NCBI GenBank assembly: GCA_026196275.1
Contig: JAPHTQ010000046.1
Location: 1 to 43,405, forward strand
Direction: 5' to 3'
DNA: 43,405 nucleotides
Origin: Gammaproteobacteria bacterium
GTDB taxonomy: Bacteria; Pseudomonadota; Gammaproteobacteria; Thiohalomonadales; Thiohalomonadaceae
In this document: positions 1-43,405 of the stretch, in pieces
How the letters are laid out: the number at the start of each line of letters is the position of its first letter
Numbering within the stretch: position 1 is the stretch's first letter
Position numbers and translations under genes: made by a program
Notes under the pieces: model-generated
Seen by the model: the letters and a program-made list of their open reading frames with translations, nothing else
What the model was told of the DNA's origin: nothing
Databases searched by the model: none

Positions 1-145
1 CAAAGAAATAAAAAGCCAAACCTATTATGCGATAAAGGGCGTAGACTTGCAGAAGAAGTTGTTTTATAATAGCTTTTTAAATGAATTATTATTAACTTAC
101 ATAATCCATTCCCACCTACTATTAAAATAACATTTCCCATTCTTT

Positions 146-625
146 TCAATAACCATGCCCCTTATGGCTATGATCACCATCCATCAGCTCATCCTTGCCC
201 CGTACCTCGTAGCTCACTGAAAGGGTTTCACCGTTTTTGAACTCCAGGGTCACTTCAACCTGATCGCCGGCCCTGAGCGCCTGCAGCGGCTTCATCAACA
301 TGATATGAAAGTCATTGGGCTTGAAGATAACCTTGCCACCGGCCGGGATAGGGATCAGGGGCTGGTGAACCATGCTGGCGATGCCCTCCTCCATCACGGT
401 GCGGTGGAGCATGACTTTGCCGAAGAGCGGGCTGTTGGCACCTACCAGCAACCGCTCCCTGTCGCTGTGGTTGTGCAATGTCATGTAGCCGGCCAGGGCG
501 GTGGCGCCGGGAGGTGCCTGGCGGATCCAGGCATCCTCAACCATTATCCCCTCTGCAGCTGGAGCAAATGCACTCCAGACAGCTATCAGCAAAAACAGCG
601 CCAAATGAGCAACACCTCTTTTCAT
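146..625 (-). CDS. Periplasmic PCu(A)C copper chaperone
   Basis: 159-residue exported protein. An N-terminal hydrophobic stretch (residues 5-24, ending APAAEG) looks like a signal peptide. The complete copper-binding signature H-X10-M-X21-H-X-M is present at H74, M85, H107 and M109. PCu(A)C proteins bind Cu(I) in the periplasm and pass it to the CuA site of cytochrome oxidase or to other cuproenzymes. The C-terminus is His-rich (DHSHKGHGY), adding possible metal ligands. The start at 625 is chosen because AGAGGAAG lies just upstream; the longer frame opening at 697 would overlap tonB. It is the last gene of the TonB operon, 32 bp after tonB. Its presence is the best clue that the operon handles copper. 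Family call is firm; the exact partner is unknown. Confidence 0.9.
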   Translation of the reverse strand: MKRGVAHLALFLLIAVWSAFAPAAEGIMVEDAWIRQAPPGATALAGYMTLHNHSDRERLLVGANSPLFGKVMLHRTVMEEGIASMVHQPLIPIPAGGKVIFKPNDFHIMLMKPLQALRAGDQVEVTLEFKNGETLSVSYEVRGKDELMDGDHSHKGHGY

Positions 626-657
626 CGCACTTCCTCTTATGGTTAGCAAAGTAGTGT

Positions 658-1338
658 TCATCTGAGGGTAAACCGCATGGTAAAAAGGACCTGCCATGGC
701 AGCTCAAGAGAGTCCGGGGGTGCGGGCAGCGGTTGCGCCGCCTCCACCGCGTCGCTAGCGGCGGAAAGCAACACCTGGTGCGCACCATCCACTTTCAGAC
801 CACTGACACCACCCCCATGTTGCAGGGAGAAAACAACCTCAACTTCGCCCTCTATCCCGCGCCGACGCGCCGCGCGCGGATAGTGCTTGTGCTCCTCGAT
901 GTGCGCCAGCAGACGGCGCAGATACTCCTGTTTGGCCTGCTCGATCAGGGCCGGATCCTCCACCGTGCCTGCCACCGCCTCCGTGGCGGCTGCGGGAGGT
1001 GGTGTCGGTGGCGGCCGCTCACGCGGCGGCTCCGGGGGCGGGACCGGCTTGCGCGCCTTCTTGGCCCGCTCGACAGGCTTCGGCGGCGCAGGCTTTGGCG
1101 GTGGCTCGGGCGGTTCAATCTCCTTCGGCTCCGGCGGCTTCTCCGGTGGTTTCTCCGGTATCACCTCGGGCGGTTGCGGTGCCGTCGCAGTGCTGAAGCT
1201 GACCCGTGTCACACGGCGCTCGGTCTTCTCCCGATCCTGATTGCCGGCCATCGAACCGGTTTTTAAGATCACCAGGCCGTGCAGAAGCAGCGAGGCGGCC
1301 AGTGCCGCGAAACCGATTGCCCCATCTCTTGCGTTCAT
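658..1338 (-). CDS. tonB: TonB family energy-transducing protein
   Basis: 226 residues. One N-terminal membrane anchor (residues about 8-26), then a long Pro/Glu/Lys-rich periplasm-spanning region (about 45-118) full of PPEPP-type repeats, then a C-terminal TonB domain that begins near YPRAARRRGIEGEV and ends in MRFTLR. TonB passes proton-motive force from ExbB/ExbD to outer-membrane receptors. The start codon overlaps the exbD stop by 4 bp (ATGA), so the two are translationally coupled. The proline-rich stretch is strongly GC-biased. With exbB, exbD and a receptor in the same operon, this is probably a dedicated TonB for the receptor at 4927-7146 rather than the cell's general one; that is inference. 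Confidence 0.93.
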   Translation of the reverse strand: MNARDGAIGFAALAASLLLHGLVILKTGSMAGNQDREKTERRVTRVSFSTATAPQPPEVIPEKPPEKPPEPKEIEPPEPPPKPAPPKPVERAKKARKPVPPPEPPRERPPPTPPPAAATEAVAGTVEDPALIEQAKQEYLRRLLAHIEEHKHYPRAARRRGIEGEVEVVFSLQHGGGVSGLKVDGAHQVLLSAASDAVEAAQPLPAPPDSLELPWQVLFTMRFTLR

Positions 1339-1736
1339 CGTTGTTCGGTTACGATATCCACGCTGTCAGCGCCCGCCTTACGCGCCGCATCGAGCACCGT
1401 CACGGCCTTGCCCAGCGGCGCACCGCGATCACCACGCACCCGCACCGTCTTCTCACTACGCCCCTCAAGCTGCCTTTGCAAAACTGCCTCCAGGTTATCC
1501 GCCTCGACGATATGCTCGTCGATCAGCAGTCGCCCTTCAGCGTTAATGACAACCTCGAGCTGGTCATCCTCCAATACCGCCTCACCGCTGTCAGCCACCG
1601 GCAGATCAATATTCAGTGCCTGCTCCTGTACAAAGTGAGAGGTAAGCATGAAAAACACCAACAGCAGAAAAACGATATCGATCAGCGGGGTAAGGTTGGG
1701 AGTATGACCGGTGCGACGTCGGCCCTCAAACTGCAT
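1335..1736 (-). CDS. exbD: ExbD/TolR family proton-channel subunit
   Basis: 133 residues with the ExbD/TolR plan: short cytoplasmic N-terminus, one transmembrane helix (about 18-34, LIDIVFLLLVFFMLT) and a periplasmic domain. D20 in the helix corresponds to the essential protonatable Asp of ExbD. Start at 1736 is chosen because residues from MQFEGRRRTG onward match the family, whereas the upstream part of the open frame (to 1862) only shadows exbB. The gene overlaps the exbB end by 11 bp and the tonB start by 4 bp, so exbB-exbD-tonB are translationally coupled. Works with ExbB to harvest proton-motive force for TonB. Confidence 0.93.
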   Translation of the reverse strand: MQFEGRRRTGHTPNLTPLIDIVFLLLVFFMLTSHFVQEQALNIDLPVADSGEAVLEDDQLEVVINAEGRLLIDEHIVEADNLEAVLQRQLEGRSEKTVRVRGDRGAPLGKAVTVLDAARKAGADSVDIVTEQR

Positions 1737-2385
1737 AGACGCTCCCCTCGCGGTGGTGGATCGCATCGGCCTCTTCATTGTCACAGGCGTGGGGCAACTG
1801 CTCCAGCAGCAGCGAGGCGCAGCTGCGCATACTCCGGGCGCGGCGGTCGGCCATCCCCTCAAGCAGGTGTAAAATCAACAACACCGGTATCGCTACGGCC
1901 AGCCCCACCCCGGTGGTCAGCATCGCCTCCCAGATCCCGCCAGCCAGAGCCTGGGCATCGACCCGGCCGCCCGCCTGCTCAATCACCATAAAGGCCTTGA
2001 TCATGCCGATGATGGTACCAAGCAACCCCAGTAGTGGCGCAGTGTTACCGAGGATCCCGAGGGTACGGAAGCCCCGCTCCATGCGCTGCAGCTCCTGCGA
2101 GCCGATACGCTGCGCTACCCGGGTCAGATCGCGTACTCCGGAGGCAGCGGCCGCCAGCGTGCCCTGCAGGATCACCGTCTCCGGTCCCTTCAAGCGGGTA
2201 AGCCACTCGCCCAGTTCACCACTGGCCAGCACCTCGGGCAGACGCTGCTCGAAATCGGCCGGCATTCGCCCCATAAAGAGGAACTGCATTAACCGCTCAA
2301 GAATAATGGCCAGCGCCAGTACCGAGTAGCCCAGCAGCACCCAGACGACCACGCCGCCCTTATCAAAAACATCTGTCAACATCAT
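1726..2385 (-). CDS. exbB: MotA/TolQ/ExbB proton channel family protein
   Basis: 219 residues. Three hydrophobic helices are visible: residues about 8-30 (GGVVVWVLLGYSVLALAII), one near 115-135 (LGILGNTAPLLGLLGTIIGM), and one near 160-185 (LTTGVGLAVAIPVLLILHLL). The GNTAPLLGLLGTIIGM and TTGVGLAVAIP motifs are the conserved core of the ExbB/TolQ pore. A GTG lies further upstream at 2397, but ATG 2385 overlaps the previous stop as ATGA and is preferred. Upstream neighbour is a DsbD/TauE-like membrane protein and downstream is exbD. Inner-membrane motor component that energises TonB. Confidence 0.92.
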   Translation of the reverse strand: MMLTDVFDKGGVVVWVLLGYSVLALAIILERLMQFLFMGRMPADFEQRLPEVLASGELGEWLTRLKGPETVILQGTLAAAASGVRDLTRVAQRIGSQELQRMERGFRTLGILGNTAPLLGLLGTIIGMIKAFMVIEQAGGRVDAQALAGGIWEAMLTTGVGLAVAIPVLLILHLLEGMADRRARSMRSCASLLLEQLPHACDNEEADAIHHREGSVYAV

Positions 2386-3068
2386 GGTTGCACCCACCCC
2401 AGTGCGGTTACCGAGCCTAGCAGGATCAACATACCGCCGGCTCCTGCTTCAAGTTTTCCCTGCCATTTTGCCAGTCCCTGGCGCACTTGCAGGCCGAAGT
2501 GCGCCACCACGATACCAAAAAAGACGGCAGGAATGACCACTGCGCCGATCCCGAAGGCCAGACCGAGCTGTGCCCCCAGCCATGGACTGGCACTGGCCGC
2601 CGCGACGGTCAGCACGGTACCCAGCGGGACACAGGGGTTGAGCGCCATACCCATACCCAACCCGAACAGACTGAGTGGCATCATGGTTGCAGGTCTGGCC
2701 TTGCCGGGTAATGCAACGGATTGCTCGGCCGGCGCTTTGGGCTTACAGCCCTTGCCTTTTCCGGCCCGACGCAGAAGTAGCACACCCAGTACCACCGTGG
2801 CGATGCCGAGCAGGATACCTGCTGGCCCCTCCTTAAACCAGTGGGTGGCGGTATAACCGGCGTAGCCGGCCACGGTACCCAGCGCGGTATAGCCGACCAG
2901 TCGCCCGACGGAAAAGGGCAGGATCACACCCAGCGTGCGCCGCCAGCCCGCCTCCTGGGTGAGAAACACCGGTCCCAGGTAAGGCAGACAGGTGATACTG
3001 CAGGGGCCGGCACCGAAGGCCAGCCCCATCAACAGCGCCGCGCCGAAACTCAAGCTTAACACCTCCAT
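2382..3068 (-). CDS. DsbD/TauE-SafE-like polytopic membrane protein
   Basis: 228-residue protein with about six hydrophobic helices, of the DsbD_2/sulfite-exporter-TauE/SafE-like family. Two equivalent Cys-Pro elements stand out: GPCSITC (C23, C27) near the first helix and NPCVPLG (C146) near the fourth. In the related DsbD/CcdA proteins a membrane-buried cysteine pair in such positions carries reducing equivalents from cytoplasmic thioredoxin to the periplasm. A basic loop (about 100-126, RRAGKGKGCKPK) separates the halves. Family members are often linked to copper handling and cytochrome oxidase or nitrous-oxide-reductase maturation. It sits between the Fe-S protein (3 bp gap) and exbB (ATGA overlap). 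Electron transfer here is inferred; a transport role is the alternative. Confidence 0.8.
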   Translation of the reverse strand: MEVLSLSFGAALLMGLAFGAGPCSITCLPYLGPVFLTQEAGWRRTLGVILPFSVGRLVGYTALGTVAGYAGYTATHWFKEGPAGILLGIATVVLGVLLLRRAGKGKGCKPKAPAEQSVALPGKARPATMMPLSLFGLGMGMALNPCVPLGTVLTVAAASASPWLGAQLGLAFGIGAVVIPAVFFGIVVAHFGLQVRQGLAKWQGKLEAGAGGMLILLGSVTALGWVQP

Positions 3069-3071
3069 GGC

Positions 3072-4100
3072 CTAATCCCGCTTGAGCAGGTTACGCAGAT
3101 TGCTCTTCTCCCACGTGGTCTGCGCCTTCTTTCGTTTCTTGAAGTAGGCCGGGTCCGCCCTGAGCAGGGGCAGCGCAGTGTACTTCAGCTGCAGCACATC
3201 CTTGTCGGGGCAGAACTCCACACAGCGCCCGCAGAGGGTGCAGTCGGGGAACAGCACATCCTTTTTCTCCATCTCGGTATGGATCTCGCGGATGTCCATC
3301 GGGCAGGCCTTGGCACACAGACCACACTTTTCACAGCGGGGCTTGGCGTTTTTCACCAGGCGCACCAGTCCCACCTTGCGGAACACCGCATGCAGCGCCA
3401 GCATCGGGCAGATACGACAGAAGGGTTGACGCACGAACAGACCCCATACAAGGATCAGACCGAAGATGAAGTTGGCGACAACCGACAGGAACAGATAACC
3501 GCCACTGGAGGTATCCAGGTAGAGCTGGTCGGTGTCACCGTTGGCCAGGGTGGTGAGGATGCGGCTGGGGCAGATCTTGCAGAAGGGGTCCCCCGCCTCA
3601 TGCCCGGCAATACCCAGCCCGGTCAACAACGGCAGGGCAAACACCAGCAGCAGCAGGATCAGCCACTTCAGCGGCCGAATCCGGTCGACCACTTTTTGCG
3701 GCAACGACTCGATGCGCCGCAGGCCCAGTTTCTGACCGATGAGCGACAACACCTCCTGGAAAAAGCCCAACGGACAGATCCAGCCACAGAAGGCCTTGTT
3801 CAATATCACGAACAGCAGCAGGAAAGTACCGAGCGTGATCAGGGTCGGCAACAGCGCCTGCACCACCGTACCGCCGGCCGAAAGCACCGCGCCGACCCGA
3901 TGGTCCATCTGGTGCTGGAACGGGATCAGGGTGCAATAGTCGGCGCTCTGCATATCGTAGGCGCAGGTGAGCGACGGAAAAGCCACAGAGATCTTGTCGG
4001 CGGTATAGAAACCGACGATAACCGAACCGTAGACCAGAAAGACGAAGGCGCCGAGCTGTACCAGCTTGCGCAAGACGGAAAGATTGATACGGTTAAACAT
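3072..4100 (-). CDS. Polytopic 4Fe-4S protein of NapH/NosR/CcoG type
   Basis: 342 residues with about five membrane helices. Cys-Pro motifs at the membrane faces are C105-x3-C109-P, C174-x2-C177-P and C228-x2-C231-P. A C-terminal cytoplasmic domain carries two classic 4Fe-4S sets (C256, C259, C262, C266 and C287, C290, C293, C297). This layout is that of the NapH protein and the NosR C-terminal half, which move electrons across the inner membrane from quinol or cytoplasmic donors. CcoG of this superfamily reduces Cu(II) for oxidase assembly. Gene gaps to its neighbours are 2-3 bp. In this operon I infer electron supply for reduction of an imported metal, but no partner is proven. Confidence 0.85.
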   Translation of the reverse strand: MFNRINLSVLRKLVQLGAFVFLVYGSVIVGFYTADKISVAFPSLTCAYDMQSADYCTLIPFQHQMDHRVGAVLSAGGTVVQALLPTLITLGTFLLLFVILNKAFCGWICPLGFFQEVLSLIGQKLGLRRIESLPQKVVDRIRPLKWLILLLLVFALPLLTGLGIAGHEAGDPFCKICPSRILTTLANGDTDQLYLDTSSGGYLFLSVVANFIFGLILVWGLFVRQPFCRICPMLALHAVFRKVGLVRLVKNAKPRCEKCGLCAKACPMDIREIHTEMEKKDVLFPDCTLCGRCVEFCPDKDVLQLKYTALPLLRADPAYFKKRKKAQTTWEKSNLRNLLKRD

Positions 4101-4102
4101 AA

Positions 4103-4924
4103 CTACGCCCTACCCGCTTTATCGCTACTCTTCTGGCTTCGGCGCAACACCACAAAGCCGGTGACCACACCGACCAGCATCGCCATCAGCCCACCACCGG
4201 TGGAACGCCAGTGCGAGGGGCTGACGTAGTATGGCGCGCTCAAGGTGGTTTGATAGGAGCGGCCATCCATCTCATGGGCAGTGCCCAGCACAAATTCGGC
4301 CGGCGAGTTGTTGCTCCGCCCCGGTTTCACATCGGTAAAATCATCCGGCAGGTGGAACGTGATGCGGCCCTTACGATCCGTCTCCCCGTTGATTTCCGAA
4401 CCGTTGCTACTGCGAAGAGTGACCGGGTGGCCAGCTAGCGGCTTGCCGTCAAAACGGACGATAAAACCGTGCGATTTCAGACTGGTGTAACGCTGGTGCT
4501 CACGGGTCAACGGCGCGGGGATGATCTCCAGTGCCGTTTTGTCCTGGTTCACCAGCAACGCGGGCGACGCCTCCGAAGGTTTGCCGTGCTGGTAGTGATA
4601 ACGCAACGCCACCTGCTCGCGATTCCCCTCCACCTTTTTCGCATAGAGCAGGTGGTAGTTATCCGAACCGGTGCCTCCGACCAGCACACGTCCGCTCTCA
4701 TCGACCTGCAACGGCCGACGCACCAGCGTCGGCAGCCAGATCTCCGCCTCGGCACCGGCCCCCTCCTGCAGCAGGAAGGGTTTACCGCCGCGTTGCCCGC
4801 CATGGCCCTGATGGGCGCCACCCTGCTGAGTCGGTTCTGGCGGCGCCGGCTGCCAGAGCAATGCCGCGTGTGCGGCACCGCTACACAGGCCCAGTAGAGT
4901 AAACAGCAGTGTCATCCGTTTCAT
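4103..4924 (-). CDS. Exported protein with Ig-like domain and C-terminal anchor (DUF4198/NikL-like)
   Basis: 273 residues. Signal peptide (1-20, cut after SGAAHAA), a His/Gly/Gln-rich linker (QGGAHQGHGGQRGG), a beta-rich body, a carboxypeptidase-regulatory-like Ig fold (about 160-195, FDGKPLAGHPVTLRS then DRKGRITFHLP), and a C-terminal transmembrane helix (about 243-262) followed by basic residues. The arrangement resembles DUF4198/NikL-type periplasmic proteins that accompany nickel, cobalt and other metal uptake systems. It lies between the receptor (2 bp gap) and the Fe-S protein (2 bp gap). Probable job: periplasmic metal capture, held at the inner membrane. The family assignment is moderate because the first 150 residues show no motif I recognise. 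Confidence 0.65.
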   Translation of the reverse strand: MKRMTLLFTLLGLCSGAAHAALLWQPAPPEPTQQGGAHQGHGGQRGGKPFLLQEGAGAEAEIWLPTLVRRPLQVDESGRVLVGGTGSDNYHLLYAKKVEGNREQVALRYHYQHGKPSEASPALLVNQDKTALEIIPAPLTREHQRYTSLKSHGFIVRFDGKPLAGHPVTLRSSNGSEINGETDRKGRITFHLPDDFTDVKPGRSNNSPAEFVLGTAHEMDGRSYQTTLSAPYYVSPSHWRSTGGGLMAMLVGVVTGFVVLRRSQKSSDKAGRA

Positions 4925-4926
4925 GC

Positions 4927-7146
4927 TCAGAATTTCACCGAGAAACCGGCGGTGTAGCTCCGACCGGGGTTGACCACCAGCGACAGGTCCTCTTCGTCAT
5001 AGAGACCATCGTCGTTGCCATCACCATTACTGCGCGCGGTGTTGTAGTAGAACTCATCGAAGAGGTTGTCGACACGGGCGAAAAATTCCCAGTTACTGTT
5101 GCCCACGTCGCGGTAGTAGTTGAGCAGCAGGTTGACCGTGCTGTGGCCGTCGATCTTCAGCTCGTTGATCTCATCGGCATAGTAGTCACTGATGGTATCC
5201 ACCTCGGTGGTTAGCAACCAGTTGGCCTTGGGTGCATAGTAAAGTTTCAGATTGAGATGGTGGTTCGGGACCCGCGGCACCTCGTTGCCGGTGTTGTCAT
5301 ACACCGTGGAGTTGTACTCCGGTTCACAAGAGAAAGGAGGAACATATGGGTTACATGTTGGATCATAGTCCGTATTGTAGGTTTGGAGATAGAAACTGTC
5401 ATAACTGGTGTATTCGGTGTCCAGATAGGTGTAGGCCAGGTCGAAGGAGTACTTTCTCTGGCGATCACTGCCCAGCGCCAGCTCCAGTCCGCGGCTGCGG
5501 ATATCACCGATATTTTCGTACCGGTTGTCCTCTGCGGTCGTGTACTGTCCGGCCGAGGCCTGTATGTGATCAGTACGGTCGATCTGGAAGATTGCCGCGT
5601 CGAGCTCCATCGGCACACCGAACAGCGCGGTACGGCTACGTACCCCCAATTCAATATTTACCGCATGTTCCGGTTCGAGATCCGGATTGGGGTCGGTGCG
5701 CATGGTGGGTGAACCGGTACCGACAAAGAGCTGGCTTGCCGAGGGGGCACGAAAGCCGGTCGACACGTTGCTGTAGATGTCCACGTTATCGCGCAGTGCG
5801 TGGTTGGCACCGAGACGCCAGGAGGAGACATCGAAGCTTTTCTCATCGCCAATGTCGCTGTCGAGGTAATCGGTATAATCGAGATCAATGCGATCGTGGC
5901 GGCCATTGAGGGTCAATACCCACTTCTCCGCCGGACGGTACTTGAGCTCGCCATAGAGTGCCTTGACCTGCTCCTCGGTACTGTTGTCGCCGTACTGTTC
6001 CCCCTCGACACAACCGGCCCAAGCCCCAAGCCCTGTGCAATCATTGAAGATGACTTCGCTGTCATAGGTGTTATCGCGCAGATCGGTCGCCACCATCCAT
6101 GCCAGGGATTCGCCACCGGCACGGTACTCCGCCTTGATCCCCTGCTGTACCTGGTCATAGTCGTTATCGTAGTTGTAAGCGTCCTCCTCGCCGTCAATAG
6201 GACTGGAGAGATAATCGGTCGCATCGGTAAAGCGGTAGGTATTCACCATCAGGTTGCTGGTTTCACTCAAATCACGTGAATAGGTGAGAAAGAGTTTGTC
6301 GAGCAGCACCTCATAGTGACTGGCGTAGTCATCATACTCAGGGTTATAACTTTTCGGGTCCTCCTTGGCCGCTGTCACACCCTTGACCGCGCCGTGGCTG
6401 TTCTTCATTCGGTCCGCGTGCTCAAAACCGAAGGTCAGGTCGCTGAAGTCATCCACGTAATACTGCAGCTTGCCGTTGATATAGTCGGCCTTGGAGGCAG
6501 AGTCATCATAGTAACCGTCGGTTTCACGGCGGGAGATCTGCACATGACCGTTATAGTTCTCGCCGGCGGTACCGACCTGTGCCAGTCCCTTGTAGTAACC
6601 GAAACTCCCCACTTCAGCAGCGAGTTTGGTACCGGCCTGTTTGGCACCGCGCTTGGTGGTAATGATCACCGCACCGGAAAGGGCATCGTCACCGAACAGA
6701 TAAGAGGCACCACCCTTGACCACCTTGATCGACTCAATGTTGTCCAGATCGATATTCACCCGTCCCGTGCGCTCGAACACCGGAACACCGTCGATCACTA
6801 CCGCCACGCCGGGCTTCTCGCCCATGTAGACCTGGTTCTCCACGCCACGGATATGGATCTTCAGCGAGTCGCCACTCTGCAACTCGGTGGTCACTCCCGG
6901 GATACCTTGCAGCATTTGCTGAACATTCTGTGTATGCGCGGCATCCACCTCCTCTCCTTGGATGACACCGATATTGGAGGGCTCACCGCGTTTGGCCTCA
7001 AACCGATCATCGATGGTTGTCGATTCAACCTGAATAATCCCCAGCTCCTCCGCCACGGCGGAAGCAACCGGTAAAGCGGTGAAACCCGCTGTCGCCACCA
7101 GAGCGGTAGCCAGTGTCTTGAAACGCGGAACAATATGACCTTTCAC
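4927..7146 (-). CDS. TonB-dependent outer-membrane receptor, probable metal uptake
   Basis: 739 residues. Signal peptide to about residue 32 (ASAVA/EE), then a plug domain containing the typical QQMLQGIPGV, IHIRGVENQ and GDDALSGAVIITTKRG motifs, and a 22-strand-type barrel ending in Phe (AGFSVKF), the outer-membrane insertion signal. The GTG start at 7146 is supported by GGGAGG a few bases upstream. Two loops each hold a closely spaced Cys pair (CTGLGAWAGC and CNPYVPPFSC), unusual in barrels. The last loop holds an EF-hand-like acidic motif at residues 709-721. First gene of an eight-gene operon with its own ExbB/ExbD/TonB. Substrate is not visible directly; the PCu(A)C and NikL-like neighbours favour copper or another transition metal over a siderophore. 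Confidence 0.88.
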   Translation of the reverse strand: MKGHIVPRFKTLATALVATAGFTALPVASAVAEELGIIQVESTTIDDRFEAKRGEPSNIGVIQGEEVDAAHTQNVQQMLQGIPGVTTELQSGDSLKIHIRGVENQVYMGEKPGVAVVIDGVPVFERTGRVNIDLDNIESIKVVKGGASYLFGDDALSGAVIITTKRGAKQAGTKLAAEVGSFGYYKGLAQVGTAGENYNGHVQISRRETDGYYDDSASKADYINGKLQYYVDDFSDLTFGFEHADRMKNSHGAVKGVTAAKEDPKSYNPEYDDYASHYEVLLDKLFLTYSRDLSETSNLMVNTYRFTDATDYLSSPIDGEEDAYNYDNDYDQVQQGIKAEYRAGGESLAWMVATDLRDNTYDSEVIFNDCTGLGAWAGCVEGEQYGDNSTEEQVKALYGELKYRPAEKWVLTLNGRHDRIDLDYTDYLDSDIGDEKSFDVSSWRLGANHALRDNVDIYSNVSTGFRAPSASQLFVGTGSPTMRTDPNPDLEPEHAVNIELGVRSRTALFGVPMELDAAIFQIDRTDHIQASAGQYTTAEDNRYENIGDIRSRGLELALGSDRQRKYSFDLAYTYLDTEYTSYDSFYLQTYNTDYDPTCNPYVPPFSCEPEYNSTVYDNTGNEVPRVPNHHLNLKLYYAPKANWLLTTEVDTISDYYADEINELKIDGHSTVNLLLNYYRDVGNSNWEFFARVDNLFDEFYYNTARSNGDGNDDGLYDEEDLSLVVNPGRSYTAGFSVKF

Positions 7147-7205
7147 ACAAACCTCCCAAAAAAACCCAATGAATAACTATACTATTTATAAGTCTTTATA
7201 TCGGG

Positions 7206-7219
7206 CCTGTTATAGCAGG
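7206..7219 (-). promoter_or_regulatory. Extended -10 promoter element inside a palindrome, TonB operon
   Basis: Read on the minus strand, CCTGCTATAACAGG contains an extended -10 (TGC then TATAAC) and is also an imperfect palindrome (CCTG/CAGG arms around TATA). It lies about 60 bp upstream of the receptor GTG. The 9-mer ATTTATAAG occurs on both sides (7184-7192 and 7229-7237). No convincing -35 is visible. A repressor covering the -10 would fit a metal-regulated operon. The rest of 7147-7376 is AT-rich with no gene or riboswitch that I can support. Confidence 0.4.
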
Positions 7220-7376
7220 TTGCGTGCCATTTATAAGAAATTGATTTTATTAGACGATACTAATTTTCCGAGAAAAACAGTGCGGGGCATCTACCACGAA
7301 ACTGTGGCATATGACCTGCTTTGGGAGGGTCTTGTGCTGGATGATTGGGCGGCGCGATAGTGATAGGGGAAGGGGA

Positions 7377-7407
7377 ATAAGAAAATACCGCCGCCAGGCG
7401 GCGGCGG
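7377..7407 (-). terminator. Intrinsic terminator after the RHH-like gene
   Basis: On the minus strand a GC-only hairpin (CCGCCGCC/GGCGGCGG) is followed by TATTTTCTTATT. It sits 11 bp after the stop codon of the gene at 7418-7651. Confidence 0.65.
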
Positions 7408-7417
7408 TTGGCTGGGG

Positions 7418-7651
7418 TTAGGTATTGATGCCGGAACCGGCATAAACGCCCTCACTGGCGCGGCGTAACTCATCTTCCATGGTGTAATGTGTCTCTTCGC
7501 TCTCCAGCTGGGTCGCTTCACGGCTACTGCGACCGGCATGATAGAGCAGTCTGTCGATAACGGCATTGACGTCGTTATATGGCGGTACCTCGAGCTCCAG
7601 TAGCCGGTCATAGAGCTTTTTGTCCAGCGTAACCTGTACTTGTTCATTCAT
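7418..7651 (-). CDS. Small ribbon-helix-helix-like protein
   Basis: 77 residues starting MNEQVQVTLDKKLYDRLLEL. The opening beta-strand with alternating residues (VQVTLDKK), then a helix, a turn (VPPYNDVN) and a second helix (AVIDRLLYHAG), matches the ribbon-helix-helix layout of Arc/MetJ-type DNA-binding proteins and of the SeqA N-terminus. The C-terminal half is acidic and featureless. Start at 7651 is chosen for GGAGGG about 8 bp upstream; the frame extends to 7690 without a better site. It has its own promoter and terminator, so it is a monocistronic gene between the TonB operon and a tRNA operon. No toxin gene is adjacent, so an antitoxin role is not supported; an orphan regulator is possible. 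Confidence 0.7.
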   Translation of the reverse strand: MNEQVQVTLDKKLYDRLLELEVPPYNDVNAVIDRLLYHAGRSSREATQLESEETHYTMEDELRRASEGVYAGSGINT

Positions 7652-7695
7652 GACATAACCCTCCACACATTTCGTTTTCGGGTGACTCAATCAAA

Positions 7696-7724
7696 AAAGT
7701 AGACCAAATTACTGGGTTAGTCAA
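7696..7724 (-). promoter_or_regulatory. Candidate sigma70 promoter for the RHH-like gene
   Basis: Minus strand TTGACT, 17-bp spacer, TACTTT, about 45 bp upstream of the start at 7651. The -35 is strong and the -10 is weak. Confidence 0.45.
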
Positions 7725-7763
7725 AATGCCGGACACATGAACCGAACAGGCCATAAAACAGGC

Positions 7764-7790
7764 ACAAAAAAACCAGCATCTCTGCTGGTT
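7764..7790 (-). terminator. Intrinsic terminator of the tRNA Pro-Arg-His operon
   Basis: On the minus strand, AACCAGCA/TGCTGGTT with a four-base loop is followed by a run of seven T, about 10 bp after the 3' end of tRNA-His. A strong, textbook terminator. Confidence 0.85.
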
Positions 7791-7800
7791 CTTGATTGGA

Positions 7801-7878
7801 TGGGGTGGCTGATGGGATTCGAACCCACGACAACTGGAATCACAATCCAGGACTCTAACCAACTGAGCTACAGCCACC
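7801..7878 (-). tRNA. tRNA-His (GTG)
   Basis: Cloverleaf read on the minus strand. The acceptor pairs GTGGCTG with CAGCCAC, and the anticodon arm CTGGATTGTGATTCCAG carries GTG. The extra G(-1) typical of tRNA-His is encoded opposite C73, and CCA is encoded. Last tRNA of the operon. Confidence 0.95.
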
Positions 7879-7907
7879 ATTGAACTGTTTGCTGCCTGGC
7901 GCATGTT

Positions 7908-7984
7908 TGGCGCGCCCGGCAGGACTCGAACCTGCTACCCTCGGCTTAGAAGGCCGATGCTCTATCCGGATGAGCTACGGGCGC
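7908..7984 (-). tRNA. tRNA-Arg (TCT)
   Basis: Minus-strand cloverleaf of 77 nt including encoded CCA. Acceptor GCGCCCG pairs with CGGGCGC; the anticodon loop CTTCTAA gives TCT, which reads AGA/AGG. The T arm contains GGTTCGAGTCC. Lies between tRNA-Pro and tRNA-His. Confidence 0.95.
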
Positions 7985-8025
7985 ATATCAACCGAGTTAT
8001 CTATTCGTCCGGTAGACGCTTTAAA

Positions 8026-8102
8026 TGGTCGGGGTAGAGGGATTCGAACCCCCGACATCCTGCTCCCAAAGCAGGCGCGCTACCAGACTGCGCTATACCC
8101 CG
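8026..8102 (-). tRNA. tRNA-Pro (TGG)
   Basis: Minus-strand cloverleaf of 77 nt including encoded CCA. Acceptor CGGGGTA pairs with TACCCCG; anticodon arm CCTGCTTTGGGAGCAGG gives TGG. First tRNA of the operon, about 50 bp after the promoter at 8155-8183. Confidence 0.95.
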
Positions 8103-8154
8103 AGCAGTGCGGGAAAACCTTACTTCAGGAAGGCCCGTACGCGCGAAGACGGCA

Positions 8155-8183
8155 ATACTACCCGCCACTTGGGTTTTGGTCAA
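8155..8183 (-). promoter_or_regulatory. Sigma70 promoter of the tRNA operon
   Basis: Minus strand TTGACC, exactly 17 bp, TAGTAT, followed by a GC-rich segment (TGCCGTC) that resembles the discriminator of stringently controlled stable-RNA promoters. The stringent-control reading is inference. Confidence 0.75.
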
Positions 8184-8291
8184 CAGCCTCCGCCAAGAAA
8201 TTGGTGTGCTATGCACGGGCAGGTGCTTGGCCTTGGCGACAGGCCGTGAGAAGATAACGCCCCCACAAATGGAGCAGGTACAGGAACAACC

Positions 8292-9146
8292 ATGAGTGCA
8301 CAAATCATCGATGGCAAGGCTATCGCCGCAGAGGTTCGCCAGGGTATCAAAGAGCGTGTCGAACAGCGCATCGCCGAGGGCAGGCGCGCACCCGGCCTCG
8401 CCGTGGTACTGGTCGGCAGCGACCCGGCCTCCCAGGTCTATGTCGGCAGCAAACGCCGCGGTTGTAAAGAGTGTGGCATCCTCTCGCTGGCCCATGACCT
8501 GTCGGCTGACACCTCCCAGGAGAAGCTGCTCTCGATCATCGATGAGTTGAATGCCGACCCCACCGTCGATGGCATCCTGGTGCAACTGCCGGTTCCGGAG
8601 CATATCGATGAGGAGGCGGTGATCGAGCGCATCGCCCCGGGCAAGGATGTGGACGGTTTCCACCCCTACAACATCGGCCGCCTGACCATCCAGATGCCCA
8701 CCCTGCACCCCTGCACCCCCCGCGGGGTGATGACCATGCTGGCCCACACCGGTGTCAATCTCGAAGGGCTCGATGCGGTGATCGTCGGTGCCTCCAACAT
8801 TGTCGGCCGGCCGATGACGCTGGAGCTGCTGAACGCCCGCTGCACCGTCACCGTCTGTCACAGCCGCACCAAGAACCTGGAGGAGAAGGTGCGCGGCGCC
8901 GATCTGGTGGTGGTCGGTGTGGGCCGACCGGAGATGGTCAAGGGTGACTGGATCAAGGAGGGGGCGATCGTGATCGACGTGGGTATCAACCGTCTGGAGA
9001 GCGGCAAGCTGGTCGGCGATGTGGAGTTTGAGAGCGCCAAGGAGCGGGCCGGCTGGATCACCCCGGTGCCCGGCGGCGTCGGGCCGATGACCGTGGCCAC
9101 CCTGCTGCAGAACACCCTGGATGCGGCGGAGCGCCGCGACGACTGA
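8292..9146 (+). CDS. folD: Bifunctional methylenetetrahydrofolate dehydrogenase/cyclohydrolase FolD
   Basis: 284 residues, the usual FolD length. It interconverts 5,10-methylene-, 5,10-methenyl- and 10-formyl-tetrahydrofolate in the cytoplasm using NADP. Visible signatures are [14 protein letters not shown] (substrate/catalytic Tyr and Lys), [13 protein letters not shown], and the NADP-binding [13 protein letters not shown] and CHSRTKNL segments, ending with [18 protein letters not shown] at 8292 follows AGGAAC. Transcribed away from the tRNA-Pro operon and convergent with the DksA-like gene 27 bp downstream. Nothing unusual. Confidence 0.97.
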
Positions 9147-9173
9147 TCCCCCTTGACGGCAAGCCGCCGGACG

Positions 9174-9527
9174 CTACGGCTGTTCGGCCTTGCTGGCGCA
9201 ATCGATACAGAGTGTCGCCGCGGGATTGAGCTCCAGGCGCCTGCGCGCTATGGGTTCATCGCACTCAAGGCAGTAACCGTAATCCCCGCTGTCGAGCCGT
9301 GCCAGCGCCGCATCGATGCGCCTGAGCTCCAGCTGGCGCCGGCGTTCACCCTCCTGGGACATTGCCTGTGCCTGCAGGGCATCCATCCGCGACAGGCGCC
9401 CGACTTTGCTCTGATCCAGCTCCACCGTGCCGGCAGCGTCCCTGCCGGTCTGCTCCAGACCCAGCAGTTCATCGCGCCGCAGCAGCAAAAGCCGGCGAAA
9501 ATGCGCCTCGTCCATTTTCTGTTCCAT
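9174..9527 (-). CDS. TraR/DksA family zinc-finger protein
   Basis: 117 residues. An N-terminal helical hairpin region (about 5-80, rich in Leu, Arg and Glu) is followed by a four-cysteine zinc finger C86-x2-C89 and C107-x2-C110 within GYCLECDEPI and LCIDCASK. DksA/TraR proteins insert their coiled coil into the RNA polymerase secondary channel and modulate initiation, often with ppGpp. It is shorter than DksA proper (151 residues in E. coli), and I do not see the Asp-rich coiled-coil tip, so it is more likely a YbiI/TraR-like paralogue. Start 9527 has AGGA 7 bp upstream. Same strand as the ABC exporter, 49 bp after it. Confidence 0.85.
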   Translation of the reverse strand: MEQKMDEAHFRRLLLLRRDELLGLEQTGRDAAGTVELDQSKVGRLSRMDALQAQAMSQEGERRRQLELRRIDAALARLDSGDYGYCLECDEPIARRRLELNPAATLCIDCASKAEQP

Positions 9528-9576
9528 CGCATCATCCTATCAGGGTCATGCCGCCAGCGGGCAACAACCACCGGGC

Positions 9577-11385
9577 TCAGTGTTGAAGAGTGCCGTAGAG
9601 GCTGCTGTAGAGACCCTGCTGGCGCAGCAGCTCATCATGGCTGCCCTCCTCGATGATATGGCCGTCATCAAAAACGTAGGCCCGATCCGCCTGTTTCACC
9701 GCGCTCAGCCGGTGGGCGATGATGATGGTGGTGCGCCCGTGCAGAAACTCACGCAGGGCCGCATGCAGCCGCGCCTCGGTCTGCGCATCCAGCGCCGAGG
9801 TGGCCTCGTCCAGGATCACCACCTTGGGGTCCGACAGCACCATCCTTGCCACGGCCAGACGTTGGCGCTGCCCGCCGGAGAACCGTATCCCCTGGCGGCC
9901 GATCACCGTCTCCAGCCCACGTGGCAGCGCTTCGACCGTCTCACGAAGCTGCGCCACCTCCAGGGCATGCCACAGCTCCTCATCCGGATACCCACGCCCC
10001 AGCGTCAGATTGGCCCGCACCGAATCACTGAACAGCGCTGGATGCTGCAGCACCACCGCCACATTGTCGCGCACCACATCCAGGCCGATGCGCGAAACCG
10101 GCTCACCATCGAACAGCACCTCGCCGTGACTTGGCGGATAGAGCCCGAGGATCACCTGCACCAGGGTTGACTTGCCGCCGCCGCTGGCGCCCACCAGGGC
10201 CACCTTCTCCCCCGGCCCGATCACCAGGTTGACATCGTGCAATATCCAGTCGCCCTCCTCGCTGTAGCGAAAGGCCAGATCACGCACTGTCAGACCCACG
10301 GTCGCTTTACCGCTGAAGGGATCGGCCAGATGGGGATATTGTGGCTCCTCCTCCAGCTGCAGCAGGCGGTTGATCCGACCCAGTGCCGCCTTGGCGCTGT
10401 AGTAGGCGTACTGCACGTTCAGCACCTCCTGTACCGGGCTCATCATGAACCACAGATAGCCGAACACCGCCATCATCTGACCGATGGAGAGGTCGGAGAA
10501 GACCACCATCAGCATGCTCAGGGCACGGAAGCTATCGAAGCCGAAGAGGAAGATATTGAAAGAGAAGCGCCCCGCCGCCTCGCTGCGCCAGGCGTAGGCG
10601 GCGGAGTGTTCGCGTATCGCATCCGCCCGCTGGCGGACACGGGCAAGATAGTGTCCCTCACGGTTGGTGGTACGTACCTGCTGGATCGCATCCAGGGTCT
10701 CGGTCAGGCACTGCTGGAACAACTCAAAGGCGCTGTTCTCGCGCTTTTTCAGTGTCTTGACCCGCTTGCCGAAGATCACCGTGAAGTAGATCACCACCGG
10801 ATTCATAAACAGGATGAACAGCGCCAGCTGCCAATGCATCCACAGCAAGATGATACTCACGCCGACGAGACTGAGCACCGCGATCAGGGTCTTGCTCACC
10901 GAACTGCCGATGAACTCGTCAAGCGCATTGAGATCGGTGACAAAGTGGGAGGCGACCGCCCCGCTACCGAGGGTCTCGTACTCCTTCATCGAGATCCGCT
11001 GCAGTCGCGAGAGCATATCGCTGCGCAGACGAAAGGTGACATCCTTGGCGATCAGGGTGAACTGGCGGTTCTGCCACACCCCCAGCGCCAGCGCGGCCAG
11101 CCGCAGCACCACGGTCAGCAGCAACACGGCAAGGATATACAACACCGGCCCCTGCCAGGCGGCGGGAAACAGGGACTGCATCGCAGAGACCAGCTGTGCC
11201 GGCTTCTCCAGCAGCACCTCATCCACCAGTAACGGCATCAACAGCGGGACGGGGACAGCGACCAGCGTGCCGAGCAGCGCGATCAGGTGGGCCAGCAGCA
11301 GTTCCCGACGGTGGCCAAGCACCATCCGCCAGATAGCAGACCAGCTGTAGGTGCGCAGAGTGGTGCGATTATTCGGGAGTAACAT
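9577..11385 (-). CDS. ABC transporter, fused permease and ATP-binding exporter
   Basis: 602 residues with a type I ABC exporter layout. The N-terminal membrane domain (about 30-330) has roughly six helices, the first near 27-55 and others near 80-102, 165-205 and 280-320. The nucleotide-binding domain (about 365-600) has Walker A GASGGGKST (399-407), signature FSGGQRQRL (from 502), Walker B VVILDEATSALD (from 522) and the H-loop His558. Works as a homodimer that exports a lipid, peptide or drug; the substrate cannot be read from sequence. No accessory periplasmic adaptor or peptidase domain is present. Followed by the DksA-like gene and preceded by a 353-bp non-coding stretch. Confidence 0.93.
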   Translation of the reverse strand: MLLPNNRTTLRTYSWSAIWRMVLGHRRELLLAHLIALLGTLVAVPVPLLMPLLVDEVLLEKPAQLVSAMQSLFPAAWQGPVLYILAVLLLTVVLRLAALALGVWQNRQFTLIAKDVTFRLRSDMLSRLQRISMKEYETLGSGAVASHFVTDLNALDEFIGSSVSKTLIAVLSLVGVSIILLWMHWQLALFILFMNPVVIYFTVIFGKRVKTLKKRENSAFELFQQCLTETLDAIQQVRTTNREGHYLARVRQRADAIREHSAAYAWRSEAAGRFSFNIFLFGFDSFRALSMLMVVFSDLSIGQMMAVFGYLWFMMSPVQEVLNVQYAYYSAKAALGRINRLLQLEEEPQYPHLADPFSGKATVGLTVRDLAFRYSEEGDWILHDVNLVIGPGEKVALVGASGGGKSTLVQVILGLYPPSHGEVLFDGEPVSRIGLDVVRDNVAVVLQHPALFSDSVRANLTLGRGYPDEELWHALEVAQLRETVEALPRGLETVIGRQGIRFSGGQRQRLAVARMVLSDPKVVILDEATSALDAQTEARLHAALREFLHGRTTIIIAHRLSAVKQADRAYVFDDGHIIEEGSHDELLRQQGLYSSLYGTLQH

Positions 11386-11738
11386 GATCAGAGATCATAG
11401 CGGATAAAGCTTCGCGGTCGTACTGGAGGAGGTCAAACGGGAAAAAATAACGGCAATCCATTGCCTCGAATCTGGAGGGTTCCCTATTTGGCGATCCATG
11501 CCACAAGATGGAGGGAGTACTTAAAATGTAAAGCCGGAGCCTTACTCTGCTACCACAGTATATAAAACCAAAAAAACCGTACCGGAGAGGACCACACCAC
11601 CCGGCAGCAAGTTCATTATGGGTAACAGAGAGGAAAAAAGGTATTGGGGAAAACCCTAACCCTGGCCTTTTTCCCCAACCAATCGCCAATACCGTGGCAA
11701 TTGAACTTCAGTCGAGCACGATAAAACCGGCTGGACGC
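11386..11738. other. Gene-free stretch with three inverted repeats
   Basis: 353 bp without a convincing gene. It holds three short inverted repeats: 11452-11465 (GGCAAT-2-ATTGCC), 11644-11678 (TTGGGGAAAA and its exact complement around a 15-base loop), and 11680-11703 (CAATCGCCA/TGGCAATTG, one mismatch). The last two form adjacent hairpins about 35-95 bp after the stop of the minus-strand gene at 11739 and may end its transcript or lie in the leader of the ABC exporter. A possible minus-strand frame covers much of the region but has no family features. Confidence 0.5.
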
Positions 11739-12053
11739 TCAGTCTTCCTTGCCGAGGTTGAGCTCAAGCTCCTGCAGTTCGCAGCGATCCCAGTCGAAAT
11801 TGAGCGTCGCATCCTCTCCTGACAGCCGTTCATCCATCTCACCCTGCAGTTCGCAATACTGAATAAGCGAATGTGCCGGCCGGGAGCTGGAGCGGATCAT
11901 CTGGCGAATCGCTGCATCGGCCACCATTGAGCGTGCATCATCATCGTTCATCGTGGCATCGTCGGACTGCACCGGGATCTCGACTCTCCCCTGAAACACC
12001 AGTTCGTCATTCTTTTGATCGAACAAGCGATAGACATAGAAACGTTTTGGCAC
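11739..12053 (-). CDS. Conserved-looking small acidic protein, function unknown
   Basis: 104 residues beginning with GTG (MPKRFYVYRLFDQ). AAGGAGGG ends 4 bp before the GTG and decides this start over the ATG at 12074. The protein is acidic (VQSDDATMNDDDARS and a C-terminal ELQELELNLGKED), with no signal peptide, helix hairpin or metal motif that I recognise. The N-terminal segment (FYVYRLFDQKNDELVFQGRVEIPV) looks like a beta-rich domain. Upstream is the response regulator end (about 80 bp), downstream the non-coding stretch, so it is probably monocistronic. I do not assign a function. Confidence 0.75.
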   Translation of the reverse strand: MPKRFYVYRLFDQKNDELVFQGRVEIPVQSDDATMNDDDARSMVADAAIRQMIRSSSRPAHSLIQYCELQGEMDERLSGEDATLNFDWDRCELQELELNLGKED

Positions 12054-12133
12054 ATCGCCCTCCTTTGGCCGCACTCACGCGGTGTTGCGATAGCTAACTT
12101 TGATAGTGACACAGTATCCGAAAGGGTAAAAGA

Positions 12134-12745
12134 CTAGTTTTCCTGCACCGAAACGGCCATGCGCACCAGGTGTGAAAGGGAGTCGGCCTGGAGCTTGGCC
12201 ATCACCCGTGCCCGATGCGCCTCCACGGTTTTGAGGCTGACCCCCAGCTCGGCACTGATCTGTTTGTTGGAAGCTCCGGACACCACCCAGTTGAGCACCT
12301 CTCTTTCACGCGGCGTGAGCGAGTCGATACGGGCACGCCACTGCTCCACCTCGGCCATATTTTTGCGCTGGCTGCGATCCTGCTCCAGGGCACGCTGCAC
12401 CAGATCCAGCAGAAGCTGGTCGTTGAACGGCTTCTCGATAAAGTCAAAGGCACCGGCCTTGAGTGCGCGCACCGCCATCGGCACATCGGCATGGCCGGAG
12501 ATGATGATGATCGGCAGGCGAAACTGCCGCTCGCGGAGTACGCTTTGCAGCTCCAGGCCGTTCATCCCGGGCATGCGGATATCCAGGACCAGACAGCCGG
12601 GGCGATCCTCGCCGAAATCGCGCAAAAAGAGAGCGGCCGAGGCAAAGGTCTCGGCCTGGAGGCCGGCAGAGCGCACCAGCCAGGAGAGAGAGTCACGCAC
12701 TGCCTCATCGTCATCGATAACGAACACTGTCCCCGGCTCAGTCAC
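12134..12745 (-). CDS. FixJ/TtrR-type response regulator with LuxR HTH
   Basis: 203 residues. Receiver domain (1-115) has the acidic pocket D11-D13, phospho-acceptor D55 (LVLDIRMPGMNG), S83 (ISGHAD) and K105 (EKPF). A linker leads to a LuxR/FixJ helix-turn-helix (about 142-188, LTPREREVLNWVVSGASNKQISAELGVS). GTG at 12745 is chosen because AAGGAGGAACAGG precedes it; it overlaps the kinase stop by 8 bp (GTGACTGA). The open frame continues far upstream but that part only shadows the kinase. Partner of the sensor kinase at 12738-14891. Its target genes are not in the window, so the pair acts at a distance. Confidence 0.93.
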   Translation of the reverse strand: MTEPGTVFVIDDDEAVRDSLSWLVRSAGLQAETFASAALFLRDFGEDRPGCLVLDIRMPGMNGLELQSVLRERQFRLPIIIISGHADVPMAVRALKAGAFDFIEKPFNDQLLLDLVQRALEQDRSQRKNMAEVEQWRARIDSLTPREREVLNWVVSGASNKQISAELGVSLKTVEAHRARVMAKLQADSLSHLVRMAVSVQEN

Positions 12746-14891
12746 CCTGTTCCTCCTTACCAAACGGCAGGCTGATCCTGATGCGTGTGCCTTTAGCGGC
12801 GGGCTTCTCCAGCACCAGACGCCCCCCATGGGCCTCGATAATACCGCGGCTGATCGACAGCCCGAGCCCCATGCCCTGGGCCTTGGTGGTGACAAAGGGC
12901 TCGAAAATGCTCTCCCGCAGCGCCTCATCGATACCGTGGCCGGAATCTTCCACCAGCAGGAGCAGCTGACCATCGAATTGTGAGCTGCGGATCAGCAGGT
13001 GTCTGTGCGATGCGGGAACATCCTGCATCGCCTCGATGGCATTGCGCGTCAGGTTGAGCAACACCTGCTCAAGCTGAATATCGTGCGCCCACAACGGTGG
13101 CAGCCCCTCATCCAGCTCCAGTTTCAGGCTGATACCGGCCTTGCGCAACTCCGGTTGCAGAAACCCCACCAGCTCGCGGATGAGCTGGTTGATATCGACC
13201 CAGCTGCGCTCCGGCTCCTCCTTGCGGATAAAGCGGCGCAATTGACGGATGATCTCCCCCGCCCGCTCGGCCTGTGAGGCGACCCGCTCCATCACCTCGA
13301 TGAGCTCCTCGCGAATTCCCTCCCGGCCGGACTTGAGCATGCGGATCGAGCCGTGGGTGTAGTTGCTGATCGCCGACAGCGGCTGGTTCAACTCGTGGGC
13401 GATCCCCGAGGCCATCTCGCCCATGGTGCTCAGACGCGCTATATGGGCCAGTTCGATCTGGTGCTGGCGCGCCTCCTCGGCGGCCATCTTGCGCGCGGTA
13501 ATGTCACGAAACACCACCACCGCACCACTGATCCGGTCATTTTCATCCCGGATAGGGTTGCTGGAATACTCGACCGGAATGCCGCGTCCATCCTTGCACC
13601 AGAAGATATCGTCATCCACGTAGCGCGACTGATCATCGCGGAAGGTGTGATAGACCGGACACTCTGCCATCGGAAAGGGCGAACCATCAGCCCGGGTATG
13701 ATGTAACAGCTGGTGCTGATTCTTGCCGATCAGCTCCTCGGCGCTCCAGCCGGTAATACGCTCCATGGCAGGATTAACGAAGGTGGAGTTGCCCTGGGTA
13801 TCCACACCATAGATGCCATCAGCGACCGAATCGAGGATCAGCGCATGCTGCTGCTCCAGGCGCTGTTTGGCATGGGAGAGTTCGCGGTTAAGGCGCAGCA
13901 CCCAGGTGGTCAGTCCACCCATAATCAGCAGCAGCACCAACCCGCCGAACAGCCATGCCCAGTAACGCTGCCAGACATCCAGCAGGGTGAACTGGCGGGA
14001 ATACTGGTAGGGCGGCAGCAGCAGCTCCTGCAACAGATCATGCACCGGCTGATAGTCCAGTGGGATGGTCCAGCCGGCATAGTTACCGCGCAGCGCCGCA
14101 GGGTGCTCCTCGGGCATCTCGGCCAGGGCAACGGAGACCGCGCGGGCCAGTCGGTTGGGGGTATGGCGCACCTTGCTGAAGGGCCACTCGGGATAGAGAC
14201 GCGTGCTGTGCAGCAGCGGAAAGCCGTCCCCCGACTGCTGATTGATGATGCGGAACTCGTTGAGATGGATCTGGCCCTCAGCGGCCATGCGCTCAAGGAT
14301 ATCACTGCGCACAATGCCGGCATCCACCCGCCCCTCGCGCACCGCCATCACCACCGGATCGTGGGTACCGGCAAAGCTGATCTCCTGCAGTTCGCGATAG
14401 GGCTCGATGCCGGCGGCCTTGAATTCACGCAGTACCATCATATAACCGCCCAGCGAGCTCTCGTCCACCGCTAGCAGGGTGCCGCCCTTGAGGTCTTCGA
14501 GACTGTTGAGGTCATAGCGCTCGGCGCGGGCGAAGAGCACCCCGCCAAAGATGTTATAGGCGGCATCTCCCACGCGGTTTCGCATGGTGGCGATACGCGA
14601 GACACGGTGGCGTACCTCAAGATTGACGTAGATCGCGGGGTTGACCAGGATGAAATCGACCATTCCCTGCTCGACCGCAACATCCACCTGCTCGAATGCG
14701 AGCGGCATGATGGAGAACTGGTAATCCGGCAGCACCTCGCTCAGGTAGTCGGCGGTACCGGACCAGTGGTAGAGCGTGGCTTCATCGCCGCGATGGCTGA
14801 GCACACCGATACTGATCGGCTGCCTCGCCGAGGCCAGCGTCGAGAACAACAACAGCAACACAAGGGCCCCAAGCTGCCGTCTGCTCTCCAT
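12738..14891 (-). CDS. TtrS-like sensor histidine kinase with PhnD-type sensor domain and PAS
   Basis: 717 residues. Signal peptide (1-22), then a periplasmic phosphonate-binding-protein (PhnD-like) domain (about 25-290, ISIGVLSHRGDEATLYHWSGTADYL at its start), a transmembrane helix (about 312-332), a PAS domain (about 348-465, with HHTRADGSPFPMAECP), HisKA (about 480-550) with phospho-acceptor H499 in SGIAHELNQPLSAIS, and HATPase_c (about 590-712) with N-box LLNLTRNAIEAM, G1 EDSGHGI and G2 GMGLGLSI. The plan is that of TtrS, the tetrathionate sensor, plus an extra PAS domain. The ligand here is unknown. Lies 6 bp after the NERD gene and overlaps the response regulator by 8 bp. No tetrathionate reductase genes are adjacent. 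Confidence 0.9.
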   Translation of the reverse strand: MESRRQLGALVLLLLFSTLASARQPISIGVLSHRGDEATLYHWSGTADYLSEVLPDYQFSIMPLAFEQVDVAVEQGMVDFILVNPAIYVNLEVRHRVSRIATMRNRVGDAAYNIFGGVLFARAERYDLNSLEDLKGGTLLAVDESSLGGYMMVLREFKAAGIEPYRELQEISFAGTHDPVVMAVREGRVDAGIVRSDILERMAAEGQIHLNEFRIINQQSGDGFPLLHSTRLYPEWPFSKVRHTPNRLARAVSVALAEMPEEHPAALRGNYAGWTIPLDYQPVHDLLQELLLPPYQYSRQFTLLDVWQRYWAWLFGGLVLLLIMGGLTTWVLRLNRELSHAKQRLEQQHALILDSVADGIYGVDTQGNSTFVNPAMERITGWSAEELIGKNQHQLLHHTRADGSPFPMAECPVYHTFRDDQSRYVDDDIFWCKDGRGIPVEYSSNPIRDENDRISGAVVVFRDITARKMAAEEARQHQIELAHIARLSTMGEMASGIAHELNQPLSAISNYTHGSIRMLKSGREGIREELIEVMERVASQAERAGEIIRQLRRFIRKEEPERSWVDINQLIRELVGFLQPELRKAGISLKLELDEGLPPLWAHDIQLEQVLLNLTRNAIEAMQDVPASHRHLLIRSSQFDGQLLLLVEDSGHGIDEALRESIFEPFVTTKAQGMGLGLSISRGIIEAHGGRLVLEKPAAKGTRIRISLPFGKEEQGD

Positions 14892-14897
14892 CTGCAG

Positions 14898-15620
14898 CTA
14901 GCCCTGGAGACGCCAGTAAAGCCATGCCGCAGCGGCCAGCAAGACCAGCCCGATCAGCAGCCAGCGGCCATAAGCCGGTGCCTCCGGAAGAGGCAACAGG
15001 TATCCCTCGGTGGCAGGATTCACCTTGCGCGCCTTCTGCCGCAACTGCTCCCAAGCCTGCTCCAGTACCGGCTGTACCGCCAGGCCGGCATCCTGTTCAC
15101 GCCGGCTATCCAGCTCTTTTGGCGTCAGCACCCTGTCAGGCCGCCCCTTGGGAAAGGAGCACTCCCCGATGAACAGGATACCCCCCTCGATAGCCGGCTT
15201 GTTCAGATGGTAGCGCAGGGTACTCAGCGACTCTTCCAGGCTGTAGAGAGGATTGGTGAAATGGACCGTGCGTTTACCCGCGATCTGTGCCCAGGAGTCC
15301 ATCCGCTCACCGGCGAAGATAATGCCGCTGCGACCACTGGTGATCAGCACCCGGATTGTGGTCGGGGTCAGCAACAGCCATTCGAAAAAGGTCTGCCCGC
15401 CCATACCGTCATCCAGCAGTACATTATGCATGGTCTGTATGCCACTACCGGCAATGCAACGCTCCCTTCTCCGCCGGCCATACCAGCGCCGCAGCATCGG
15501 CCAGGCCAGCCATAAGGCGAGCAGCACAAGTAGCACTGCAACGCCCCAGGTCATCAACATCTGCTCCAGCAAACCGTCGTTCTCCCTTACCAGTGCCGCA
15601 GGTTTATCGTTCTCAATCAC
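14898..15620 (-). CDS. Membrane-anchored NERD-domain protein
   Basis: About 240 residues if GTG 15620 is the start. A transmembrane helix near the N-terminus ([17 protein letters not shown]), then a basic stretch ([11 protein letters not shown]), then a NERD (nuclease-related) domain: [31 protein letters not shown] and [13 protein letters not shown] second helix ends the chain ([17 protein letters not shown]). NERD domains have a restriction-nuclease-like fold; many are found in membrane proteins of unknown role. GTG 15620 overlaps the cysS stop by 8 bp (GTGATTGA); the SD is weak, so the start is uncertain. It lies directly before the TtrS-like kinase and is presumably co-transcribed. Confidence 0.75.
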
Positions 15621-17019
15621 GTCGCCAGGTCGTTCCCTGCGGCCCGTCTTCCAGCACAATGCCCTGCGCCTTGAGCTCATCGCGGATCCGGTCCGAGGTG
15701 GCAAAATCCTTGTTACTGCGCGCTGCAATGCGTTCGGCGATCAGCCGTTCAATCTCCTCATCAGTGGGTCCGTCGCCACGACTGGCGCCTCTGAGGAACT
15801 GCTCCGGCTCGCGCTGCAGCAGGCCCAGCATGCCGGCCAGCCGCACCAGCAGTGCAGCGTGGTGCGCCGCTGCCGCGGCATCCGTGCTGCGCAGACGGTT
15901 AATCTCGTGGGAGAGTTCAAACAACACAGCCAACGCCTCGGGCGTGCCGAAGTCGTCGTCCATCGCTGCATAGAAACGACGGGCATAGTCGCTCTCGTCC
16001 ATGGCAGGGGCGTCAGCCTCGATGCCCCGCAAGGCGTTATAGAGACTGGTCAGTGCCGCCTTGGCATTATCCAGATGCTGATCCGAATAGTTCAGCGGAC
16101 TGCGGTAGTGGCTGCTGAGGATAAAGTAGCGGATCACCTCTGGATCATACTTCGCCATCACCTCGCGGATGGTAAAAAAGTTACCCAGCGACTTGGACAT
16201 CTTCTCGTTGTCGACCCGCACAAAGCCGTTGTGCAGCCAGTAGTTGACGAACTTGCAGCCACAGGCCCCCTCGGACTGGGCGATCTCGTTCTCATGGTGC
16301 GGAAACTGCAGGTCCAGACCACCGCCGTGGATATCGAAATGTTCACCCAAGGCGTGGGTGGACATGACCGAACACTCGATGTGCCAGCCGGGGCGCCCGC
16401 GCCCCCACGGAGAGTCCCAGCTGGGCTCGTCGGGCTTGGCTGCCTTCCACAGCACAAAATCGAGGGGGTCGTCCTTAGCCTCGTCCACCGCCACCCGCTC
16501 GCCGGCACGCAGATCCTCCGGGTTCTTGCCGGAGAGACGGCCGTAGCCGTCGAATTTCGAGACATCGTAGTAGACATCCCCATTCGCGGCGGCGTAGGCG
16601 TAGCCGTTGGCGATCAACTGCCCGATCATGGCGATGATCTCCGCCATGAACAGGGTGGCGCGGGGCTCCTGGTCGGGGGGGGCCACGCCGAGGGCATCGG
16701 CATCCTCGTGCATCGCCTCGATAAAACGGCCGGTCAGAACGTTGAAATCCTCACCGTTATCATTGGCCCGCTGGATGATCTTGTCGTCGATATCGGTGAT
16801 ATTACGCACGTAGGTCACCTTCCCGGCACCGTAGATATGACGCAGGTATCGGCTGATAATATCGAACACCACCAGCACCCGGGCATGACCGATGTGGCAA
16901 TAGTCGTAAACCGTCATGCCACAGACGTACATCCGCACCTGCTGCGGGTCGATGGGTACGAAAGGTTCCAGCTGTTTGGTAAGGTTGTTGTGGACCTTGA
17001 GTTGGTGCTGATACGCCAT
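15613..17019 (-). CDS. cysS: Cysteinyl-tRNA synthetase
   Basis: 468 residues, close to the E. coli enzyme (461). Charges tRNA-Cys with cysteine in the cytoplasm. Class I signatures HIGHARV (ATP binding) and KMSKSLGNF are present. The N-terminal [15 protein letters not shown], the [12 protein letters not shown] and the [17 protein letters not shown] segments contain the zinc and substrate residues. The C-terminal DALR-type anticodon-binding region follows. Divergent from ppiA with 232 bp between. The C-terminal end overlaps the NERD gene start by 8 bp, an unusual coupling for a tRNA synthetase. Confidence 0.97.
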
Positions 17020-17251
17020 TGTTCCCTCTTCCAGTTTCTGTCAAGGCGGGCCGGAGATAGCCGCGCATGGTATCCCAAAAGCGCTATGAACGACAAAATC
17101 CGCCGAGTTAACGGCCTGCCCTCCCCCCTCCATACCCCCGCCGCTCAGTCCTACCATACCCCGGCCCACGGCATTTGGCATCACCCCGCCTTTTCCCTGG
17201 GCACCGGAGCCGATATCATAGCCTTTTGCCGATACCCGAACCGGAGAAGCC

Positions 17252-17884
17252 ATGAAAAAATTGTTGTCACTGTTCCTGCTGCTACTCGTCGCCGCCTGCA
17301 ATGCAGAGACCCCGAATAGTGCGCAGCCTGCACCGCAGACCGCGGCCGCTGACGGACCAAGGGTGCTGCTGCAGACGAACAAGGGAGACATTCTCATCGG
17401 ACTCTACCCGGACAAGGCCCCGCAGAGCGTCGCCAATTTCCTGCGCTATGTGGATGAGGGTTTCTACGACGGCACCATCTTCCACCGCGTCATCGACGGC
17501 TTCATGATCCAGGGCGGCGGCTTTACCCCCGATATGGAGAAAAAACCGACCCGTGCACCGATCATCAACGAGGCCGACAACGGCCTGCGCAACATCACCG
17601 GCACCATCGCCATGGCCCGTACCATGGATCCGCACTCCGCCACCTCGCAGTTTTACATCAACGTGGCCAATAACAGCCCTCTCGATTTCCGCGAAAAGAC
17701 CCCACGCGCCTGGGGCTACGCGGTATTCGGCCGGGTGCTGAAGGGCATGGAGGTGGTCGGTGCCATCAAGGGTACCGCTACCACGACAACGGGCATGCAC
17801 CGTGATGTGCCGCAACAGCCCATTATTATTAACAAGGCCGAGCGATTGAACCCCACCCCGGCAAGCAACGAGGAACCCTCATGA
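17252..17884 (+). CDS. Lipoprotein cyclophilin-type peptidyl-prolyl isomerase
   Basis: 210 residues. A lipoprotein signal ([16 protein letters not shown], lipobox LVAA-C16) predicts lipid attachment and a periplasmic location. The cyclophilin domain (about 40-195) contains [32 protein letters not shown] and [10 protein letters not shown], all PPIase active-site elements. It speeds cis-trans proline isomerisation in exported proteins. GGAGAAGCC precedes the ATG. The stop overlaps the next start (ATGA). The domain is clearly paralogous to the downstream gene, which lacks a signal peptide, so this is a tandem duplication with one periplasmic and one cytoplasmic copy. Position matches ppiA in role. 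Confidence 0.93.
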
Positions 17885-18378
17885 TCAAACTGCACACCAA
17901 CTACGGCACCATCACCCTGGAGCTTGACGCCGACAAGGCGCCGATCACCGTCGAGAACTTCACCAACTACGTCAAGGACGGCTTCTACGACGGCACCATC
18001 TTTCATCGTGTGATCAGCGGTTTCATGATCCAGGGCGGCGGCATGGAGCCGGGGATGAAGGAGAAGCCCACCAACGCGCCGATCAAGAATGAAGCGGACA
18101 ACGGCCTCTCCAACGAACGCGGCACCATCGCCATGGCCCGCACCATGGAGCCCCACTCCGCCTCGGCCCAGTTCTTCATCAACGTCAAGGACAACAGCTT
18201 CCTCGACCACCGTTCGCCGACCCCGGACGGCTGGGGTTATGCCGTATTCGGCCGCGTAGTGGACGGTATGGATGTGGTCGACAAGATCAAGGAAGTGCCG
18301 ACCGGCAGTGCCGGTTTCCATCAGGACGTACCGGTCGAGGATGTCGTACTGGAGAAGGCCGAGATCGTCGAGGAGTGA
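17881..18378 (+). CDS. ppiB: Cytoplasmic cyclophilin B, peptidyl-prolyl isomerase
   Basis: 165 residues, essentially the length of E. coli PpiB (164). No signal peptide. Conserved elements are [22 protein letters not shown] (split by only small changes from the upstream paralogue), [25 protein letters not shown] and [21 protein letters not shown]. Catalyses proline isomerisation during cytoplasmic protein folding. Start overlaps the preceding stop (ATGA) and its own stop overlaps lpxH by one base (TGATG). ppiB-lpxH adjacency is common in gammaproteobacteria. Confidence 0.96.
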
Positions 18379-19097
18379 TGTCGACGCTGTTTATCTCGGA
18401 TCTGCACCTGAGCGCAGAGCGGTCGCAGACCATCCGGCTGTTCCTCGATTTTCTCGCCGAAGAGGCGCAGCAGGCCGAGGCGCTCTATATCCTCGGCGAC
18501 CTGTTTGAGGCCTGGCTCGGAGATGATCTGGTGCTGCCGGAGTACCCGCCGGTGCTCGCTGCCCTCAAGACGCTCAACGACAGCGGGGTTCCGGTCTATG
18601 TGATGCGCGGCAACCGTGATTTCCTGCTCGACGGGGAGTTTGAGAGGGTGAGCGGCTGCCAGCTTATCGATGACCCGCAGGTCATCGACCTCTATGGAAC
18701 CCCGACACTGCTGATGCACGGTGACCTGCTGTGCACGGACGATCATGCCTACCAGAAGATGCGCCGGCAACTGCGCGATCCGCACTGGATCGCCCAATTT
18801 ATGGCCATGGACCCGGAACAGCGGATGGCCTTTGCCCGTGAGCTGCGCGATCGCAGCCGAAAAGAGACCGGGGAGAAGAGCGAAACGATCATGGACGTCA
18901 ATAACGATACCGTGACAGCGTATCTAAAGGAGTACCAGGTCCTGCGCCTGATCCACGGTCACACTCACCGTCCTGCCAGCCACAGTCACCCGCTGGATGG
19001 CACTATGGCAACCCGCTACGTACTGACAGACTGGCACGAGTACGGCGGCATGCTGCGCTGCGATGCCGATGGCTGCAAGGCTGTAAGGATTGGCTGA
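18378..19097 (+). CDS. lpxH: UDP-2,3-diacylglucosamine hydrolase LpxH
   Basis: 239 residues. Cleaves UDP-2,3-diacylglucosamine to lipid X and UMP in lipid A synthesis, at the inner face of the membrane. With ATG 18378 as start, the metal ligands fall at exactly the E. coli positions: D8 and H10 (SDLHL), D41 (GDLFEAW), N79 (RGNRD), H114 (MHGD), H195 and H197 (HGHTHRP). This numbering favours ATG 18378 over the GTG one codon earlier. GAGGAG lies within the ppiB tail. Overlaps the ppiB stop by one base. Presence shows an LPS-bearing outer membrane. Confidence 0.97.
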   Translation: MSTLFISDLHLSAERSQTIRLFLDFLAEEAQQAEALYILGDLFEAWLGDDLVLPEYPPVLAALKTLNDSGVPVYVMRGNRDFLLDGEFERVSGCQLIDDPQVIDLYGTPTLLMHGDLLCTDDHAYQKMRRQLRDPHWIAQFMAMDPEQRMAFARELRDRSRKETGEKSETIMDVNNDTVTAYLKEYQVLRLIHGHTHRPASHSHPLDGTMATRYVLTDWHEYGGMLRCDADGCKAVRIG

Positions 19098-19138
19098 AAA
19101 GAGGCTGCTCCCGACAAAAATTCCTTTATACTTCCTGC

Positions 19139-20545
19139 ATGACTACAGCGTTTCCCCACCGACTGCTACTCATGCTTCTTTCGCTACTGCTTGTCGCCTG
19201 CAGTGAACCGAAGACCGAACTTGAGCGGGTCAAGCAGAGCGGCATACTGCACGTACTCACCCGCAATGCCGCCACTACCTATTACGAAGGGCCCCACGGT
19301 CCGACCGGACTGGAGTATGACCTGGCGCGGGGGTTTGCCGAGGAGCTCGGGGTCGAGCTGAAGATGGAGATCGCCGGCAACGTCAGCAGCGTGCTGGCCA
19401 AACTCGCCGAGGGTGAAGGAGATTTTGCCGCCGCCGGGCTGACCGCCACCGAGCCACGCCAGCTTTGGGCCCGTTTCACGCCCCACTATCAGCAGATCAC
19501 CCAGCAACTGATCTACCGCAGCGGCACACCTCGACCACGCAGCCTAGCCAAGCTGGAGGGGCTGCTGGAGATCACCGCCAGAAGCAGCCATGAAGAGCAA
19601 CTGCGGAAACTGAAAGGTGAACATCCCAGGCTCGAATGGGCCATCAATGCCGAGGCAGGGAGCGAAGAGCTGCTCTCCATGGTCTGGGATAAACTCATCG
19701 ATTACACCATCGCCGACTCCAACGAAGTGGCGATGAATCAACGCTACTTCCCGGAATTGCGCATCGCCTTTGACATCAGCGAACCACAGCCCTTAGCGTG
19801 GGCCTTTCCCAAATTCAGGGATGAGAGTCTCTTCCAGGCCGCCTGTAACTACTTCAATCGGCTCAGGGAGAACGGTCGGCTGGAAAGGCTGATTGAACGC
19901 TACTACGGCCACCTGGAAGACTTTGACTACGTCGGTACCCGTGTCTACATGCGCCATATGCACGCCCGCCTGCCGGAGTACCGCGCACTGTTTGAATATT
20001 CGGCCAAGGAGTTTGGACTGGACTGGCGCCTATTGGCCGCCGCCGCCTACCAGGAGTCACACTGGGATCCCGATGCGGTCTCCCCCACCGGGGTGCGCGG
20101 CATGATGATGCTGACCAGGCTCACCGCCGGTGAGCTGGGCGTCGAGGAACGCACCGATCCGGTACAAAGCATCCGCGGCGGCGCCCTCTACCTCAGCCGC
20201 ATGATGGCGAAAATACCGGAACGCATTCAGCAGCCGGACCGCTCATGGCTGGCGCTGGCTGCCTACAATATCGGTTATGCCCACCTGGAGGATGCGCGGA
20301 TCATCACCCAGCGACAGGGCGGTGATCCGGATAGCTGGAAAGAGGTCAAGGAACGGCTACCGCTGCTGCGCAAGCGCAAGTGGTACGAAAACACCAAAAA
20401 CGGCTATGCCCGTGGCAATGAGGCAGTACGCTATGTGGAGAATATCCGCAGCTATTACGATATCCTGGTCTGGTTCACCGATCAGGAGGTGCCGCCGCCG
20501 CCACCACAGCCACGGGCCCTGGATATTACCAACCCGGCCCTCTAA
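19139..20545 (+). CDS. mltF: Membrane-bound lytic murein transglycosylase F
   Basis: 468 residues. Lipoprotein signal with lipobox LLVA-C21, then a periplasmic solute-binding-like domain (about 30-260, ILHVLTRNAATTYYEGPHGPTGLEYDLARG), then an SLT lysozyme-like domain (about 285-450) with catalytic E306 in AAAYQESHWDPDAVSPTGVRG. Cleaves peptidoglycan glycan strands to 1,6-anhydromuropeptides at the outer membrane. No Shine-Dalgarno is visible before ATG 19139; instead TATACT lies 6 bp upstream. The gap from lpxH is 41 bp. Followed at once by a terminator for the convergent MBL gene. Confidence 0.94.
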   Translation: MTTAFPHRLLLMLLSLLLVACSEPKTELERVKQSGILHVLTRNAATTYYEGPHGPTGLEYDLARGFAEELGVELKMEIAGNVSSVLAKLAEGEGDFAAAGLTATEPRQLWARFTPHYQQITQQLIYRSGTPRPRSLAKLEGLLEITARSSHEEQLRKLKGEHPRLEWAINAEAGSEELLSMVWDKLIDYTIADSNEVAMNQRYFPELRIAFDISEPQPLAWAFPKFRDESLFQAACNYFNRLRENGRLERLIERYYGHLEDFDYVGTRVYMRHMHARLPEYRALFEYSAKEFGLDWRLLAAAAYQESHWDPDAVSPTGVRGMMMLTRLTAGELGVEERTDPVQSIRGGALYLSRMMAKIPERIQQPDRSWLALAAYNIGYAHLEDARIITQRQGGDPDSWKEVKERLPLLRKRKWYENTKNGYARGNEAVRYVENIRSYYDILVWFTDQEVPPPPPQPRALDITNPAL

Positions 20546-20577
20546 AACAAAAAGGGCACACCCAACCCGGTGCGCCC
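20544..20577 (-). terminator. Intrinsic terminator for the MBL-fold gene
   Basis: Minus-strand hairpin GGGCGCACC/GGTGTGCCC (one wobble pair) followed by TTTTTGTTTT, 30 bp after the stop at 20608. The T run overlaps the convergent mltF stop codon. Confidence 0.75.
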
Positions 20578-20607
20578 CGCATTTACCCTAACATTGAAGG
20601 CCGAACG

Positions 20608-21576
20608 CTAGTCGGCGAAGGCCTCGTTCTGCATCGACAGGTAGACCTGATAGGCGTTGCGGCGATTGGCCGCATCGAATGCCGGCAGATCCCTGAACCC
20701 GGACCAGTCGGCCTCGGCATAGGCCTCATCGAACGGCACCAGTTCATCCACCGCCTCACCCATCTTCTCGCGCAGGAAGGCCAGATAGCGATAGGTCAGG
20801 CCGATCGCCTTGACCGGTGCCTCCTGGTGCGGACCATGGCCCGGCACCAGCGCCTTCAGATCGCCGCTGTCCATCCGCTTGAGTGTCTCCAGCCAGAGCC
20901 GGGTGTTGCTGCTGCCGAGAAACGGGATCCGCCCCTCGAAGATCACGTCCCCCGAATAGAGGACATTCTCCGATTTCACGTAGATGGTCATATCAGCATC
21001 GGAGTGGGCATCGCCGATCACCGTCATTTCGAAGATGGTGTCGCCCACCTGAATCACATCGTGCTTCTCCACGAAACGTTCGGGCCAGACCAGTCGGGTG
21101 TCCTCGTTCACCCAGGGTTCGAGTGAGAAGCGCCGCTCCTCCAGCCGCTCCTTTGATGCCGGGGATTCGAGGTATTTTTCCGCCCCGTCCGGGGCGATGA
21201 TCTCCGCCCCCATCTCCTTGAAATACTGCAAGCCGAAAACATGGTCGGCGTGGTAATGGGTCAGGATCACCTTCACCACCGGCTTGTCGGTCACCTCACG
21301 GATTCGCTCCATCAGCAGCTGCGCCAGCGAGGGGCTGCCCAGGGCGTCGATCACCACCACGCCCGCCTCAGTAACCACCACACCGGCATTGGAAATAAAG
21401 CCCTCATTCTCGATCGCCGTGCCTGCTTCTCCCTGCACGTAGTAGCAGCGATCGCTGACCTGTTGCAGCGTCATCGATACTGTCGACGGCGGATACTTGC
21501 CCGCCTGTGCCGTGGCTGTCAGCAGGCCCAGAACCATTAGGAGCAACAAATTCATTACGTATTTCATGGATATCAT
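20608..21576 (-). CDS. Exported MBL-fold metallo-hydrolase
   Basis: 322 residues. Signal peptide (about 1-25, LLLLMVLGLLTATAQA). The metallo-beta-lactamase fold carries the HxHxDH zinc site H107-Y-H109-A-D111-H112 (LTHYHADHVFGL), the next ligand in GDAHSDADM, the bridging Asp in SGDVIFEG and the last His in VPGHGPHQ. Related to SoxH and quinoprotein-relay-type periplasmic hydrolases of the glyoxalase II family; substrate unknown. The C-terminal region (260-322) is helical. Start at 21576 is tentative; ATG 21567 would also leave an intact signal peptide. Lies between mltF (convergent) and tadA (same strand, 87 bp). No sox or PQQ genes are adjacent. Confidence 0.85.
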   Translation of the reverse strand: MISMKYVMNLLLLMVLGLLTATAQAGKYPPSTVSMTLQQVSDRCYYVQGEAGTAIENEGFISNAGVVVTEAGVVVIDALGSPSLAQLLMERIREVTDKPVVKVILTHYHADHVFGLQYFKEMGAEIIAPDGAEKYLESPASKERLEERRFSLEPWVNEDTRLVWPERFVEKHDVIQVGDTIFEMTVIGDAHSDADMTIYVKSENVLYSGDVIFEGRIPFLGSSNTRLWLETLKRMDSGDLKALVPGHGPHQEAPVKAIGLTYRYLAFLREKMGEAVDELVPFDEAYAEADWSGFRDLPAFDAANRRNAYQVYLSMQNEAFAD

Positions 21577-21663
21577 TCCGTTCTTTTATCATTCGCGTGC
21601 GTATACTACTGACCCCGGACGGGCCCAGCTATTCGGGTATACCCTGAGGGCTGGCAAAGCGGC

Positions 21664-22140
21664 TTACAAGCCTGCCTTTCGCCGGGAAAGGAAGAACTGG
21701 CGCAACAGCGTCCCCCCCTCCTGTTCGAGGATGCCGCCAGTCACCTCACAGCGATGATTCAGCTCATTACTCTGCAGCAGGTTGTAAACCGAACCGGCAG
21801 CCCCGGTTCTCGGGTCGGGGGCGGCGAAAACCACCCGTGCAACGCGGGCGTGGACGATCGCCCCGGCACACATCGGGCAGGGTTCCAGGGTGACATAGAG
21901 GGTGGTGCCGCCAAGGCGGTAGTTCTGCAGTAACTTACCCGCAGAGCGCAATAACCGGATCTCGGCATGACCGGTGGGATCGTGGTCGCCGATGGGACGG
22001 TTGTGCTCCTCGGCAATCAACCTGCCGTCTTTCACCAGCACCGCCCCTACCGGCACCTCCCCCTCTCGGGCGGCCAGCTCTGCCTGCGCCAGGGCGCGAC
22101 GCATCCAGTGAATATCGGGGGATTCGAGTTGATTGGCCAT
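21664..22140 (-). CDS. tadA: tRNA-specific adenosine-34 deaminase
   Basis: 158 residues. Converts A34 to inosine in tRNA-Arg(ACG), whose gene lies in this window at 29392-29468. Zinc and proton-shuttle residues are H58 and E60 (GHAEIRLL), C88 and C91 (LEPCPMCAGAI). FAAPDPRTGAAGSVYNLL is a conserved TadA segment. Start at 22140 (MANQLESPDIHWM) matches family length; the frame runs upstream to 22251 without homology. No good SD is visible. Downstream of a small hypothetical on the same strand. Confidence 0.95.
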   Translation of the reverse strand: MANQLESPDIHWMRRALAQAELAAREGEVPVGAVLVKDGRLIAEEHNRPIGDHDPTGHAEIRLLRSAGKLLQNYRLGGTTLYVTLEPCPMCAGAIVHARVARVVFAAPDPRTGAAGSVYNLLQSNELNHRCEVTGGILEQEGGTLLRQFFLSRRKAGL

Positions 22141-22257
22141 GAGGCATATTGAACCACAGTTGTTGCAGCAAACCATCCCCTTGCAAGACAGCCATGGCAC
22201 CGCGAAGTCAGCGCCGGGAAGGGTGTGATGCGCGCCGCCCGGAAGATACACAGCGGA

Positions 22258-22527
22258 TCAGGAGAACATCACCGCCACAGAGGGTTTGTGCTGCAAGGCC
22301 TTGAGATAGAGCAGGGCCTCATCGCCATCCAGTGCGGCGATACGGGACTTATCGAGGGTGGAGTAGGCAATCAACGTCCCCGTCTCATGGGCACGGTCCT
22401 GCACCGCTTCACGAGCAATCGCTTCGGCCAGCTCGAGGGTGTCACTGACGACACAGACATCTGCCGTTACCCGCTCATCACCGGCACCATTGGCCCTGCA
22501 GTCAAAGTGAAGCATGAAGGTCGCCAT
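22258..22527 (-). CDS. Small hypothetical protein
   Basis: 89 residues. AAAGGAA lies 10 bp before the ATG and the reading frame has coding-like composition, so I accept it as real. The N-terminus FMLHFDCRANGAGDERVTADVCVVSDTLELAEAIAREAV suggests one beta-strand, an acidic loop, another strand and a helix; the remainder (TLIAYSTLDKSRIAAL and AVMFS) would complete a small alpha/beta fold. No signal peptide or metal motif. Between guaA (132 bp) and tadA (117 bp) on the same strand. I do not recognise the family. Confidence 0.65.
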   Translation of the reverse strand: MATFMLHFDCRANGAGDERVTADVCVVSDTLELAEAIAREAVQDRAHETGTLIAYSTLDKSRIAALDGDEALLYLKALQHKPSVAVMFS

Positions 22528-22659
22528 CGCTTATCGTTCCTTTAGGGTGAGTATGTAGAGACACTAGCCGCTATCCTGTACTTCACTATTTTGAGCGGAG
22601 AATATCAATATTGGTCAAATGCTTCTCGCCACAAAAAGAACCGCAAACAACCCTCCCGG

Positions 22660-24288
22660 TTATTCCCACTCGATCGTGCCCGGCGGCTTGCCGGTAATAT
22701 CGTAGACCACGCGGGAGATGCCGTTGATCTCGTTGACGATACGCCGCGAGACGTGGTCCAGGAAGTCGTACGGCAGGTGGGCCCAGCGGGCGGTCATGAA
22801 GTCGATGGTCTCCACCGCGCGCAGCGCCACCACGTACTCATAGCGGCGGCCGTCGCCGGTGACGCCCACCGACTTGACCGGCAGGAAGACGGCGAAGGCC
22901 TGTGAGGTCTTGTGGTAGAGGTCGTGCTTGAACAGCTCCTCGATGAAGATGTGGTCCGCCAGGCGCAGGATATCGGCATACTCCTTCTTTACCTCGCCGA
23001 GGATGCGCACCCCCAGGCCAGGCCCCGGGAAGGGGTGACGGTAGACCATATCCGCCGGCAGCCCCAGCTCCACGCCCAGCCTGCGTACCTCATCCTTGAA
23101 CAGCTCGCGCAGCGGCTCGACCAGCTTGAGCTTCATGTTCTCAGGCAAGCCGCCGACGTTGTGGTGAGATTTGATCAGGTGCGCTTTGCCGGTCTTGGCA
23201 CCGGCCGACTCGATCACATCGGGGTAGATGGTGCCCTGAGCCAGCCACTTGGCCCCTCCCGCCTTCCCTGGCTCCCGGGGCACTTGTCCATCCCTGGACG
23301 TCGGCGTAGTAAGCTTTCCGGCCTCCTCATCGAAGATATCGATGAACATATTGCCGATGATCTTGCGCTTCTTCTCCGGGTCGTCCACCCCCTTGAGCGC
23401 GTCGAGAAAACGCTGCTCGGCGTCGACACGGATCACCCGCACGCCCATGTGCTCGGCGAAGGTGGCCATCACCTGGTCCCCCTCCTTGTGGCGCAGCAGG
23501 CCGTTGTCGACGAAGACGCAGGTGAGCTGATCGCCGATCGCCTTGTGCAGCAGCGCCGCCACCACTGAGGAGTCGACGCCGCCGGAGAGACCGAGGATCA
23601 CCTCCTCATCACCCACCTGCTCGCGTACCGCCTTGATCGCGTCGTCGATGATGTTGTCCGGGGTCCATAATCCCTCGCAGCCGCAGATATCGTGGACGAA
23701 ACGCTCGATGATGCGCTGCCCCTGAGTGGTGTGGGTCACCTCGGGGTGGAACTGCACGCCATAGAAGCGGCGCTGCTCGTCAGCCATGCCGGAGACCGGG
23801 GCCGAGTCGGTGGAGGCCATCAGCTTGAACCCCTCGGGCATCTCGATTACCCGGTCGCCGTGGCTCATCCACACATCCAGCAGGCCGTAGCCCTCTTCGC
23901 TGACGTGATCCTCGATATCCTTCAGCAGATCGGTGTGGCCGCGGGCACGCACTTTCGCGTAGCCGTACTCGTGGTGATCGGCGTTCTCCACCTTGCCGCC
24001 CAGCTGGGAGGCCATGGTCTGCATGCCATAGCAGATGCCGAATACCGGAATGCCCAGTTCGAAGACCACCTGCGGCGCACTCGGCGCCTCGGCGGCGGTG
24101 GTGCTCTCGGGCCCGCCGGAGAGGATCACCCCGTTGGGGTCGAAGGCGCGGATATCCGCCTCCTCCATGTCGTAGGGATGCAGCTCGCAGTAGACCCCCG
24201 CCTCACGCACACGGCGGGCGATAAGCTGGGTGTATTGGGAGCCGAAATCCAGGATCAGGATACGCTGGGCGTGGATATCTGTGGGCAT
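22660..24288 (-). CDS. guaA: GMP synthase (glutamine-hydrolysing), with an in-frame insertion
   Basis: 542 residues versus 525 in E. coli. Makes GMP from XMP, ATP and glutamine. The class I glutaminase domain has C86 (FGICYGMQ) and the His/Glu of FHPEVTH; the ATP-pyrophosphatase domain has [10 protein letters not shown]; the dimerisation domain ends [10 protein letters not shown] like the E. coli protein. Start 24288 places C86 at the E. coli number. The oddity is residues encoded by 23251-23310: between FDEEAGKL and [10 protein letters not shown], where E. coli has three residues, there are twenty (rich in Pro, Gly, Lys and Arg). The insertion keeps the frame, so the enzyme is presumably active. 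guaB is not adjacent. Confidence 0.96.
23251..23310 (-). repeat. Twin-hairpin palindromic segment inside guaA
   Basis: Minus strand: two short hairpins, GTCC-AGGGAT-GGAC and GCC-AGGGAA-GGC, separated by a CCCGGG-containing spacer. Both loops share AGGGA. The segment is exactly in frame and coincides with the extra residues of GuaA. It looks like a REP- or Rickettsia-palindromic-element-type insertion; copies elsewhere in the genome were not checked. Confidence 0.55.
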
Positions 24289-24340
24289 GGGATGTTCTCG
24301 GATGCGCTTGATGAAAGGGGGCAATTATACATGAGTTTCA

Positions 24341-24459
24341 GGTTCAAAGTTGAAGGTTCAAAGGAACGCATTCCCGTAGCTTGCACCCCACTACCCCATC
24401 CGCACTCAAGGCCCGGGACAACTCCTTGAATCTTAAACCTTGAACTTTAAACTTTAACC
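24341..24459. repeat. TTGAA-rich inverted-repeat element between guaA and the OsmC-like gene
   Basis: Left arm 24341-24364 (starts GGTTCAAAGTTGAAGG) and right arm 24424-24459 (starts CCTTGAATCTTAAACC) are imperfect complements around a GC-richer centre of about 60 bp. The right arm contains the last codons and stop (TAA) of the OsmC-like gene, so its C-terminal VVKV is encoded by the repeat. Confidence 0.6.
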
Positions 24460-24854
24460 ACTTCATGGCTCACCTTGGCAAAGCTGCGGTACATGTGGGT
24501 GACGCCGCAGTAGCGCTCCTGCGACAGGTTAATGGCCTTCTCCAGCTTCTCATCGGGGATCTCTGCGCCGACGGTGTAGGTGATGTGGAAGGCGGTAAAG
24601 ACCTTGGGATGCTCCTCGGTCATCTCTGCGCGGACACTGACGCGGAACAGCGTCGGTTCGAGCCGCATCTTGTGCAGGATGGCGATGACGTCCATGCCGG
24701 TACAGCCGGCCAGGCTGTGCAGCAGCAACTCCTTGGGGCGCATCCCCCGGTCCTCGCCGCCCACCGCAGGCGGGGCGTCGAGCTCTACCACGGTGTCATT
24801 GCTTCCCGTACCGACAAAATGCATCTTCCCTTGCCACTCAACCTCTGCGTGCAT
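24447..24854 (-). CDS. OsmC family protein (YhfA-like)
   Basis: 135 residues, almost the length of E. coli YhfA (134), with similar order of motifs (HSLAGCTGMDVIAIL, FTAFHITYTV, LSQERYCGV). Redox-active cysteines are C51 and C116. OsmC-family proteins are thiol-dependent hydroperoxide reductases; the YhfA branch has no settled substrate. Start 24854 is chosen for AAGGGGAG 5 bp upstream; longer in-frame starts lack an SD. The final residues and stop lie inside an inverted-repeat element, suggesting the original end was overwritten. Divergent from the DUF945 gene (155 bp) and upstream of guaA. Confidence 0.88.
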   Translation of the reverse strand: MHAEVEWQGKMHFVGTGSNDTVVELDAPPAVGGEDRGMRPKELLLHSLAGCTGMDVIAILHKMRLEPTLFRVSVRAEMTEEHPKVFTAFHITYTVGAEIPDEKLEKAINLSQERYCGVTHMYRSFAKVSHEVVKV

Positions 24855-25009
24855 GCCACTCCCCTTCATCGTTCTTTTGATACCGCATGGACCACTAGTA
24901 TGCCACCACCACTGCAGCCTAGTAAGCGCCGATATCCTGTCCGTGACACGGCGGCAACGGCTCGTCATAATGCCACCTACCAATAAAGGATGAGCCACCG
25001 GAGAGGCCA

Positions 25010-26407
25010 ATGAAAAAATTTCTGATCGCAGGTGTCGTAGTGATTGGCGGCGCTGTCCTCGCCGCCCCCTATCTCATCGGAACGCATGCGGAGGGACGTT
25101 TTACGCAAGGGCATGAGTGGCTGCAACAGGAAATCCTCTATCCCCAGGTCTCAGTCCAGCCCGGAGAGTACCGCAAGGGGTGGTTAACGAGCGAAACCAG
25201 TACCCGCTTCTCCTTCACCCCGGCGGGTGAAGGAGAAGCACCGCTGAGCTTCGAACTGGTGCACCACATCAACCAGATACCCTCACCAATGGGGATGATG
25301 CGCATAGAGAGTGAGCTGGCATTGCCACCAGAGATGGCCGAAAAACTGGAAGGCCATCTCCGCGGCGGCCCGCTGCTCAGCGCAGAGACGGTGGTCGGTT
25401 TTGACGGCAACGCCACCACAACCCTCACCAGCCCCGGCTACAGCGGACCGCTGCAATCCGGCGAGAGGGTACAGCTTGACTGGCGGGGTCTGGAGGGGAC
25501 CTTCAACAGCGACGGAAAAATGGGCCACATCACCGCCTCGCTCACAGCACCCGGTCTCAGCATCAAGGATGGAGAGGGTAGCGTCACGCTCTCCCGGATG
25601 CACTACAACACCGATCTTGTCCGCGGTGCCTATGACCTGTGGTTCGGCACTGCCGATGCCACACTGGAAGGGATAGAGTTTGACGTGGAGACCCCCGAAA
25701 ACGGTCCTGCCCGCATGCAGATGAGCAAGGCCCGGCTGACCACCGAGCAGCACGAAGATGATACGCGGGTGGATATCGACGGCAAGCTGACCTTCGAGAC
25801 GTTCGAGGTCAACGGCTTCAACGTCAGCGACGGCATTTACGAGGTGGCCTACCACAATCTTGATGCAGCCAGTCTCGGCCAGCTCAACACTACACTCAAG
25901 CAGATCATGCACGAACAACCGCAGGATCCGAGTCTGCTGGTAGACAGTATGAAGTCCCATGTACAGGGTTTGCTCAGCCAGAAACCGGAGTTGTCTATCC
26001 GCCAGCTGCGGATTGAAACCCCGATGGGTACGGTCAGCGGCAAACTACACATGGTGCTGACCGATCCGCTCACTGACGCCATGATGCAGAACCCGATCAT
26101 GCTGATGGACATTTTGCGGGTTGATCTCGACGCCTCTTTGCCCAAACCCATGGTGATGGGCCTGCTCAGCAGCAGTGCCCGGAACAGCGTCACGCAGATC
26201 GCCAAGACCCAGGGGAGAAGCCTCAGCAGTGAGGAGGTGACCGAGCGGAGCAACGCCCTGATGCAGCAACAACTCCAGGGGCTGCTGGCGCAGCAGCTGA
26301 TGGTCGAGCAGGGCGAGAATTATCTCACCTCGATTCACTACGCCCGGCACAAGCTGATGATCAATGACCAGGATGCCACCCCGATGATTGGCGCCCTGTT
26401 GCAATAA
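25010..26407 (+). CDS. YdgA family protein (DUF945)
   Basis: 465 residues. N-terminal hydrophobic segment (about 4-24, FLIAGVVVIGGAVLAAPYLIG) is a signal anchor; the rest is a beta-rich periplasmic body with the YdgA hallmarks: an early HINQIPSPMG segment, a central GRFTQGHEWLQQEI region and a C-terminal LAQQLMVEQGENYLTSIHY. The function of this envelope family is not settled. Follows a 155-bp divergent region and precedes nfo by 36 bp on the same strand. No unusual features apart from a long Gln-rich C-terminal helix region (about 400-435). Confidence 0.85.
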   Translation: MKKFLIAGVVVIGGAVLAAPYLIGTHAEGRFTQGHEWLQQEILYPQVSVQPGEYRKGWLTSETSTRFSFTPAGEGEAPLSFELVHHINQIPSPMGMMRIESELALPPEMAEKLEGHLRGGPLLSAETVVGFDGNATTTLTSPGYSGPLQSGERVQLDWRGLEGTFNSDGKMGHITASLTAPGLSIKDGEGSVTLSRMHYNTDLVRGAYDLWFGTADATLEGIEFDVETPENGPARMQMSKARLTTEQHEDDTRVDIDGKLTFETFEVNGFNVSDGIYEVAYHNLDAASLGQLNTTLKQIMHEQPQDPSLLVDSMKSHVQGLLSQKPELSIRQLRIETPMGTVSGKLHMVLTDPLTDAMMQNPIMLMDILRVDLDASLPKPMVMGLLSSSARNSVTQIAKTQGRSLSSEEVTERSNALMQQQLQGLLAQQLMVEQGENYLTSIHYARHKLMINDQDATPMIGALLQ

Positions 26408-26443
26408 CTCCACTTGCAATTGAAAGATTCAGAAGGATTAAGC

Positions 26444-27289
26444 ATGAAATACGTAGGAGCCCACGTCAGCGCCGCCGGCGGCGTGGAGAATGCCCCGCTC
26501 AACGCCGCGAAGATCGGCGCCAAAGCCTTCGCCCTGTTCACCAAGAACCAGCGTCAGTGGAAGGCCAAGCCGCTGAGCGAGAAGAGCATCACAGACTTCA
26601 AGACGAATCTTGAACAGGTGGGCATTGCGCCCGAACAGGTGCTGCCCCACGACAGCTACCTCATCAACCTCGGCCACCCCGAGCCCGAACCGCTGGAGAA
26701 GTCCCGCAACGCCTTTCTCGATGAGATGCAGCGCTGCGAGCAGCTGGGGCTGCCGCTGCTCAACTTCCACCCCGGAGCCCATCTGGGCAAGTGCAGCGAG
26801 GAGCAGAGCCTGGCGATCGTCGCCGACTCCATCAACCGCACACTGGCACAGACCGAGGGGGTGACCGCGGTGATCGAGAACACCGCCGGTCAGGGAACCA
26901 ACCTCGGCTACCGCTTCGAGCACCTGGCGGCGATCATCGACGGCGTGGAGGACAAATCCCGCGTCGGCGTCTGCCTCGACACCTGCCACACCTTCACCGC
27001 CGGTTACGACCTGCGTACCGCCGAAGTGTGCGAGGCCACCTTCGCCGAGTTTGATCGGCTGGTCGGTTTCAACTACCTGCGCGGTATGCATCTCAACGAC
27101 TCCAAGCCCGACCTCGGCTCGCGGGTGGACCGCCACCACAGTATCGGCAAGGGCAAGATCGGCCTGGAGTGCTTTCGCTATATCATGAATGACCCCCGCT
27201 TCGACGACATCCCGCTGGTGCTGGAGACCATCGACGAGACGCTCTGGCCCGAGGAGATCCGCCTGCTCTACGATATGGTGGAAGAGTGA
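26444..27289 (+). CDS. nfo: Endonuclease IV (AP endonuclease)
   Basis: 281 residues, like E. coli Nfo (285). Cuts DNA 5' of abasic sites in base excision repair using three zinc ions. Signatures: [11 protein letters not shown] at the start, [40 protein letters not shown] and [22 protein letters not shown], which carry the His, Asp and Glu zinc ligands. ATG 26444 has AAGGA upstream; the frame opens at 26414. The stop overlaps the cmoA GTG start by 4 bp. Confidence 0.97.
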
Positions 27290-28038
27290 ATCGAGAGGAT
27301 GAGAGTACGACCGTGAGCAAAGACGCCATCTACGCCACCCCGCAGGAGTATATTGTCGACTTCGCCTTCGACGAGCGGGTCGCCTCGGTCTTTCCCGATA
27401 TGATCCGCCGCTCGGTGCCCGGCTACGGCGACATCATCGCCCTGCTCGGCCTCTTCGCCGAGCAGTACGCGCAGCCAGGCAGCACTCTCTACGATCTGGG
27501 CTGCTCGCTCGGCGCCGCCACCCTGTCGTTGCGCCGCCGCATCAAGGCAGACGGCTGCTGCATCATCGCCGTGGACAACGCCGAGGCGATGGTGGAGCGC
27601 TGCCGTGAACATATCGCCGCTGATCTCTCCCCCACCCCGGTGGAGGTCAACTGCGCCGACATCCGCGAGGTGGTGATCCAAAACGCCTCGGTGGTGGTGC
27701 TCAACTTCACCCTGCAGTTCCTGCCGCCGCATGAGCGCCTGGCGCTTCTGCAGAAGATCCACCGCGGGCTGCTGCCCGGCGGCGTGCTGGTGCTCTCCGA
27801 GAAGATCCGCTTTGCCGATGAGCAGAGCCAGCGCTTCCAGGAGTCGATGCACCTCACCTTCAAGCGTGCCAACGGCTACTCGGCGATGGAGGTGAGCCAG
27901 AAGCGCCAGGCGCTGGAGAACGTGCTCACCCCCGACACCATCGAACAGCACCGCGAACGGCTCAGCGAAGCCGGATTCTGCCAGATTGAGCCATGGTTCC
28001 AGGTCTTCAACTTCGCCTCCATCGCGGCATTTAAATAG
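27286..28038 (+). CDS. cmoA: Carboxy-S-adenosyl-L-methionine synthase CmoA
   Basis: 250 residues from GTG 27286, or 241 from GTG 27313. Makes carboxy-SAM from SAM and prephenate, the donor for wobble uridine modification. Signatures: [42 protein letters not shown] (SAM loop), [16 protein letters not shown] and [15 protein letters not shown]. Alignment with E. coli CmoA begins about at [10 protein letters not shown], so GTG 27313 (after GAGAGGATGAGAG) may be the true start; the GTG at 27286 overlaps the nfo stop. Separated from cmoB by an inverted-repeat element. Confidence 0.95.
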
Positions 28039-28054
28039 ACAAGAATTACATTAC

Positions 28055-28176
28055 TCACCACGAAGCACACGGAGAACACGGAGAACACGGAGAACACGAA
28101 GGTAACGGTGCTGTGATACCTGAGCGTACATGTGCCGCATTTTCTTTCTTCGCGCCCTTCGTGTGCTTCGTGGTGA
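28055..28176. repeat. CACGAAG-type inverted-repeat element between cmoA and cmoB
   Basis: A 17-bp arm (28055-28071, TCACCACGAAGCACACG) has an exact complement at 28160-28176. Inside the left side are three identical 9-mers (CACGGAGAA, 28068-28094) and a partial fourth. The centre is unrelated. No ORF with an SD occupies it. Confidence 0.75.
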
Positions 28177-28209
28177 ATCTTTTTTCAAAATGAACCTTGA
28201 TCAATAACC

Positions 28210-29184
28210 ATGGACATCACCCCCTTCGGCTACGACCACCTTTTTGCCTGGATGAAAGACTCGCCGCTATCACACTGGCTGAAGAGCGTGCCGCAGCAGG
28301 CCGAAGCTAAGATTGAAAAACACGGCGACACCCCGCGCTGGCTGGAGGTGCTGTCGAAACTCCCTGCGCTGACACCGGCCAGCCTCGATCTCTCCGCCCC
28401 CTGCCTGCGCATCGGTGAAGTGAGGCAAATCGACAACTTCACACGGCAACAGATCAGTGAGACCCTGATGGCCTTCCACCCCTGGCGCAAGGGACCGTTC
28501 TGTCCCTACGGCATCCACCTCGACACCGAGTGGCGCTCCGACTGGAAGTGGGCGCGGCTGGAAGAGAAGATTAACCTGAAGGGAAAGCGAATTCTCGATG
28601 TCGGCTCCGGCAACGGCTACTACGGCTGGCGCATGCTCGGCGCCGGGGCGGAGCGCGTCATCGCCATCGACCCCACCATCAGCTACGTGATGCAATACGC
28701 CGCGATGCGCCACTTCATCGGCGAACAGCCGATGCACGTGCTGCCGCTCAAGCTCGAAGAGCTGCCAGAGGGTACCGGTGCCTTCGATACCGTCTTCTCC
28801 ATGGGCGTGATCTACCACCGAAAGGACCACATGGAGCACATCCACCAGCTTGTCAAACACCTCCAACCGGGCGGTGAGCTGATTCTCGAAGGACTGGTGA
28901 TCAGGGGTGGCCCGGATGATCTCCTGCACCCCAGGGGCCGCTACGCCAAGATGAAAAACGTCCACACCCTCCCTTCAGCGGAGATGATGATGCAGTGGCT
29001 GAAAGAGGCAGGACTGCGCAATGTTCACCTAATCGACGCCAGTCCCACCACCACCGAGGAACAGCGCCGCACCGACTGGATGCACTTCGAATCCCTGGCC
29101 GACTACCTCGACCCGAACGACCCCGCCAAGACTGTTGAAGGCCACCCCGCACCGATCCGGGCCGTGATCGGTGCCTGTAAGTAA
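28210..29184 (+). CDS. cmoB: tRNA U34 carboxymethyltransferase CmoB
   Basis: 324 residues, as in E. coli (323). Transfers the carboxymethyl group of carboxy-SAM to 5-hydroxyuridine-34 of tRNAs, forming cmo5U. SAM fold: RILDVGSGNGYYGWRMLGAGA and VIAIDPTISYVMQ. Active-site regions: MAFHPWRKGPF, FDTVFSMGVIYHRKDH and HPRGRYAKMKNVHTLPS. Partner of cmoA, which normally abuts it; here 171 bp with an inverted-repeat element intervene. No clear SD is visible before the ATG. Confidence 0.97.
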   Translation: MDITPFGYDHLFAWMKDSPLSHWLKSVPQQAEAKIEKHGDTPRWLEVLSKLPALTPASLDLSAPCLRIGEVRQIDNFTRQQISETLMAFHPWRKGPFCPYGIHLDTEWRSDWKWARLEEKINLKGKRILDVGSGNGYYGWRMLGAGAERVIAIDPTISYVMQYAAMRHFIGEQPMHVLPLKLEELPEGTGAFDTVFSMGVIYHRKDHMEHIHQLVKHLQPGGELILEGLVIRGGPDDLLHPRGRYAKMKNVHTLPSAEMMMQWLKEAGLRNVHLIDASPTTTEEQRRTDWMHFESLADYLDPNDPAKTVEGHPAPIRAVIGACK

Positions 29185-29341
29185 ATAGCTGTGTCCACTG
29201 AATACACCTTCCGATTCTGTAACCATGAATGATTGTGGCACTGTAGGTCGGGCTTTCAGCTCGGAAACGACAGAACACGACCTCCCCTCGCTATATGCGG
29301 GGAAAGTAGAGTAACGGCCAAATCGAGTTCAAATTAGCCGT

Positions 29342-29387
29342 ATAAACAAAAAGGCCCCTGTCTTGCGACAGGGGCCTTTTTGTTTAT
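29342..29387 (-). terminator. Terminator after tRNA-Arg, 21-bp perfect stem
   Basis: Arms of 21 bp (29342-29362 and 29367-29387) are exact complements around a four-base loop, with A/T runs on both outer sides, so it can act in both directions. Sits 5 bp after the tRNA-Arg 3' end on the minus strand. Confidence 0.9.
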
Positions 29388-29391
29388 TGTA

Positions 29392-29468
29392 TGGCGCGCC
29401 TGGAAGGATTCGAACCTCCGACCGCTCGGTTCGTAGCCGAGTACTCTATCCAGCTGAGCTACAGGCGC
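29392..29468 (-). tRNA. tRNA-Arg (ACG)
   Basis: Minus-strand cloverleaf of 77 nt with encoded CCA. Acceptor GCGCCTG pairs with CAGGCGC; anticodon arm CTCGGCTACGAACCGAG gives ACG, the substrate of TadA deamination to ICG. The csrA-tRNA-Ser-tRNA-Arg order is typical of gammaproteobacteria. Confidence 0.96.
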
Positions 29469-29625
29469 GTAAGGCGGTGCATTATCCAGAAGCCGCATCC
29501 TGCTGTCAAGGTGCTTCTGACAAATACCACGTTCCATTCCCTGAACGTTTTAAGCGAAACGCTATTGTGCCATTTCTCATCTCAACCCGCTCACTCTGCG
29601 AGCGGTTGAGCTGATGTTTACTGTA

Positions 29626-29715
29626 TGGCGGAGAGCGAGGGATTCGAACCCTCGATAGAGTTTCCCCTATACACCCTTAGCAGGGGTGCGCCTTCAGCCA
29701 CTCGGCCAGCTCTCC
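29626..29715 (-). tRNA. tRNA-Ser (GCT)
   Basis: Minus-strand 90-nt tRNA with a long variable arm (GTATAGGGGAAACTCTAT) and encoded CCA. Acceptor GGAGAGC; anticodon arm CACCCCTGCTAAGGGTG gives GCT. Lies 55 bp after csrA. Confidence 0.95.
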
Positions 29716-29770
29716 TTAAACTAAGCGCGAAAGGATACCTGCGTCATCGACGAAGGTAAAGACCGAATTG

Positions 29771-29959
29771 TCAGAAATTACCGCTTTCGCCTTCTTTTTC
29801 GCGCTTGATACGTTCGTAAATTTCTTCGCGGTGGACAGAGACGTCTTTCGGCGCGTTCACACCAATACGAACCTGATTACCCTTGATTCCAAGTACGGTA
29901 ACAGTCACTTCATCCCCAATGATCAGGGTCTCACCTACACGCCGAGTCAAGATCAGCAT
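29771..29959 (-). CDS. csrA: Carbon storage regulator CsrA
   Basis: 62 residues, canonical: [49 protein letters not shown] homodimeric RNA-binding protein that binds GGA motifs in mRNA leaders and represses or activates translation and stability. Its own SD, TAGGAGC, contains a GGA, so autoregulation is plausible. Downstream of lysC and upstream of tRNA-Ser on the same strand; a likely promoter sits at 30003-30032. Confidence 0.97.
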
Positions 29960-30002
29960 TTTCGTTGCTCCTATTCAATCCTTAATACCGGCAGGATACC
30001 AA

Positions 30003-30032
30003 AGTATCAGCCAAGGCCGGCACCTTTGCCAA
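30003..30032 (-). promoter_or_regulatory. Candidate csrA promoter
   Basis: Minus strand TTGGCA, 18-bp spacer, GATACT, about 45 bp upstream of the csrA start. Reasonable but not perfect consensus. Confidence 0.5.
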
Positions 30033-30106
30033 CAATGGGGCAGTGCTCCCTGCCTGTACTGTGGCTATTTTAATTGGGCCTTGCGATCGGGAAATCAAGC
30101 GTACTG

Positions 30107-31351
30107 TCAATCTGAGACGGCAGCAGGGGCCTGTTCCAGATTGAAAGCACTGTGAAGGGCGCGAACACCCAGTTCAAGGTACTTCTCATCGATCACCACG
30201 GAGATCTTGATCTCCGAGGTGGAGATCATGCGGATATTGATACCCTCCTTGGCCAATGCCTCAAACATGGTGCTGGCGATGCCTGCGTGGGAGCGCATCC
30301 CGACACCAACCAGGGAGATCTTGACGATCTTGCTGTCGCCAGCCACCTCGCGGGCTCCGAGCTCCGTGGCAGTCTGTTGCAGCAGCTTGAGCGCCTTCTC
30401 ATAGTCATTGCGATGGACAGTGAAGGTAAAGTCGGTGGTTTGTCCGTCCGCACCGATATTCTGCACGATCATGTCCACTTCAATGTTGGCGTCGCCAATC
30501 GGACCGAGAATGCGGTAGGCCACGCCGGGCTGATCCGGCACGCCCTGGATGGTCAGCTTGGCTTCGTCGCGATTAAATGCGATACCGGAAATCAGGGCTT
30601 CTTCCATACCTTCTTCCTCATAGGTAATCAGGGTGCCAGGCCCCTCCTTTCCTTCGAAGGAGGAGAGCACACGCAGCGGAACATTGTACTTACCAGCGAA
30701 CTCCACCGCACGGATTTGCAACACCTTGGAGCCGAGACTGGCCATTTCCAGCATCTCCTCGAAAGTAATGCGGTCAAGGCGGCGCGCCTCAGAGACCACC
30801 CGTGGGTCGGTGGTGTAGACGCCGTCAACGTCGGTGTAGATCTGGCACTCATCGGCCTTGAGCGCGGCGGCCAGTGCTACCGCGGTGGTATCGGAGCCGC
30901 CACGGCCGAGGGTGGTGATATTGCCGTGCTCGTCGGCACCCTGGAAACCGGCGACCACCACCACACGTCCCTCGTTAAGGTCGTGACGCATCTTGCTCTC
31001 GTCGATATCGACGATACGCGCCTTGCTGTGTGTACTGTCGGTCCGGATATGGACCTGGGCGCCGGTGTAGGAGCGGGCATCGCAACCGAGGCTCTTGAGC
31101 GCCATAGAGAGCAGGGCGATGGTAACCTGCTCACCGGTGGAGAGCAGCACGTCGGCCTCGCGCGGGTCCATCTCGGGGTTGATCGACTTGGCCAGATCGG
31201 TCAGCCGGTTGGTCTCGCCGCTCATGGCGGAGACGACAACCACGACGTCATCGCCGCGGTCACGGAAACCCTTGACCTTGCGCGCAACGTTCCCGATGCG
31301 ATCAACGGCGCCTACCGAGGTGCCACCGTATTTTTGAACAATCAGTGCCAT
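30107..31351 (-). CDS. lysC: Aspartate kinase
   Basis: 414 residues. Phosphorylates aspartate in the first step to lysine, threonine and methionine. Kinase signature VQKYGGTSVG at the N-terminus; FQGADEHGNITTLGRGGSDTTAVALAAAL and DVDGVYTTDPRVV in the catalytic domain; two ACT domains at the C-terminus (about 265-405, VPDQPGVAYRILGPIGDANIEVDMI and VGVGMRSHAGIASTMFEALAKEGINIRMI) that mediate feedback inhibition. Monofunctional, with no homoserine dehydrogenase domain. Sits between alaS (69 bp) and csrA, a conserved order. SD is weak (AGAGC). Confidence 0.96.
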   Translation of the reverse strand: MALIVQKYGGTSVGAVDRIGNVARKVKGFRDRGDDVVVVVSAMSGETNRLTDLAKSINPEMDPREADVLLSTGEQVTIALLSMALKSLGCDARSYTGAQVHIRTDSTHSKARIVDIDESKMRHDLNEGRVVVVAGFQGADEHGNITTLGRGGSDTTAVALAAALKADECQIYTDVDGVYTTDPRVVSEARRLDRITFEEMLEMASLGSKVLQIRAVEFAGKYNVPLRVLSSFEGKEGPGTLITYEEEGMEEALISGIAFNRDEAKLTIQGVPDQPGVAYRILGPIGDANIEVDMIVQNIGADGQTTDFTFTVHRNDYEKALKLLQQTATELGAREVAGDSKIVKISLVGVGMRSHAGIASTMFEALAKEGINIRMISTSEIKISVVIDEKYLELGVRALHSAFNLEQAPAAVSD

Positions 31352-31420
31352 AGTAGCTCTAGATCCAAAGGGCGAAGATTAAACACTATATCGCGGCAGA
31401 TTTAAAGGGGGAACTCCCAT

Positions 31421-34045
<2,625 letters not shown>

Positions 34046-34094
34046 TCAAATACCCGAAATTTCAATCTGATCTGGTTAATGACTGCCGCTGGCT

Positions 34095-34568
34095 CTACTG
34101 CTTACCCATCATCTCGGCGATCTGCTCATGGCTGAAACCGCGGTAGAGCATGAAGCGCTGCCGTTTGGCCCGCTCCCTGATATCCGCCGGCCTGTCACTG
34201 CCGAATTTTTTCCGGTAGGCCGCAGCGGCCAACGCGAACCAATCGACCTCTCCCTCCTCCTCCGCCTGGCGAAGGGCGGCGGCGACGAGGAGATCGTCGA
34301 TGCCCCGCTCGCGCAGTTCGGCAGCGATGCGCTGTGGACCGTAGCCCTTCTGGCTACGCTGGCGCAGGTAGGCCTCGGCAAAACGCTCGTCGCTCTGCAA
34401 CCGATCGGCGGCCAGCCGCTCCAGCACCTCCGCACTCACCTCGGACGCCACGCCGCGTCCGGTCAGCTTGCTCGCCAACTCCCGCGCGGAGTGCTCGCGG
34501 CGGGCCAACAAGCCGACGGCCAGTGCATAGGCCTCGGCGTGGTTCAGGGCATTGTCGCTATCACTCAT
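34095..34568 (-). CDS. recX: Regulatory protein RecX
   Basis: 157 residues (E. coli 166). Three tandem three-helix repeats typical of RecX: AYALAVGLLARREHSARELASKLTGRG, RLAADRLQSDERFAEAYLRQRSQKGYGPQRIAAELRERGI, and YRKKFG then RAKRQRFMLYRGFSHEQIAEMM. Binds RecA filaments and limits their growth. 120 bp downstream of recA, separated by a hairpin terminator, so it is probably expressed by read-through. Confidence 0.94.
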   Translation of the reverse strand: MSDSDNALNHAEAYALAVGLLARREHSARELASKLTGRGVASEVSAEVLERLAADRLQSDERFAEAYLRQRSQKGYGPQRIAAELRERGIDDLLVAAALRQAEEEGEVDWFALAAAAYRKKFGSDRPADIRERAKRQRFMLYRGFSHEQIAEMMGKQ

Positions 34569-34634
34569 GGCAGTGAGAAAGCACCTTAGTGTAATGCAAT
34601 CGAAGGGAAAAGTGGCGCGAATTTCACACTTGGC

Positions 34635-34654
34635 AAAACGGGGCGCCCTCCCCG
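34635..34654 (-). terminator. Hairpin terminator between recA and recX
   Basis: Minus-strand CGGGG/CCCCG stem with six-base loop followed by TTTT. Short T run suggests partial read-through to recX. Confidence 0.55.
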
Positions 34655-34688
34655 TGGAAGACGTCCCGTCACTGTGGTGCCGCTACGC

Positions 34689-35729
<1,041 letters not shown>

Positions 35730-35767
35730 GGTGCTACTCCTCGAATTATGATTCGTTAAACAAGGTC

Positions 35768-35779
35768 GCATGCTCATGC
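35768..35779. promoter_or_regulatory. 12-bp inverted repeat in the recA leader
   Basis: GCATGCTCATGC: perfect GCATG/CATGC arms with a two-base centre, between the -10 element (35789-35794) and the SD. Candidate operator; no factor known. Confidence 0.35.
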
Positions 35780-35788
35780 TTGAGGAGA

Positions 35789-35817
35789 AATCTAGTCTAT
35801 ACTTTTAACGATGTCAA
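35789..35817 (-). promoter_or_regulatory. recA sigma70 promoter
   Basis: Minus strand TTGACA (perfect -35), 17-bp spacer, TAGATT. Transcript would start about 50 bp before the recA GTG. No LexA box overlaps it. Confidence 0.7.
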
Positions 35818-35822
35818 TATTT

Positions 35823-35845
35823 TTTACCACATCAGTAAATTTTAC
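35823..35845. promoter_or_regulatory. Three TTTAC/GTAAA half-sites between recA and the WYL regulator
   Basis: TTTAC (35823-35827), GTAAA (35835-35839) and TTTAC (35841-35845). The last two make the perfect palindrome GTAAA-T-TTTAC; the first two make an inverted pair with a 7-base spacer. They lie just upstream of the recA -35 and overlap the -35 of the regulator gene, a natural place for an autoregulatory operator. Confidence 0.45.
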
Positions 35846-35869
35846 TTTGTTCACATTTTTATATATTCT
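35841..35869 (+). promoter_or_regulatory. Candidate promoter of the WYL regulator gene
   Basis: Plus strand TTTACT, 17-bp spacer, TATTCT, about 40 bp before the ATG at 35911. The -35 overlaps a TTTAC half-site. The area is AT-rich. Confidence 0.45.
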
Positions 35870-35910
35870 TTGCGCACAATGAAAACCGAGAAACAGAGGG
35901 AGCGCAGGCC

Positions 35911-36813
35911 ATGGCCTCGAGCGGGACAGCAGTGGAGAAAATATTGAAAACCATGAAGTGGAGTACCCGTCAGCGGCTCCAGTACATCGAGGTGATGGCG
36001 TTCTATTGTGGTCTGGTGAGCCGCAACGATGTGGCGCGCGCCTTCGGCGTCTCCGATGCGGCGGCCACCAAAGACCTGGGCCTCTATGGCCGCTTGGCCC
36101 CCGACAACCTGATCTACAAGCAGGGACTGTTCGGCTACGTTCCCGGCCCCACCTTTCAGGCGATCGTCGCTGACCTCTCCCCCGCCACGGTGCTGCCGAT
36201 GATCGCCCACAACCTCACCGGCATGAGTGGCCCCTACGGGCAGACACCGATCTACGGCATCCCGGCACACATCCTGCCGATCCCCGCCCGTCTGCCGGAT
36301 CAGGCGATCACCGCCCAGGTGACGCGTGCCGTGGCGCAGCGCAGGAAGCTGCGTCTGCACTACCGCTCCCTCTCCGACCGCAACAGCGACGAGGCGCGCA
36401 TCATCGAACCCCACTCACTGGCCCACAACGGCCTGCGCTGGCACATCCGTGCCTACAGTGAAGAGACCTTCGATTTCCGGGATTTCGTGCTGTCACGCAT
36501 CGTCGAAGCGCAGATGCTGGAGCCGGCGGCCGAGTCGAGCGCCGAGTTCGATGAGGAGTGGGTGGAGACCCTGGTGCTGCAGCTGGTGCCCCATCCCGAC
36601 CTGCCGGAGAGGAAGCGGCTCAATCTGTTGATAGACTACGGAGCAGAGGGGGGTGTCATCACCATCGAGGTGCGTCGCGCCCTGCTCGGCTACCTGCTGC
36701 AGCAGCTGGGAGTGGACACCACGGCCGACCACTCACGCAACCCCAACGCCTACCAGCTGGTCGTCGCCAACCGCGCCGAGGTAGAGCCGTTCGCAGAGTG
36801 GGCGTTTAGATAA
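35911..36813 (+). CDS. CapW/BrxR-like WYL-domain transcriptional regulator
   Basis: 300 residues. N-terminal winged HTH (about 17-70, WSTRQRLQYIEVMAFYCG, VARAFGVSDAAATKDLGLY and the following LAPDNLIY), WYL domain (about 140-205, RIIEPHSLAHNGLRWHIRAY and FRDFVLSRIVEA) and a WCX-like C-terminal domain (about 215-300). This domain order and the motifs PHxL..G.RWHxRAY and DFRDFVLSR are those of CapW and BrxR, repressors next to CBASS and BREX phage-defence loci; WYL domains of this type sense single-stranded DNA. Here no defence genes are adjacent; the neighbour is recA, divergent. SD GGGAG 8 bp upstream. A role in a DNA-damage response is inferred. Confidence 0.85.
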   Translation: MASSGTAVEKILKTMKWSTRQRLQYIEVMAFYCGLVSRNDVARAFGVSDAAATKDLGLYGRLAPDNLIYKQGLFGYVPGPTFQAIVADLSPATVLPMIAHNLTGMSGPYGQTPIYGIPAHILPIPARLPDQAITAQVTRAVAQRRKLRLHYRSLSDRNSDEARIIEPHSLAHNGLRWHIRAYSEETFDFRDFVLSRIVEAQMLEPAAESSAEFDEEWVETLVLQLVPHPDLPERKRLNLLIDYGAEGGVITIEVRRALLGYLLQQLGVDTTADHSRNPNAYQLVVANRAEVEPFAEWAFR

Positions 36814-36958
36814 GTTGAAAGTTGAAAGAGGCGCATTTGACGGTTTGGTGCCTTATACAATCTTTGTGCACATCCCTCGCAGATAAGCCAGACTCAGGTC
36901 TAATACGCCCCTCCCCCCCATTCCAACTTGGAACTTGTAACTTTCAACTTACAACTCC
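36812..36958. repeat. TTGAA-rich inverted-repeat element at the ends of the WYL gene and thpR
   Basis: Left arm 36812-36828 (AAGTTGAAAGTTGAAAG) is complementary, imperfectly, to the right region 36923-36958 (contains CTTTCAACTTACAACT). The left arm starts at the WYL gene stop codon, and the right arm encodes the last residues and the stop of thpR. Sequence style matches the element at 24341-24459. Confidence 0.6.
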
Positions 36959-37480
36959 AAGCCTCCACTCCCGCACCACCTCATACACCACCCCTTCGGG
37001 CCTGGTCTCGGAGGCGACCAGCATGAAGCTGTCGACTGGCCATTCGAGCGGTGGTACCTCGCGTGACCGGGGCGTGCGGTGCGCCCTGCGCTGCAGGGTG
37101 AGATGGGTGCGGAATGGCCGCGGATCCGGTTCCAGTCCACAGGCCAACATCGCCCTCTTCAACTCACCGCTCAGCGCCAGCAGCGGCTCGGGGGTCGGCT
37201 CCTGGCCAAGCCAGATCACCTGGGGTCTGCGCCAGAAACCGAGCTGGTCCAGTTTCAGGGTGAAGGGCGGCAGAGTGATCGCATCGGCCGCCTGTTCCAG
37301 ACACTTGCGGGTGGCTTCATCGACATTGCCAAGAAAGGCCAGGGTCAGATGCAGGTTCTCCGGTCTGATCGGGCGTCCGCCGCAGCCGCGCAGCAACGGG
37401 CGGTATCTCTCCAGCTGCTCGCGCTGCACCCCGCCGGGCCAAAGGGCAAAAAAGAGCCGCTGGCTGGCAGTCTCAGTCAT
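36944..37480 (-). CDS. thpR: RNA 2',3'-cyclic phosphodiesterase (2H family)
   Basis: 178 residues. The two HxTx catalytic motifs are H44-L-T46-L (HLTLAFLG) and H126-L-T128-L (HLTLQRR). The family hydrolyses 2',3'-cyclic phosphates at RNA ends and was first noted for 2'-5' RNA ligation. Start 37480 has GGAGG 5 bp upstream and overlaps the pncC stop by 8 bp (ATGACTGA). The last codons, GVVS and stop, fall inside an inverted-repeat element. Co-transcribed with pncC. Confidence 0.92.
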   Translation of the reverse strand: MTETASQRLFFALWPGGVQREQLERYRPLLRGCGGRPIRPENLHLTLAFLGNVDEATRKCLEQAADAITLPPFTLKLDQLGFWRRPQVIWLGQEPTPEPLLALSGELKRAMLACGLEPDPRPFRTHLTLQRRAHRTPRSREVPPLEWPVDSFMLVASETRPEGVVYEVVREWRLGVVS

Positions 37481-37970
37481 CCAGCCTCCGGGCCACCCCT
37501 TGCAGCGCATGCAACACCGCCTGACGCCGCACCTGCTCGCGATCTCCATCGAAGCGACAGCGTTCGCTCTGCGGTGCTTCCCCTTCGATACCCCAGGCAA
37601 AACAGACCGTGCCCAGCGGCTTCTCGGCACTGCCCCCACCAGGACCGGCAATGCCACTGATCGCCACACTGATCTGGGCGCGGCTATTGTGCAGCGCCCC
37701 CGCCGCCATCTCCGTCACCGTCGCCTCACTCACCGCACCGTGCGCGGCAAGGGTCTCCGCCCTCACCCCGAGCATCTCCTGCTTGGACTGGTTGGTGTAG
37801 GTAACAAATCCACGCTCGAACCAGGCAGAGCTTCCCGGCAGATCAGTGCAGACCTTGGCCAACCAACCACCGGTACACGATTCGGCCGCGGCGAGCAGCC
37901 AGCCGCGACGACACAGTCTCTCGGCCACCTCCTGCGCCTCCGCCTGCAGGCTCTTGTCATCGGGACTCAT
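37473..37970 (-). CDS. pncC: Nicotinamide-nucleotide amidohydrolase PncC (CinA C-terminal type)
   Basis: 165 residues. Deamidates nicotinamide mononucleotide to recycle pyridine nucleotides. Signatures AAAESCTGGWLAKVCTDLPGSS (catalytic Ser), FVTYTNQSKQEMLGV, HGAVSEATVTEMAAGA and SVAISGIAGPGGGSAEKPLGTV. Stand-alone, without the CinA N-terminal domain. ATG 37970 or the GTG at 37973 may be used; GAGGAG lies 9-12 bp upstream. Divergent from mutS (about 145 bp) and overlapping thpR by 8 bp. A recA-pncC-mutS neighbourhood is common in gammaproteobacteria. Confidence 0.94.
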   Translation of the reverse strand: MSPDDKSLQAEAQEVAERLCRRGWLLAAAESCTGGWLAKVCTDLPGSSAWFERGFVTYTNQSKQEMLGVRAETLAAHGAVSEATVTEMAAGALHNSRAQISVAISGIAGPGGGSAEKPLGTVCFAWGIEGEAPQSERCRFDGDREQVRRQAVLHALQGVARRLDD

Positions 37971-38116
37971 CACAGCACTCTACTCCTCATTAACAGCTCT
38001 TCCTCGCAGGCAGCGACTCTACCCGTACTCGCCTTCAGTATGGAAAGCTCCCCGGCGCAAATCAAACCTCGCGACTATCTGGCCGGCAAACGGCCTTTTC
38101 CGATACACTTGAGCGG

Positions 38117-40699
38117 ATGAAAAACAACCCGAACAGAACCACCGCCCCGAGCGCCCACACGCCGATGATGCAGCAATTCCTGCGGATCAAGGCGGAGTAC
38201 CCCCACATGCTGCTGTTCTACCGCATGGGGGATTTCTATGAGCTGTTCTACGACGATGCCAAACGGGCGGTGGAGCTGCTGGATATCACCCTTACCGCTC
38301 GCGGCAGCTCCGCCGGGGAGCCGATCCCGATGGCCGGCGTGCCCTACCATGCGGTGGAGGGTTATCTGGCACGGCTGATCCGCCTCGGCGAGTCGGTGGC
38401 GATCTGCGAGCAGATCGGCGATCCGGCTGCCAGCAAGGGGCCGGTGGAGCGCAAGGTGGTGCGCATCGTCACCCCCGGCACGGTGACCGACGAGGCGCTG
38501 CTGGAGGAGCGGCGTGACAACCTGATCAGTGCCATCGCCGCCGAGGAGCAGCGCTACGGCCTGGCCACCCTGGACCTGACCAGTGGCCGCTTCAGCGTGC
38601 AGGAGATGCACGGCGAGGAGGCATTAAACGCGGAGTTGGAGCGGTTGCGGCCGGTGGAGCTGCTGTTGCCCGAGGGGTTGACACTGGAACACGCGGCCAG
38701 CTGCCGGACACTACCGCCGTGGCACTTCGATCACGAAGCGGCCGAACGCCGACTCACCACCCAGTTCGGCACCCGTGACCTTAGCGGTTTCGGCTGCGAG
38801 GGGCTCACCCTGGCTATCGCTGCCGCCGGCGTCCTGCTGCAGTATGTCCAGGAGACCCAGCGTACCGCGCTGCCCCATCTGCGCGGGCTGAGCGTGGAGC
38901 AGCGTGACGGCGCGGTGCTGCTGGATGCGGCCAGCCGCCGCAACCTGGAGCTGGAGGTGAACCTCGGCGGCGACAACCGCCGCACCCTCGCCGGGGTGAT
39001 GGATCGCAGCGCCACACCGATGGGCAGCCGCCTGCTGCGCCGCTGGATCAACCGGCCGTTGCGGGAGCGCCGGCGACTCAAAGAGCGCCAGCAGGTGATC
39101 GCTACCCTGCTGGAGCAGGATCTGTTCGACCCGCTGCGCGAGCAGTTGCGCGGCATCGGCGATATCGAGCGTATCCTCAGCCGCATCGCCCTCAAATCGG
39201 CCCGACCGCGCGACCTGACTCAACTGCGCACTGCGCTGGGGCGACTGCCGGCACTGCATGCGCTGCTCGCCGGGCTCGATGCGCCGCTGCTCAGCGACAT
39301 CCTCGAACGTATCGCCCACTACCCCGAGACCCACACCCTGCTTGAGCGGGCTGTGATCGACGAGCCGCCGGTGCTGATCCGCGACGGGGGGGTGATCGCC
39401 CCCGGCCACGACAGCGAGCTGGACGAGCTGCGCGGCATCCGCGAGAACGCCGGCCAGTTCCTGCTCGATCTGGAGGCGCGGGAGAAGGAGCGCACCGGGA
39501 TCCCCACCCTCAAGGTGGGCTATAACCGGGTTCATGGCTACTACATCGAGGTGACCAAGGCACAGGGCGACAAGGTGCCTGATGAGTACATCCGCCGCCA
39601 GACCCTCAAGGCCGCCGAGCGCTACATCACCCCCGAGCTCAAGGGCTTCGAGGACAAGGCGCTCTCTGCCGCCGAGCGCGCCCTCGCCCGCGAAAAGCTG
39701 CTCTACGAGGAGCTGCTCGATAGCCTCTGCCAGGAGTTGGGCGAGCTGCAGCAGAGCGCCGCGGCGCTGGCCGAACTGGATGCGCTGAACAACCTCGCCG
39801 AGCGGGCCGACGCCCTCAACCTCGCCTGCCCCGAGCTGAGCGATGCGCCCGGCTTAGACATCCGCGGCGGCCGTCACCTGGTGGTTGAGCAGATGCTGGA
39901 GACCCCCTTCGTCCCCAACGATATTCTGCTGGACGACAGCCGACGTATGCTGCTCATCACCGGTCCCAACATGGGCGGCAAATCGACCTACATGCGCCAG
40001 ACCGCGCTCATCGTGCTACTCAGCCACATCGGCAGCTTCGTCCCGGCCGAGAGCGCCCGTATCGGCCCGGTGGACCGCATCTTTACCCGTATCGGCGCCT
40101 CGGATGATCTGGCAACCGGCCGCTCCACCTTCATGGTGGAGATGACCGAGACGGCCAACATCCTCAACAATGCCACCGAACAGAGTCTGGTGCTGATGGA
40201 CGAGATCGGCCGCGGCACCTCTACTTTCGACGGCATGTCGCTGGCCTGGGCCTGCGCCCGCAACCTGGCCACCGAGCTGCGCGCCTTCACCCTCTTCGCC
40301 ACCCACTACTTCGAGCTGACCACCCTGCCCGAGTCGCTGCCCAATGTGGCCAACGTCCACCTCGATGCGGTCGAGCACGGCGAGGAGATCATCTTCATGC
40401 ACGCGGTCAAGGAGGGACCGGCCAACCAGAGCTACGGCCTGCAGGTGGCGCAACTGGCCGGCGTGCCGCGGCAGGTAGTGGCTGCGGCACGGCAGAAGCT
40501 GATCGCGCTGGAGAACAGCAGTGCCATCGAGAGCGAAGCGCCCGAGCGTCAACTTGGCCTGTTCACCTCCCCCTCTTCCACTCCCGGCACCGATGAGTCT
40601 GAACCGATCATCGACGCACTACGCCAACTTGACCCCGACAACATGAGCCCGCGCCAGGCGCTGGACGAGCTCTATCGCCTCAAGAGACTCCTCACGTAG
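38117..40699 (+). CDS. mutS: DNA mismatch repair protein MutS
   Basis: 860 residues (E. coli 853). Mismatch-binding domain I with the Phe-x-Glu motif in [14 protein letters not shown], connector, lever and clamp domains ([40 protein letters not shown]), and ATPase domain with Walker [24 protein letters not shown]-type signature ([15 protein letters not shown]) and [11 protein letters not shown]. Recognises mispairs and recruits MutL. C-terminal [16 protein letters not shown] is the tetramerisation segment. SD GAGCGG. Confidence 0.98.
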
Positions 40700-40770
40700 T
40701 AGACTGGGTGTGTGACCGCACCACACATGGAAACTCCACCATAGCCGTTACAGCAAATCGGGAGGAGCGC

Positions 40771-41286
40771 ATGCCTCAACAACTGCTTGTAGTGCGCCAT
40801 GCCATCGCCCTCGAACGCGAGGAGGCCGCCGCGCACGGCCTGAGCGATGGCAAGCGTCCCCTCACCGGCAAGGGGAGACAGCGCATGGAACAGACCGCCG
40901 CCGGCATCCGCTCGCTCTGCGACAGACCGGTGCTAATCCTCAGCAGTCCGCTGCTGCGCGCCCACCAAACGGCGGAGATCCTCGCAGCACACTACCAGGA
41001 CCCCACGCTGGTACTCTGCGACGAGCTGGCGCCGAGCCACCCGCCGACCCGGCTGGTGAGAGTGCTGCAGAAACAGCAGTCAGACGGGCTACTGGTGGTG
41101 GTCGGACACGAACCGCAGCTCAGCACCCTGGTCGCCCTGCTACTCTGTGGTCAGGAGCAGGCATTTATCACCCTGAAAAAGGGCGGCGCGGCCCTGCTGG
41201 AATTCACCCAGGGCGTCAACAACGGCAGCGCAACCCTGAACTGGCTGCTGCAGCCGAAACAGCTGCGCCAACTGAACAAGACCTGA
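40771..41286 (+). CDS. sixA: Phosphohistidine phosphatase SixA-like
   Basis: 171 residues. Histidine phosphatase (RHG) fold: VVRHAIA with nucleophile H10, LSSPLLRAHQTAEIL (second Arg), and VVGHEPQLSTLVALLL (second His). SixA removes phosphate from histidine of Hpt domains or of the nitrogen PTS. GGGAGGAG precedes ATG 40771, which is preferred over the upstream GTG-like frame from 40708. One base separates its stop from the CHAD gene, a recurring pair. Substrate in this organism unknown. Confidence 0.9.
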   Translation: MPQQLLVVRHAIALEREEAAAHGLSDGKRPLTGKGRQRMEQTAAGIRSLCDRPVLILSSPLLRAHQTAEILAAHYQDPTLVLCDELAPSHPPTRLVRVLQKQQSDGLLVVVGHEPQLSTLVALLLCGQEQAFITLKKGGAALLEFTQGVNNGSATLNWLLQPKQLRQLNKT

Positions 41287-41287
41287 G

Positions 41288-42172
41288 ATGACAATGGAAA
41301 CATCTCCCCAATCACTGAGCCAAATCCATGTCACTGCCGGCCTGACCGTCCTGCTGCAACGCAAACGCCAGGCCATTGATGCAGAGTGTGCACGTTTCGT
41401 CCAAATCGGCGATGCCGAGGCGCTGCACGACCTGCGCGTGGCGATGCGCCGGCTACACAGCCTGTTCGTCGCCTTCGCCCCGGCCATTGTCCCTGACTCC
41501 ACCCTTCCCGACGAACTTCGCCGGCTGCAAAAAACCACCAACCACGCCCGCGATCTGGAGGTCACCCTGGCGATGGTGCGCAACAACAGTCTGGAGCTGC
41601 CCTGGCTGGAGCAGGCGTGGCGGGAGGAGCTCGAAAACGAGTACCGACAACTGCACGAACATCTGCCGATGGCGTGGCAGAGTCTCGCCCCGGCACTGGA
41701 TACACCGGCGCAACTGTTGCGCAAGGAGCTGCCGCCACAGCCGCTGGGCGAGCTTGCCGCGGCACTGCTGCAACGCCGTGCCAAACGGTTGAAGAAGGGC
41801 CGTAAGGGCCTCTGCCGCCGCTGGCGGGACAAGCCCGCACATAAGTTGCGGATCGCCGGTAAACAGCTGCGCTATCTGCTGGAGCCCTTCAGTGAGGCGT
41901 CTCCGGCAAGCGCCAAAGCAGTGACGCGATTGAAGGCTTTTCAGGATCTACTGGGGGATTATCACGATATCGTGGTACTGCAGGGAAGGCTGAAAAAACT
42001 GCGGCAGAACGCCTCGACAGAACAGATAAAAAGGCTCAAACAGGCAGACAAACTTCTCAAGCGGCAGCGCCATGCGCTGCGCCAACAATTTCTCAACCGC
42101 TACTGTAGCGGCAAGGGGAAAAAGCTGCACAAAGCCCTGCGCCAGGCCAGGGACGCTTTGGCAAAACAGTGA
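41288..42172 (+). CDS. CHAD domain protein
   Basis: 294 residues, nearly all a CHAD domain: helical bundle with conserved basic patches, [18 protein letters not shown] (first HxxRV..RR motif), [28 protein letters not shown] (second) and [25 protein letters not shown] proteins bind inorganic polyphosphate through these Arg/Lys/His clusters. No triphosphate-tunnel (CYTH) domain is fused. Very Lys/Arg-rich C-terminus. Adjacent to a SixA-like phosphatase, one base away, suggesting linked polyphosphate/phosphate physiology (inference). SD is weak. Confidence 0.9.
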
Positions 42173-42219
42173 GCCGCAGCTATGCTCAACTGAAAGTACC
42201 TCAACACAAGGAGACCGCC

Positions 42220-42543
42220 ATGACCTTCGTGGTGCTGGAGAACTGCATCCGCTGTAAATATACCGACTGTGTCGACGTCTGCCCCGTAGACTGCTTTCAT
42301 GAGGGGCCGAACTGTCTGGTGATCGACCCCGAGGAGTGCATTGACTGCGCACTGTGCGAACCGGAGTGCCCCGCCGAGGCGATCCTGCCGGAGGATGAGC
42401 TCGCTCCGGAACAGCAGCCATTCCTTGAGCTCAATGCCGAACTGGCAAAGCAGTGGCCGGTGATCAGTGAAAAAAAGGACCCCCTGCCCGAGGCCGATGA
42501 GTGGAACGGGATCGAGGACAAGTTTCAATACCTGGAGCGCTGA
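42220..42543 (+). CDS. fdxA: 7Fe ferredoxin FdxA
   Basis: 107 residues. Two Fe-S sets: [18 protein letters not shown] (the 3Fe-4S site with the middle Cys replaced as in 7Fe ferredoxins, plus cross-donated ligand) and [12 protein letters not shown] (4Fe-4S). The C-terminal extension ([19 protein letters not shown] and [15 protein letters not shown]) is characteristic of FdxA. Soluble low-potential electron carrier. AAGGAG lies 7 bp before ATG 42220. 47 bp after the CHAD gene; may be in the same transcript. Confidence 0.95.
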
Positions 42544-42613
42544 GTGCCCTCATTACCCCTCGGACTGCACACCACCGCTGTGGTTTAATAGGCGTTTTGC
42601 GATCCCGGGGAGC

Positions 42614-43405
42614 ATGTTGAACCAGCAAAACCACAGCACCGAACGCCTGCATCTGCTCCATTGGAGCGATGACCCACTGGAGGCCATCGCGCGCACCCTG
42701 CTGCAGGATCACCGCGAGAGTCTGCCACGCCTGGAACATGTCACCGTACTGCTGCCGGAGATGAGTGCCGCGGTGCGACTGCGCCAGCTACTGCTGCAGC
42801 AGGCCGCGCAACTGGGCTACCCCGCCCTGCTCGGTCCGCAGATCCAGAGCTGGCACAGTTGGCTCAATCGCTACGACCTCGATAATCTCACGGTGGTCAG
42901 CGACTATCGCCGGGAGCTGATCCTGCTCGGCGCACTGCGCCAGCATGGCGGGCTGTTTGGTGAAGGCAACCTGTGGGCGCTGGCGGACAGTCTTCTGACC
43001 CTGTTCGATGAGCTGACCCTCAACCAGGTCGGCCTGCCCCGTGACCTGAGCGAATTTACCCGGCGTCTCGCCTCCGGCTATGGGCTGGACCAACAGCCCC
43101 TTGAGGCACTCGATCGGGAGGCGCAACTGGTACACACCCTGTGGCATGCCTGGCACGACGAGCTGCACGAACGGGGACTGGTCGACCGCAACACGCGCCA
43201 CCTGCTGCAGCTCGCTGCCAGCGCCGAAGCACCGAGGCAATCGCGACACCCCCTCTATCTGCTCCCCCCGCTGCCCCACTGCAACGCCGAACGGGAGTGG
43301 CTCGGCAGAATGCTGCAAGGCGGCGGCTTGACCCTGTTCCTGCATGGCAACATCAACGGGCGCAGTGAGAGTGCCCCCCGATACCACCCCCAGGCCCCCC
43401 AGCGC
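42614..43405 (+). CDS. AddB-like DNA-repair nuclease/helicase, N-terminal part
   Basis: 264 codons in one open frame that runs off the window end, so the gene is incomplete here. GGGGAGC precedes ATG 42614. The N-terminus begins MLNQQNHSTERLHLLHWSDDPLEAIARTLL, then VTVLLPEMSAAVRLRQLLLQQA and YPALLGPQIQSWHSWL. This is the layout of the first domain of AddB-type PD-(D/E)XK nucleases in proteobacteria (inactivated helicase fold that contacts AddA). No Walker A is visible in this portion. The nuclease and iron-sulfur motifs, if any, lie beyond the end. An addA partner would be expected downstream. Confidence 0.7.
   Translation, partial: MLNQQNHSTERLHLLHWSDDPLEAIARTLLQDHRESLPRLEHVTVLLPEMSAAVRLRQLLLQQAAQLGYPALLGPQIQSWHSWLNRYDLDNLTVVSDYRRELILLGALRQHGGLFGEGNLWALADSLLTLFDELTLNQVGLPRDLSEFTRRLASGYGLDQQPLEALDREAQLVHTLWHAWHDELHERGLVDRNTRHLLQLAASAEAPRQSRHPLYLLPPLPHCNAEREWLGRMLQGGGLTLFLHGNINGRSESAPRYHPQAPQR

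Follow-up and report, generated by a model that had tools for sequence, protein, structure and literature searches.

A CapW/BrxR-type WYL regulator and a conserved tandem 18-bp array beside recA suggest LexA-independent control of recA in gammaproteobacteria

We report that a WYL regulator of the CapW/BrxR superfamily is encoded divergently from recA in a group of gammaproteobacteria, and that the region between the two genes carries a conserved array of tandem 18-bp repeats overlying the recA promoter. The protein is likely a dedicated, autoregulated repressor of recA that is released by single-stranded DNA (ssDNA). The textbook rule in gammaproteobacteria places recA under LexA control, and how recA is controlled in LexA-less lineages is largely open; the locus offers a specific and widespread answer. 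Together, the conserved array and the pairing point to an undescribed way of inducing recA after DNA damage.

Results

Organization of the recA–WYL locus

The locus lies in a 43,405-nucleotide stretch of DNA, here called the window, from a gammaproteobacterial assembly of 2.54 Mb. The regulator gene is divergent from recA and the downstream recX, and is followed by thpR (LigT-like), cinA and mutS (Table 1). The preferred GTG start of recA is preceded by an AGGAG ribosome site; the list of open reading frames also holds an upstream ATG at 35777. A promoter scan located the recA promoter that had been claimed from the sequence in the original prediction. The accompanying claim that no defence genes are present agrees with our search, in which no credible one was found among ten flanking proteins tested; the weak PADLOC matches of three of them (RecX, RecA and a methyltransferase-like protein) seem to reflect similarity of fold only. 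Between the regulator and thpR, positions 36812-36957 contain a repetitive AAGTTGAAAGTTGAAAG / CAACTTGGAACTTGTAACTTTCAACTTACAACTC stretch with inverted-repeat character.

Table 1. Features of the recA–WYL locus (window coordinates)
Feature	Position	Strand	Basis or remark
recX	34098-34568	-	Pfam RecX domains; downstream of recA
recA	34692-35729	-	Pfam RecA 2.5e-147; preferred start GTG 35729
recA promoter TTGACA-17-TAGATT	35817-35789	-	promoter scan
repeat 0, TAGTCTATACTTTTAACG	35793-35810		aligned footprint; partial copy in recA -10/-35 spacer
repeat 1, ATGTCAATATTTTTTACC	35811-35828		aligned footprint; overlaps recA -35, best conserved
repeat 2, ACATCAGTAAATTTTACT	35829-35846		aligned footprint
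repeat 3, TTGTTCACATTTTTATAT	35847-35864		aligned footprint; regulator-proximal, least conserved
CapW/BrxR-type wHTH-WYL-WCX regulator, 300 aa, proposed recA repressor	35911-36813	+	Pfam WYL, full-length BrxR/CapW matches

The regulator is a relative of CapW and BrxR

The wHTH-WYL-WCX plan of CapW/BrxR, which the original prediction had ascribed to the regulator, is confirmed by protein comparisons. The Pfam WYL domain is present (E 2.5e-14), and the full-length sequence matches the solved BrxR/CapW structures 7qfz (6e-37), 7tb6 (2e-36) and 7t8k (9e-33), with phmmer matches to BrxR/CapW spanning residues 14-293 (E 3e-29 to 6e-37); NCBIfam has no model for the protein. A structure model built from 33 orthologues reached a pLDDT of 79.8 and replaced an earlier one built from 10 sequences (pLDDT 69.7). 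When the newer model was submitted to Foldseek, the top 15 matches were all BrxR/CapW, including the ssDNA-bound CapW 9c5g. The family call rests mainly on sequence because the global superposition of the model on BrxR/CapW is poor, with a TM of about 0.45.

The ligand pocket is strongly conserved. Residues Y151, S153, R176, W177, H178, R190 and R196 are invariant in the 33 orthologues, and the pocket residues Y145, S147, R169, H171, R183 and R189 of Sm CapW correspond to Y151, S153, R176, H178, R190 and R196 of the regulator. Departures from CapW are found at Trp156, which is R163 in the regulator, and at Phe185, which is F or Y; like CapW/BrxR, the regulator has W-H instead of W-Y in its WYL motif. 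In the recognition helix, S48, A51, A52, T53 and K54 are invariant in the 33 orthologues, unlike the S-Q-S of CapW/BrxR. The DNA-contacting Arg32 and Ser42 of CapW are retained as R38 and S48, whereas Gln45 and Ser47 are replaced by the invariant A51 and T53. From its sequence, the recognition helix probably keeps the frame of CapW with another DNA specificity. The regulator is classed as a relative of CapW/BrxR, neither CapW nor BrxR itself.

Regulator orthologues are always paired with recA

A profile made from ten orthologues was searched over 369 sampled genomes of the class. Orthologues were found in 25 of them at 433-537 bits, the next homologue scoring 191 bits, and they form a discrete group. 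A phylum-wide sample contributed one further orthologue; the genomes listed from that sample all belong to the same class, and the results speak for that class only. The orthologue is divergent from recA in 34 of the 34 assemblies examined, which come from at least 15 families (25 from the class sample, three of the same family as the window, five named contigs and one from the phylum-wide sample, with G005/L005 counted once), whereas none of six lower-scoring paralogues tested adjoins recA. The predicted pair is thus syntenic in relatives. Since orthologues are as low as 52% identical to the window's protein, the pairing does not simply reflect recent descent.

The regulator fills the gap between cinA/thpR and recA, with the flanking thpR sometimes absent, and most recA loci without the regulator (25 relatives) have the same cinA/recX/alaS neighbours. 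RecA and regulator trees concur on family-level groups; the RecA tree contains 10 label changes, at least five of them forced by well-supported branches, and the trees are too weak to choose between vertical descent and transfer.

LexA seems no longer to control recA where the pair occurs

No match to the LexA DNA-binding domain (PF01726) was found in the 99.2% complete genome of the window, whose sole LexA-type match is a 155-aa S24 protein without the DNA-binding part (L046:2127-2594 on contig C52). Short LexA-like ORFs similar to this protein occur in relatives with and without LexA, and one Y-family polymerase was found in the window's genome, on a different contig (C6). The loss of LexA is not absolute: of 28 genomes with the pair, three keep a canonical LexA and 18 encode nothing but a weak, divergent form, while the LexA DNA-binding domain is missing from seven. 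In the class sample, 3 of the 25 genomes that carry the pair have canonical LexA, compared with 130 of the 344 that do not carry it (Fisher p 0.009, not phylogeny-corrected).

The original prediction had also noted that recA lacks a LexA box, and the comparison with relatives extends this: CTG-N10-CAG is found in none of the 34 recA–regulator intergenics, that of the window included, and most of these genomes lack canonical LexA. The three pair genomes with canonical LexA carry CTG-N10-CAG boxes at lexA and none at recA. As a positive control, the same box is found at recA in same-family relatives without the pair (G007, G014 and G018). Judged from these sites, recA seems to have escaped from LexA in every genome that has the pair, irrespective of the fate of LexA itself.

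The divergent, second-class lexA gene often adjoins a dinB-like Y-family polymerase, in genomes of several families (L115, L116, L117, L123, L126, L127, L128 and L130), and several of its promoters have TTCTC/GAGAA-type palindromes like AGTTCTCTATTTTGAGAACT, which suggests a separate cassette with its own box. Some S24 protein occurs in most genomes with the pair, and a second-class LexA or the 155-aa protein might be imagined as an unrecognised S24/LexA-type repressor of recA, leaving the WYL protein to control something else. We regard this as very improbable, because the 155-aa protein of the window's genome has no DNA-binding domain and the palindromes of second-class lexA are absent from the recA intergenics.

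A tandem 18-bp array overlies the recA promoter

An ungapped block of about 75 bp, with many invariant columns, is conserved in 32 distinct intergenics and reads roughly TAGGCTATACTTTT...ATGTCAATAyTTTTTAyCACCTnnnTATTTTTTACTATGTAATATTTTTAT. Positions 18 bp apart agree with an identity of 0.538, a value that none of 2000 column shuffles reached (0.337 +/- 0.034); the lag-36 identity is raised as well. The recA -35, TTGACA, lies inside the first full repeat and 17 bp from the -10 in 29 of the 32 intergenics, and the -10 is TAnnnT in most of these loci.

The footprint depends on the regulator gene: loci with the gene match it at 16-20 of 20 positions, whereas 25 recA loci without the gene match at no more than 13 of 19. 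This dependence bears on whether the AT-rich tracts upstream of the recA -35 boost the promoter as bent DNA or as an A-tract UP element, and are not an operator. Such a reading has very little likelihood, given that the 18-bp period is off the helical phasing (10.5 bp), that invariant G, C and mixed positions are included (TGTCAATA, CACCT, TACTAT), that one copy lies downstream of the -35, and that the footprint is missing at recA of the 25 relatives without the regulator.

The array was searched for in 28 gene-carrying genomes and found at the recA–WYL locus only, bar two matches with 3 mismatches, one where a coding sequence begins and one in a gap near a superoxide-dismutase-like gene, both of which we judge to be chance; extra matches inside the locus are displaced by exactly 18 bp. 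Because the array is essentially confined to this locus, the regulator seems, from the distribution of its putative sites, to be dedicated to it, while lone degenerate repeats may occur elsewhere in these genomes. The window's genome was searched by pattern and family. Sites resembling a 16-mer of repeat 1 (up to 3 mismatches) score about 0 or below on a repeat 1+2 matrix, versus 52.9 at recA, and were rejected as further regulon members.

Divergent regulators often autoregulate, and the array sits between both genes, so that it might serve the regulator's self-control only, with a constitutive recA merely sharing the DNA. The distribution of conservation makes this improbable: it peaks over the recA -35 and spacer, and the regulator-side repeat 3 is the weakest. 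Moreover, the link to recA is unbroken in 34 assemblies, unlike that to the flanking thpR.

The clear signal in the footprint is direct 18-bp repetition, which counts against its reading as an operator of this family, since the sites described for BrxR and CapW have the form of inverted repeats (PMC9122588, PMC9122589, PMC9122601). TAGTA-TTTTT-TACTA is visible in many copies, yet the dyad symmetry of the footprint is not above that of column shuffles, and we make no claim of a palindromic operator. The array geometry may differ from that of BrxR/CapW sites, or each dimer may take a degenerate half-palindrome.

Discussion

A model for ssDNA-relieved repression of recA

CapW and BrxR are homodimeric repressors that bind over or next to the -10 or -35 (PMC9122588, PMC9122589, PMC9122601) and, as described in later work (PMC13373217, citing Blankenchip and Corbett 2024), release DNA upon ssDNA binding. 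By analogy, in undamaged cells homodimers of the regulator would occupy the array (35793-35864), where they would cover the -35 and the -35/-10 spacer of recA and, towards the regulator gene, the region of its own promoter. Expression of recA (and recX) would stay low as a result, and the regulator would repress its own gene. DNA damage would expose ssDNA, which would enter the conserved WYL pocket and cause the dimers to release DNA, whereupon the near-consensus sigma-70 promoter would be free to drive recA. The RecA made would form filaments on the ssDNA and, by covering it, complete a negative feedback loop. The circuit would replace LexA control of recA, with no need for the co-protease function of RecA.

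The evidence supports regulation of recA by the regulator rather than proving it. Repression is the likelier mode: the protein falls within the CapW/BrxR repressor branch, and the array sits on top of a promoter with consensus -35 and -10 elements. As the best-conserved repeat covers a promoter close to consensus, the simplest account is repression that ssDNA relieves. The opposite mode, in which the protein, bound to ssDNA and sitting on the array, would recruit or remodel RNA polymerase and so activate recA, has precedents in PafBC, which activates the mycobacterial damage regulon (PMC11804915), and in DriD, likewise a WYL activator. Both are among the fold matches of the regulator, and the position of repeats 2 and 3, upstream of the recA -35, is one at which activators bind. 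Activation is nevertheless unlikely, as the repressors CapW/BrxR are by far the nearest relatives, the best-conserved repeat overlaps the -35 itself, another repeat occupies the spacer, and a near-consensus promoter should need no activator.

Comparison with known systems

The regulator shares with CapW/BrxR its full-length homology, domain plan, conserved ligand pocket and a site, here putative, that overlaps a promoter element. In contrast to those of CBASS and BREX, it sits in a housekeeping position beside recA and not in a defence island, and its locus has several 18-bp direct repeats versus one inverted repeat.

The original prediction had drawn an analogy to PafBC of actinobacteria. The link between a WYL protein and recA without LexA stands, with a role in DNA damage proposed here as in PafBC; the mode of action does not carry over, given that PafBC is an activator at another kind of promoter and repression is likelier here. 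PafBC, a heterodimer or fusion, works via sigma adaptation as an activator at promoters that lack the usual -35, whereas the regulator is a single 300-aa protein and the recA promoter that it faces has a consensus TTGACA with 17-bp spacing; in sequence, PafBC matches the regulator only distantly (2.8e-05). DriD of Caulobacter is a WYL ssDNA sensor outside LexA control, and ssDNA sensing is proposed here too; unlike the proposed recA repressor, it activates other genes, and its Foldseek match is far weaker than those of CapW/BrxR.

The proposed outcome, damage-dependent control of recA, resembles that of the LexA–RecA SOS circuit. However, recA here has no LexA box, the LexA DNA-binding domain is missing from the window's genome, and the putative sensor would read ssDNA itself instead of undergoing RecA-stimulated self-cleavage. 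A LexA-free DNA-damage response, as proposed here, has a gammaproteobacterial counterpart in UmuDAb-DdrR of Acinetobacter, yet UmuDAb, which represses error-prone polymerases, is an S24 protein unrelated to WYL proteins such as the regulator (PMC11332147).

On balance, we lean towards a broader reading, that of a lineage-spanning replacement for the SOS response: an ssDNA-sensing CapW/BrxR-type recA switch, derived from defence systems or ancestral to them, that would operate in many gammaproteobacteria without LexA or co-protease activity, its loop closed by RecA. A point against LexA replacement is that some relatives have neither canonical LexA nor the regulator; one of these is G008 of the same family (4.1 Mb, one contig, near-complete).

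WYL ssDNA sensors and the control of recA by PafBC in actinobacteria are already known. The original prediction held a gammaproteobacterial WYL–recA circuit to be undescribed, and our search of full-text literature, with subscription papers and preprints mostly outside it, likewise returned no report of the pairing in gammaproteobacteria; a recA-dedicated CapW/BrxR-type circuit with such an array appears to be new. The locus ties housekeeping DNA repair to phage-defence regulators and hints at where to seek the origin of CapW/BrxR regulators. If the model is true, damage sensing would be separated from RecA itself.

Use of the operator by phages was considered and set aside: neither recA nor an orthologue adjoins any of the nine exact pattern matches found in viral contigs, and the single match with a second repeat lies in an AT-rich phage and was taken as chance. 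Two viral contigs, L192 and L193, encode WYL regulators of the same superfamily, which are 29-33% identical and are paralogues.
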